A DNA stretch of 52,429 bases from Planctomycetaceae bacterium. GTDB taxonomy: Bacteria > Planctomycetota > Planctomycetia > Planctomycetales > Planctomycetaceae. Location: contig JANSXP010000024.1 in the NCBI GenBank assembly GCA_024742875.1, positions 35,001 to 87,429 of the forward strand. The letters are read 5' to 3'. Both the position numbers and the translations under genes were made by a program. The notes beneath the pieces are model-generated. The model was given only the letters and a program-made list of their open reading frames with translations, was not told where the DNA came from and did no database searches. Positions within the stretch are counted from its first letter, which is position 1. Every line of letters begins with the position of its first letter. Positions 1 through 52,429 of the stretch are shown here, one piece after another.

Positions 1-593
1 CTGAGGCTCCGACCCTGAAGGTCTTAACCAGGCCGTCGACGGTAACTCGCCGGATCATTATGCAAAAGGCACGCCGTCACACATTAATGTGCTCCGACAG
101 CTTGTAAGCGTATGGTTTCAGGTACTTTTAACTCCCCTAGAAGGGGTGCTTTTCATCTTTCGCTCGCGCTACTTTTCACTATCGGTCGTCAAAGAGTATT
201 TAGCCTTGGGAGATGGTCCTCCCATGTTCAGACCGGATTCCACGTGGCCGGCCCTACTCGTATAGTTGATCATCCTCGCTTTCAAGTACGGGACTGTCAC
301 CCTCTGTGGTTCCGCATTCCATCGGATTCTTCTGGCTTTCGTGATCAACGGGCTGTTCCCATTTCGCTCGCCGCTACTGAGGGAATCGCTGTTGCTTTCT
401 TTTCCTGTGGGTACTTAGATGTTTCAGTTCTCCACGTTCGCCCTGCATACCTATGTATTCAGTATACAGTAATTCAGGAACCCTGGGATCAACGCTCGTT
501 TGACAACTCCCCCAGGCTTATCGCAGCCTTCCACGCCCTTCATCGCCTTTTGACGCCTAGACATCCCCCATACGCCCTTACATGCTTGACCAC
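1..593 (-). rRNA. rrl: 23S ribosomal RNA, 5' part (partial)
   Basis: Read on the minus strand, this matches the conserved first ~590 nt of bacterial 23S rRNA; the rest lies beyond the left edge. The plus-strand text contains the reverse complements of familiar 23S segments, such as GGATCATTATGCAAAAGG near 51-69 and the gene-start region near 560-593. The mature 5' end is placed by similarity at about 590-593. An open frame at 112-639 on the other strand lies over this rRNA and is not a gene. Two spacer tRNAs precede it on the same strand. Confidence 0.93.
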
Positions 594-902
594 AAAGATT
601 CACGGCCATTCAGCCGCTCGTCTATTTCAAACATGGTAACGATTAACGCTGCAAAGTGCTCACTTGCCGCTGTGACACGACAGGCAATCACCTTGCGAGA
701 AAACGCAATTTAGATGCCACTTAGACTTTTTCAGATTGTCAAAGATCAGTCCGCAGAAGTCGAAATCGAGTCGCCTCGAACTGCCGTTTTCTGCGGGAGC
801 GGTACTGTATCGACCAGTAATTGGTTCGTCAACAGTCTGAATCTTCTTTTTTGAAGATTCGTCCGGCAGTGAAATCTTCGGATTCGATGATTTCGCTGCG
901 GA
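594..902 (-). other. tRNA-Ala to 23S spacer with a processing-type hairpin
   Basis: This 309-base spacer holds no protein gene. It contains a perfect 8-bp inverted repeat, GAATCTTC at 839-846 and GAAGATTC at 853-860, around a six-base loop. On the transcribed minus strand this forms a hairpin with an A6 loop. It also contains a boxA-like element (listed separately). Such spacers carry RNase processing stems and antitermination signals; assigning those roles here is inference. Confidence 0.6.
737..748 (-). promoter_or_regulatory. boxA-like antitermination element
   Basis: On the minus strand this reads TGATCTTTGACA, close to the boxA-type sequence often found in bacterial rRNA leaders and in the spacer before 23S. 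It lies about 145 bases upstream of the 23S 5' end. It also contains TTGACA, but no convincing -10 follows at the right distance, so antitermination is preferred over a promoter. Confidence 0.45.
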
Positions 903-975
<73 letters not shown>

Positions 976-1055
976 AAAAGTGTCCCCATCGAGAGTGCGA
1001 TGGGCTCAGAAACCAGGTGTCGAGTTGGCGAATGGCCAATTCGAGGCTTCTGAAA

Positions 1056-1129
1056 TGGGTGTGGGAGGACTCGAACCTCCGACCTCGGCTTTATCAGAGC
1101 CGCACTCTAACCAGCTGAGCTACACACCC
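1056..1129 (-). tRNA. tRNA-Ile (anticodon GAT)
   Basis: This is a 74-nt cloverleaf on the minus strand with acceptor strands GGGTGTG and CACACCC. The D-arm contains AGCTCAGCTGGTTAGAG, the anticodon loop reads CTGATAA (anticodon GAT), and the T-arm contains GGTTCGAGTCC. The CCA is not encoded. It lies 80 bases before tRNA-Ala in transcription order. Confidence 0.96.
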
Positions 1130-1570
1130 GTTTCTCAGGCCGGCGAATTTTGGCAATGGAATTTGCCGATGTCCAGTCCGAGAACAGAATCTGAATAAAT
1201 TCAGTCGAGTCTCCCCGTTTGTCGGCCGTCAAGGTCGTCTGAACCTGGCGGCCGGAGCTTCGTAATTGAAGCCCCACAGGTATCGTCCGTCGTCTGCGGC
1301 GAGTTGAGTGGAAAACTCAAAACACGGTTAAATTGGGAGATGCGGACGGCGAATCCCCGCCAGGCAGGGTAATGACACGTGGTTCAGGCTGGCGTTCGCG
1401 GTAGTCGTGGGAATATCATCGCCGCCTTGTGGGCTGGCGACGGAGCCAGCATTCCGTCGACTGTCGCGCCCAGGGCAGCGGCTCGCCGCCCACCGAGCCA
1501 CCCGACTCTTTTCGATCCACCTCTGGCAGCATTCCGGTTGTCAGCGTGGTGATATCCAGACAGAGAATTC
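1130..1570. other. Leader region of the tRNA-23S transcript; no 16S
   Basis: This is 441 bases with no credible gene. No 16S rRNA 3' end is present: the anti-Shine-Dalgarno complement AGAAAGGAGGTGATCC and other 16S text were looked for and not found. Small palindromes occur at 1191-1204 (CTGAAT-AA-ATTCAG), 1257-1272 (GCTTC/GAAGC) and 1304-1320 (TTGAGT/ACTCAA). The promoter for tRNA-Ile, tRNA-Ala and 23S should lie here on the minus strand, but I could not pick a convincing -35/-10 pair. Confidence 0.6.
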
Positions 1571-2422
1571 ATGAGAGACCCACGTATTAACTTTCGGAGT
1601 CGTGAGCTGGCCGCCGTTCTGGCCTTTTTGATTCCCGGAGCCGGTCATTATTACCAGGGCCGCCGGGTTAAAGCCGGGATTTTCTTCAGTGGCATTGTGA
1701 CGCTGTTTTTTGCCGGCATGGTGCTGGGGCACTGGCAGCCTGTCTACAGTCAGACTGCATTTTCTGCTGACCGCTCGCTTGTGGAGATGCTGCCGGCGGA
1801 GAAGCCTCCGACGACCCGATTTTCCATCGGATACGGAGCACAGGTCTTTAACGGCCTTGTTGCCCTGCCGGCCCTGATTCAGCAGGCACGCTTTTCAGCA
1901 GGGGGCGGCAATTCGAAGGTGCTGCAGGAAGAGATTGACAGTGATTTTATCGGGGTCCTGCGAGACAATTCACAGGCGGTGCCGGTTTCCGGCCGCATTA
2001 CCGTTCGAGGTGATGGCGGTACGCTGACGGGAGTGACGCCGGATGGCTTCGAGTTTTCGGGCGAGTTTCGGTATGTCTCGATTCGTTTGGGGCGTGAAGT
2101 ATACGGCTCGCCGAGAAAAGCGATCGCTTTGAGTCAGCTTTCCGGGATCGACATTGAAGGGTTTCGGCCGACCAATCTCAACGGTTCTGTGGAAAGGTCG
2201 TTTCTGAACTGGTACCAGGTGCCGCGTGATAACGCAGAGCTTGACCGGTTGCACGTGACGCTGAGTCATCAATTCGACATTGCCTGCGTGTTTACGTGGA
2301 TTGCCGGATTGCTGAACCTGATGGCGATCTGGGATGCCTATGACGGACCGGCCTATGGGTACGGCGACGAAAGTCCGGATGACGACGAAGAGCCGGAATC
2401 CGGCGACAGGGAAGCGGACTGA
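1571..2422 (+). CDS. TM2-like membrane protein (DUF6677-like)
   Basis: This is a 283-residue protein of unknown function. The N-terminus carries a TM2-like signature: a hydrophobic stretch with PGAGHYYQGR at about residues 23-32, followed by KAGIFFSGIVTLFFAGMVLG as a second membrane segment. A polar middle region follows (residues ~70-225). A last hydrophobic segment near 232-252 (FTWIAGLLNLMAIWDAY) precedes an acidic tail. It resembles planctomycete proteins annotated DUF6677, although I assign this from memory of the motif. The ATG at 1571 is preceded by an AGAGAA purine run. The following 58-residue membrane ORF may be co-transcribed. Confidence 0.7.
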   Translation: MRDPRINFRSRELAAVLAFLIPGAGHYYQGRRVKAGIFFSGIVTLFFAGMVLGHWQPVYSQTAFSADRSLVEMLPAEKPPTTRFSIGYGAQVFNGLVALPALIQQARFSAGGGNSKVLQEEIDSDFIGVLRDNSQAVPVSGRITVRGDGGTLTGVTPDGFEFSGEFRYVSIRLGREVYGSPRKAIALSQLSGIDIEGFRPTNLNGSVERSFLNWYQVPRDNAELDRLHVTLSHQFDIACVFTWIAGLLNLMAIWDAYDGPAYGYGDESPDDDEEPESGDREAD

Positions 2423-2537
2423 CCATCGGAGAGAGGTTTCGTCTTCGTTATTCAGCTTTGGTTCTGTCCGTTCGTCGTTCTTTTGCTGCGGCGTCCAGCC
2501 TTACGGACGCACTGTCTGTTACTTTGAAAATGCTGCC

Positions 2538-2714
2538 ATGAACGTGCCTTCTTTGGTTTATGCGATCCCGCTGGCTGCCGTGATCAGCGTAGTTTACACG
2601 TCGACACGCTTTGAACTCACCAGTCGTATCATTGAGCGATCGGCCATTATGTTTGCCAAGACGGTGGTTGGTTTGGTGGCACTTTACGCGCTGCTGGCCT
2701 GGCTCAGTGCTTAG
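2538..2714 (+). CDS. Small membrane protein, 58 residues
   Basis: The frame is open further upstream, but only the part from the ATG at 2538 looks like protein: MNVPSLVYAIPLAAVISVVY, then a polar stretch (TSTRFELTSRIIER), then a second hydrophobic stretch ending ALLAWLSA. Two membrane helices joined by a short charged loop are likely. The upstream part of the frame is rich in Arg and Ser and reads like shadow sequence. No strong ribosome-binding site is visible. It follows the TM2-like gene by 115 bases on the same strand. Function is unknown; similar small inner-membrane proteins sit beside such genes in other planctomycetes as far as I recall, but this is not checked. Confidence 0.55.
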   Translation: MNVPSLVYAIPLAAVISVVYTSTRFELTSRIIERSAIMFAKTVVGLVALYALLAWLSA

Positions 2715-3038
2715 GTCCTCGCGGCCAAAGACCACGCGGCCATGTGGGGAACGCGGAGGAATGCAGACGCGGCTGACCACCGCAGGTTGTTTCCAGGCCG
2801 ATCTCCACAAATATCAGGCTTCGCGCAAAGGCAATGCCTTCGGACAGCGAAACGGCTACTGCTAAACGGCTACTGCTAAACGGCTACTGCTAAACGGCTA
2901 CTGCGAACGTGGTGAGTGGCGGCGTGGTCGTGACAATCGTGATGTCGCGCGACCGCCAGACCGCACGCGGGCCGCCCAATCGCTGAAATTCGTTAATCGG
3001 AAGATCATGGGGGGACCCCATGCTGGCGTGAAGCGTTT
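2715..3038. other. Convergent intergenic region with tandem repeat
   Basis: This 324-base stretch lies between the small membrane gene (plus) and the end of purF (minus). It holds a 14-bp tandem repeat (listed separately). No credible gene and no clear rho-independent terminator were seen. Confidence 0.6.
2850..2905 (+). repeat. 14-bp tandem repeat, four copies
   Basis: Four head-to-tail copies of AAACGGCTACTGCT cover 2850-2863, 2864-2877, 2878-2891 and 2892-2905. The first three are identical and the fourth differs only in its last base. The unit is not a multiple of three and carries TAA at the junctions, so it is non-coding. It is a slippage-type minisatellite, not CRISPR: there are no spacers. 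Confidence 0.95.
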
Positions 3039-4637
3039 TCAGGGGGTGACGGTCTGCTGGCTGGGTTCTGCAGTCGCGTCGAACACACGTTCGCAGGCCG
3101 CATTTCCTTTTTCAAACTCGGCCCTGGCCCGGGTGAACATCGCCTCTCCGGCAGGTGTGGGGTAGACGGTGTCGACACACGCCTGGCAAAGGTTCTTGCG
3201 TGGCAGGCCCACACATTCTGCCAGCGCTTCGACAGGCAGATACCTCAGGCTGTCCGCGCCGATCAGATCGGCCATCTGCTGCTCTTCTTCCGGCGTGATG
3301 ACTGTGCCAGCCATGTTTCGCGGGGCAAACAGTTCATCAATGGTCGACATGTCAATGCCGTAATAGCATGGAGCGATGATGGGGGGGCAGGCGATGCGGA
3401 CATGAATTTCTTTGGCCTTGCCGCGTTTTCTCAGCAGCTTCAGCAGCGCCTTCAGGGTGGTGGCGCGGACGATCGAGTCGTCGACCAGCAGCACGCGTTT
3501 GCCGTCGAGGATTTCCGGCAGGGGCGTGTACTTCATGCGGACTTTATCAGCGCGATTACTGCCCTCAATGAACGTCCGGCCGATGTAACGGTTGCGAATT
3601 AATCCCTCCAGCGAGGGCACCTTCAGTTCGAACGCCATGCTGTCTGCCGCCGCCTTGGCGGTGTCCGGCACGGGGACCACGATGGTGTCGTCGTCGATGG
3701 GCACCGTTTCTCGTCGGGCCAGTTCTTCACCCAGCCGCTTGCGTGAAAGATACACACCTGCGTCGTCAAAATGGCTGGCAGCATTGGCAAAGTAAATCCA
3801 CTCGAAGAAGCAGTGGGCCTTGCGGGGCGATTCTGCGTATTTTTTTACCTCAATCCTGCCGTCCTCAATGAACACCGCGTGTCCCGGCTCGACATTGCAG
3901 ACACTGTCTTCGGAGAAACCCAGGTGGGTCAGGGCCACGCTTTCGCTGGCGGCGGCAAACAGTGAGCCTTCAACGGCATAGCAAAGTGGGCGGATTCCCC
4001 GTGGGTCCCGCGAGACAAATGCTTTGCCGTTGGCGTCCAGATAGGCCAGATTCCAGGAGCCGTCAAGGCGATTCGCCAGCGAGTTAAGCAGTTCCAGGTG
4101 CGAGATGCCCGGGTTGTCGGACAATTCCTGGGAGATCAGGTGGTTGAGGACTTCGGTGTCCGTTTCCCGGGTCAGATGAAAGTCCGTGGACTGCAGAATT
4201 TCTTCTCGCAGTTCACGGTAGTTGGCCAGTTGTCCGTTGAAGACAAAACTAAACCATTTGGACCGGGCGATGTGGTGCCGCTCAAACGGCTGGGCGTAGC
4301 TGCGATCGTCTTTGCCGCATGTGGCGTATCGCACATGGCCGATGGCAGCGTAGCCGGCGTACTCCTGCATCAGATTCATGTATTCCGCCTGATGATTCAT
4401 GCGGAAAACCTCGGCAACGCCACCCACATCCTTGTGCGTATCGATCAGCTGCTTGCGGTCCGGGTTGTACGTGGTGAATCCCGCGGCCAGTTGTCCGCGA
4501 TTCTGCATGTCGAGCAGCATGCCGGGGATCAGCCGGGATGTCTGTGACGGGTCCTGGTCAGGGACCAGCGGGCTGGGGGAGTTTTTGTCGAGATGCGCGA
4601 CGGCCGCGATGCCACATTCGTGGAATAATTCGTCCAT
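3039..4637 (-). CDS. purF: Amidophosphoribosyltransferase (PurF)
   Basis: PurF catalyses the first step of de novo purine synthesis: PRPP plus glutamine gives phosphoribosylamine. The 532-residue protein starts [13 protein letters not shown], so a 7-residue propeptide precedes the N-terminal nucleophile Cys8 of the class II glutamine amidotransferase domain. The PRPP-binding motif [14 protein letters not shown] lies near residues 381-394. Cysteines in [22 protein letters not shown] and NLCQACV fit the Fe-S cluster ligands of Bacillus-type PurF. The frame is open 20 codons further upstream, but the start at 4637 gives the normal family N-terminus. It is divergent from ftsH across 409 bases. 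Confidence 0.95.
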
Positions 4638-5046
4638 GCCGGAGAGTACTCGTGCGGGGTGGCTAGGGCGGAAATGTTTCCGCGTGCCGGGGCTCAAAAA
4701 TCGGTTTTCGTGGTGACAAGTCCACGCGATCTTCGGACAGCGGAAGGATACAGGTCGTCTCAGGTGAAACCAACCCCCAGCATTCTGGTAAGTCCAAATA
4801 AGCGAATCGCGTACAATCAGACTGGGTGGCTGTCTGACGAAGTGCGTCAGGGGATTGGTTGCACGAATTGCAGACTGCCAGGTCGTGCGTTAGGCTTCGC
4901 GGTTTGCCGCACATCCGGCAGCCCGGTCTGCCCGTGCTCCGGCATTGGCGAGAGACAAACATTCACTGATCAGGCGGTTTTTCGCAGCAAATAACCGAAG
5001 CGACTCGCAGTACGCTGTGAGCGAAAACAAACGGAACCGAACAACG
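4638..5046. other. Divergent purF-ftsH intergenic region
   Basis: These 409 bases should hold the promoters of purF (minus) and ftsH (plus). A -10-like TACAAT occurs at 4812-4817 on the plus strand, but no good -35 is spaced from it. No purine-riboswitch aptamer was recognised. No gene is supported here. Confidence 0.4.
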
Positions 5047-7140
5047 ATGTCAGATCCCTCAGGAGGCCGACCTTCCGGTGGAAATTCCTCAGGTCCCAAA
5101 CGCCCGGAAGAACCCCGGCGCAGCCCCATGCCATTGCTGCTGGCGGCCATGCTGGTCATTTCCGTGTTCTGGATCATCAACAGCGGCGCTTCCGTGGGCA
5201 CAACCGTCCCTTACGGGATGTTTTTCAAGCAGTTGAAAAAGGGAAACGTCAAAGAGGTCACCATCAAGGGAGAGATTCTCACCGGCAAGTGGGTGGAGAT
5301 TCCGCCAGACGGTGAGACTCCGGAAACGCTGGTGGGCAAGTTGAAGGAAGACTTCAACACGGTGTTGCTTTCGCCTTACGCCGGCGAAAGCGTGCTCGCT
5401 TCAGAGCTGGAAAAGCAGGTGGAATCTGGCAAGCTCAACATGCTGGACGCAGATCGTCAGACGATGAGTCGGGGCATGGAACTGCTGTCGTGGCTGATTA
5501 TTCCCATCATCTTTGTGTTTCTGTTCTACATGATGATGCGCCGCAGCGGTGACCCGTTCAGCGGCGGCATGATGGGCGGCTTCATTCGCAGCCCGGCTCG
5601 CAAGTTTGAAAAAAATGAGCAGCACACGACCTACGACGATGTGGCCGGGCTGAAAACCGCCAAGCAGGACCTGCAGGAAATAGTCGAGTTTCTGAAGAAC
5701 CCGAAGCGATTCACCAAGCTGGGTGCCCGCATTCCGAAGGGGGTGCTCCTGGAGGGACCTCCGGGAACAGGTAAGACTCTGCTGGCACGTGCTACCGCTG
5801 GCGAGGCCGGTGTGCCGTTCTTCTCCATCAATGGTTCCGAATTCATTCAGATGTTCGTCGGCGTGGGGGCAACCCGAGTCCGTGATCTGTTCAAGACCGC
5901 CCGAGAGGCGTCCCCCTGTATCATCTTCATTGATGAGATTGACGCGGTGGGGCGAATTCGCGGAGCGGGTGTCGGCGGCGGTCACGACGAACGCGAACAA
6001 ACGCTCAACCAGATCCTCAGTGAGATGGACGGCTTCGAGAAGACGGAAGCTGTGATTGTGCTGGCGGCCACCAACCGCAGTGACGTGCTGGACCCGGCTC
6101 TGCTGAGGCCCGGTCGTTTTGACCGACACGTCACCGTCGATAAACCGGCGCGGGAAGGTCGGCTGGGAATTCTGAAGGTCCACACCCGCAAAGTGCCACT
6201 GGCCGATGATGTGGACCTGGAGGCGCTGTCCAAATCCACCATGGGGTATTCCGGCGCTGAGCTGGAAAAACTTGTCAATGAAGCAGCACTCAAGGCCGCG
6301 CGGGGCAAGAAGCGTTCGGTCGAGATGGAAGACTTCTATCACGCCGAAGACCTCATTGTGATGGGCGCCCGACGTGACGAGCATGTCGATGACAACGAGC
6401 GACGTCTGACCGCGTTCCACGAAGCAGGTCACGCCATTCTGGCCTGGTATCAGGAAGGGATGGATCCGGTTCACAAGGTGTCCATTGTGCCTCGCGGCCG
6501 CAGTGGCGGAGTGACCCGCTTTCAGGCGGAAAAAGAGGTTCCCAATGTGGGCCGCAGTGCCTTCTTCAAGCGGTTGATCATGACCATGGGGGGCCGTGCG
6601 GCAGAGAAGATTATCTTTGACGAGTACAGCGCGGGCGCCGTGGGCGATATCGAGCAGGCCACCCGCATCGCCCGGCATATGGTGGCCCACTGGGGCATGT
6701 CGGAGAAGGTTGGCCCGGTGGCCTTTAAGCAGTCGGAAGAGCACCCGTTTCTTGGCAAGGAGATGCAGAGTTCCCGGGAGTTCAGCGAAGAGACGGCCCG
6801 CATTATCGATGTCGAAGTGACCAGCATTCTGAAAGAGGCCAACGAAACGGCCATCGAGATGCTGCACGAATATCGTGAACAGATGGACGCTCTGGCGGAA
6901 GCCCTGCTGGAACACGAGGACATTGAGCACGAAGAATTGATCAAGATCCTCGGCCCGCGTCCGGGCGCAAAGGTGGAAGAGGCCAGCGGTGACAGCGACA
7001 AACCGGCTGCTGTGGAGTCAGACACGATCGCCGGTGCGGAAACACAGTCGGATCATCAGGAAGACGAATCGCCGGGCGACGCGGACGACTCGCCTGACGG
7101 CGGCGACGACGTGGATGGTTCGCAGGACACCGGCAACTGA
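5047..7140 (+). CDS. ftsH: ATP-dependent zinc metalloprotease FtsH
   Basis: FtsH is a membrane-anchored AAA+ protease that degrades misfolded membrane proteins and short-lived regulators. The 697-residue protein has a Gly/Pro/Ser-rich cytosolic start, a first membrane helix near residues 34-52, an extracytosolic domain, and a second helix ([19 protein letters not shown]). Walker A GPPGTGKT lies at 237-244, Walker B IIFIDEID from 292, the second region of homology ends in RPGRFDR, and the zinc-protease motif HEAGH is at 458-462. The C-terminal ~50 residues are acidic and probably disordered. The frame is open 34 codons upstream; the ATG at 5047 is chosen because it gives the usual short N-terminus. 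Confidence 0.96.
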
Positions 7141-7219
7141 CAGGCTGGCGTTACCGGCGGGCCGCGTCTGCATTTGTTGATCGGTCAGTTTGTGCGTCTG
7201 GAATTGCCAGCGTTCCGGT

Positions 7220-7237
7220 AGCGGGCTTCGGCCCGTT
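7220..7237 (+). terminator. Hairpin downstream of ftsH, weak terminator
   Basis: AGCGGGC and GCCCGTT pair (one G-T) around a TTCG tetraloop about 80 bases after the ftsH stop. No T-run follows, so terminator function is uncertain. Confidence 0.3.
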
Positions 7238-7265
7238 CCAGATTCTGTCTCAAAGGGGCGTCGCC

Positions 7266-7317
7266 GGCCGTCTGCAACAGGCGTCGTTCATGGCCGTCTG
7301 TAACGGCCGTCGTCCGA
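7266..7317. repeat. Degenerate 26-bp direct duplication
   Basis: Two adjacent copies (7266-7291 and 7292-7317) both begin GGCCGTCTG and share CGTCGT later; about 20 of 26 positions agree. It lies between ftsH and the convergent amidohydrolase and is non-coding. Confidence 0.6.
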
Positions 7318-7359
7318 AGACCCTCACCGCGCGTTCGGCTTCATCCTGTGCGGCAGTGA

Positions 7360-8823
7360 CTACTGCTGACTGGGTTTCCGATAGTTCAGCGGGGGCTGCT
7401 GTCCTGGCTGCATCAACGATTCATATCGGTTGCTCCCCTGGCGGCGGACCAGTTCCGCCCGGGCCTGTTCCAGCAATGGCTCGTTCTGCAGCAGATCACA
7501 CACGGTCCAGGCGAGCGTACGGGCCGCCAGGTGCATTCCCTTTTCGGCAATGGGCGTGCCGCCGCAGGCCACAGCCTGCCATGAGTGCCCCGGCGTTCCC
7601 GGAACCCAGCAGGCCGTGGAAAAACCGGTTGTGGGGACCACCCAGGATACGTCGCCCACGTCGGTTGACCCCTTGCCAACGGTGCCGCTGACGTTCTCCA
7701 CGTAGTTGATGCTGTCCAGCGGCACTTCGCGAGGCAAATGAGTCTGCATGCGGGCGGCAAACTTAAGATCTTCTTCGCTGTACTGCAGATCGTTGAGCGC
7801 TCGCAGATTGCGGTCGGCCACGGCAGACAGTGTTTCGTTGGGCAGAATTTCGCGGATGCCGCCTTCGAAACCAATTTCCAGCTCCGTCTCCGTCGCCAGC
7901 GCGCCGGCTTTGGCACACAGCTCCAGGCGTCGATACAAAGGTTTGACGACGGCCGCCTGGGGATGGCGAATGTAGTAATACACTTCGGCGAAATCCGGCA
8001 CCACGTTGGGCGCGGCTCCGCCATTGGTGACGACATGGTGAATGCGAGTGAAGTCGGGCGTGTGTTCGCGCAGCAACTGGGCGGCATGGTTGGTCAATTC
8101 CACAGCGTCCAGTGCAGATCGCCCCAGTTCCGGGCTGCCGGCCGCGTGAGCCGCAATCCCGCGAAATCGAAACTTGACCGCCATACGGGCCAGGCTGCTC
8201 TTGTCGCCGGCCGCATTCTTGCTGGACGGGTGCCAGTGAACGACAGCGTCACAGTCTTTGAACAGTCCCGCCTGGACCAGAAAGACCTTGGCACTGCCCC
8301 CTTCTTCCGCCGGGCAGCCATAGAATCGCACGGTGCCTGGCAGCTTGCCTGCTTTGATCTGTTCGGCGATGGCGATCGCAGCTGAGGCCGATGCGGTGCC
8401 AAACAGATGGTGGCCGCAGCCGTGGCCGTATGAATTTCCGTCACCCCGGCGTTCGCGTTCCGGGGAATCGGTCTGGCTCAGGCCGGGCAGTGCGTCAAAT
8501 TCTCCCAGGATGCCGATCACTGGTTTGCCGCTGCCAAATTCGGCCGTGAAGGCCGTGGGGATATCAGCCACGCCGCGGGTGATCGTCAGCCCGCCGTCTT
8601 CCAGCATGTCGGCCAGCAATTTTGAGGACTGACTTTCCTGATAGCCGGGCTCCGCGGCTTGCCAGATGGAGCGGGCCACCTGCCATGATGCTTCCCGTCG
8701 GGCGTTGATGGAATCGACCAGATTGTTTCTGACATTCGCTTCATCGGCGTGGCTGCGGGCAGAAAACAGGAGGGAACAGCCGGCAGCCAGCAGCGTCATA
8801 CTGCGAAAACTGAATTTGTACAT
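7360..8823 (-). CDS. Exported M20-family amidohydrolase (AbgB-like)
   Basis: This 487-residue metallopeptidase-fold hydrolase probably cleaves an N-acyl or amide bond of an aminobenzoyl-glutamate-like or other amidated compound; the substrate cannot be read from sequence. An N-terminal signal peptide is visible (MTLLAAGCSLLFSARSHA, ending near residue 26), so it acts outside the cytosol. Metal-binding motifs of the M20D type are present: GEFDALPG, GHGCGHH, PAEEGGSAK and HWHPSS. The central dimerisation domain (KFRFRGIAAHAAGSPELGRS) is intact. Length and motif order are like AbgB/amidohydrolase proteins. The ATG at 8823 is used; a second ATG eight codons later would also leave a signal peptide. 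It is divergent from the sulfatase gene. Confidence 0.85.
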   Translation of the reverse strand: MYKFSFRSMTLLAAGCSLLFSARSHADEANVRNNLVDSINARREASWQVARSIWQAAEPGYQESQSSKLLADMLEDGGLTITRGVADIPTAFTAEFGSGKPVIGILGEFDALPGLSQTDSPERERRGDGNSYGHGCGHHLFGTASASAAIAIAEQIKAGKLPGTVRFYGCPAEEGGSAKVFLVQAGLFKDCDAVVHWHPSSKNAAGDKSSLARMAVKFRFRGIAAHAAGSPELGRSALDAVELTNHAAQLLREHTPDFTRIHHVVTNGGAAPNVVPDFAEVYYYIRHPQAAVVKPLYRRLELCAKAGALATETELEIGFEGGIREILPNETLSAVADRNLRALNDLQYSEEDLKFAARMQTHLPREVPLDSINYVENVSGTVGKGSTDVGDVSWVVPTTGFSTACWVPGTPGHSWQAVACGGTPIAEKGMHLAARTLAWTVCDLLQNEPLLEQARAELVRRQGSNRYESLMQPGQQPPLNYRKPSQQ

Positions 8824-9025
8824 CAGGTGGGTTTTCCGGAGGCTTGTGAACAGGGGGCCGTGTGTCAGACTCTCACAGTGACAGGATAGTCACCTGCCGC
8901 CTAATACCAATCGACCGAACACCGCAGGTTGAGTGTGCGACATTACAAATGCTTCAGAACGATGCTGTTCGGCTGACAACCACCTGTGAGTTGTTTGTGA
9001 TGATGCCAAACCGCAAGGGCCCTTT

Positions 9026-10447
9026 ATGAGTTCCGATCGTCCCAACGTGTTGTGGCTGTGCACTGATCAGCAGCGATACGACACCATTCGCAGTCTGGGA
9101 AATTCGCTGGTCCGCTCGCCGGCGGTCGACAGTCTGGTTGCCGACGGTGTGGCGTTTACGCAGGCGTACTGTCAAAGCCCGGTCTGCAGCCCCAGTCGGG
9201 CTTCCTTTTTGACAGGACGGTATCCGCGGACGACGGGCTGTCGGCAGAATGGCCAGACAATTCCGGCACGCGAACAACTGGTCAGCCGACTGTTTGCTGA
9301 TGCCGGCTATCGCTGCGGTCTGGCGGGCAAGCTGCATCTGGCGTCGTGCTCTGACGGAAAAGTGGAGCAGCGGATCGATGACGGCTATCACGACTTTCGG
9401 TGGTCTCACCATCCGCAGCCGGACTGGCCGGAAAATGCGTACACACAGTGGCTGCACGCGCGGGGCACCAGTTGGGAACAACTGTACGACGGCCCGTCGA
9501 CGGGGTTCGTCAAAGAGGGCGTACCGGCGGAATTTCATCAAACGACATGGTGCGCCGACATGGCCATCGACTTTCTGCGTGGCAATGTCGGCCGGCCATG
9601 GTTCTTCAGTTTCAACTGCTTTGACCCCCATCATCCGTTTGATCCGCCGCGAGAATATCTGCAGCGGTACAACCCGGCCGACATGCCGCTGCCAAAAGTT
9701 CGAGCGGGCGAAGCCGACGGCAAGACGACCTTCCAGCGTCTGGACGGCGAGTGGGCGCACAACAGCCCCGGCGAGTTTCACACCGGAGGCCTCACGGATG
9801 ATGACCGGCGTCAGGTGACGGCCGCCTACTATGCGATGTGCGAGCTGATCGACGATCAGATCGCGCGAATCCTGGCCTGCCTGGACGAAACCGGTCAGCG
9901 GGAAAATACGATTGTGATCTTCATGTCGGACCACGGGGAAATGCTGGGGGACCATGGTCTGTACTTCAAGGGACCGCATTTCTATGACGAAGCGATTCGC
10001 GTGCCGCTGGTGATCAGCTGGCCGCAGCAGCTGCAGGGCGGCCTGAAAGTAGACGGGCTGACCGAACTTGTTGATCTGGCGCCCACACTGCTGGATTTGT
10101 GCGGCCTGCCACAATCGCCCGGCATGCAGGGGCAGACGTTGCGACCACTGTTGACGGGAGAGAAGAATCCGGGCGTGCATCGCGACAGCGTGTACTGTGA
10201 GTACTACAACAGCTGGACGCATGCCGATGCCTATGGCACGATGCTTCGCACGGCCACTGAGAAGATCGTGGTATATCACGGCACCGACCAGGGGGAACTG
10301 TACGATCTGGCCGCTGATCCGGATGAGTTTCACAATCTCTGGGATGCGGCCGACGCCCAGCCGATGAAGCTGCGACTGATGCAGCAGTGTTTTGATCGCA
10401 GCGTGCTGGCGATGGATCCCCTGCCCGTGCGACGAGGTGCATTCTGA
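9026..10447 (+). CDS. Sulfatase, apparently cytosolic
   Basis: This is a 473-residue type I sulfatase or alkaline-phosphatase-superfamily hydrolase that would remove sulfate esters, for example from algal polysaccharide fragments. The metal-binding N-terminus NVLWLCTDQQRYD and the formylglycine motif C54-S-P-S-R58 followed by ASFLTGRYP are intact. Later motifs HHPFDPP, MSDHGEMLGDHG and KGPHFYDE supply further active-site residues. No signal peptide is present, which separates it from the exported sulfatase at 50799-52310. AAGG lies 9 bases before the ATG. Formylglycine activation would need an FGE or anSME enzyme, not found in this window. Confidence 0.9.
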   Translation: MSSDRPNVLWLCTDQQRYDTIRSLGNSLVRSPAVDSLVADGVAFTQAYCQSPVCSPSRASFLTGRYPRTTGCRQNGQTIPAREQLVSRLFADAGYRCGLAGKLHLASCSDGKVEQRIDDGYHDFRWSHHPQPDWPENAYTQWLHARGTSWEQLYDGPSTGFVKEGVPAEFHQTTWCADMAIDFLRGNVGRPWFFSFNCFDPHHPFDPPREYLQRYNPADMPLPKVRAGEADGKTTFQRLDGEWAHNSPGEFHTGGLTDDDRRQVTAAYYAMCELIDDQIARILACLDETGQRENTIVIFMSDHGEMLGDHGLYFKGPHFYDEAIRVPLVISWPQQLQGGLKVDGLTELVDLAPTLLDLCGLPQSPGMQGQTLRPLLTGEKNPGVHRDSVYCEYYNSWTHADAYGTMLRTATEKIVVYHGTDQGELYDLAADPDEFHNLWDAADAQPMKLRLMQQCFDRSVLAMDPLPVRRGAF

Positions 10448-10476
10448 GCCGACAGGTGCCGCGACCGCTGCTCCAT

Positions 10477-11403
10477 TCAGTTCGCCGGCCGATGGCTTTC
10501 CGTGATGGTCTTCAGCAGCTGCAGCCACCGAATGTCTTCAGCGCCCAGTGACGCGGCCGGCCACGTGGAGCGATCAGCCAGCGTGTTTTCATAGGCATTG
10601 GTAATGGCGGTGGCCGTGAGCCGAAATTCTTCTGTGCTGCCGCTGTCAATCGCCGTTTCCACCATCGGGTCATAGCTCAGGGCGTCGGTCCGCAGGGCCC
10701 GATCGAGCTGAACCAGCAAAGGGTCGGTGACCTGCGAAGCCGTCCGTCCGTGAAACTCTTTGAGCACCCGTTTTTCGGCCGCTTTGATCTGGCCGTTCAG
10801 GCTGCGTTCATCCAGCGTTTCGCCGGCGGTCTTCAAACCGTATTTGGCCAGCAGCAGTCCGACGGACGGAATCATGGCCTTGGCTGCCAGGATGCCTCCG
10901 GCGACAGGATTGGCCAGCGCGACCAGTCCCCCAATCAGCAGCGCGCCGTTGAATGCCTTGCTGTCCAGTTCATCGATGCGATCCGCCAGGTCCGCCAGAC
11001 GGCTGGCTGTGGGCGAATCGGACGCTGCGGCGCGGGCCGTGCTGGCCGCCTCGTCACACAGCAGCCGCTCAATCATCTGTGAAGAATGGCCGCTGGGCAG
11101 GTGAAAGATGCGTTTTTTGGGCAGATCGTTGATCGGCGGGACGCCATCCGGCAGGCAGCGCATCGAGTACAGCAGGTAGCCGGACTCGGCCTGTCGGAAG
11201 GGAATCAGGAAATAGTGCTTTTCGTCAGCCTGCGATGAGGAGACCTCGTTGGATCCCAGCAGCCAGGTCAGCCCCAGCGTCTGCCGCGCGTAACCCAGCC
11301 CCTGTCCAAACGATCCGGCTGCCGTATCGACCAGGTCGGCAGCTCCCTGCCACGCCTGGGACGCTTTGGTTTTGGCGGAATTGAGCAGTGACTGCAGATC
11401 CAT
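10477..11403 (-). CDS. Protein of unknown function with one hydrophobic segment
   Basis: This 308-residue protein is not recognised. It starts with an amphipathic, Ala-rich region (residues 1-40). A mixed domain follows (60-110, with HYFLIPFRQAESGYLLYSM), then a probable helical stretch RLADLADRIDELDSKAF. A hydrophobic segment at about 153-190 (NGALLIGGLVALANPVAGG and following) could insert in the membrane. A charged helical C-terminus contains LNGQIKAAEKRVLKEFHGR. The frame is open 54 codons further upstream, but the ATG at 11403 has AGGA nine bases before it and the upstream residues look non-coding. It is divergent from the DHODH-like membrane gene (214-base gap) and convergent with the sulfatase. 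Confidence 0.7.
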   Translation of the reverse strand: MDLQSLLNSAKTKASQAWQGAADLVDTAAGSFGQGLGYARQTLGLTWLLGSNEVSSSQADEKHYFLIPFRQAESGYLLYSMRCLPDGVPPINDLPKKRIFHLPSGHSSQMIERLLCDEAASTARAAASDSPTASRLADLADRIDELDSKAFNGALLIGGLVALANPVAGGILAAKAMIPSVGLLLAKYGLKTAGETLDERSLNGQIKAAEKRVLKEFHGRTASQVTDPLLVQLDRALRTDALSYDPMVETAIDSGSTEEFRLTATAITNAYENTLADRSTWPAASLGAEDIRWLQLLKTITESHRPAN

Positions 11404-11617
11404 CAGGTCGTTTCCTGTTGCGTAAAGACGGGCCAGACAAACAACGTCGCCGTCGGGGCCCATGATCAGAATTTTTGCAGCAGATGACAACAGATCGCCG
11501 GAATCCTGCCGACCGACTGGCACGGACGAGCGAATGCGCCCGCGCCCACGACAGCCTCCTGCCAAATCGTTAAGCCGCCGCGCTGGTCACGGTTCGCCTC
11601 GGGGGTAGACTGCGGGC

Positions 11618-13645
11618 ATGCCTGACTGGACTTATCAAACCATTTTTCGTGCGCCGCTGCGGCAATTGCCGTACGCCACCAGTTCGGCGCTGGTGTTCGG
11701 GATGCTGGGGAGGTTGGGACGCTTTGTCGCCGGGCGCTTTGTGATTCGCATGATGGGCCACGCCCAGGCGCCAGCGGATGTGCGGCTGGTCAAGGGCGAC
11801 TGGGACTTGAAATCACCGTGTGCTCTGGGCAGCGGCGTGGATCAGTCGGCTCAGGCGATATCTGCCCTGTCATTGTTCGGCATCGGCCTGCAGGAAGTGG
11901 GGCCTTTTGATCTGCGGGAGTCATCAGGTTGGAATGATCCGCCGCAGGTGACGGCTGAGGAGCGTGCCCGTGAAAGGCGCGGCACGCAGTGGACGCCCGA
12001 TGGCGTGTGCATCTCTCGCTGTCAGGCGGTCGTTTCGTCTGACGATCTGATTCGCCAGCTGCAGCGACAGCATTTTCGTAACGACGTCCCCGTGCTGGCC
12101 CATCTATTGCTGGATGAGTCCACAACGGCGGCCGCCGTCCGGACGCTGGCCAAACAACTGCAGGGGCTGGTGACGGGAGTTGTGCTCACGGTCACCTCGA
12201 CTGACAGCACCGCTGGCGGTGCTCAGCAGAGCAGTGCTGAGTCGAACGGTGCTGAGCCGAGCGGTGCTCAGCAGGATGTCGATTTCCGCAACGTCGTTGC
12301 TGTGGGGCACTCGCTGGTTGAATACGGATTTCGAGTGCTGCTGGCTGTAGACGCTGCGCGACTGCCGCCCGAATACGTCTTTGCTGATTCGCTCTTTGCG
12401 GGGTGGCTGCTGAATTTTGACGACGTGGGTCAGGCGGTGGAGAGTCTGTCTTCGGTGGTGCGGCGGATGTCGGTGAACGCCGACCAGGAGCTGATCATCG
12501 TGCGTGCAGACATTTGCGAGCCGCACGATGGCCTGCGGCTGCGACAGGCGGGGGCCGATGTGGTCCTGCTGGATGAAGGTCTGCCGATCGCCGGCCCTGG
12601 GCTGCCCAAGCGGATCAATGCCGTCGAGCTGGCCGCGCAGCGAGCCGCCCTCACGGCAGCCGATGCAACGGGGGGCTCGCAGATTGCCGCGCCGCGGCAG
12701 TCGTGGCTGTGGGGCCTGCTGCTGGGTATTGCGCTGACAGTTGGCGGAATCATGGCGCTGGCCATTGGCTCCACTCGTGTCGTACTGCCATATGACGAAG
12801 AGTTCCTGGGGATGCTGCGTGAGGAGATTTGCGCCATCAACCCTCAGTTGCTGCCATTCATGTCCCATGATCGGGTGACGCTGGCCGGCACGATGCTGGC
12901 GCTGGGACCTTTGTACTGTCTGCTGGCCTGGTTCGCAGATCGCACGGGACAGCACTGGGCGAAGGTGGCATGGGTCGCGAGCGCGTTCATTGGATTCTTC
13001 AGCTTCTTTTCGTTTCTGGGTTTCGGCTACTTTGACCCCTTCCATGCGTTCATCAGCGTGGTGTTGTTTCAGCTGACGCTGTTTGGCCTGCGTTCTGATC
13101 AGCAGCCTTATCGCCTCGTCGAGTTTGATCTGCACAATTCCGCCACGTGGCGTCGCGCGCTGTGGGGACAGCTGCTGATGGTGATTCATGGAGCCGCGAT
13201 TCTGATCGCCGGCGTTGTGATCAGCGGATTTGGCATGACGACCGTGTTTGTGTCGCAGGATCTGGAATTCATGAACACCACGCGTGATGCGCTGCTGTCT
13301 GCCAATCCGCGACTCGTGCCGCTGGTCGCCCATGACCGGGCAAGCTTTGGCGGCATGCTGCTGGCCACCGGACTCACGGTCCTGCTGACGGCCCTGTGGG
13401 GCTGGCAGCGCGGCCGCCGCTGGCTGTGGTGGTCGCTGGCACTCACCGGAACCACGGCTTACGGCTGTGCGCTGGCAATTCACTGGAGCGTAGGCTACAC
13501 GTCCCTTGTGCACCTGCTGCCCGCCTACGGTGGACTGGCCGCACTGTGGCTGGCGTTACTACTGTCGCGTGCGTGGATGTTTGAAGATGCTGCCCTGATT
13601 GGTGCTGCCTCCGGTGGTCATCGCTCAATGCTGCAAATTGACTGA
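11618..13645 (+). CDS. DHODH-like pseudoenzyme fused to polytopic membrane domain
   Basis: Residues 1-340 of this 675-residue protein follow the class 2 dihydroorotate dehydrogenase (PyrD) layout: an amphipathic N-terminus (YQTIFRAPLRQLPY), then SPCALGSGVDQSAQAI, GIGLQEVGPF, and near the end IAGPGLPKRINAVE. Key functional segments are altered. The NISSPNT-type loop is replaced by VTSTDS plus a Gly/Ala/Gln/Ser pentapeptide repeat (200-219), the KIAPD-type lysine is absent (VDAARLPPE), and the Gly-rich phosphate loop reads VRADICEP. Dehydrogenase activity is therefore doubtful. From about residue 362 there are six or more membrane helices containing a duplicated module, residues ~392-430 and ~547-585, each centred on NP-x-L-x-P-x-x-x-HDR. 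The next gene starts 37 bases downstream on the same strand. True function is unknown. Confidence 0.75.
   Translation: MPDWTYQTIFRAPLRQLPYATSSALVFGMLGRLGRFVAGRFVIRMMGHAQAPADVRLVKGDWDLKSPCALGSGVDQSAQAISALSLFGIGLQEVGPFDLRESSGWNDPPQVTAEERARERRGTQWTPDGVCISRCQAVVSSDDLIRQLQRQHFRNDVPVLAHLLLDESTTAAAVRTLAKQLQGLVTGVVLTVTSTDSTAGGAQQSSAESNGAEPSGAQQDVDFRNVVAVGHSLVEYGFRVLLAVDAARLPPEYVFADSLFAGWLLNFDDVGQAVESLSSVVRRMSVNADQELIIVRADICEPHDGLRLRQAGADVVLLDEGLPIAGPGLPKRINAVELAAQRAALTAADATGGSQIAAPRQSWLWGLLLGIALTVGGIMALAIGSTRVVLPYDEEFLGMLREEICAINPQLLPFMSHDRVTLAGTMLALGPLYCLLAWFADRTGQHWAKVAWVASAFIGFFSFFSFLGFGYFDPFHAFISVVLFQLTLFGLRSDQQPYRLVEFDLHNSATWRRALWGQLLMVIHGAAILIAGVVISGFGMTTVFVSQDLEFMNTTRDALLSANPRLVPLVAHDRASFGGMLLATGLTVLLTALWGWQRGRRWLWWSLALTGTTAYGCALAIHWSVGYTSLVHLLPAYGGLAALWLALLLSRAWMFEDAALIGAASGGHRSMLQID
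12215..12274 (+). repeat. In-frame 15-bp tandem repeat, four copies
   Basis: Four degenerate copies of AGCGGTGCTGAGCCG-like units occupy 12215-12229, 12230-12244, 12245-12259 and 12260-12274. In frame they encode GGAQQ, SSAES, NGAEP and SGAQQ. The repeat sits in the loop that in real DHODH follows the substrate-binding NISSPNT-type strand. Confidence 0.85.
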
Positions 13646-13682
13646 TGGGCGATCAGGCCCAACCGCATCTGCAAAAAACGTC

Positions 13683-14813
13683 ATGGCCAGAGAACAACCA
13701 ACGCCGGAATCTGCCCGCATTCATCAGGTGACGCAGGAACGCCACGGCTGGTGGCTGCTGTTGCTGCTGAGCGTAATCGTTATCCCGGTGGAGTTGCTCA
13801 GGCTGTCGCTGGCAATCACGGCAGACAGGTCGTGGTTTCGCTGGGTCCTTGGCATTGCCTTTCCTCTGCTGATCGTGCGGCAGGTGATCGCTTTGTGGCT
13901 GGGAGAATTTGGTGGCCTGCGCACCCTGGCGTGGCTGTTGCTGCTGCGGGCCGGCCAGTATCTGACGAGCCTCGTCGCGATGTTGCGTCTGCCGCTGGTC
14001 ATGGACGAAATCCCGCTGATCGCGGGGCTGCTGCGGTCAGTGATGCAGTTGTCAGCTGCCGGTCTGGTGGTCTTTGGTCTGTTATCACTGATGTGTTTTG
14101 CGTCCAGCAGCTTGAAGGCCTTCGTGCTGCTGCGATTCCGAACGAACGGGCTTTACCGCTGGGTGCCAGACCGACTGCGATCGCTACTCGGCGAGCCATC
14201 TATTAATGAGCGCATCTTCTCCGAGTACCGGCAACTGGGGGCCCAGGGGCCATATACCCAGTTTACGCCCGCGCTGATCGATGCGCTCGAAGAGGGAGAA
14301 CTGGAGGAGGCGATCGTGGACTATGCGGTCGCCGCGGAGAACGCAGCCGGTGAACGAGATCCACGGGACGTTTTTCGTGAGTTGCCACCTGGATTCGCCA
14401 CGGTCTACACCCTCTGGGAACTCCAGGCTCAGGTCGATAATGGTGGTTTTTTTCAGTTCTTCGTGAACAGGGGGCTGCCCTTCGCTCTGCTGACGCTGGA
14501 AAGCTGCCAGCAGGTGGGCCGCGAGGATATGAGATTGCTTCTGGCTCGGGCCATCGATCGAGCACTGGAGCACGAAGACTCGGTGGATACCGCTGCGGCC
14601 GCTCTGCAGGATGTCACGCAGCTGACAACCGGAGGCTGGGCAGACGCCTATCTGAATGGGGAAAAGGAGATCTCACTGGACGATTTGTCGAGTGAGTTCT
14701 ACGAGCTCGATCCGATCGATCTGGATCAATTTATCCGCCTCAATATGTCCCTGTTTCAATCCACCTCGGCACGGACTGCCGCAGACGAGCACCCCGGTAC
14801 CGAATCTGTCTAG
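13683..14813 (+). CDS. Membrane protein with C-terminal DUF4375/DMP19-like domain
   Basis: The first ~150 of 376 residues hold several hydrophobic segments: WWLLLLLSVIVIPVELL, WVLGIAFPLLIVRQVIALWL, LAWLLLLRAG, and a long one around SAAGLVVFGLLSLMCF. After a linker, residues ~240-265 carry VYTLWELQAQVDNGGFFQFF, the hallmark of DUF4375. That family includes DMP19, a Neisseria protein that mimics DNA and antagonises a repressor. The C-terminus is acidic (EKEISLDDLSSEFYELDPIDLDQ in two parts), in keeping with a DNA mimic, but that role is inference. The upstream part of the frame overlaps the preceding gene; the ATG at 13683 gives a 37-base gap. Its TAG stop shares the CTAG at 14810-14813 with the convergent miaE stop. 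Confidence 0.72.
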   Translation: MAREQPTPESARIHQVTQERHGWWLLLLLSVIVIPVELLRLSLAITADRSWFRWVLGIAFPLLIVRQVIALWLGEFGGLRTLAWLLLLRAGQYLTSLVAMLRLPLVMDEIPLIAGLLRSVMQLSAAGLVVFGLLSLMCFASSSLKAFVLLRFRTNGLYRWVPDRLRSLLGEPSINERIFSEYRQLGAQGPYTQFTPALIDALEEGELEEAIVDYAVAAENAAGERDPRDVFRELPPGFATVYTLWELQAQVDNGGFFQFFVNRGLPFALLTLESCQQVGREDMRLLLARAIDRALEHEDSVDTAAAALQDVTQLTTGGWADAYLNGEKEISLDDLSSEFYELDPIDLDQFIRLNMSLFQSTSARTAADEHPGTESV

Positions 14814-15385
14814 CTGTGGACACGCGGCTGTTCGTAGCCGGCGGCGATGATCTCGGCTTCGGCTGTCGCCAATTCGTCCAGACGGGCGCCCACTTCTTCC
14901 TGGCTGCCGTAGTCCATCGCCAGGCGGACATACGTAGCGTGGTGGCGGGCTTCTGATTCGTACAGGCTGCCGTAAAACTCCGACAGCTCACGGTCATCCA
15001 GGTGATCGCGGAGCAGCACAAATCGCTCGCAGCTGCGGGCTTCAATCAGCGCGGCCACCAGCAGATGGTCCATGGCTTTGTGGGGTTCCTGGCGGCGGCA
15101 CAGGGCCTTGAGCTGGCGGCCATAGGTGCCCGGCTTGAGCTTGATGAAACGAATGCCGCGTTCTTTGAGCAGTTTGAGCACCATGTGAAAGTGCTCCAGC
15201 TCTTCGGTGACGATTTCTGTCATCGTGGCGGTGAGGGCCTCGTTCTCCACGTATTCGAACATCAGGTTCATGGCGGTGGAGGCCGCCTTCTGTTCGCAAT
15301 GCGCATGGTCGATCAAAATGGTGTTCAGGTTTTCTTCCACCTGCCGGAGCCAGCGATCGGGAGATGTCGAGTGAAGATGGAGCAT
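14810..15385 (-). CDS. miaE: tRNA-(ms2io6A)-hydroxylase MiaE
   Basis: MiaE is a non-haem di-iron monooxygenase that uses O2 to hydroxylate the isopentenyl side chain of ms2i6A at tRNA position 37. The 191-residue protein shows both halves of the ferritin-like di-iron site: HCEQKAASTAMNLMFEY with VTEELEHFHMVLKLL, then LIEARSCERFVLL with ESEARHHATYVRLA. These match the family closely. The frame is open 44 codons upstream, but the ATG at 15385 has GGAA about seven bases before it and gives the normal length. The pathway partner miaA lies about 21 kb away at 36329; miaB was not seen. The stop overlaps that of the convergent DUF4375 gene in a shared CTAG. Confidence 0.92.
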   Translation of the reverse strand: MLHLHSTSPDRWLRQVEENLNTILIDHAHCEQKAASTAMNLMFEYVENEALTATMTEIVTEELEHFHMVLKLLKERGIRFIKLKPGTYGRQLKALCRRQEPHKAMDHLLVAALIEARSCERFVLLRDHLDDRELSEFYGSLYESEARHHATYVRLAMDYGSQEEVGARLDELATAEAEIIAAGYEQPRVHS

Positions 15386-15578
15386 GTGAGATTCCGACAG
15401 TGTGCGTAGGTGCGGAGCCCACATTCTTGCAGTTTTGGGGCAGACGTTCCACGGCGTCTGCCCGCGACCCGTGTGATAAAGCCAGGCTGGTGTTGCAGAT
15501 GTGTGCGACCCGGGCAAACTGCTAAACTGAGGGACGCCAGCGACGGCTGGTCAGCAGGCTGGCCGTTTTGACAGGCGC

Positions 15579-15584
15579 AGGAGG
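15579..15584 (+). promoter_or_regulatory. Strong ribosome-binding site of purU
   Basis: AGGAGG lies six bases before the ATG at 15591. It is the best Shine-Dalgarno match for a plus-strand gene in this window and fixes the purU start. Confidence 0.85.
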
Positions 15585-15590
15585 AAAACT

Positions 15591-16460
15591 ATGCAGGTAA
15601 CCATCACGGCCGTTGGCCCGGACAACACGGGTTTGGCCGACCCCATTGTTCATTTCGTCTCCGGGGCAGGCGCCAACATTTTTGAAATCCAGATGTACGA
15701 CCGCGACAGCGAGCATCTGTTTGCCATGCTGATGCGGATCGACTGGCCGGCGGAGAAGACGCCCGTGCAGACCCTGAGGGAGCATCTGACAGAAATTGGT
15801 CGCTCCCGGGGATTGACGGTGCGCGTGTGGGCCCGTGACGAACACGATCGCCCGCCACGTCTGGCCATCTGTACGACCTACCGCTCGGAACCGCCACTGG
15901 CGATTCTGAGGGCCATTCGGGACGGGCGCCTGAAGGCGACTGTTCCCGTGATGATTGGCAACCGCAATGCCTGCCGCAGCGTGGCCGAGCAGTTTGATGT
16001 GCCGTGGCACAACATTGGTGATGCCAAAGGCGCGGCCGACTACGGGCAGATGGAGGCGCTGATCGATCAGTACGACATCGACTATGTGATTCTGGCCCGC
16101 TACATGCGAATCCTGCCCGCGGAAATCTGCTGGAAGTTCGCCGGCGGGCGGATCATCAACCTGCATCACGGGCTGCTGCCGCCGTTTCCCGGGTTCCGCC
16201 CCTATGAGGATGCCCATCAGTTTCACATGCTGTGTTTTGGCGCCACGATTCACTTCATCGTGCCCGAACTGGATGCCGGCAACCAGATTATCAACCAGAG
16301 TACGTTCAACGTGCAGCCAGGCACACCTTTGGCGGACATCAAACGCATGGGAGAAACGGACCACGAGCCCAACTGCCTGGTGGAAGGCGTGCGTCGGGTC
16401 GTCGATCGTGAAGTGGAACTGCATTTTCACCGCGTCGCCCGCGTTGAGAGCCAGGCGTGA
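15591..16460 (+). CDS. purU: Formyltetrahydrofolate deformylase (PurU)
   Basis: PurU hydrolyses 10-formyl-THF to THF and formate, balancing one-carbon pools and supplying formate for purine synthesis. The 289-residue protein has an N-terminal ACT domain (residues ~1-80, MQVTITAVGPDNTGLADPIV...) and a C-terminal formyltransferase-fold domain. The catalytic Asn190 and His192 lie in NLHHGLLPPFPGFRPYEDA, and Asp228 in PELDAGNQII. Length is normal for the family. The loop reads HHGLLPPF rather than the more usual HSFLPAF; the catalytic triad is kept. A perfect AGGAGG supports the start. It stands alone, with mdh 293 bases downstream on the same strand. Confidence 0.87.
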   Translation: MQVTITAVGPDNTGLADPIVHFVSGAGANIFEIQMYDRDSEHLFAMLMRIDWPAEKTPVQTLREHLTEIGRSRGLTVRVWARDEHDRPPRLAICTTYRSEPPLAILRAIRDGRLKATVPVMIGNRNACRSVAEQFDVPWHNIGDAKGAADYGQMEALIDQYDIDYVILARYMRILPAEICWKFAGGRIINLHHGLLPPFPGFRPYEDAHQFHMLCFGATIHFIVPELDAGNQIINQSTFNVQPGTPLADIKRMGETDHEPNCLVEGVRRVVDREVELHFHRVARVESQA

Positions 16461-16753
16461 CAGCCAGTCAGAGAGCCAATCTGTGAGACGCTGAGCGGTG
16501 ATGCAGCACGAAGAGTTGGGACAGCGGGCCCGGGCGGCCCCTCGCTTTTGTGGTTTGCCCCGTTGGATTCCGCAGCATTCCGAGCAATGAAAGCCGTTGC
16601 CCGGGATCGTTTATCAATGGTGAGACCTGCCGGCCTGCTTTGAGATTGTCAGGCGGCCGACGCTAGAATACGGGGTCTGCAGTGACGCCCCGCGCGCGTC
16701 GCCCGCATGTCTTTCCGTGGATTTCTTGCTCACTATGTCTAAGGACTTCTTCA

Positions 16754-17743
16754 ATGACGGCCCCAATTCGAGTCGCTGTGACTGGCGCTGCCGGACAAAT
16801 CGGTTATTCCCTGCTGTTTCGGATCGCGTCAGGACAGGTATTCGGACCTGACCAGCCAGTGATTCTGCACATGGTCGAAATCCCACCAGCGATGGGCGCT
16901 CTGGACGGCGTTCATATGGAACTGGACGACTGTGCGTTCCCCACCCTGGCCGGAGTTGTGAAAGCCGACAGCGATCATCTGACCGATGGCTTTGCAGACT
17001 GCAACTATGTGCTTTGCGTAGGCAGTGTGCCCCGTGGCAAAGGCATGGAGCGTGGCGATCTGATTCGCATCAACGGTCCGATCTTCACCAGCACCGGTCA
17101 GGCCATCTCGGATGCGGCCGCGAGTGATGTTCGCGTTCTGGTGGTTGGCAATCCGTGCAATACGAACTGCCTGATCGCCATGAACAATGCGCCCAACGTG
17201 CCCAACGACCGCTGGTATGCCATGACGATGCTCGATCAGAATCGTGCTGTTTCACAGCTGGCGCAGAAAAGCGGCGCGGCCGTCTCCGGCATCAGCAATA
17301 TGACCATCTGGGGCAATCACTCGGCCACCCAGTATCCGGACTTCTACAACGCCAAAATTGATGGCAAGCCGGCTCTGGACGTGATCGGTGACGAGCAATG
17401 GCTCAAAGGCGACTTCATCACCACCGTGCAGAAGCGTGGTGCCGCCATCATTCAGGCACGCGGCGCATCGAGTGCGGCTTCCGCTGCCAATGCCATCATC
17501 GACAACGTCAAAGCGATTGCCAATCCGACGGCGGCCGGTGCCACCTTTAGCGCGGCGGTCTGCAGTGACGGCAGCTACGGTGTGGATGAAGGTTTGATCA
17601 GCAGCTTTCCGCTGACCAGCGACGGTACCAACTGGTCGATCGCTCAGGGGCTGGAACACAACGAATTCGCGGCCGAGAAGCTGGCGGCAACTGTGGCGGA
17701 ACTGAAAGAAGAGCGAGACACTGTAAAGGATTTGCTCAACTAG
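16754..17743 (+). CDS. mdh: Malate dehydrogenase
   Basis: This enzyme interconverts malate and oxaloacetate with NAD in the TCA cycle, in the cytosol. The 329-residue protein has the Rossmann motif [19 protein letters not shown] near the N-terminus, the mobile-loop region [22 protein letters not shown], and [16 protein letters not shown] with catalytic His189. It belongs to the cytosolic/plant-like MDH group ([10 protein letters not shown] type), not the E. coli type. The frame runs 24 codons further upstream, but the ATG at 16754 gives the standard N-terminus. A strong hairpin terminator follows at 17832. Confidence 0.95.
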
Positions 17744-17831
17744 TTCGTGTGCTGACGCCCGTTGCACAAATGGCGGCGCGTTTACCGGCCAGCAGATGGC
17801 CAGTCGACAGCAGACAGTGGACGTCCAAAAG

Positions 17832-17869
17832 AAAACGGCTCGCTCATCGGTAGATGAACGAGCCGTTTT
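17832..17869. terminator. Bidirectional terminator between mdh and ThuA-like gene
   Basis: AAAACGGCTCG (17832-17842) pairs perfectly with CGAGCCGTTTT (17859-17869). After a C-A mismatch, five more pairs close on a GGTA loop. Flanking A and T runs allow function in both directions between the convergent mdh and ThuA-like genes. Confidence 0.9.
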
Positions 17870-17909
17870 GTCGTTTGAGGGCGAACCGCGAACCGTAAAA
17901 CAACGGGGC

Positions 17910-18737
17910 TTACTTCTGTGTGGCGGCCTGCTTTGCCCGTTCTTCCTGACGGGCGGACAATTCTGGGTTGGGATCGGCTGGACCATCCAACTCGCCTCGC
18001 ACCCATTTGACGGCCGCCGTGACCGACTTCAAAAAGCGCTCGTCACGCCACGTACTTTCGTTGTGGCCCAGATTGTTGACGAACACGCGGCCCTCTCCGT
18101 AATTCTTCACCCAGGCCACAGGGACATGATAGGGCTTCGATGGCTGGCACTTGTTCATGTCCAGGCTCATTAGGACTCGCACTTTTTCCGGCTGCCAGTT
18201 CTTGTACTGGTAGATCTCATCGCGGATCTGAAATTCGGACCCAAACGCCTGCATGGTCGGGTGATCAGGCTCGTGCACGGCAATGGTCACCGTCGTGCCG
18301 GCTCCCCAGGGGTGCCCATTGAATGAGCCTCCCACCATGTCCCAGTAAGGCTCATAGCTTTTGAACGTGTCTGTCGCCGAGTGGAAGCCGATGAAGCCGT
18401 GGCCTTTCTGCTTCAGCCAGTCGTTGAAGAAGTAGTCCAGGTCCTTCTCGGCGATCGGCAGTTTGCCCGTCGTGTAGAACATGACGATGTCATAGTTTTG
18501 CAGATTCTCTTTTGTGAAATCCGAAGCCGCATCCTGAGTGCAGTCGACGGTGAATAACTCGGATGTCTGGCCCAGCTGGACCATCGAGATTTCCGCTGGG
18601 GCCAGGTCTTTTTGCTGGCGATTGACGGATCCGTGGCGGAAGCCCACGCTCTGGGTGAGCATCAGAATGCGGGTTTTCTCCGCGGCTGACGTCACGGAGC
18701 AGGCAAGGAGCAAAGTCAGGAGGGTGATCTGTTTCAT
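17910..18737 (-). CDS. Secreted ThuA-like domain protein
   Basis: This 275-residue protein has a signal peptide (MKQITLLTLLLACSVTSAA) and a ThuA-like, glutamine-amidotransferase-fold domain: TRILMLTQSVGFRHGSV, YDIVMFYTTGKLPI, GHGFIGFHSATDTF, HPWGAGTTVTI and EGRVFVNNLGHNESTW. The domain family is linked to trehalose or other sugar use and is very common in planctomycetes, often exported; the reaction here is unknown. The C-terminus is charged and Gln-rich (ARQEERAKQAATQK). An ATG four codons upstream (18749) is possible, but GGAA is better spaced to 18737. A hairpin lies just upstream (18756-18779). It shares the bidirectional terminator with mdh. Confidence 0.85.
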   Translation of the reverse strand: MKQITLLTLLLACSVTSAAEKTRILMLTQSVGFRHGSVNRQQKDLAPAEISMVQLGQTSELFTVDCTQDAASDFTKENLQNYDIVMFYTTGKLPIAEKDLDYFFNDWLKQKGHGFIGFHSATDTFKSYEPYWDMVGGSFNGHPWGAGTTVTIAVHEPDHPTMQAFGSEFQIRDEIYQYKNWQPEKVRVLMSLDMNKCQPSKPYHVPVAWVKNYGEGRVFVNNLGHNESTWRDERFLKSVTAAVKWVRGELDGPADPNPELSARQEERAKQAATQK

Positions 18738-19264
18738 GAGCCGTTCCATGGGTGAGAATTGGGGTGGGAGACCCCATTCTTAGCCACGTCGCAGGCCCAT
18801 GTCCATCTGCTCGAAGCCTTTCCACAGCGCCTGCGGGAGGAGCAGTCCGCCTCCCCCGGGGCGTCTTACACAAAGGAAGGCTGTCGCGCAAATCGGCCGA
18901 TCAGGCCCGCGTGACCGTTTTTTGGTGTTAACTCAGGGCCTCCAATTCGTCGCGACCTTTCTGGAGTCCAGTGTGCGCGATTCCAGCGATTTTCAGGGTT
19001 TTGGCGATTGCGTCGATTGTTTCGATCGGCCGCATTGCTCGACCCTGATTCGCATGTTTTGCGTTTTTTTGCTGGACTTTGCCGGGCTTGATATGCGGAT
19101 AATGCTGGTTCGGTAAACAGGTCCGATATGCGCTTTTGTGTATTAGGGATGTCAGTAGTGGCTTTCTGTACACATTTGCGGCGTTTCGGCTGAATATTCG
19201 TTGATGATAAAGCCCCCCCTCCGCGATGGGGCACAAAGACGTTTTGGACTCCCAAGGACGCAAA
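18738..19264. other. Divergent intergenic region before the giant gene
   Basis: These 527 bases separate the ThuA-like gene (minus) from the giant protein gene (plus). A hairpin at 18756-18779 (GAATTGGGGT and ACCCCATTC, one bulge) lies in the minus-strand leader close to the ThuA start. A -10-like GATAAT occurs at 19098-19103 without a convincing -35. Short frames here read as non-coding. A long 5' leader for the giant gene is possible. Confidence 0.45.
19254..19258 (+). promoter_or_regulatory. Ribosome-binding site that sets the giant protein start
   Basis: AAGGA lies six bases before the ATG at 19265. The alternative ATG at 19226 has no such site, so the start at 19265 is preferred. Confidence 0.75.
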
Positions 19265-22200
19265 ATGCTGATTTCCTCCTGGCTCAAGTCTTTCCGCAAC
19301 CACCTCCAGTCTCGGCCTCGACGAATTGTCCGACGAAAAACTACAAAGCCCGCCCCACGGCAAGTGGAAGATCTGGAAGTTCGATCTCTGCTGGCGGCCC
19401 CGACACTTGTGGCCGTTCGCCCCAATGTCGGCGAGTTCCTGGTGGAGAACGAAGTCCGGGAGACAGCACCCAACGAACTGACGCTGCAGTTCAATCCCGG
19501 CCAGATCATTGACGACGCCACCGTGAACGGCAACGTGACGGTCACTCGCGCTGGTCACGATGGCACCTTCGGTGATGGCAATGAAGTACCCGTGACGATC
19601 GGCTTTGTCGGCGTCGGTGATCAGCCGGAAGAGGTGGTCGTTCGCTTCGCGGAAAATCTGCCGGACGATCACTACCGCATCACCATCACGCCAGGGCTGC
19701 AGAACGTCGGCGGCGAAGCGTTCAACAACGGCAATCCGGACAGCTTCGACTTCTCGCTCGATCTGGGTGCCCGCATTATTGCCGTGGACCCTCAGCCGGT
19801 GACGCGCAACGGCAATGGTGATCTGGAACAGGCACGTAACCAGATTGTGCTGTACTTTAATGAGGACGATCTGGATCCCACGGCGGCTGAAGACGTGCGG
19901 CTGTATCAGCTGATTGCCACGAATGACACCGTTTCCAACCTCGACGACACGCTCACGTTTCCCACAACGGCCACCTACGATTCGGCCGCCGATACGGTGA
20001 CTCTGGAGTTTGCCGGAGACATTGACACGCTCGCCGGAGCAGGCAGCTACCGCCTGCGCGTGGGCAATCGTCTGACGAACGATGTCTGGCCCCCGCAGGC
20101 GCCGACCCCGTTTGTTCCCGGTACAGAAGCGGGAGCTACCAATGCGACTGGTGCTGATCTGGGCTCACTGGCAGGTGCCAGTGCCAGCCTGACAATCGAT
20201 GGTGAAATCAACATTCTGACCAGCAGTGATCAGAATCCCTTCCCGTTTGATTTTCCCGGTGCGGAGGATGAGCCAGGCCATCGACTCGTCGAAGCACAGA
20301 CACATATCAACGCAGGCCCGGACGCCAACCCCTCCATCACAACCATCGCTTATAACTTTGACCCGGTTTATGGCGATCACCCCAACAATACGCTGGGACT
20401 GGATCCCATCAACGCGATTACCGAAGCGCAGAAGCAGCGGACACGTGAGATCTTTGAGTTCTACGGCACCTATCTGGGCATTGACTTTGTCGAAACTGAC
20501 ACGCTCGGTTTCACAATCGTGACCGGTGACATTCGTGTGCTTGATCCGACCGCCACGCCGGGGCCTGGTGGGACACTGGGAATCGCGGGCGGCGGTCTGG
20601 CCATTATGGATGGCGGCGACACATGGAACGACGAACCAGGCGGCGACTGGTTTCAGACGGCCATGCACGAAATTGGCCACCTGCTGGGTCTGGGGCATGC
20701 TGCAGAACTGGTGCAGGTGACGGTGAACAGTGCCAACTCGGCCAACGGTTTCGCGCCGTATTCCCGGCCAGGCGTCGGTGCCGAACCTGACTTCCCGGGC
20801 GATCACGACATTGCCCACGGACTGCACCTGCACCGCACGGACAGCATTGACGTTGACCGCTACAACTTCAATGTCCCCGCAACGGGCGTCTTTACTGTTG
20901 AGTTGATGGCAGAGCGTCTGGCGAACTCCAGTCTGCTGGATGCCAAACTGGAACTGTATCGCGTTGACGGTGGTGTCGATGTGCTGGTCGCACAAAACGA
21001 TGACTACTTCAGTGAAGATTCCTTCATCGAACTGATGCTGGAGCCCGGTGACTATGCTCTGGCTGTCTCGTCCACTGATCTGGATGAAGGCGGTTCGTCC
21101 CAGGGGCAGTACACACTGCGCGTGGACTTTAAAGAAAGTGTGACGGCTGCGACGGCACTTTTCGATGCGGACCTCGATGCCGAAGGTCTGCAGAACAACA
21201 CACTGTTTGACGGTGACAGCGACGGGCATGCAGGAGGCGTGTACAACTTCTGGTTCAACGCTGCTTCTGTGGCTGACACACTGTTTGTTGACAAATCTGC
21301 GGCGGCCGGTGGCGATGGTTCCATCGCCACGCCGTTTAACGAAATTGATGTGGCACTGGCCACAGCGGTTCCCGGCCAGATCGTGCGGATTGTCGGCAAT
21401 GACCAGGGTGACGACGGTGACGTATCCAATGATTTGCCGTACCTGATTGGTCGCGACCTGAACAACAATGTGCTGGAAGACGGGGCGTCTCTGGATGTTC
21501 CGCAGGGCGTCACGGTGATGATCGACGCCGGCGCCATCTTCAAACTGCGTGCCTCACGTATTGGCGTCGGAAGTTCGTCTACGCTGATTGACCGTTCCGT
21601 TGGCGCGCTGCAGATTCTTGGCAAGCCCGAACAGCAGGTTATCTTCACATCGCTGCTCGATGAACTGGTGGGAACAGACACCACGCCAACGCCGACCACG
21701 GCAGCGCCCGGCAACTGGGGCGGTATCACGTTCCGCAATGATGTGGACGAAAGTCAGGGCCGCTTCAGCTATCGCGGCGAAGGCATCTTTATCAACCACG
21801 TTGGCCAGGCGTCCATCCGCTATGGTGGCGGCAATGCGGTTGTGGACTCTGTTGTGCAGCCCGTTAGTCCGATCAATCTGATCGACGCTCAGCCAACCAT
21901 CACTTACAACGAGATCACGCTGTCTGCGGATTCCGCTCTGGCCGCCAATCCGGACAGCTTTGAACAGTTCACTTTCCACTCTCCGGAGTTTCAGGACGGT
22001 GCGCCGCTGTTCACCAGCGACTACCAGCGCGTGGGACCGGATATCTCATTCAACACGCTGACGGAAAACTCAACGAACGGCATCTTTGTCAAGGTGACCA
22101 CGCTGGCTGGGTCCGACATCGAGAAGCTGACGACGTCCGCCCGATTTGACGACACGGACATCGTCCACGTGATTGCGCAAAACCTGGCACTGCAGGGAAC

Positions 22201-25200
22201 TCCCGGCGGTCCTGTTCTGGACCAGACGGCTCCGGATATCTCGCTGGCTGTTGCGACCACTGTTGGTGGCGGCTCGGCCACCTGGGCGGCTGCTGGTGAT
22301 TACACTTATTCTGTTGTCTTCTACGACGAAAACGGCTTTGAAAGCCCCAATTCGGCCGAACTGCCTCCTGCCACCGTGACGGATGCGAACGGCGACATTG
22401 TCCAGGTCACCGGTCTCCCTCCCGCCCCGGAAGAGTATGTGGGCCGCCGCGTGTATCGCAGCCAGCCAGGCGGCGGTGGACCGTTTGTTCTGGTGGCTGA
22501 ACTGGATCGTTCCGCACCTTCGTTTGATGATACGGGCGCTGATCTGGGTCGGGAGCTGAACGCCGTTAATGCACGCCTGCGAGCACGCATTGATGCCAGC
22601 CTCACCATTGATCCGGGTACGATCGTGAAGCTGGAGGGGTCACGGATTGAAGCGGAATACGGCACTCAACTCCTGGCCGAGGGACTGCCGGGCGAAGAGA
22701 TCATCTTCACATCACGTCGAGATGACAGTTACGGTGCCGGTGGAACATTCGACACCAATGACGACGACTCCAGTTCATCGGAGCAGGCTCCCGCCGCGGG
22801 GAACTGGGGCGGACTCTACATTGGACATCTGGGCTCGGTCAGCCTGGATCACGTGCTGGTCACGTATGGCGGCGGTGTGACGCCGCTGGAAAGTGATTTT
22901 GCCGCATTCAACGCGCTGGAAATTCACCAGGCCGAAGCTCGAATTCGCAACAGTGTGTTTCAGACGAATGCGAACGGCACGACCGGCACGACAGCACCGG
23001 CGGACCGCTTTGGACTCTACGAAAACGAATCAGGCACCATTTTCGTTCGGGGCTCTCAGCCCATCATTCTGGACAGCCAGTTTGAGGGTAATGCCGGCCC
23101 CGTCGTGACGATCAACACCAACGCGGTTAACAGCCGTCTGCTGGTGGACCGCGGACGTTCGACGGGAGCTGCCGATCAGCAGACCAACTATCTCGACAAC
23201 CAGGGTCCGCTCATCCGCGATAATGCGTATGAAAACAATGACATCAATGGCATGGTGGTGCGTGGCGAAGTGGTGACCACGCAGGGTGTCTGGGACGACA
23301 CGGATATCGTGCACGTGCTCCAGGATGAGATATTTATCCCTGATTTCCATGTCTCCGGCGGAATTCGCCTGGAGAGCAGCGCAACGGAAAGCCTTGTTGT
23401 CAAACTGGCCGGCGCGAGTGCCGGCATCACCAGCGGCGGTAATGCTCAGGACATTCGTGACCGCATCGGCGGCATGCTGCACATCATCGGCCAGCCCGGC
23501 AGCCCTGTGATCATGACATCACTGGACGACGATTCCGCCGGGGCTGGTTTCGATCTGACGGGCTTCCCGCAGTTTGACACCAACAATGATGGTTCGTCTG
23601 TCGGGACGTCTGGCAGCTGGCGTGGTCTCGAAATTGAGGCGCTGGCCCATGACCGCAATGTCGGCGTGCACGTGGAAAATGAGCTGGCCGACGGCGCCAC
23701 TCCGGATGGCAATGCCACGATTTCTCAGGCCGAAGTCGTTGGTCGTTTGGCACAGGGCGAATTCTCAAGCGATGAGAATCTGAGGCTGGGTTTTGAAATT
23801 CATGGCACGATCGATTCCTTTGACGATCAGGACACGTATTCGTTTCAGGGATTTGCCGGCGAACAGGTGTGGCTGGACATAGACGATTCCACATGGGGGC
23901 TGGACACCGTGGTCGAGCTGCTCGATTCCAACGGGGACGTGCTGGCCACATCTGACAATGACGATGCCAGTGTACCGGCTGGTGGCACCACGATTGCCAA
24001 TACCCTGGACTACTCTCAGTTTGTCAGTCGCGACCTGTACACACTCAATGCTCTGGACGCTGGCATGCGGGTCGTTCTGCCAGGCTCAACGGGGGCTCGC
24101 CAGAATTACTTCGTGCGTGTCAGCAGCAAAGACAACACCAAGGGCGTTTACGAACTGCAGATTCGTATGCAGGAACTCGACGAGTTTGCCGGCACCGCCA
24201 TTCAGTACGCTGATATCCGCTACGCGACCAACGGCATTGTGCTGCCCTCCGCTCCCGCTCACAGTCCGCTGACTGCTGAGTTTGTGGAAATCGAAGGCAC
24301 CGACTCCGATGTCGGTGCGCTGATGAATTCTGATCGGGCAGTGATCTCGATTGCCGGCAATCTGAACAGCGAAAACGATGTCGACGCCTATGCCTTCACT
24401 GTGCGGCATTTCCCCACTCAGGACAATCCCAACGAGACGCCCGTCTCTGTGGTCTTTGACATTGATTTTGCAGACGGCCTGACGCGAGCTGACTCAACGA
24501 TCGCGGTCTACGACGCCAACAACGCGCTGGTCCTGATCGGACGCGACTCGAATGTCGGTGAAGACCAGCAGGCTGACGTCATGGGTGATGCAACTGATCT
24601 TTTGAGTCGCGGTTCGTATGGACAGCGTGATGGCTTTATTGGCCCGGTCGAGATTGCACCGGGCGATTACACGGTGCGGGTCTTCTCCAACAATCAGGTG
24701 CCCACCGAAATCGCCCAGTATCTGGATGCGGGCGGCACCAATCTGGTGCGGCTGGAGCCAGTGGATTCCGTTACTCGCGTCGCGGAAGAACGATTTGGTG
24801 TGGGCGATACTTCGACCACTGGTTCAGCGCCGATTGTGGACCTGTTCAGCGTTGATGGTGGTGGCAATCTGGGCGATCAGCACGTGGTGCCGTTCTCGCT
24901 GGCGGATGTCAGTCTGTTTATCAGCAGCGACAACGGACTGACGGGCGGTGGTGAAACGTCCGTCTTCCAGGTGGATCCATTCACTGGCAGCGTGGAAAAT
25001 GCGGTCGGTGAATTTGACCGCAACATTGACGACATCGCCATGAGGGCCGACGGCCAGCTGTATGCCTATACGCTGGATGACGCAGCCGGACTGGTTAGCC
25101 CGGCCACGACGGGCAACTACATTGAAATTGATACAGGCACAGGCACATTCACGAATGATGGCGATGACGGCATCACACTGAACCTGGACAACACGGACGC

Positions 25201-28200
25201 CAACGGTGTGCCGCAGCCGGGCGACGGCAACGTTGTGGTCGATCCCAGCGCCGTGATCTCGTACACAGCGCTGGTGCATGCCGGACTGGGTGACAACGCG
25301 GGCTTCGCAGTGGGCACGCGTCAGCGTGGACCAGGCGGCGTTCCGGCAAACACGGTTCCCGGTTTCGACTACACCACCAACATTCTTTATCAGTTCAACA
25401 TTGATACCGGACTGACGGTTGGCGGCACGAGAACGGGTGACGCGCGGGCCAACCAGGGAGCAGGTTCCACGCAGCGGGAAGTTGGTCAGGTCAACACTGT
25501 TGGCGGTGGTACCATCGTTGGACTGGCGACCGCAGGCAACACACTGTTTGGTCTGGATAACAACGGTGTGCTGTATCAAATCAACCAGGGCAACGCGGGC
25601 TCCGCCGTGCTGGGGGCGGTCTCCACCTATGCCGTCGGTTCTGACAGCTACGTGCCGGTCAACGGTGTGTTCACCGGACTGACGACCGCACCGCAGTCTG
25701 TCGAGGACGGCGAGTATGCCAACATGCTGTTCGCACTGACGTCCGGCGGCGACCTGTTTGCAATCAATCTGCAGGGGGAAGCTCAGCCCGTTTTTGTGGA
25801 CGGAGCCGACTCCGTCAGTACCGGCGTCAACAACGCTCATGGTCTGGCATTTAGTACTCTGGAACGCAACCTCTGGAACCTTACCGGAATCAATGGCACA
25901 GTGCCGGGGCACGGTGTGGTGGAGGACAACGACTCCAGTCGCGTGAACGAAAACGGAGGCACGAGTCTGCACTTCGGCAATACGATCGACGGGGCCGCCC
26001 AGGGCAATCAGAACGATCGTGCGACCGGACTGGTCAATGACTACAACTTCCCTGGTGGTGCTCACGGCAGCGTGATCAGCAACGAGTTTGATCTTTCGGG
26101 TTACTCGGCCGAAGACAAGCCCACGCTGTACTTCAATTATCAGCTTGGCACGGACGGTACCGATGCGACAGCCATGCAGGACGCTTTCCGCGTGTTCGTG
26201 GGAGATGAGTCTGGCAACTGGAATCTCGTAGTCACTAACAACGGATTTGAAAGCCCCACGCAGGCAGACGAATATGACCTGGGGCCATTCGGAAGTACGT
26301 CGACCGCTCCTCAACTGCAGTCCTTCCAGGACGTGAACGAAGCGTTTGACAATGCGGGCTGGAGACAGGCCCGCGTTGACCTGAGCAACTACGCCGGTCT
26401 GGGCAGTCTGCGACTGCGATTCGATTTCTCGACCGCCGGTCGTATGGATATCGTTGGCTTCAACCGCACGGAAACCGAACTGGTGGCCGTGGCCGGTGAT
26501 CAGATTCAGGACGGTGATACATTCTCCATTGACGGAGTTGCTTTCGAATTCGAAATGGGGCCATCTTTGAATTTCCCCTCCGGGGATTCACTGAACGGCG
26601 CCACGTTTGAAGTCGGCACAGGCGGTGCACCGGTCACCTTTACCTTTGTCACGGCGGGCGCCGGAGGCACATCCATTCTGGCTGAGTCGGGCGATTCCGC
26701 AGCGACAATTGCGGCCCGCGTGAAGGCTGCCATCGAAGCTCAGTTTGGTGCAGGAACCGCATTTGCCTCCGGAAACCGGGTGAACGTGCCAACGGGCATT
26801 CTTGGCGCTGTTGATGCTCCGATCTCGGCCGCTGGAAGCATTGGTGTCGCTTCTGTGCAGGATGTGACGATCAACGTTGAAATGACGGCTGATGAAGTGG
26901 CCGTCCAGGTGCAACGAGCGATCGCTGAGCAGTTTGCCGACTGGGTGCCTGACGATGACGTGGCTGGGCGAGCGGCCCTGACAGCCAACCAGCTGGCCTT
27001 CCAGGATCAGTTGCTGGCAACCGTAGACGTTCACGGACCGTCCATTCGACTTATCTCGCACACGGTGACCAACGCCGGAGTACTAACGGCCCGCGAAGAT
27101 CTGCCGGGTGATGAGTTCAGCAACATCAACAATCGTGGTGTGAACAACGCAAATGGCGGCGTGTTCATCGACGACATCATTATCGGTTTCGCAGAACGTG
27201 GCGAGCAGGTGACTGGTGCCGCTCCCACAGCTGGGTTCAGTGCCAACCCGGATATCGACAATGGCAACTCGCCACTCGATAACCTCGATACGCACACGGG
27301 ACACTATGACCTGGAGATTCGCCGCGCCGGGGAAAATGCCCTGTACGATGGCACCAACAACCTGCTGTTCCCGGCGACCGATACCAACGGTCGTTTTGAC
27401 CAAAGCGTGGCCCTGGAACTGCCCGACTTCAACGACATCGCCGACAACTCCACAGTGACGATCAGCGATGGTAATCGCGAAGTCACCTTCGAGTTCATCG
27501 ACAACACGGACGGTACCACCACCGGCACGCCGGGTAACTTCTTTATTCAGTATTCGGCCGTCAGCCGACAGGCGATCGTCAGCGGGAATTCGTTCTCCAG
27601 CCTGGCGGCCGCTTTCCGCGAAGCGGTCAACAGTAGTGCGGTCCAGGGAGTGATCGAAATTGCCGCCACGCTGAGTGACGGCGTGGCCTCCATCAGTTCC
27701 AATGGCACGAGCACGGTAAATTTGACGGGCAACGCCATTGTGACGGTGGGAGCCACTGGTGCAGTGAACGTGCTGACGTCGGACAGCTACGGTGACGACA
27801 ATCACTTCCGTGATCAGGGCCAGATCATTATCGAGTCGTCGATTTTTCGGGATGCCAGCGAATTTGGTATTTTGGCCCAACTGAACGAAACGCCTCGGGG
27901 CACGGGCGATCTGGCAACGCCAGGTGGGCCGCGTAACCTGATTGAACGCAATCCAGATGGGCTTGTTCCCGGCATCGTGGTGGTGAATAACCTGCTGCAC
28001 GACAATGCGTCGGGCGGTATCGATGTGTCCGGCGAATTCGGCGCTGCTCCCCAGGGCGTCGTTCCGGCCGTTCGAATTGTCAACAACACGATCGCCGCCC
28101 CGGAAAATCAGACGGGTGTGGGTGTCAACATTACGGGCGGCGTCTCCGCCACCGTGATGAACAACATCATTGCCGGGTACGGAACGTGGATCGCCTCTAC

Positions 28201-31200
28201 CTCACCGACGGTCATTGGGTCCAACCTCTATCAGGAAAACTCTGCCGGTGGCGGCAGCGGACTGACGGGCACATTTGACATTCAGATTGCAAACAGCGAT
28301 CCGCTGTTTGTCGATGCGGCCAACGACAACTACTACCTGGCTGCGGGCTCGCGAGCCATCGACAGTGCTCTGGCGTCTCTGCTGGACAATCCCGATCTGG
28401 TTCGTGTCAAGACACCGCTGCAAATCGGCCTGTCGCCAACCCTCGCGCCTGAAGATGACCTGTTTGGTCAGGTCCGCAGTGACGATGCTTCGGCACCCAA
28501 CACGTCCGGCCAGGGGGCCAACGTCTTTATCGACCGTGGTGCCATCGACCGCGTGGACTTCTTCCCGCCGATCGGCCGCATTGTGGATCCTCTCGATGGC
28601 TCGCCCGTCGATCTGGACACCGACGAAGATGAAGTGTTTGTCTCAGATATTGATCTGGCACGTCGTCTGACGATTCGTCTGATCGACATCGGCGTGGGAA
28701 TTGATGACGCCATCAATCCGGCCGCCGGTCGTCGCAATGTGCATTCCGACCAGTTCGAACTGTACGTGCGGGACGTGACGGAGCCTTCAGGTCGCCGACT
28801 GCTCGTGGAAAATGTGGATTACATCTTCCAGTACAACGCGTTCTCCAAGGAAGTGACGTTCCTGTCAGTCACGAGCTACAAGGTAGACCGCACTTATGAG
28901 ATCTGGGTGAAGAATACGCCGGCCAATCCCGCAGATGCGGCCGACTTTGACGGAGTGCGGGACCTGGCGGGCAACTACATTGCCGCCAACCGCAACGACG
29001 GCTCCACACAGTTTTACATCACCCTGTCTGATGGTGTGAACGATGCACCGATCAATACGGCGCCAGCCACTCAAACGATCTTCGAAGACGAGACGCTGGT
29101 CTTTGCCGGCGGCAACTCGATCTCGGTGTATGACGACGATGTGGCACTGGGCACCAACGAACTGACGGTGACACTGGTTCCTGCCCACGGAACCGTCACC
29201 ACAACGCCGATTGCCGGTGTCAATGTATCGACCGCTGGTCCGGCCGTCACGGCGGCCAATCAGATTACCGTCTCACCGGCGGCCGCCATGTTTGGTGAAA
29301 CGATCACCATTGGTGACACCATCTTCACCTTTGTGGATGCGACCGCAGTGGCCACACCGCTGTCGACCGACGTTCCTCTGGATCCCACGGACACCGCGTC
29401 GATCGTGGCCGGTCGACTGGCTCTGATCCTGAACGATCCCAAGAACTTCGGCACCAACGCCGCGCTGCATCTGAATGAGACGGTGACGCTGCTGACACGC
29501 ACAGCCGCAGATCCTTCTTCCGCCGTGATGACTCTCGGCGGGGCGTCCATCGAAACCAGCGACGGTGTCACCTCCATCGGTCAGCACGTGAGTGTCGGTG
29601 GCGATGTACTGACGTTTGTTGACGCGGCGGCTGTGGATGTGGTGGCTGATCATGAAGTGGTCATCAACGCAACCGACACCGACGCCGATGTGGCGGCCGC
29701 ACTGGCCGCAAAGATCAACGCTCTGTTCGGTGCCGGTTCGGCCCCCGTTGTGGGCAACCGCATCGTTCTGGGTGGTCTGAACGTGGAAGACGGGCTGGTT
29801 ACCATTTCCGGTATCACCCAACTGGTCAATCAGGCTCTGGTGAACGCCACCTTCACGCCGGATCCGAATTACTACGGTCCCGCCTCACTGACGGTGGTCA
29901 CCGAGGACAACGGCGAGTTCACATTCAACGACAAGATCAATGCTCGCGACGTGGATGTCATCAGCATCACCGTCCTGCCGGTCAACGATCTGCCGACACT
30001 GGATCCGATCGCCGATCAGGCCATCGATGAGGATACAGCCACACTCCAGGTGAATATGTCGGGCATCTCGGCCGGTCCTCTGGGCAATGATCCGCCAAAC
30101 GAAGCGGAAACCATTCGCGTGACGGCCGTCAGCAGTGACCCGTCTATCATTCCTGATCCCGTGGTGAACTACACGTTCTTTGAGTCTTTGGGCAGCCTCG
30201 AGTTTGCTCCGGTTCCCGATGCCTTCGGTGTGGTCACGATCACCGTAACGGTCGAAGACGCCGGCCTGGACAACGTTTTTGAGGATGATCCGAACACGGC
30301 GGGCGTTGATGAATCGGCCGACAACCTGTCGTTCCAGCAGACCTTCACCATCACGGTGAATCCGGTCAACGATCCTCCGGCCTTCGATCCGATCGCGGAC
30401 ACGTCGATCGACGAAGACACCGGACCTGGCACTGTCGCTCTGACAGGAATTAACCCCGGTCCATCGGGTGAGTCGGAAAACGTGCGGTTCTCGGCGATCA
30501 GCAGCAACACGAGCATCATCGACACGGTGACGTTCAATTACACCAACCCCGATACCACTGGCACGCTGAACTACACGCTGGTGCCTGACGCTTTTGGCGG
30601 ACCTGTCACGATCACCGTGACGCTGGAAGACGCCGGTCTGGACAATATCTTTGATGATGATCCCAACACGGCGGGCATCGATGAGTCGGCGGACAACCTG
30701 ACCACGGTTGATACGTTTGATGTGATCGTGAATCCGGTGAACGACCTGCCCACGATCGACCCGATTCCTGATGAAACTCATCCGGAAGACGGCGGTCAGA
30801 AGGTTGTGATTCTCTCGGGAGTCACCAATGGGGCGGCCAATGAAAACGAGCCTGTTATCATCACGGCCACCAGCTCTGATACGTCCATCATTCCTGATCC
30901 GGTTGTGCTGTATGGCCATCCGTCGCCAACCGGCACTCTGATCTACGAACCTGTGGCCGATGCCTTTGGTGGTCCGGTGACAATTACGGTCAACGTGATC
31001 GACGGTGGTCTGGACGGACTGCTGATTGATAATCCGGCCACTCCGAATGTGGATGAGTCGGCCGACAACGGCATCACCGTGGAGACCTTTGAAGTCACCA
31101 TCACGGAAGTGAACGACGATCCGGTGATCGATGCGATTCCCACCCAGTTCATTGACGAAGACGCCGGTCCCGGCTCTGTCGCTCTGACGGGTATCAATAA

Positions 31201-34200
31201 CGGTGCGGCCAACGAAGATGATGACATCCTCATCACAGCGGTCAGCAGCGACACATCGATCGTTGAAGATCCGACCATCGTGTACACGTCGGGCGATACC
31301 ACCGGCACACTGAATTACAATCTGGTTCAGGATGCCTACGGAACGGCAACCATCACCGTGACGGTCACCGACGCAGGTGTTGATAATGTGCTGGGTACAG
31401 CGGACGACGGCATCATCACAACCACCTTCGATATCGAAGTGGCTCCTGTGAATGATGCTCCGCTGCTGGATCCGATCGCCAATCAGACGATCGATGAAGA
31501 CACTGGCCCTGGCATGGTGCCTTTGACGGGTATCGACAACGGTCCGGCCAACGAGATGGAAGATGTGCGCATTTCGGCGGTCAGCAGCAACACGGGGATC
31601 ATCGCCAATCCGGTGATTACTTACACATCCCTGAATCCGACTGGAGAACTCAGCTACGATCTGGTGCAGGATGCCTTTGGCGGTCCGGTCACGATCACGG
31701 TGACAGTGGAAGACGCGGGTGTGGACGGCATCTTTGATGATGATCCGGGCACCAGCCTGATCGATGAGTCGCTGGACAACCTCACCGTGCAGCAGACGTT
31801 CGAGGTGGTCGTTAATCCGGTCAACGATGCTCCGACGCTGGACCCGATTGCGGACCAGATGGTGGATGAAGACGGCGGCCTGCAGAACGTCGCGCTGACG
31901 GGAATCTCCAACGGTCCGGCCAACGAAACCGAACAGTTGATTGTGACGACAACCAGCAGCGATCCGTCGATCGTGCCTGATCCGTCTGTGGCTTATACGT
32001 TTGATGACACTACCGGCGTGCTCAGCTACGCTCCCGTGGCCGATCAGCACGGAACAGTCACGATTACTGTGACGGCGACCGATGCCGGCCTGGACGGAAT
32101 TCTGGGCAACACGGATGATGGCATCACTTCTCAGACATTCGATATCACCGTCAATCCGGTTAACGACCCGCCAACCATTGACCCTCTGCCAAACGTGAAT
32201 GTGCTGGAAGACAGCACGCCGCCTGCTGTGAATCTGACAGGCATCACCAGCGGAGCGGCCAACGAAATGCAGGACCTGATGGTGACGGCGGTCAGCAGTG
32301 ATCCTTCCATCGTGACCAACCCGGTTGTGACCTACTCATCACCTGATACCACGGGGACACTGACCTACGGTCTGATCGGCGATGCCTTTGGTGGTCCCGT
32401 GACCATTACCGTGTTTGTGACGGACGCAGGCCTGGACGGCGTGCTCAACACGGCAGACGATGGCGTTACGACAACCTCATTTGAAGTCACGGTGGACCAG
32501 ATCAACGACCCACCAACAATCGATCCGATTGGCGACGTGGTTGTGGATGAAGATGCTCCGGCCACAGGCGTGGCTCTGACGGGGATCACCAACGGTCCAC
32601 CGAACGAAAATGAGGCCGTTCGCGTGTCGGCTGTGAGCAGTGACACTTCGCTCATTCCCCATCCGACGGTGGCTTATACCTCACCGGATTCCAACGGCGT
32701 GCTGACCTTCCAGCCGGTCGCAGACAACTTTGGTGGTCCAGTCACCATCACGGTGACTGTGGAAGACGCGGGGCTGGACAACCTGTTTGACACCGCGGAT
32801 GACCTGAGCATCACCGAGACGTTTGACATTACGGTCAACGCCGTGAATGACAATCCGACGCTCAATCCGATCCCGGACAGCGTCGTGACCGAAGATGACG
32901 CCTCTCAGGTGATCAGCCTGGAAGGCATCACGGCCGGTCCGGCCAATGAGACCGAAGGACTTCAGGTCACGGCCACGATCGACGATGGTTCGATTGTGAT
33001 TGTGCCCAACGGTGCCACGGCGGACGGTCAGGTACTGACGGTCAATGGCGTGGACTTCACCTATGTGACCACGGCAACCGGCAATACGACCGACATTGCC
33101 ATCAACCTGACGGACACCACAATTGATGTGGCTGCCGCGACGGCAAATGCTCTGAACGCTCACTTCGGTGCCGGCACAGCGACGGCCAGCGTGAATACTG
33201 TCAGCACACTGCTGCCAACATCCACGCCTTCGCCCGCTCTGCAGATTCAGCCGTACAGCAGCGTGATCGGTACTCCGATTGTCAGCTACACCTCACCGAA
33301 CACGGTCGGGACGCTGACATACCTGCCAACGGGCAACGCGTATGGTGCGATCACCGTGACTGTGACAGTCACCGATGCGGGACTGGACGGCATTGCCGGA
33401 AACGCAGACGATGGCTCGTTCAGTCAGGTGGCACGTATCGTTGTGCTGCCTGACAACGACGCTCCGACGCTGGATCCGCTGGAAGACCTGTACCTGAATG
33501 TCAGCGATCCGCTGCAGGTGGTGAATCTGACGGGCATCAGCAATGGTCCGTCCAACGAACTGGAAGACATCCGCTTTACTGTGACCAGCACAGTGACAGG
33601 ACTCATCCCGACGCCAACGCTCAGCTACACCGGTGGCCCAACGGGAACGCTGTCTTTCACACCGGTTCCCAATGTGGTCGGGGCTTCAATCATCACGGTC
33701 ATCATTGAAGATGCTGGTGTCGATGGCATCTTTGATGATCCAAACACGCCGGAAGACGAGACGGCCGATAACCTGACCGTCGTTCGCACGTTCCGCGTGT
33801 CGACTGCTCCTCAGGTTCTCAGCCCACTGGGTGTGACCGAAGACAACACGCCGGAAATCACGTTCACTGTGATTCCGGACGTGACGGCCTACGAAGTCCG
33901 ACTGGAGAACCTCACCGAAGACTTCTTCGTGTTTGGTGACGGCAATCTGGCAAGCACCTCCTCGCCGTCTCTGCAGATCACAGATCCGCTGCCGCTGGGT
34001 GACTACCGAGTGGAAGTCCGGGCCATTGACGTGCAGGGCGTGACGGGGCCATGGAGTCTGCCGGAAGAATTCACGATTGCTCCACCACCAGTCATTGAGA
34101 CGCCGTCAGGCACCGAACTTCCGGACTCCACTCCAACGTTCTCGTGGGTGGGCGTCCTCGGAGCCGAGACGTACACGCTGTCGATTGTGGATACGATTTC

Positions 34201-36220
34201 CAATCAGGTGGTGTTCACTCAGACGGACATCGTGGACACGCAGTTGACCGTCAATACGCCGCTGGGACTGGGTACGTACGAGTACTCGGTCACGGCAGTC
34301 AACACGCCGGCCGCCACGTCATCGACGGGCACAGTCACCTCCAGCGTGACGGGCACCCTGACGGTGACGACCGCTCCGGAAATTCTGACTCCGGCAGTGG
34401 CGATCTACGATCGCACGCCAACGATCACGTGGATTGAGCCGGCCGGAACCGTGTTCAGCGAACTGGAGATCTTCAACGTGACCACCGGTCAGGTTGAATT
34501 TGTGCAGACGGGCATTACGGGAGCCTCGTACACACTGTCTCCCGCCCAGACCCTCAGCGATGCGGAATACCGAGCCGTGGTGCGGTCGTTCGGCGATACT
34601 CAGCGACAGATTGCTTCGGAGGACAGCAGCTTCCATGTCTTCCAGGTGGGCTCACCACCGGTTCTGCTGGGACCTGCCGACGCACCGTTCCGCACGGTGG
34701 ATCCCCGACCGGAACTGACCTTCCGTGGTTCGCTGACGGGTGAGTCGTATCAGGTGTGGCTGTCCAGCCGCAGTCAGAACAAGGCTCTGTTTACGCCGTC
34801 GGGCATCATGTCTGAAGGCTATCGACCGCCGGAAGATCTGCCCGTTGGTCTGTACACCTACTGGGTTCGTGCGACAACCGGCAACGAAACCAGCCCATGG
34901 AGTGCGGCGTATAACTTTGAAGTGGTCACACCACCGGTGATCAATGACACGAACAGCGAGACTTTTGACCCGCAGCCAACATTTACGTGGGCCCCAATCG
35001 CCGGAGCCACCAGCTACAATGCATGGCTGAATCGCGTGGACGTGCAGCCTGCTGAGGTGGTGGAAATTGTGCCGGTCAACGGTACGTCTTATCAACCATC
35101 GTCCGCACTGCCGTTCGGTAAGTACAAGCTGTGGATACGGGGTGTGGCGGAAAGCACCAACCCGAATCTGCCGGACGTCATTACGAACTTCAGCGTGGGC
35201 TTCGAATTTGAAGTTGGCGGCCGACCGGTTGTGACATCGGATGCTGTCACTTCAGACACCACGCCGACATTCACCTGGGATCCAGTAGGTGAGGCCACCT
35301 CCTATGAGATCTTCGTCTCAGACGCGGCTGATCCGGGTGTCGCTCTGTTCCGTCAGGCGGGCATCAGCGGGACCTCATACACGGTTCCGTCGACACTGCC
35401 GGAAGGCGACTATCGCTTCTGGGTTCGCGCCTTTGGGGTGAACAATCAGCGAACGGCGTGGAGCCTGAACAGCACTTCGTTTGTGCGAATCGACACCCTG
35501 ATGCCGCCGACGCTGACGGAGATTGGCACCACCGATGACCGCACTCCGACGTTCAGCTGGTCGCCGGTCACCGGAGCCGCCAGTTACCGTCTGTTTGTGG
35601 CCCCCGTCAATGCCATTGGCTCACCGACCATTGACATTACGACCACTCTGACGTCCTTCACTCCAGCCAATAACGTGTCTCCTGACACGTATCGCGTCTG
35701 GGTGCGGGCCATCACCAGCGCTGGCAAGCTGAGTGCCTGGAGCACGCCGATCGACGTCATCGTGACCGAAGCCGGCGGAATTCAGACCCAGCCAGGCGTT
35801 GATCCGCAGTTCCTGTTCACCTCGATGCTGTCCGCCGAAATGGTCGATGCTCCTGTCACAGATGTGGCCGTCAGCCAGCTGCCGGCCGTTGTGGCGGACT
35901 CTACGGCCCAGCGGCAGACGGCCGCACTGGCGAGTCAGCCGATTGCTGCCACAGACGCCGACGTTGCAGTGGAAGAACGGGCGGCCCGGTCAGAGTCGGC
36001 TCCCGCGATGGACGCCGCGTTTGACGGACTGATGGAAGACTGGGACGCCGCGATCTGGGCGGAAGAGACGGGGGCATCTCAGCCATCGGCTGAGGTGGCT
36101 GTCGAATCGCCAGCCGATACAAAGTCGGCCGACGTTCGCACTGGCTGGGCGGCCAGCCTGGCCGCGCTGGCACCCGCGATCCTGAAGCGACGTCGCAAAA
36201 AGAACGACTCACGAAAATAG
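19265..36220 (+). CDS. Giant modular surface protein, metzincin motif, 5651 residues
   Basis: This single 16,956-base frame encodes an exported adhesin/protease-like protein. A basic N-terminus leads to DLEVRSLLAA (residues 36-45), an LEPR-XLL-type planctomycete signature. The zinc motif HEIGHLLGLGH (468-478) is of the matrixin/serralysin type. PPC-like domains lie near 527-625 and 1506-1640. Beta-helix-like segments lie near 673-955 and 2840-3020 (VVNNLLHDNASGG, VNNTIA, MNNIIAGYG). Ten ~115-residue cadherin-like repeats occupy nt 29992-33806, typified by PIxDQxIDED...LTGIxNGPxNE...FGGPVTITVTVEDAGLD; one is enlarged by an insert. Seven fibronectin-III-like repeats follow (33812-35790, core PTFSW...SY...YRVWVRA). 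The Ala/Glu-rich linker and C-terminal tail WAASLAALAPAILKRRRKK end it. It is flanked by its own RBS and a strong terminator; function is inferred only. Confidence 0.9.
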   Translation: MLISSWLKSFRNHLQSRPRRIVRRKTTKPAPRQVEDLEVRSLLAAPTLVAVRPNVGEFLVENEVRETAPNELTLQFNPGQIIDDATVNGNVTVTRAGHDGTFGDGNEVPVTIGFVGVGDQPEEVVVRFAENLPDDHYRITITPGLQNVGGEAFNNGNPDSFDFSLDLGARIIAVDPQPVTRNGNGDLEQARNQIVLYFNEDDLDPTAAEDVRLYQLIATNDTVSNLDDTLTFPTTATYDSAADTVTLEFAGDIDTLAGAGSYRLRVGNRLTNDVWPPQAPTPFVPGTEAGATNATGADLGSLAGASASLTIDGEINILTSSDQNPFPFDFPGAEDEPGHRLVEAQTHINAGPDANPSITTIAYNFDPVYGDHPNNTLGLDPINAITEAQKQRTREIFEFYGTYLGIDFVETDTLGFTIVTGDIRVLDPTATPGPGGTLGIAGGGLAIMDGGDTWNDEPGGDWFQTAMHEIGHLLGLGHAAELVQVTVNSANSANGFAPYSRPGVGAEPDFPGDHDIAHGLHLHRTDSIDVDRYNFNVPATGVFTVELMAERLANSSLLDAKLELYRVDGGVDVLVAQNDDYFSEDSFIELMLEPGDYALAVSSTDLDEGGSSQGQYTLRVDFKESVTAATALFDADLDAEGLQNNTLFDGDSDGHAGGVYNFWFNAASVADTLFVDKSAAAGGDGSIATPFNEIDVALATAVPGQIVRIVGNDQGDDGDVSNDLPYLIGRDLNNNVLEDGASLDVPQGVTVMIDAGAIFKLRASRIGVGSSSTLIDRSVGALQILGKPEQQVIFTSLLDELVGTDTTPTPTTAAPGNWGGITFRNDVDESQGRFSYRGEGIFINHVGQASIRYGGGNAVVDSVVQPVSPINLIDAQPTITYNEITLSADSALAANPDSFEQFTFHSPEFQDGAPLFTSDYQRVGPDISFNTLTENSTNGIFVKVTTLAGSDIEKLTTSARFDDTDIVHVIAQNLALQGTPGGPVLDQTAPDISLAVATTVGGGSATWAAAGDYTYSVVFYDENGFESPNSAELPPATVTDANGDIVQVTGLPPAPEEYVGRRVYRSQPGGGGPFVLVAELDRSAPSFDDTGADLGRELNAVNARLRARIDASLTIDPGTIVKLEGSRIEAEYGTQLLAEGLPGEEIIFTSRRDDSYGAGGTFDTNDDDSSSSEQAPAAGNWGGLYIGHLGSVSLDHVLVTYGGGVTPLESDFAAFNALEIHQAEARIRNSVFQTNANGTTGTTAPADRFGLYENESGTIFVRGSQPIILDSQFEGNAGPVVTINTNAVNSRLLVDRGRSTGAADQQTNYLDNQGPLIRDNAYENNDINGMVVRGEVVTTQGVWDDTDIVHVLQDEIFIPDFHVSGGIRLESSATESLVVKLAGASAGITSGGNAQDIRDRIGGMLHIIGQPGSPVIMTSLDDDSAGAGFDLTGFPQFDTNNDGSSVGTSGSWRGLEIEALAHDRNVGVHVENELADGATPDGNATISQAEVVGRLAQGEFSSDENLRLGFEIHGTIDSFDDQDTYSFQGFAGEQVWLDIDDSTWGLDTVVELLDSNGDVLATSDNDDASVPAGGTTIANTLDYSQFVSRDLYTLNALDAGMRVVLPGSTGARQNYFVRVSSKDNTKGVYELQIRMQELDEFAGTAIQYADIRYATNGIVLPSAPAHSPLTAEFVEIEGTDSDVGALMNSDRAVISIAGNLNSENDVDAYAFTVRHFPTQDNPNETPVSVVFDIDFADGLTRADSTIAVYDANNALVLIGRDSNVGEDQQADVMGDATDLLSRGSYGQRDGFIGPVEIAPGDYTVRVFSNNQVPTEIAQYLDAGGTNLVRLEPVDSVTRVAEERFGVGDTSTTGSAPIVDLFSVDGGGNLGDQHVVPFSLADVSLFISSDNGLTGGGETSVFQVDPFTGSVENAVGEFDRNIDDIAMRADGQLYAYTLDDAAGLVSPATTGNYIEIDTGTGTFTNDGDDGITLNLDNTDANGVPQPGDGNVVVDPSAVISYTALVHAGLGDNAGFAVGTRQRGPGGVPANTVPGFDYTTNILYQFNIDTGLTVGGTRTGDARANQGAGSTQREVGQVNTVGGGTIVGLATAGNTLFGLDNNGVLYQINQGNAGSAVLGAVSTYAVGSDSYVPVNGVFTGLTTAPQSVEDGEYANMLFALTSGGDLFAINLQGEAQPVFVDGADSVSTGVNNAHGLAFSTLERNLWNLTGINGTVPGHGVVEDNDSSRVNENGGTSLHFGNTIDGAAQGNQNDRATGLVNDYNFPGGAHGSVISNEFDLSGYSAEDKPTLYFNYQLGTDGTDATAMQDAFRVFVGDESGNWNLVVTNNGFESPTQADEYDLGPFGSTSTAPQLQSFQDVNEAFDNAGWRQARVDLSNYAGLGSLRLRFDFSTAGRMDIVGFNRTETELVAVAGDQIQDGDTFSIDGVAFEFEMGPSLNFPSGDSLNGATFEVGTGGAPVTFTFVTAGAGGTSILAESGDSAATIAARVKAAIEAQFGAGTAFASGNRVNVPTGILGAVDAPISAAGSIGVASVQDVTINVEMTADEVAVQVQRAIAEQFADWVPDDDVAGRAALTANQLAFQDQLLATVDVHGPSIRLISHTVTNAGVLTAREDLPGDEFSNINNRGVNNANGGVFIDDIIIGFAERGEQVTGAAPTAGFSANPDIDNGNSPLDNLDTHTGHYDLEIRRAGENALYDGTNNLLFPATDTNGRFDQSVALELPDFNDIADNSTVTISDGNREVTFEFIDNTDGTTTGTPGNFFIQYSAVSRQAIVSGNSFSSLAAAFREAVNSSAVQGVIEIAATLSDGVASISSNGTSTVNLTGNAIVTVGATGAVNVLTSDSYGDDNHFRDQGQIIIESSIFRDASEFGILAQLNETPRGTGDLATPGGPRNLIERNPDGLVPGIVVVNNLLHDNASGGIDVSGEFGAAPQGVVPAVRIVNNTIAAPENQTGVGVNITGGVSATVMNNIIAGYGTWIASTSPTVIGSNLYQENSAGGGSGLTGTFDIQIANSDPLFVDAANDNYYLAAGSRAIDSALASLLDNPDLVRVKTPLQIGLSPTLAPEDDLFGQVRSDDASAPNTSGQGANVFIDRGAIDRVDFFPPIGRIVDPLDGSPVDLDTDEDEVFVSDIDLARRLTIRLIDIGVGIDDAINPAAGRRNVHSDQFELYVRDVTEPSGRRLLVENVDYIFQYNAFSKEVTFLSVTSYKVDRTYEIWVKNTPANPADAADFDGVRDLAGNYIAANRNDGSTQFYITLSDGVNDAPINTAPATQTIFEDETLVFAGGNSISVYDDDVALGTNELTVTLVPAHGTVTTTPIAGVNVSTAGPAVTAANQITVSPAAAMFGETITIGDTIFTFVDATAVATPLSTDVPLDPTDTASIVAGRLALILNDPKNFGTNAALHLNETVTLLTRTAADPSSAVMTLGGASIETSDGVTSIGQHVSVGGDVLTFVDAAAVDVVADHEVVINATDTDADVAAALAAKINALFGAGSAPVVGNRIVLGGLNVEDGLVTISGITQLVNQALVNATFTPDPNYYGPASLTVVTEDNGEFTFNDKINARDVDVISITVLPVNDLPTLDPIADQAIDEDTATLQVNMSGISAGPLGNDPPNEAETIRVTAVSSDPSIIPDPVVNYTFFESLGSLEFAPVPDAFGVVTITVTVEDAGLDNVFEDDPNTAGVDESADNLSFQQTFTITVNPVNDPPAFDPIADTSIDEDTGPGTVALTGINPGPSGESENVRFSAISSNTSIIDTVTFNYTNPDTTGTLNYTLVPDAFGGPVTITVTLEDAGLDNIFDDDPNTAGIDESADNLTTVDTFDVIVNPVNDLPTIDPIPDETHPEDGGQKVVILSGVTNGAANENEPVIITATSSDTSIIPDPVVLYGHPSPTGTLIYEPVADAFGGPVTITVNVIDGGLDGLLIDNPATPNVDESADNGITVETFEVTITEVNDDPVIDAIPTQFIDEDAGPGSVALTGINNGAANEDDDILITAVSSDTSIVEDPTIVYTSGDTTGTLNYNLVQDAYGTATITVTVTDAGVDNVLGTADDGIITTTFDIEVAPVNDAPLLDPIANQTIDEDTGPGMVPLTGIDNGPANEMEDVRISAVSSNTGIIANPVITYTSLNPTGELSYDLVQDAFGGPVTITVTVEDAGVDGIFDDDPGTSLIDESLDNLTVQQTFEVVVNPVNDAPTLDPIADQMVDEDGGLQNVALTGISNGPANETEQLIVTTTSSDPSIVPDPSVAYTFDDTTGVLSYAPVADQHGTVTITVTATDAGLDGILGNTDDGITSQTFDITVNPVNDPPTIDPLPNVNVLEDSTPPAVNLTGITSGAANEMQDLMVTAVSSDPSIVTNPVVTYSSPDTTGTLTYGLIGDAFGGPVTITVFVTDAGLDGVLNTADDGVTTTSFEVTVDQINDPPTIDPIGDVVVDEDAPATGVALTGITNGPPNENEAVRVSAVSSDTSLIPHPTVAYTSPDSNGVLTFQPVADNFGGPVTITVTVEDAGLDNLFDTADDLSITETFDITVNAVNDNPTLNPIPDSVVTEDDASQVISLEGITAGPANETEGLQVTATIDDGSIVIVPNGATADGQVLTVNGVDFTYVTTATGNTTDIAINLTDTTIDVAAATANALNAHFGAGTATASVNTVSTLLPTSTPSPALQIQPYSSVIGTPIVSYTSPNTVGTLTYLPTGNAYGAITVTVTVTDAGLDGIAGNADDGSFSQVARIVVLPDNDAPTLDPLEDLYLNVSDPLQVVNLTGISNGPSNELEDIRFTVTSTVTGLIPTPTLSYTGGPTGTLSFTPVPNVVGASIITVIIEDAGVDGIFDDPNTPEDETADNLTVVRTFRVSTAPQVLSPLGVTEDNTPEITFTVIPDVTAYEVRLENLTEDFFVFGDGNLASTSSPSLQITDPLPLGDYRVEVRAIDVQGVTGPWSLPEEFTIAPPPVIETPSGTELPDSTPTFSWVGVLGAETYTLSIVDTISNQVVFTQTDIVDTQLTVNTPLGLGTYEYSVTAVNTPAATSSTGTVTSSVTGTLTVTTAPEILTPAVAIYDRTPTITWIEPAGTVFSELEIFNVTTGQVEFVQTGITGASYTLSPAQTLSDAEYRAVVRSFGDTQRQIASEDSSFHVFQVGSPPVLLGPADAPFRTVDPRPELTFRGSLTGESYQVWLSSRSQNKALFTPSGIMSEGYRPPEDLPVGLYTYWVRATTGNETSPWSAAYNFEVVTPPVINDTNSETFDPQPTFTWAPIAGATSYNAWLNRVDVQPAEVVEIVPVNGTSYQPSSALPFGKYKLWIRGVAESTNPNLPDVITNFSVGFEFEVGGRPVVTSDAVTSDTTPTFTWDPVGEATSYEIFVSDAADPGVALFRQAGISGTSYTVPSTLPEGDYRFWVRAFGVNNQRTAWSLNSTSFVRIDTLMPPTLTEIGTTDDRTPTFSWSPVTGAASYRLFVAPVNAIGSPTIDITTTLTSFTPANNVSPDTYRVWVRAITSAGKLSAWSTPIDVIVTEAGGIQTQPGVDPQFLFTSMLSAEMVDAPVTDVAVSQLPAVVADSTAQRQTAALASQPIAATDADVAVEERAARSESAPAMDAAFDGLMEDWDAAIWAEETGASQPSAEVAVESPADTKSADVRTGWAASLAALAPAILKRRRKKNDSRK
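29992..33806 (+). repeat. Ten tandem cadherin-like repeats within the giant gene
   Basis: Units begin near 29992, 30376, 30748, 31120, 31456, 31828, 32166, 32508, 32850 and 33460. Each encodes PxxDPI-x3-IDED, then LTGI-x-NG-x-NE, SSDxSI, TGTLxY, GGPVTITVTVxDAGLD and ends in VNPVND. The ninth is split by an extra ~85-residue module, and the tenth has lost IDED (LYLNVSD). Confidence 0.85.
33812..35790 (+). repeat. Seven fibronectin-III-like repeats within the giant gene
   Basis: Units of ~92-95 residues begin near 33812, 34087, 34370, 34650, 34930, 35215 and 35500. Each contains P-[TE]-[FI]-[TS]-[WF], then a pattern like GATSY-x-[IL], a Y-x-[PV]-x-x-x-LP turn, and Y-[RK]-[VFL]-WVRA. Confidence 0.8.
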
Positions 36221-36245
36221 GCCGTTCTGACAGTTAATGACTGAC

Positions 36246-36284
36246 AGCGGGTGGGGGACCAGCGGGTGCCCCACCCGCTTTTTT
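36246..36284 (+). terminator. Rho-independent terminator of the giant gene
   Basis: AGCGGGTGGGG (36246-36256) pairs perfectly with CCCCACCCGCT (36269-36279), followed by TTTTTT. It lies 25 bases after the stop codon and separates the giant gene from miaA. Confidence 0.93.
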
Positions 36285-36328
36285 GTTACATTCGGCCGTC
36301 CCTTTCTTTGCGGCCATGAACCTGTCTT

Positions 36329-37273
36329 ATGTCACTCTCTGTTCAAGCTCTGCGTCAGTGCTGGTTTCTTGCCGGGCCAACGGCAGTGGGCAAATCTGCG
36401 ACATCGCTGGAGCTGGCGAAGCGGCTGAACGCAGAAATCGTCTCCATGGATTCCATGGCCATTTACCGTGGCATGGACATTGGCACGGCGAAACCATCAG
36501 CCGCTGAGCAGGCACTGGCGCCGCATCACCTGATAGACGTGGTTTCACCGCACGAGGAATTTAGTGTGGCCGACTACGTGGACCAGTGCCGTGTGGTGGT
36601 GGCTGAGATTCTGGGTCGCGGCCGGACTCCGCTGTTTGTGGGCGGCACGGGGCTGTACCTGCGCAGTCTGTTGCGTGGCGTTTTCTCTGGCCCCGAAGCT
36701 GACTGGCCACTGCGTGAGGAACTGGAGCGTCAGCGGGAAGCCAATGGCAACGAATGGCTGCATGGACAGCTGGCCGCTGTGGACAAAGTGACGGCCACGC
36801 GACTGCATCCCAATGACACCCGCAGGGTGATTCGTGCCATCGAAGTCTATCGCGTCACCGGCCAGCCGTTGTCAAAGCTGCATGGCGAGTCTGCGCGGTC
36901 GCCAGACGATCAACCGGCCTGCGCGGTCTGGCTGGAACCCCCGCGGGAGTGGCTGCATCAGCGGATCAACAGGCGCGTGGACCTGATGATGGACGAAGGC
37001 CTGCTGGAAGAAACGCAGCGTCTGCTGTCGGCCGACCCTGCTCCTGCTCGAACGGCTCGTCAGGCGCTGGGTTATCGGGAGGTGATCGATCACCTGGAAG
37101 GGCGGCGTTCGCTGAAAGACGCTGTGGAACAAATCAAGACCGGCACGCGGCAGTTTGCCAAGCGCCAGCACACGTGGTTCCGTGGTCTGTCAGAATGCCG
37201 GAGTGTGAAGCTGGACGGATCGGAAACTACCGACCTGCGGGCGGAACGGATTCTGGCCGGGGCCAAACTTTAA
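36329..37273 (+). CDS. miaA: tRNA dimethylallyltransferase MiaA
   Basis: MiaA transfers a dimethylallyl group to N6 of A37 in tRNAs that read codons starting with U. The 314-residue protein has a P-loop GPTAVGKS at 16-23, then AEIVSMDSMAIYRGMDIGTAKP, HHLIDVVSP, FVGGTGLYLRSLLRG and the tRNA-binding PNDTRRVIRAIEVYRVTG. The C-terminal QIKTGTRQFAKRQHTWFRG is typical. It starts 45 bases after the giant-gene terminator and is followed on the same strand by rdgB. Together with miaE in this window it gives two steps of the ms2io6A pathway. Confidence 0.95.
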   Translation: MSLSVQALRQCWFLAGPTAVGKSATSLELAKRLNAEIVSMDSMAIYRGMDIGTAKPSAAEQALAPHHLIDVVSPHEEFSVADYVDQCRVVVAEILGRGRTPLFVGGTGLYLRSLLRGVFSGPEADWPLREELERQREANGNEWLHGQLAAVDKVTATRLHPNDTRRVIRAIEVYRVTGQPLSKLHGESARSPDDQPACAVWLEPPREWLHQRINRRVDLMMDEGLLEETQRLLSADPAPARTARQALGYREVIDHLEGRRSLKDAVEQIKTGTRQFAKRQHTWFRGLSECRSVKLDGSETTDLRAERILAGAKL

Positions 37274-37329
37274 AACACAGCGGCGGCCGTTAGGATGCCA
37301 GCCCATCGGCAGGGTGCCGCTCTGACCTG

Positions 37330-37356
37330 CCTGCGCGTTGGTGACGCAGGTTTTTT
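37330..37356 (+). terminator. Probable terminator after miaA
   Basis: CCTGCG (37330-37335) pairs with CGCAGG (37345-37350) around a nine-base loop, followed directly by TTTTTT. It lies 57 bases after the miaA stop and 28 bases before the rdgB start, so it could also act as an attenuator of rdgB. Confidence 0.6.
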
Positions 37357-37383
37357 CCCCTTCCCTTTCTCCCGGGCGTCGTG

Positions 37384-37995
37384 ATGCCACAAATCGTACT
37401 GGCCAGCCGCAACAAAAAGAAAACCCAGGAAGTCGCCGATCTGCTGGCGCCGTTCGGTTTTAAGGTGGTGCCCGTCACCGTGTTTCCCGACATCCCCGAA
37501 GTTGTGGAAGATGGAGACACGTTTGCCGCCAATGCAGCAAAGAAGGCGACTGAGGTGGCCGTGCAACTGCAGCAATGGGTCATCGGAGAAGACAGCGGGC
37601 TGAAGGTGGATGCTCTCGACGGTCGTCCGGGCATCTATTCGGCGCGGTACTCGGGGGAGGGGGCTACGGATGAGTCCAACAATGCCAAACTGATGCAAGA
37701 GCTGCAGGGCGTGCCCACGGACAAGCGGGGCGCCGGCTATGTGTGCAGTGTGGCGCTGTCCAATCCTGCCGGTGACGTGCGTGTGGCCGTGGAAGGAACG
37801 TGTCGCGGTCGCATTCTGGAGTCTCCATCAGGCGAGGGCGGATTCGGCTACGACCCGTATTTTCTGATTCCGGAGTATCACCGCACGTTTGGACGGCTCA
37901 GTCCGCTGGTGAAGAGAAAGCTGAGCCATCGGGCGCGGGCGTTTGCCGCTTTCATTCCACAGCTGCTGCAGCTTGGCGATCTGAGTGCCAACTGA
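37384..37995 (+). CDS. rdgB: XTP/dITP diphosphatase (RdgB/HAM1)
   Basis: This enzyme hydrolyses dITP, dXTP and XTP to monophosphates, keeping deaminated purines out of DNA. The 203-residue protein begins MPQIVLASRNKKKTQEVADL (SxNxxK motif) and contains DGDTFAANAAKKA, the catalytic-region GEDSGLKVDALDGRPGIYSARYSG in two parts, GEGGFGYDPYF and KRKLSHRARAF, in family order. A GTG directly before the ATG at 37384 is an alternative start adding one residue. Length is normal. It follows miaA on the same strand with a probable terminator between them. Confidence 0.95.
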   Translation: MPQIVLASRNKKKTQEVADLLAPFGFKVVPVTVFPDIPEVVEDGDTFAANAAKKATEVAVQLQQWVIGEDSGLKVDALDGRPGIYSARYSGEGATDESNNAKLMQELQGVPTDKRGAGYVCSVALSNPAGDVRVAVEGTCRGRILESPSGEGGFGYDPYFLIPEYHRTFGRLSPLVKRKLSHRARAFAAFIPQLLQLGDLSAN

Positions 37996-38079
37996 CGCCA
38001 TTCAGTCCCTACAGTTGCTATCACCGTCAGCCTAACCGGCAGCATCTGCCTGTTTTCCGCCGCGGCCGTAATGATGTTG

Positions 38080-38106
38080 TTCGTCGACAGCCGCAAAGTC
38101 GACGAA
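38080..38106. promoter_or_regulatory. Perfect 9-bp inverted repeat upstream of small secreted gene
   Basis: TTCGTCGAC (38080-38088) and GTCGACGAA (38098-38106) are exact inverted copies separated by nine bases. It lies 79 bases before the ATG of the small secreted protein. It could be an operator or a 5' hairpin; no T-run follows, so it is not a terminator. Confidence 0.5.
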
Positions 38107-38185
38107 TGCTGTGTGTCTTAACATGCCGGGATCAGGTGGGGTGTTCCACGTGTCATCAGGCGAACAACATCAAGGGGTAGTAACA

Positions 38186-38386
38186 ATGAAGAACAAAATC
38201 ATCGGTCTGGCACTGGTTGCCGCATTTGCCATGGCATCAGGCAGTGAAGTGGAAGCTGCACGTCGCTACAAGCCGCGTCGCGCTCGCATGTTCCAGCGAT
38301 CCAGTGGCGACAATTTCTTTGGCCGCGTCATGGAACTGGAGCGTCGCAAAAACGCATGGCTGCGAGCGACATTCCTGGGACGCTAA
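38186..38386 (+). CDS. Small secreted basic protein, 66 residues
   Basis: The protein starts MKNKIIGLALVAAFAMASGS, a clear signal peptide with likely cleavage near EVEA-A (residue ~25). The mature peptide is about 41 residues and strongly basic (RRYKPRRARMFQR, ELERRKNAWLR), ending TFLGR. AAGGGG lies eight bases before the ATG at 38186, which favours this start over an upstream in-frame ATG at 38111. A terminator follows at 38434. I do not recognise a family. It could bind an acidic wall or extracellular polymer, or be a processed peptide; both are guesses. Confidence 0.7.
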   Translation: MKNKIIGLALVAAFAMASGSEVEAARRYKPRRARMFQRSSGDNFFGRVMELERRKNAWLRATFLGR

Positions 38387-38433
38387 TCAGGAAGCCAACC
38401 ACGTTCAGCGAATGGACACACCGAACACCCAAG

Positions 38434-38464
38434 CCCCTTGCCGTGAGCTCCGGCGAGGGGTTTT
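38434..38464 (+). terminator. Terminator after the small secreted gene
   Basis: CCCCTTGCCG (38434-38443) pairs with CGGCGAGGGG (38451-38460) with one G-T, closed by a seven-base loop and followed by TTTT. It sits between the small secreted gene (plus) and tatD (minus). Confidence 0.85.
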
Positions 38465-38496
38465 GTTTGCGCCAGACGTATCACCGGCCGCCGCCG

Positions 38497-39297
38497 CTAC
38501 GTTTTCTGGCCGCTGCACTGGCCCCATTCGAACAGACGCTCAGCATTGTCGGCCGTGGTGTTGGCGAGCGTTTCCAAAGTCACACCATGCACATCGGCCA
38601 GGCATTCTGCCGTGTGTCGCACCCAGCCGGGTTCATTGCGTTTGCCGCGTTTGGGGTGCGGAGCCAGATACGGCGCGTCAGTTTCGATCAGCAGGCGATC
38701 GAGCGGAATGGTCTTTGCCACTTCCCGCAGGCTGTCGTTCTTTTTGAAGGTCACCATTCCAGCGAAGGAAATGTGCATCCCCATTTCGATGCACCGCGCG
38801 GCCATTGCTGCGTCCCCGCAGAAGGAATGCATCACGCCATTCAGAGGGCCGCGTTCGAAGTCCGCCTCAAGCATCTGCAGCACTTCTGCTTCGGCTTCGC
38901 GGCAGTGCACGATAAACGGCTTGCCACTTTCGCGTGAGAAACGCAGGTGCCTGTCGAAGTATTCCCGCTGGATTTCCAGCGGGGCAAAGTCCCAATACTT
39001 GTCCAGTCCCGTTTCACCGATGCCCACGACCTGCGGATGGGCGGCCAGTTTCACGATGCGGTCCCAGTCTTCCGGAGTGGCTTCCTGCGCGTAATTGGGC
39101 TGAATGCCCACCACGGCCGAAACGCACTCATAGCGGTTGGCGACGACAATGGCGGCTTCGCTGGTTTCCCGCGTGATGCCAATGGTGATCATTCTTTTGA
39201 CGCCCGCTTCCTGTGCCGCCTGCACGACCTCATCGAGGTCCGTGCGAAATGCTTCGGCGTCCAGATGGCAGTGAGTGTCGACAAGAGTGAAGCTCAT
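38497..39297 (-). CDS. tatD: TatD-family metal-dependent hydrolase
   Basis: This TIM-barrel metal-dependent hydrolase belongs to the TatD DNase family. Family members act as 3'-5' exonucleases on DNA or RNA or as D-aminoacyl-tRNA-type hydrolases; the exact role here is unknown. The 266-residue protein shows the metal ligands in order: DTHCHLD (His9, His11), GIGETGLDKYW, FIVHCREA, MHSFCGD and IETDAPYLAP. Length is normal. The ATG at 39297 has GGAA upstream. It is convergent with the small secreted gene and divergent from the DUF1501 cluster. Confidence 0.92.
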   Translation of the reverse strand: MSFTLVDTHCHLDAEAFRTDLDEVVQAAQEAGVKRMITIGITRETSEAAIVVANRYECVSAVVGIQPNYAQEATPEDWDRIVKLAAHPQVVGIGETGLDKYWDFAPLEIQREYFDRHLRFSRESGKPFIVHCREAEAEVLQMLEADFERGPLNGVMHSFCGDAAMAARCIEMGMHISFAGMVTFKKNDSLREVAKTIPLDRLLIETDAPYLAPHPKRGKRNEPGWVRHTAECLADVHGVTLETLANTTADNAERLFEWGQCSGQKT

Positions 39298-39749
39298 AAT
39301 GATTCCACGTCATGGTGGCTGTGGCACATTCTGCCGAGAGCGAGGCGATGTGGATGCAGGTTGCTGACTGTGCCCATGATCACAAAGCGGGAATTCCCGT
39401 GGCCCGGCCGATAAGGTGTAAGAGTCGTGGCCAGGTCATGCAACCACGTGATCCGAGTCTCCCGCGGACTTGACGGATCTGCCCAAAAATGGCCGAACGT
39501 TTTGACCTGCCCCGACGTCCCTCCCAGGACTTTTACCAGGCGGCTGTTTGCGCAGGCAGGCAAACGCCAAGATAATGTACGCGTGTTCAGTTTTTGTCAA
39601 CGGATGGTTGACAACCACTGCGCCCGGGTTCAACATCCCTGTTTGGTAAGAAGTCACCCTCCACCCTCCCTCACCCCATCCCACCTTTTTGCGGCAGCGC
39701 AGCGACTCTGTTCGACGCTGTCCTCAGACCACTATTACGGAGTTCGGAT
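39298..39749. other. Intergenic region before the DUF1501 cluster
   Basis: These 452 bases hold no credible gene. They contain a perfect operator-like inverted repeat at 39595-39613 (listed separately) and a pyrimidine-rich stretch around 39655-39690. The promoter of the plus-strand cluster beginning at 39750 should lie here. Confidence 0.5.
39595..39613. promoter_or_regulatory. Operator-like inverted repeat TGTCAAC-N5-GTTGACA
   Basis: TGTCAAC (39595-39601) and GTTGACA (39607-39613) are exact inverted copies around GGATG, about 140 bases before the DUF1501 gene. The right arm contains the -35 consensus TTGACA, but the base run 17 positions on (near 39631) is only a weak -10 match. Confidence 0.4.
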
Positions 39750-41048
39750 ATGCGTCGTGGCAGCTCTCGTCGTGATTTTCTGCACGTAGGTTTCTGTGGC
39801 GGTATTGGCCTGTCCCTGGCTCAATATCTCCAGATGCAGCAGGCTCAGGCTGATCTGAAGCACTATGAAAGTGTGGAAGGCACCGCCAAGTCTGTGATCT
39901 TTATTTATCTGCCAGGTGGAATGGCGCATCAGGAAAGCTTCGACCCGAAGCCCTACGCGCCCATCGAATATCGTGGTCCCATGAAGCACATCTCCACGAA
40001 AGTGGGGGGCACCTTCATTAATGAAACCTGGAAGCAGACGGCTCAGATCACCGACAAGATTGCCATCTGTAACTCCATGACGCATGGTGAGGCGGCCCAC
40101 GAACGTGGTACGCACAACATGTTCACCGGCTACCGACCAAGCCCCGCTCTTTCTTATCCCAGCATGGGCAGCGTGGTTACGCACGAATTTGGTCCGCGGA
40201 ACAATATTCCGCAATATGTCTGCATTCCCAATCAGCCGAACGAGTTCGCCGGTACCGGCTACCTGAGTTCTTCGTTTGCTCCGTTCAGTTTGGGCTCTGA
40301 TCCGGCCTCCGGCAACTTCACGGTTCGCGACCTGAAGCTGCCAGGCGGTGTGGATGACAAACGTTTCAATCGCCGTCGCAATGTGCTGGATGCCGTGAAC
40401 GCTCACTTCCTCGAGAAGGAAAAGGCGGACGCACTCAACGCTGTCGACACGTTTTACGAACGTGCCTACGGCATGGTTGGCTCACCCAAAGCGCGTGAGG
40501 CGTTTGACCTGAGCAAGGAGTCCGACAAGCTGCGTGACGAGTACGGTCGCAACCAGGCGGGTGCCCGCATGCTGATGGCCCGTCGTCTGGTGGAAGCCGG
40601 CGCTCGGTTTGTCACGCTCACCTATGGTGGCTGGGACATGCACAACAACATCGAAGACGGCATCAAACGTCAGGTGCCCGCACTCGATCAGGCCTATGCT
40701 CGTCTTATTCGAGATCTGGAAGAACGCGGACGCCTGAAGGACACGCTGGTTTGTATCGCCAGTGAGTTTGGCCGCACGCCGAAAATCAATGGCAACGCCG
40801 GTCGCGACCACTGGCCGAAAGTCTTCAGCGTTGTGCTGGCGGGAGGCGGCATTCAGGGCGGCATCGTCCACGGTAAATCGGATGCCACCGCCAGCGAGCC
40901 GGAAGAAAAGCCACTGACTGTTGTCGACTGGGCCACCACCATCTACCACTGTCTGGGCATCACGGCCGACAAAGAACTGATGGCCCCCGGCGATCGCCCC
41001 ATTGAAATTGTTGACGGTGGCAAAGTTCGTAAAGAACTGCTCGCCTAA
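39750..41048 (+). CDS. DUF1501 protein, Tat-exported
   Basis: This 432-residue protein of the planctomycete-rich DUF1501 family has an alkaline-phosphatase/sulfatase-like fold by family knowledge; function is not established. The N-terminus has a Tat signal, SSRRDFLHVGFCGGIGLSLA, with the twin arginines at residues 7-8. Family motifs follow: VIFIYLPGGMAHQESFDPK, MTHGEAAHERGTHNMFTGY, LTYGGWDMHNN, IASEFGRTPKINGNAGRDHW and DWATTIYHCLGI. GGAG lies before the ATG at 39750. It leads a plus-strand run of four genes found together in many planctomycetes. Confidence 0.92.
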   Translation: MRRGSSRRDFLHVGFCGGIGLSLAQYLQMQQAQADLKHYESVEGTAKSVIFIYLPGGMAHQESFDPKPYAPIEYRGPMKHISTKVGGTFINETWKQTAQITDKIAICNSMTHGEAAHERGTHNMFTGYRPSPALSYPSMGSVVTHEFGPRNNIPQYVCIPNQPNEFAGTGYLSSSFAPFSLGSDPASGNFTVRDLKLPGGVDDKRFNRRRNVLDAVNAHFLEKEKADALNAVDTFYERAYGMVGSPKAREAFDLSKESDKLRDEYGRNQAGARMLMARRLVEAGARFVTLTYGGWDMHNNIEDGIKRQVPALDQAYARLIRDLEERGRLKDTLVCIASEFGRTPKINGNAGRDHWPKVFSVVLAGGGIQGGIVHGKSDATASEPEEKPLTVVDWATTIYHCLGITADKELMAPGDRPIEIVDGGKVRKELLA

Positions 41049-41062
41049 CCTGCCGAAACCGG

Positions 41063-41099
41063 CACGCCGCTGGCGATCGGACGTCGGCGGCGTGTTATT
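41063..41099 (+). terminator. Hairpin after the DUF1501 gene, weak terminator
   Basis: CACGCCGC (41063-41070) pairs with GCGGCGTG (41087-41094), followed by TTATTC. The poor T-run makes partial termination or mRNA 3'-end protection more likely than a full stop. Confidence 0.4.
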
Positions 41100-41270
41100 C
41101 CGTTTGTGGTTCCGGTGTCCCGCACCCGGAGTCGCAGCGCCCAACCAACCGACCCACCCACTTTACCCTGCAGGCGCTCGATCCTTCTTTGCTGTGATTG
41201 GCTGTGTGGAAGGAGCCTGCCGGCGTTTCTGACAACGAGTCACTTGCGACTCATCAAGAGGGGATTTGCG

Positions 41271-43706
41271 ATGCGTTCGTATCTGCTGCTGGCCCTTGCC
41301 TGCTGCACCACGGCAGTCCAGGCGTCTGACCCGACACTCAGCGTGATCACTCCACGCGGTGTTCAGCGCGGCCAGGAACATGTGCTGACCTTCACCGGCG
41401 CGCGACTGAGCGACACTCAGGAAGTCCTCTTTTATGAGCCCGGTTTTGAGGTGATCAAAATCGAGCCGGATCCCAAAAACGCCAACCGCGTGCGAGCCAC
41501 CGTCAAAGTGGCGGCCGACTGTCCTCTGGGCGAGAAAACGGCCCAGCTGAGAACCAAAACAGGACTGACCGACTACCGCACCTTCTTTGTGGGCGCCCTG
41601 CCAGCCGTGGCCGAGAAGGAACCCAACACGGAGTTCTCCGCGCCTCAGCCCATTGAGCAGAACGTCACGGTGGAAGGCGTGATTCAGTCAGAAGACGTGG
41701 ACTACTTCATGGTGGAAGCCAAAAAGGGGCAGCGTCTGGCGGTGGAAGTGGAAGGCATGCGATTCGGTCAGACGCTGTTTGATCCGTACATCGCCATTCT
41801 GGACGAGAAACGCTTCGAGCTCACGGCCGTGGACGACTCTCCACTGGTCCGACAGGACGCAGTGACATCCATCATTGTGCCTGAAGACGGCAAGTACATC
41901 ATCGAGATGCGTGAAAGTGGTTACGGGGGCAACGGCAACTGCCGCTATCGGCTGCACGTTGGTCAGTTCCCCCGGCCGACGGCCGTCTTTCCCGCCGGCG
42001 GTCAGGCCGGTCAGGAAGTGGAGTTCTCTTTTATTGGGGATGCAGGCGGAGTCATCAAACAGAAGGTCGTGCTGCCCAGTGACGGCCGCGAGGAAATGAC
42101 GATCTTTGCGGAAGACGATCGTGGGATCAGTCCGTCCGGACACACGATTCGAATTGCTCAGGTTCCCAATGCGATCGAGACAGAGCCGAACAACAGTCTG
42201 AAAGAAGCGACGTCCGTTGCCTTTCCGTCGGCCTTCAACGGCGTGCTGTCAGAAGCCGGGGATCACGACTACTTCCGGTTTACGGCAACGAAGGATCAGA
42301 CCTACGAAGTGGAATGTTATGGGCGCCGCATCCGTTCGGGCATTGACCCGGTGATGCACATCTTCAATTTAAAAGACGGCCGCGCCCTGTCTGGAAATGA
42401 TGATTCCCGTGGACCAGACAGTTACATTCGTTTCAAGGTGCCGGCAGACGGCGAATATGCTGTTCGTATTATGGATCATCTGGGCCGCGGCGGTGAGGAC
42501 TTCGCCTATCGTGTGGAGTTTCAGACCGTCTCCCCCAAACTCACGCTGGGCATCCCCCGCGTGCGACGCTACTCGCAGGATCGCCAGCGGATTTATGTTC
42601 CCAAAGGTAACCGCTTTGGCACAATCATCTCTGCCAGTCGCGCCAACTTTGGTGGCGAACTGGTGCTGGAAGACATGCAGCTGCCGCCGGGCATCAAAAT
42701 GGTGGCCGCTCCCATGCCGTCCAACCTCAACACGATGCCCGTCATTTTTGAAGCGGACCCGGAGGCTGAGCTGTCGGGCGCACTGGTCGATTTTCGTGCT
42801 CGCTTGAACGACCCGGAGAAGAACATCTCGGGACGTTTTGAAAACCGAGCCGACTTTGTCATCGCGCAGCCGGGACAGTCGCTGTACTCCTGGAAAGACG
42901 TCGATCGACTGGCTGTGGCCGTGGTGGAAGAGCTGCCTTATTCCATTGAGATCGTGCAGCCACAGGTGCCGATCGTTCGCGACGGTTCGATGCAGTTGAA
43001 AATCGTGGCCACAAAGAAAGAAGGCTGGGACGAGCAGATCACCGTGCAGTTCCCCTTCCGACCGCCGGGCATCGGAGCCAGCAGTTCCATCAAAATCCCC
43101 AAAGGCAAAACGGAAGCCTACTACCCACTGAGTGCCAACAAGAGCGCCGCGCTGGGCGAATGGCCCGTGTATGCCATTGGTTATGCCAACGTGAGTGGTA
43201 ACGCGTTTTCTGCCACGCAGATGGCGAAGCTGACCGTCTCGGAACCCTATCTGAACATCGCGCTGCAGCGATCGAGTGTGGAACTGGGGCAGGAAACCGA
43301 AATCGTGGCCAAGGTCGAAGTCCTCAAAGACCTGCCTGCTCCTGCGACCATCGAACTGGTCGGCCTGCCACACAAAGTGACGGCCGCCCCCATGACCATC
43401 AATCCGGACACCAAAGAGCTGGTGTTCAAAATCAAGACGGAAGCCGACAGCCCGGCTGGCAATCATAAGAACATCTTCTGCAAGGCCGTTGTCACCGACA
43501 AAGCAGAACCCATCACCCATGCACGCCTGGGCTATACAGAGCTGCGTGTGGACAAGCCGCTGCCCAAAAAGGTGGTGGCCGCCCCGAAAAAAGAAGAGCC
43601 CAAAGTGGCCGCCAAACCGAAACCCGCTCCCCCGGCAGAAAAGCGGTTATCTCGTCTGGAGAAACTTCGGTTGGAAGCCAAAAAAGCGGCTGGTGGCGGC
43701 GAATAA
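41271..43706 (+). CDS. Secreted PPC-domain protein
   Basis: This 811-residue exported protein is of unknown function. A signal peptide (MRSYLLLALACCTTAVQA) is followed by an Ig/IPT-like segment (PTLSVITPRGVQRGQEHVLT). Two PPC-like (pre-peptidase C-terminal) beta domains contain EKEPNTEFSAPQPIE...DVDYFMVEAKKGQRL and ETEPNNSLKEATSV...DHDYFRFTATKDQTY. Further beta-rich Ig-like regions lead to a Lys/Pro/Ala-rich tail (KVVAAPKKEEPKVAAKPKPA) and a basic helix. The frame is open 55 codons upstream, but AAGAGGGG lies just before the ATG at 41271 and the signal peptide begins there. It is second in the DUF1501 cluster. Confidence 0.85.
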   Translation: MRSYLLLALACCTTAVQASDPTLSVITPRGVQRGQEHVLTFTGARLSDTQEVLFYEPGFEVIKIEPDPKNANRVRATVKVAADCPLGEKTAQLRTKTGLTDYRTFFVGALPAVAEKEPNTEFSAPQPIEQNVTVEGVIQSEDVDYFMVEAKKGQRLAVEVEGMRFGQTLFDPYIAILDEKRFELTAVDDSPLVRQDAVTSIIVPEDGKYIIEMRESGYGGNGNCRYRLHVGQFPRPTAVFPAGGQAGQEVEFSFIGDAGGVIKQKVVLPSDGREEMTIFAEDDRGISPSGHTIRIAQVPNAIETEPNNSLKEATSVAFPSAFNGVLSEAGDHDYFRFTATKDQTYEVECYGRRIRSGIDPVMHIFNLKDGRALSGNDDSRGPDSYIRFKVPADGEYAVRIMDHLGRGGEDFAYRVEFQTVSPKLTLGIPRVRRYSQDRQRIYVPKGNRFGTIISASRANFGGELVLEDMQLPPGIKMVAAPMPSNLNTMPVIFEADPEAELSGALVDFRARLNDPEKNISGRFENRADFVIAQPGQSLYSWKDVDRLAVAVVEELPYSIEIVQPQVPIVRDGSMQLKIVATKKEGWDEQITVQFPFRPPGIGASSSIKIPKGKTEAYYPLSANKSAALGEWPVYAIGYANVSGNAFSATQMAKLTVSEPYLNIALQRSSVELGQETEIVAKVEVLKDLPAPATIELVGLPHKVTAAPMTINPDTKELVFKIKTEADSPAGNHKNIFCKAVVTDKAEPITHARLGYTELRVDKPLPKKVVAAPKKEEPKVAAKPKPAPPAEKRLSRLEKLRLEAKKAAGGGE

Positions 43707-43799
43707 ACTGCCTGCCCCCGACTGTCTGCTCCTGCCGTTGACCCGACATTCGCGTCACTCCCTCCCCCTGCACCCACCCTGTCCCGCTGGATCCTATTC

Positions 43800-46253
43800 A
43801 TGAAAACGAACTTCTGTATCGCCGCTCTGGTTTGCAGCAGCGTGCTGGGCTATGGCAGCCGGCCAGTATCAGCCGAGGATGCCGCGCAGCCGGTTTCCAT
43901 CGTCGTCAGCCCGGAAGATATCCAGCTGTCGAATGTTCGCGACCGACAGTCGATTCTCGTTCAGGCCGTCATGCCGAATGGCCTGACGTTTGACGTGACC
44001 GACAAGGCGAAGCTGACGGTTGCTGCGGCGGATCTGGTCAAGCAGGTTGCCAATGTGTTCACGCCGCTGAAAAACGGCGAAACAACACTGTCAGTGGAGT
44101 ACGGCGGTCACAAGGTGGACGTGCCCGTCACCGTGGCTCAGGCCACCATGGATCTGCCGATCAGTTTTCGGCTGGATGTGATGCCCGTGTTCATGAAGAC
44201 CAGCTGCAACAACGGCAGCTGTCACGGTGCGGCACGCGGCAAAGACGGCTTTCGCCTGTCGCTGTTTGGCTTTGACCCCGCCGGCGACCATTTCCGTCTG
44301 ACGCGAGAGATCCCGGGACGACGCATCAATCTGGCCCTGCCGGAAGAGAGCCTGCTGGTGGAGAAGGCAGCCGGCCTGGTGCCTCACACGGGTGGCAAAC
44401 GCATGTCGGTCGGGGACGAGCAGTACAACACACTGGTGCGCTGGTTGAAGTCCGGTGCCCCCAATGATCCCAACCCGGCCGAAGTGCCGAAGGTTGTTTC
44501 GGTCGAGCTGTATCCCAAAACGGCCGTGATGGACGGTGAAGGCGAAACGCAGCGACTGACCGTCCGAGCGAAGTACTCTGACGGGACCGACCGTGATGTG
44601 ACATCGCTGGCCTACTTCAGCAGCAACAATGAGACGGCCGCGGAGATCAGCCAGAAGGGGCTGGTGACAGCACACGAACGTGGTGAAGCCTTCATCATGG
44701 CGCGTTTCGACACGCACACGGTGGGCTCACAGTTCATCGTGCTGCCCAAAGGTCTGCAGTACGAAGATCCGAAGACGCCTGAATTCAACTACATCGACAC
44801 GCTGGTCCACGCCAAACTGCGAAAGTTGCGGATCACGCCTTCCGAAATCTGCAGTGACGAGCAGTTCCTGCGACGCGTGTTTGTCGACATCACGGGCACA
44901 ATGCCCTCGTCGGAAGAGTATCAGAAGTTTCTGGCCGACAAAGATCCCCAAAAGCGAGTCCGCGTGGTGGACGAACTGCTCAAACGCAAAGAGTTTGTTG
45001 ACATCTGGGTGATGAAGTGGGCCGAGCTGCTGCAGGTACGCACCATCAACAACCGCGTCGCCAAGAAACCGATGCTGCGATACTTCAACTGGCTGCGCGA
45101 GAAGATTGCCAGCAACACACCGACGGACGTAATGGTCCGCGAGCTGATTGCGTCTCGTGGAGGCACGTTCAGTTCTCCCGCGACTAACTACTACCAGACA
45201 GAAACCCAGACGCTGAAGATCGCTGAGAACTGTGCGCAGGTGTTTATGGGCATGCGAATTCAGTGTGCCCAGTGCCACAATCATCCGTTCGACCGCTGGA
45301 CCATGGATGACTACTACTCATTTGCCGCCTTCTTCTCGCAGATCGGTCGCAAACGAGCCGAAGACCCCCGCGAGCAGATCATCTACAACACGGGCCGCGG
45401 TGAAGTGAAGCACCTGGTGGATGGCCGCAACATGGCGCCTAAGTTTCTCGGCGGCGCCGTGCCGGACGTGAAGGGGAAAGACCGCCGCGAAGTGCTCGCC
45501 GAATGGCTGGCCTCTCCGGAGAATCCTTACTTCGCCACCAACTTGAGCAACATCGTATGGGCCCACTTTTTTGGTCGCGGCATCATCGATGAAGTGGACG
45601 ACGTGCGGGTCAGTAATCCGGCTGTGAACCAGGAGCTGCTCAGTGAACTGGGGCGCCGCTTTACGGATTACAACTACGACTTCCGCCGTCTGGTGCGTGA
45701 CATCTGCACGTCACGCACCTATCAGCTTTCCACGCAGACGAACTCTTCCAACGAGAAAGACCATCGCAACTTCGCCCACGCGGAGCTGCGACGACTGCGG
45801 GCCGAGGTCATGCTGGACTGCATCACGCAGATCACGTCCACCACCGACAAGTTCCCCGGTTTGCCTGTGGGCGCCCGCGCGGTGCACATCGCTGACGGCA
45901 ACACGTCAACCTACTTTCTAACCACGTTCGGTCGGGCCAGGCGGGAAAGTGTGTGCTCGTGTGAAGTGAAGATGGAACCCAACCTGTCCCAGGCACTGCA
46001 CCTGATCAACGGCAGCACTGTCAACACCAAGATCAAACAGGGCAATCTGATTCCCGCACTGCTGCGGGATGAAAAGATGACACCGGCTGAGGTCATCACC
46101 GAGCTGTATCTGCGTTGTTTCTGCCGAGTCCCGACAGAAGCGGAACTGAATAAACTGGTGGCCATTGCCTCCGAAGACGAGAACCCGCAGCAGGCGCTGG
46201 AAGACATCTTCTGGTCTCTGCTGAACTCCCGCGAGTTTTTGTTTAACCACTAA
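43800..46253 (+). CDS. DUF1549/DUF1553 protein with haem-type motifs
   Basis: This 817-residue exported protein of the planctomycete PSD1 type begins with a signal peptide (MKTNFCIAALVCSSVLGYG...). Bacterial Ig-like repeats appear near 30-110 and again near 235-315 (VSVELYPKTAVMDGEGETQRL). Between them lies a cytochrome-like segment with CNNGSCHG, where the spacing is C-x3-CH instead of C-x2-CH. The DUF1549 region follows (FNYIDTLVHAKLRKLRITPS, FVDITGTMPSSEEY) with CAQCHNHPFDRW, a normal CxxCH. The DUF1553 region ends it (RREVLAEWLASPENPYFATN, DDVRVSNPAVNQELL, CTSRTYQLS). It is 93 bases after the PPC gene. Haem binding is inferred; the substrate is unknown. Confidence 0.9.
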   Translation: MKTNFCIAALVCSSVLGYGSRPVSAEDAAQPVSIVVSPEDIQLSNVRDRQSILVQAVMPNGLTFDVTDKAKLTVAAADLVKQVANVFTPLKNGETTLSVEYGGHKVDVPVTVAQATMDLPISFRLDVMPVFMKTSCNNGSCHGAARGKDGFRLSLFGFDPAGDHFRLTREIPGRRINLALPEESLLVEKAAGLVPHTGGKRMSVGDEQYNTLVRWLKSGAPNDPNPAEVPKVVSVELYPKTAVMDGEGETQRLTVRAKYSDGTDRDVTSLAYFSSNNETAAEISQKGLVTAHERGEAFIMARFDTHTVGSQFIVLPKGLQYEDPKTPEFNYIDTLVHAKLRKLRITPSEICSDEQFLRRVFVDITGTMPSSEEYQKFLADKDPQKRVRVVDELLKRKEFVDIWVMKWAELLQVRTINNRVAKKPMLRYFNWLREKIASNTPTDVMVRELIASRGGTFSSPATNYYQTETQTLKIAENCAQVFMGMRIQCAQCHNHPFDRWTMDDYYSFAAFFSQIGRKRAEDPREQIIYNTGRGEVKHLVDGRNMAPKFLGGAVPDVKGKDRREVLAEWLASPENPYFATNLSNIVWAHFFGRGIIDEVDDVRVSNPAVNQELLSELGRRFTDYNYDFRRLVRDICTSRTYQLSTQTNSSNEKDHRNFAHAELRRLRAEVMLDCITQITSTTDKFPGLPVGARAVHIADGNTSTYFLTTFGRARRESVCSCEVKMEPNLSQALHLINGSTVNTKIKQGNLIPALLRDEKMTPAEVITELYLRCFCRVPTEAELNKLVAIASEDENPQQALEDIFWSLLNSREFLFNH

Positions 46254-46332
46254 ACACGTCCACCTCGCGAAACCGGAGGTCGGGCATCGATCGAGCGGGA
46301 CGGGTTTTACCTGTTCTGTCGATCACGCAGGC

Positions 46333-46359
46333 CGTCGCTGGCAAACTCTGCCAGTGACG
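46333..46359 (+). other. Long hairpin between the PSD1-type and WD40 genes
   Basis: CGTCGCTGGCA (46333-46343) pairs with TGCCAGTGACG (46349-46359), 11 pairs including one G-T, around AACTC. There is no T-run, so it is more likely an mRNA processing or stabilising structure than a terminator. Confidence 0.5.
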
Positions 46360-46470
46360 CTGTGTCTGACGATCAACTGAGTAAGCCAAGACAGAGAAAC
46401 CAATGCGTCTGGTCAGTGCATGACGGCTGACCGACACCCCACCCACCGCGACCGTTCCTCGGAGCCGCAC

Positions 46471-49164
46471 ATGTTCCTGCCCAAGCCAATCCTGACTGCC
46501 GCTGTGCTGTTGTCTGTTGCGACGACTGCTGCTGCGGATGAAAAGATCAACTTTGAAGATCACGTTAAGCCGATCTTCCGAGCCAAATGTGCCAGCTGTC
46601 ACAACACCAATAAGAAGACGGCCGATCTGGACCTGTCGAATTACACGGCCCTGATGCAGGGAGGTGGTTCCGGTCCGTCGATTGAGCCCGGTGATCCGGA
46701 AGGCAGCTATTTGTACCTGTTGATCACGCATGACAGCGAACCCTACATGCCTCCCAATTCGGATCGCATTCCGGATGAGATGATCAACACGGTTCGCACC
46801 TGGATTGAGCAGGGAGCACCGGAAAACTCCTCCAGCAAGGTGATGATCCCGAAGAAAGCGGCCGTCGATTTGAGTGTTGACGTGTCGGGTGATCGTCCGT
46901 CTGGTCCGCCACCCATGCCCGATGTGATGGGCCTGGAGCCCGTGGTTTACACGAACACAGCGACGGCCGTCTCGGCGATCGCCACCAGCCCCTGGGCCAA
47001 ACTGATTGCCGTGGCCGGACAGAAACAGGTCCTGCTGTACAACAGCGAGACCCTCCAGCCGCTGGGCGTGCTGCCGTTTCCGGAAGGTCAGGCTCGCGTG
47101 CTGAAGTTCAGTCGCAGTGGTGGCCTGCTGCTGGCCGGTGGCGGTCACGGAGCCGCGCGCGGTCTGGCGGTGGTGTGGGATATCCGCACAGGCGAGCGGA
47201 TTATGGAACTGGGCGATGAACTGGATGAGGTGCTGGCCGCGGATATCAGTGCGGATCAGAGTCTGGTGGCGCTCGGCGGGCCGGGAAAGATTGTGCGTGT
47301 TTACAGCACCGTGTCCGGCGAACAGGTTTACGAAATCACCAAGCACACCGACTGGGTCTACTCACTCGAATTCAGTCCCGACAGTGTGCTGCTGGCCACT
47401 GCCGACCGCGCTGGCGGGCTGCACGTGTGGGAAGCCTTTACCGGCCGCCAGTATCTGACGCTCAATGGTCACAAGGGAGCTGTGAACGCTGTTTCCTGGC
47501 GACTGGACAGCAATGTCCTGGCCTCCGCCAGTGAAGATGCCAGCGTCAAGCTGTGGGAGATGGAGGAAGGTAAGAACATCAAGTCGTGGAACGCGCACGG
47601 TGGTGGGACGCTGGCTCTCGAGTTCTGTCGGGATGGCCGCGTGGCAACCAGTGGTCGTGACAACACATCAAAGTTGTGGGATCAGAATGGCAAGCAGCTG
47701 CGAGCGTTTGAAAAGTTCAACGATCTGGCACTGCGAGTTTCCTTCTGCGATGAAACCAACCGAATGATTGCCGGTGACTGGACGGGAGAGATTCGCGTCT
47801 GGAAGGGGGATGACGGGGCACGACTGGGCACGCTGTCGACCAATCCTCCCACACTGCAGACACGTTTGCAGCAGGCAACCGCGCAGGTGGCTCCCCTGGA
47901 GCAGAAACTGACAGCCGCCAAAGCGGCGCATGACGCGGCTGTGGCCGCCCATGCGGCTCATCAGAAGAAAATTGCCGACGCCCTGGCGGCTGGCATGGCG
48001 CTGCAAAAGAAACACGACGAACGCAAAGCCGGTCTGGAAGCTCTGAAGAAGAAAGTTGCAGAGGCGGTCGCCAAACAGGCGACCAACAAAGCGCGACTGG
48101 ACACTTTGGCCAAAGCCGTCCCGGAGCTGGATAAAGCCACGAAGACCGCCACGCAGGCGGCCGGAATGATGGCCAGTGATCCGCAGCTGAAAGCCGTAGT
48201 GGAGAAACTGGCTGCGCAGCTGAAGGCCCGTCAGACCGAACTGCAGCAGGCTCAGCAGACCGCGCAGGCAATCGCTGCTGAGATTGGCAAAAGCAACGAA
48301 CAGATCAATGCCGAAGGCAAACTGATTCCTGCCGATCTGAAAGCCATCGCGGCGGCGAAGGCCGGCATGGCCGGTCTGAGCAAAGCGCTGCAGCCGCTGG
48401 CCGAAAAGATGGCCGCCGCAGCGACAGCACACAACGCCGCTCAGGCATCTCTGACGGCAGTGAAATCGCAGATCCAGCAGTGGAATGAGTACATCGCTCT
48501 GACGAGTGAACTGAAGCTGCTCAAAGAGACCAGGGCCGAGCATGACAAAGCGCTGATCGCTTCGCTGGAGGCGGACGCCGAAGTCAAAGGTGTCATGGAC
48601 ACGATCAACAGCACCCAGCAGTTGGTGCAGACCAGGCAGACGGAAATTGCGGCCGCCAATCAAAAGCTGACCGAACTGCAGACCGGAGTGGATGCGGCGA
48701 CAAAGCAGAAGGCGGACGTAGCCGCGCTGGTGGCAGGTTACGAAAAAGCGATTCCTGTGCTGCAGACAGCGGCCGGCAATGCCAAAGCAGCGTCCGACCT
48801 GCTGCCCGCCGATGAACAGCTGAAACAGACGGTGGCCGCCGTTCAGGCAACCGCCGACGAAAAGGTGAAGTTGCTGGCTGCAAAGAAGCAGGAAGTGCAG
48901 ACGATTGACCAGAAGATCGCCACAGCCATGGTGGCCATGACGGAAACCAAAACCGCCATGCAGGCGGCACAGAAAGATATGGAGACGGCCGGCAAAACGG
49001 TTCAGGAACTGACCGTCAGCGTCAAGCCCATGCAGCAGACGGCGGAGGCAGCGAAGGCTGTGCTGACAAAGGCCAAAGCCGAAGTGGCCCGAGTGGAAGC
49101 GATTGTGGAAGCTCGCAAAACGAAACTGCGTCCAAAGGTCCAGGTGACGCGGGCCAGTCGATAA
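46471..49164 (+). CDS. Exported cytochrome-WD40-coiled-coil fusion protein
   Basis: This 897-residue protein starts MFLPKPILTAAVLLSVATTA, a signal peptide. A planctomycete-type cytochrome c domain follows with CASCHNTNKK near residue 40 and MPPNSDRIP as the likely distal-ligand region. Residues ~150-450 form a WD40 propeller (HTDWVYSLEFSPDSVLLATA, GHKGAVNAVSW, SASEDASVKLWEM, TSGRDNTSKLWDQ). From about residue 465 to 885 the sequence is Ala/Lys/Gln/Glu-rich heptad-like coiled coil, an unusually long extension. The ATG at 46471 is favoured over an in-frame ATG at 46420 because GGAG lies six bases ahead and the signal peptide starts there. It is last in the DUF1501 cluster; a UUCG-capped terminator follows. 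Confidence 0.88.
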   Translation: MFLPKPILTAAVLLSVATTAAADEKINFEDHVKPIFRAKCASCHNTNKKTADLDLSNYTALMQGGGSGPSIEPGDPEGSYLYLLITHDSEPYMPPNSDRIPDEMINTVRTWIEQGAPENSSSKVMIPKKAAVDLSVDVSGDRPSGPPPMPDVMGLEPVVYTNTATAVSAIATSPWAKLIAVAGQKQVLLYNSETLQPLGVLPFPEGQARVLKFSRSGGLLLAGGGHGAARGLAVVWDIRTGERIMELGDELDEVLAADISADQSLVALGGPGKIVRVYSTVSGEQVYEITKHTDWVYSLEFSPDSVLLATADRAGGLHVWEAFTGRQYLTLNGHKGAVNAVSWRLDSNVLASASEDASVKLWEMEEGKNIKSWNAHGGGTLALEFCRDGRVATSGRDNTSKLWDQNGKQLRAFEKFNDLALRVSFCDETNRMIAGDWTGEIRVWKGDDGARLGTLSTNPPTLQTRLQQATAQVAPLEQKLTAAKAAHDAAVAAHAAHQKKIADALAAGMALQKKHDERKAGLEALKKKVAEAVAKQATNKARLDTLAKAVPELDKATKTATQAAGMMASDPQLKAVVEKLAAQLKARQTELQQAQQTAQAIAAEIGKSNEQINAEGKLIPADLKAIAAAKAGMAGLSKALQPLAEKMAAAATAHNAAQASLTAVKSQIQQWNEYIALTSELKLLKETRAEHDKALIASLEADAEVKGVMDTINSTQQLVQTRQTEIAAANQKLTELQTGVDAATKQKADVAALVAGYEKAIPVLQTAAGNAKAASDLLPADEQLKQTVAAVQATADEKVKLLAAKKQEVQTIDQKIATAMVAMTETKTAMQAAQKDMETAGKTVQELTVSVKPMQQTAEAAKAVLTKAKAEVARVEAIVEARKTKLRPKVQVTRASR

Positions 49165-49231
49165 CACTTCTCACAACGTCGTGTGGTTCGACGGGCAGGA
49201 CGCCGAACCGCACATCGATGCAACCGGAACG

Positions 49232-49268
49232 GAAGGCCGACTCTTCGGAGTCGGTCTTCTTTCTTTTG
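49232..49268 (+). terminator. UUCG-capped terminator of the DUF1501 cluster
   Basis: GAAGGCCGACTC (49232-49243) pairs with GAGTCGGTCTTC (49248-49259), with one G-T, around a TTCG tetraloop and followed by TTTCTTTT. It lies 68 bases after the WD40 gene and before the convergent permease gene. Confidence 0.85.
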
Positions 49269-49315
49269 CCTCCGTCAGCGTTCGCAGGCTGTTGAGGCGT
49301 TTCCGTCAGACGTCG

Positions 49316-50497
49316 TTAATGCTGGATGACGCGTCGCAGGATCCATACTCCCGCGGCCCCTAAAATCGCATTGGGCACCCACATGGCCCACGAAGGATCG
49401 ACGGTGCCCGATTTGCCGAGGTTCACCATCAGCAGCGTAACGGGGTAGTAGACCAGCAGGATGGGCAGAAAACACATGATGAATGAGGTGATGAACTGTC
49501 GTCTGGCCTGCATCACGGCAAACGGCCCGCCGACGAAGGCGAAAAACAGACAGCTGCCCGCCATCGCATAGCGAGAGTGGATTTCCGTATTCAGCTTTCT
49601 GTTTTTGTGCTGTGAATAAGCCGAGTAGCCGTCGTACTGCTGAATGGTCTGTTCGCTCAGTTGCTGGAAATTTCCCGTCAGCATCAGCATGGCGGCTTCC
49701 TGATCGCGCTGCAGCCGCTTCACCTCGGCTTCCTGACTGTATTCTTCCATGCGTTCATAAATTCGAGCAATCGTCATGTGGCGTGGTCGCTCTGCCGCGA
49801 TTTGCTCGTCCATGGGGAAAGCAATCTGCTCGTACTCCATGGCGAAGCCTGAGTCCTGCCCAGCGATGCTGCCGCGGGGATTGAGCAGGCTGACCAGCAC
49901 CTCTTTGTTTTCCAGGTCGAATCTGACTCTGGCACGATCCGCATTGACGGTCACCTGGCGATGATCGTCCTTGCGATAGCGAAATGTGGGATTCACCAGT
50001 TCCCGATCTTCCACGCCCTGCACGGTGATGGAATATCCCTGTTCGGGGCGGCTGATGTAGTGCTGTGATTCCAGCATATCCAGAAAGATGTCTTCGATGG
50101 CCTGCGCCACAATGGCTTCCACGCGGCCAATGGCCCAGGGTGTGGTGTAGTTGGTGAGCGCAAACGAGCAGAAGGCGAGTAACAGGCCCAGCATGAAAGC
50201 CGGAGTCAGTAGTCGCAGTGGACTAATGCCGGCCGCTTTGATGGCCGTGACTTCCAGGTCTCCGGCGATGCGACCATAAACCACGGTGACGGACAGCAGC
50301 AGTGTGGCGGGAATCGTGAACGGCAGCATGCTGGGCACAACAAAGGGCATGATCTGCAGAATACGGCCGGCCCCCAGATTGTTCTCGCTGGCCTGCTGCG
50401 TGACGCCAACAAAGACCAGCATGGCGGTGAGCACGGCCACCAGCAGCCCAAAGACCCGCAGCAGGTCCATCAGGATATATCGCTGCATCATTTTCAC
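49316..50497 (-). CDS. LptF/LptG-family permease
   Basis: LptF and LptG form the membrane part of the LptB2FG transporter that extracts lipopolysaccharide from the inner membrane. The 393-residue protein has the family layout: N-terminal helices (YILMDLLRVFGLLVAVLTAMLVF), PSMLPFTIPATLLLSVTVVYGR, EVTAIKAAGISPLRLLTP, a helix at ~100-120, a large extracytosolic beta domain (~145-245), a charged helical linker (YERMEEYSQEAEVKRLQRDQ), and C-terminal helices. The start codon is GTG at 50497 with a perfect GGAGG six bases upstream. It is a single gene here, with no partner in the window. It lies downstream of the exported sulfatase on the same strand. Confidence 0.88.
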   Translation of the reverse strand: MKMMQRYILMDLLRVFGLLVAVLTAMLVFVGVTQQASENNLGAGRILQIMPFVVPSMLPFTIPATLLLSVTVVYGRIAGDLEVTAIKAAGISPLRLLTPAFMLGLLLAFCSFALTNYTTPWAIGRVEAIVAQAIEDIFLDMLESQHYISRPEQGYSITVQGVEDRELVNPTFRYRKDDHRQVTVNADRARVRFDLENKEVLVSLLNPRGSIAGQDSGFAMEYEQIAFPMDEQIAAERPRHMTIARIYERMEEYSQEAEVKRLQRDQEAAMLMLTGNFQQLSEQTIQQYDGYSAYSQHKNRKLNTEIHSRYAMAGSCLFFAFVGGPFAVMQARRQFITSFIMCFLPILLVYYPVTLLMVNLGKSGTVDPSWAMWVPNAILGAAGVWILRRVIQH

Positions 50498-50798
50498 GAC
50501 ACACCTCCGGCGGGTGGCAGCGTGAAGTTGCGGGACCGGGCTGATTTGGCGGTCAGGCCGCGTGGTGTGAGCGATCCGCCTGCAGACGGCGGCGCCGGTC
50601 CCTCTGCGGGAACGTGGCGATGGCTATGGGGCGGAAAATTGGACGAAGACAACGAACAGCGTCCCTGCTGATGATCTCGCTGGTGATGGGCGTCTGCCGA
50701 GCTGGCAGCCGTGTCAGCCGATCCGACTGCCGTCAGCAGTTCCAACTGCTGGCATATCCGTAGTTTAGGGCGAATCGATGGACCGCGAAAAGTGCAGT
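50498..50798. other. Gap between sulfatase and LptF/G-like gene
   Basis: This 301-base gap carries the GGAGG (50504-50508) that serves the permease GTG. A TTG-started frame of 83 codons (50494-50745, minus) overlaps the permease start as GTGA, but it is rich in Ser, Pro, Ala and His with no domain, so I do not call it a gene. No terminator is seen. Confidence 0.4.
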
Positions 50799-52310
50799 TT
50801 AGGGGCTTTTGCGGCGGCGACGTGCGGGTTTGACGTCTCCCAGATCGTTGGTGCGAATCGCCGTAAGTTTCTGCTTCATTTGGGTTTGGAACGATTTCAG
50901 TGTCTTCTCAGCCGTCTCACGGCCCGCCAGATTGGTGAACTGCTGTGGATCGGCCCGCATGTCGAACAGCTCCACACCTCCGGCTGCGTCTTCACCATAC
51001 TGAATGTAAGCCCAGTTGTCAGAGCGAAGCAGGAACGCCTGTCGCATGGGCGCTACGCAGAACGCCGTCTCACGGACTGTGGCCGCTGGGTTGCTGAGTG
51101 TGTTGGAGATATCGGTTCCCTGGAGTCGGTCAGGCACGGGCAAACCACACAGGCTGGAAATCGTTGGGTACAGATCGAGCAGCTCCACGAGACTGCTGCA
51201 CACGGCCGGCTTCTGCCCCGGTACGCAGATGATCAAAGGCACGCCGGCCGATTCGTCACGCAGGCTCACCTTAGCCCAGAAATCGTGTTCCCCCAGATGG
51301 TAGCCGTGATCGCTGGTGAAAATCACAATCGTGTTGTCTTCCAGGCCATTGTCCCGCAGCGCCTGCAGTACTTTGCCAACCTGCGCGTCCATGAAAGACA
51401 CGGACGCGTAGTAGCCGCCGATGGCCTTCTTCTGGCGACGTTCGTCCATCTTCATGTTGACGCTCGTCTTGTAGTTGATGCCCTTGCTGGGAATGTCGTC
51501 CCAGTCGCCGGGGAGTTTGGGCGGCAGCTTCATGGAACTGAACGGCAGGAATGGTTTGTAGTACGGCCGGGGAGAGACAAAGGGCACATGTGGCCTGACA
51601 AAGCCAACGCCCAGCCAGAACGGACGATCTTTGTATTGCCCCAGCAGTTTGACGGCTTTGGCGGCCGTCCTGCCGTCCGCATGCACAAGGTCATCACCGT
51701 CGGCTTCCACCACGACAAACGTGTTGCCGCCGACAACCGGTTTTTTTCCATCCGGATTGCCTTCCAGCGTTTCGCCATCTCCAGGGGCCCGCCATTCCGG
51801 CCCGGGACTGTTGAATCGTTCCGTCCACGAGCGTTCATCGTCAGAGCCGTTATACGCATCAGCCTCCTTTTTGGGTGAATACTCCACGCCACCTGGCACA
51901 CCCATGTGATAGATCTTGCTGACGCGTGCCGTGTGATAGCCGTGATTACGAAAGTGCTCTGGCCACGTGGCGCGATCGCCGATGTGAGGACGCGGACTGG
52001 CATACCCCAAACAGCCGGTCGCATGCGGATAATAGCCGGTCAGAAACGAGGCCCGCGAAGGCCCGCAGTAAGACCCCTGACAATACGCCCGCGTGTAACG
52101 TGTGCCTCGCGCGGCCAGAGAGTCAATATGCGGCGTCTGACAGACCGGATTGCCGTAGCAGCTTAGCGCGGTGTACGTGAGATCGTCGGAGATGATAAAC
52201 AGCACGTTCATTCGGTCTGGCGACTGCTGCGCGTGCACTGCACGCGCGCCCGAGAGAACAACGAGCAGAACAACGGCGGGTAATGCGGCGCGGATGCTGG
52301 TGCGGCTCAT
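50799..52310 (-). CDS. Exported sulfatase (iduronate-2-sulfatase-like)
   Basis: This is a 503-residue type I sulfatase with a signal peptide (MSRTSIRAALPAVVLLVVLS...VHAQQ). The N-terminal metal motif NVLFIISDDLTYTALSCYG, the formylglycine motif C82-G-P-S-R86 followed by ASFLTGYYPHATG, and later GVGFVRPHVPFVSP and FTSDHGYHLGEHDFWAK are characteristic; the last is typical of the iduronate-2-sulfatase-like group. It would desulfate sulfated glycans outside the cytosol. The frame has a TTG one codon earlier; the ATG at 52310 is chosen. The C-terminus is basic (PARRRRKSP). A 7-bp inverted repeat (52334-52340 and 52350-52356) lies just upstream and could be regulatory. Confidence 0.9.
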   Translation of the reverse strand: MSRTSIRAALPAVVLLVVLSGARAVHAQQSPDRMNVLFIISDDLTYTALSCYGNPVCQTPHIDSLAARGTRYTRAYCQGSYCGPSRASFLTGYYPHATGCLGYASPRPHIGDRATWPEHFRNHGYHTARVSKIYHMGVPGGVEYSPKKEADAYNGSDDERSWTERFNSPGPEWRAPGDGETLEGNPDGKKPVVGGNTFVVVEADGDDLVHADGRTAAKAVKLLGQYKDRPFWLGVGFVRPHVPFVSPRPYYKPFLPFSSMKLPPKLPGDWDDIPSKGINYKTSVNMKMDERRQKKAIGGYYASVSFMDAQVGKVLQALRDNGLEDNTIVIFTSDHGYHLGEHDFWAKVSLRDESAGVPLIICVPGQKPAVCSSLVELLDLYPTISSLCGLPVPDRLQGTDISNTLSNPAATVRETAFCVAPMRQAFLLRSDNWAYIQYGEDAAGGVELFDMRADPQQFTNLAGRETAEKTLKSFQTQMKQKLTAIRTNDLGDVKPARRRRKSP

Positions 52311-52333
52311 CAAAGGCTTTCTTCAGGAAGAGC

Positions 52334-52356
52334 AAACAGAAACCGACAGTCTGTTT
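52334..52356. promoter_or_regulatory. 7-bp inverted repeat upstream of exported sulfatase
   Basis: AAACAGA (52334-52340) and TCTGTTT (52350-52356) are exact inverted copies nine bases apart, 24 bases before the sulfatase ATG. It could be an operator or leader hairpin; a chance palindrome cannot be excluded. Confidence 0.3.
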
Positions 52357-52398
52357 CCATCCGGAACGGCGTGTCGATTTGCATGAATGGCCCGCTGG

Positions 52399-52429
52399 CT
52401 AGTTGCGGGTGATGGCTTCATCAAGATTG
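52399..52429 (-). CDS. Possible last codons of an upstream gene (partial)
   Basis: On the minus strand the final bases read NLDEAITRN then TAG (52401-52399). This looks like the end of a helical protein and fits a gene entering from the right edge. Only nine codons are visible, so both the reading and the function are uncertain. Confidence 0.25.
   Translation of the reverse strand, partial: NLDEAITRN

Follow-up and report, generated by a model that had tools for sequence, protein, structure and literature searches.

Class 2 (quinone) dihydroorotate dehydrogenase (DHODH), PyrD (NCBIfam PRK05286 / TIGR01036), is the closest described relative of the protein reported here. The two share the N-terminal helical region, the barrel fold and the GPxL end motif, but our protein lacks the catalytic loop motif, has most of the FMN and orotate contacts as well as His19 and Tyr318 replaced, and carries eight additional predicted membrane helices. 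For the class 2 enzymes, we take NxSSP to be the catalytic loop motif that holds Ser175, Lys66, Asn139 and Lys217 (with others) to be FMN and orotate contacts, Gly268, Gly297 and Ser/Thr319 to be the FMN-phosphate residues, and His19 and Tyr318 to be quinone-side residues. The catalytic residue of the E. coli class 2 enzyme is given as Ser175 in a published study (PMC6611227). Pseudoenzymes are a known kind of protein, and in trypanosomatid deoxyhypusine synthase a dead paralogue is reported to activate its enzyme (PMC3663545). Here too an apparently dead copy stands beside an active one, but in the window genome the active PyrD is of another class, and we saw no sign that the dead barrel contacts it. 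Searches of open-licence papers found no description of such a fusion or of a DHODH pseudoenzyme, and the fusion family and its membrane domain appear to be undescribed.

The open reading frame at 11618..13645 (+) of the window (the whole 52,429-nucleotide stretch of DNA that was analysed), from its ATG start up to and including the stop codon, is a real gene. It encodes a 675-residue protein, and the PDW of its start region is kept among relatives. Residues 1-48 (11618..11761, +) form N-terminal helices that correspond to the part of class 2 DHODHs associated with the membrane, and their PDWxYxT...GH ranks among the best conserved stretches of the barrel half. The degenerate beta/alpha barrel (residues 55-334; 11780..12619, +) ends in IAGPGLPKRIN, and contains a low-confidence insert rich in S, G, A and Q (residues 194-229; 12197..12304, +). 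A linker (residues 335-361; 12620..12700, +), at or near which the frame breaks in several relatives, leads to membrane repeat 1 (residues 362-493, TM1-4; 12701..13096, +) and membrane repeat 2 (residues 509-652, TM5-8; 13142..13573, +), which can be aligned to repeat 1.

The preliminary description had read the first half as a class 2 PyrD fold, and this reading was borne out, also by the comparison of a predicted structure with DHODH that it had proposed. Taken singly, the window protein has a weak and patchy likeness to class 2 PyrD: it matched NCBIfam NF003652 at 1e-8 over residues 6-107 only (34.7 bits, cut-off 267), stayed below every curated family cut-off, and had no Pfam match at E ≤ 10. 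For the family, the likeness is firm. A profile of nine sequences (the window protein and eight relatives) matched solved class 2 DHODHs at 1.8e-17, and every row but that of the window protein matched PF01180 (8 of 9 at E ≤ 1, best 3.5e-16). Besides DHO_dh, the Pfam scan of nine fusions gave only weak matches in single members. An AlphaFold2 model of the window protein, built from the nine-row alignment (mean pLDDT 68.7, pTM 0.58), alternates strands and helices in its first half, and we read the modelled strands 68-70, 91-98, 159-164, 187-191, 231-237, 262-266, 292-297 and 315-318 as the eight strands of the barrel. A Foldseek search of the PDB with this model gave 154 matches at E ≤ 0.001, and all 50 listed were DHODH (best 3.1e-8; TM-score by target length 0.50-0.70 among the 50). 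A beta/alpha barrel of the DHODH kind is thus predicted in the window protein, at the model's mean pLDDT of 68.7.

The active site was compared in an alignment of the barrels of 39 distinct full-length fusions, 19 genuine class 2 PyrDs and E. coli PyrD. The fusions comprised the divergent L042, 12 from planctomycetes and 26 from Bacillota. These 26, of at least 55 found, were two initial finds, the best-scoring loci of a family survey and hand-picked regions; the truncated L008 and the split copies were left out of the 39. In alignment-free motif counts, the NxS[SC]P pattern of the catalytic loop was found in 0/39 fusions, the window copy included, and in 19/19 genuine class 2 enzymes. A K-x-x-[PA]-[DN] type motif occurred in 0/39 fusions versus 18/19 genuine enzymes, and a GGLSG type motif in 0/39 versus 17/19. 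Among the eight patterns counted, one was present in 1/39 fusions and another in 2/39, and [GA]GG[IV] did not discriminate (10/39 fusions, 2/19 genuine).

The mid-barrel aligns poorly and columns about 106-247 are soft; read with this limit, the individual contacts were replaced almost throughout the fusions: Lys66 (1/39 versus 19/19 genuine; Q in the window copy), Asn139 (0/39 versus 19/19; H), Lys217 (0/39 versus 19/19; A), Asn172 (0/39 versus 19/19), Asn111 (0/39 versus 18/19) and Asn246 (2/39 versus 18/19). Position 139 is Arg in 36/39 fusions, and Thr86 is changed to Pro in 39/39. A Ser occupies column 175 in 11/39 fusions, the window copy included, and we read these matches as chance because the surrounding motif is absent. 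The IAGPGLPKRI motif pointed out in the preliminary description is present at the end of the barrel, and the FMN-contacting lysine and substrate loop that it had reported as replaced are indeed lost in the window copy. Its claim that the phosphate loop is replaced holds for the window copy, which has Asn, Asp and Glu at positions 268, 297 and 319, but does not hold for the family, as Gly268, Gly297 and Ser/Thr319 are all kept in 26/39 fusions (19/19 genuine enzymes). The protein family is conserved and has a homologous fold from which the catalytic residues have been lost. Since the contacts are lost family-wide and the phosphate residues are gone from the window copy, the alignment indicates that the chemistry is lost across the family and that the window copy went further. 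His19 was found in 0/39 fusions (Arg in 35; S in the window copy) and Tyr318 in 1/39 (D in the window copy); with both changed, the barrel is unlikely to bind quinone in the known manner. As a DHODH, the barrel is very probably dead.

A class 2 DHODH that is still active and has an additional membrane anchor would agree with the class 2 fold and N-terminus, and with the RefSeq name of one copy from Cytobacillus. Several other fusions also exceed the Pfam DHO_dh cut-off (27 bits), mostly through the last third of the barrel, and on these scores parts of the barrel are well kept, which counts against the dead-enzyme reading. We nevertheless regard retained DHODH activity as extremely improbable, in view of the missing catalytic loop motif and of a second, strong PyrD in every other fusion-bearing genome searched: a separate PF01180 protein was found at E ≤ 4.0e-70 in 16/16 such entries, representing 15 distinct genomes, as the matches of G001 and G463 are identical and were counted as one. 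The genome of the window itself holds two further PF01180 proteins. One of these, on contig C62, is a class 1 PyrD, scoring 401.8 bits against an NCBIfam cut-off of 269, so that a genuine pyrD, which the preliminary description had named as support for a pseudoenzyme, is present elsewhere in the genome. The other (L002, contig C25) is DHODH-like and lies under every NCBIfam cut-off listed.

The barrel might instead have remained enzymatic, or bind a flavin or nucleotide, having taken on a new substrate and handing electrons or product to the membrane half. The newly conserved Arg139 and Pro86, together with the phosphate residues retained in most fusions, would also fit a new catalytic use, as would the scores above the DHO_dh cut-off, and some members weakly match phosphate-binding barrels such as TrpC, PdxS and GGGP synthase (best 0.0013). 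We consider such a new use unlikely: the window copy retains none of the three phosphate residues, nearly all fusions lack the ring, ribityl and substrate contacts that were counted, and the barrel is cut short in one relative and absent from others.

The C-terminal half is polytopic, as first proposed. The model of the membrane half (pLDDT 84.2, pTM 0.83) has eight long helices, with which the hydrophobic stretches agree. Repeats 1 and 2 are homologous (hhalign probability 99.6% over 131 columns; BLASTP 3e-15 within the window protein), and this homology identifies the membrane domain as the product of a tandem duplication, each half of which carries a His-Asp-Arg triplet, at residues 417-419 (12866..12874, +) and 572-574 (13331..13339, +). 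Both triplets, Asp393 and Asp548 are identical in 48/48 C domains. Asp473, His476, His622, Tyr627 and His632 are present in 47/48, the last three being absent solely from the truncated L027. With loop boundaries drawn by hand, the net charge is positive for loops B, D and F and negative for A, C, E and G; by the positive-inside rule, the invariant residues, both triplets among them, are therefore likely to face outside, and the barrel is predicted to lie inside, in the cytoplasm.

No Pfam family was matched in the six barrel-less members scanned, searches of PDB sequence profiles with the membrane domain gave only matches that we judged to be chance, and its model had no Foldseek match at E ≤ 0.001. 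The best Foldseek match, to chain O of PDB 8xqw (E 6.5e-3, TM-score 0.52, rmsd 12.7, probability 1.00), was the sole one with a probability above 0.25 among the 50 listed of 246. This structure is the Chlamydomonas Ycf2-FtsHi motor complex; the fold likeness comes without a sequence match and serves as a lead only, and literature searches on this motor did not name the chain O subunit.

By sequence comparison, the family is most strongly conserved in the membrane domain. This domain is also found in proteins that have no barrel, and it is quite probably the core of the protein. The preliminary description had seen the protein as a pseudoenzyme, and the DHODH fold, the loss of orotate and flavin contacts, the fusion to a polytopic membrane domain and the separate PyrD uphold this idea; the reuse that it suggested for the barrel, as a sensor, scaffold or lipid/quinone-binding domain, stays a conjecture. 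It had also placed the interest in the barrel, whereas the conservation points to the membrane domain.

Selection was estimated in eight close pairs of relatives, among which the window lineage is not represented, its nearest relatives being 53% identical. The dN/dS values, which are rough because most pairs have a dS close to 1 or higher, were 0.125-0.234 for the barrel, 0.142-0.408 for the barrel middle and 0.046-0.231 for the membrane half. Genuine PyrD gave 0.189 and 0.285 in two of three pairs, and no value in the third. Identity was higher in the membrane half in 8/8 pairs; L019/L020 is the pair in which the membrane half has the higher dN/dS (0.231, versus 0.130 for the barrel). These values argue that the relatives keep both halves; maintenance by selection was thus found in the eight pairs of relatives, often at high dS. 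If the gene were decaying, with the barrel half as a functionless passenger, one would expect losses such as those seen in the window barrel, where residues common to most relatives are gone and a low-complexity insert is present. The breaks at or close to the linker in some relatives, one of which has had the greater part of its membrane half deleted, would fit as well. Such decay is improbable, however, given that barrel dN/dS is well below 1 in 8/8 pairs of relatives, like the two genuine PyrD pairs, and that barrel columns are identical in 39/39 fusions across two phyla.

A search for the same fusion elsewhere, suggested in the preliminary description, found it to recur in Planctomycetota, Paenibacillaceae, Cytobacillus and Mycobacterium branderi. 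Among 98 relatives, the window's own genome included, 18 matched. Of these, 10 have both halves, which in G034 lie in two frames, and the other 8 have just the membrane half (G003 with the first repeat only, G043 cut by a contig end). In a sample of 392 genomes from the phylum, the membrane domain was detected in 7 at E ≤ 1e-5. The fusion was present in 52/295 sampled genomes of Paenibacillaceae, the family of Cohnella lupini, counted as one match from profile position 1 to at least 635, with five that contain one stop included. Outside this count, but in the same family, a single frame spans both halves in G730 and G530, G520 matches in part through a frame of 618 aa, and the fusion is split or broken in G593, G689, G624 and G733. 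Two of 398 genomes of Cohnella lupini's phylum matched, one being C. lupini itself, and plasmid records added Cytobacillus spongiae (590 aa) and Mycobacterium branderi (505 aa, hypothetical). Both of these copies retain the two triplets, His476, His622 and His632. The window comes from an 8.18 Mb draft assembly of 168 contigs, in which two genes could have been joined artificially; this has next to no probability and is refuted by the recurrence of the fusion in many independent genomes, including that of the strain Cohnella lupini CECT 8236.

Several single loci deserve mention. The name "dihydroorotate dehydrogenase", which RefSeq gives to the Cytobacillus spongiae copy (L168, 6001-7773), looks like a misannotation. 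The Mycobacterium branderi gene (L167, 5515-7032) lies on a linear plasmid between a DUF732 gene and an IS110 transposase gene. L126, L127, L128 and L016/L030 are broken at or near the linker, and in L128 the membrane half is mostly missing. For L126 and L127, programmed frameshifting at the linker was considered, and dropped for lack of evidence. In L142 (5989-9423), the fusion frame stays open for about 511 codons further upstream, with no Pfam match, and this extension is probably a chance open frame.

The barrel-less planctomycete proteins L021-L027 have the same duplicated four-helix domain with both His-Asp-Arg motifs and no barrel, and L028 has the first repeat only. Another barrel-less membrane protein (L043, genome G199) has a stop codon between the two repeats. 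In a tree of the membrane domain, the planctomycete fusions (12), the Bacillota fusions (28 rows, two of them split copies) and the barrel-less proteins (7) each fell on one side of a branch, with supports of 96/95, 96/87 and 94/91, and L042 adjoined the last of these groups. The barrel tree placed 42 fusion rows on one side of a branch (100/100) and 20 genuine enzymes on one side of another (99/97), with L042 between them. L042 sits on long branches, and neither tree has a known root. A single fusion followed by barrel loss would account for both trees and is the simpler history; two independent fusions, of L042 and of the rest, are also compatible with these sequences. The motif at the end of the barrel was found in 38/41 rows, at a median position of 320.5. 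Its position is 332 for the window protein, 272 for the C. spongiae copy and 175 for that of M. branderi, whose barrel remnant retains PDWTY, EIGPV and AGPG. Tentatively, and at somewhat less than an even chance, an undescribed bacterial membrane family with two outward Asp/His-Asp-Arg/His sites arisen by duplication would have recruited a flavoenzyme as a cytosolic control domain, which is now seen at successive steps of its dismantling (barrel end near 320, 272 and 175, and no barrel).

The explanation that we prefer, and to which we give about an even chance as a whole, is that a class 2 DHODH gene became fused to an eight-helix membrane domain, and that the enzyme part then lost its chemistry. 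The barrel would lie in the cytoplasm on the inner leaflet, with both membrane sites predicted to face outside. The membrane domain would be the working part; through its paired Asp/His/Arg sites it might act as an enzyme on, or as a carrier of, a lipid, an isoprenoid or a small anion. The dead barrel would serve as a cytosolic regulatory or anchoring domain, and for such a role in place of a catalytic one the scales are evenly balanced. In most relatives, the barrel may still sense a phosphorylated ligand; since the phosphate residues are gone from the window copy, its barrel would be mainly structural.

A dead-enzyme family found at several stages of barrel loss offers natural variants with which to ask what the dead domain still serves, and it points to a membrane family that has invariant residues and no Pfam match. 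Automatic annotation can miscall such proteins as dihydroorotate dehydrogenase.

Gene neighbourhoods were examined in 42 stretches (41 loci and the window), of which L119/L007 and L146/L003 are the same places, leaving 40 distinct stretches. No neighbour was shared beyond local synteny, and none hinted at a function; the widest neighbour clusters covered 6/42 stretches, and one of them adjoins the gene in six Bacillota loci. The picking of reading frames in these neighbourhoods was crude, and missed the family gene itself in 4/42 stretches (L128, L149, L151, L155). In the window, the upstream gene (10480-11508, -) had no Pfam match at E ≤ 0.01 over the 343 residues scanned. Downstream, 34 bases past the stop of the fusion gene if the chosen ATG is right, a DMP19-like protein is encoded at 13680-14810 (+; Pfam 8.9e-17), which did not recur as a conserved neighbour in the neighbourhoods of the relatives. 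It is followed by a MiaE-type tRNA hydroxylase gene at 14813-15409 (-; Pfam 7.4e-64).
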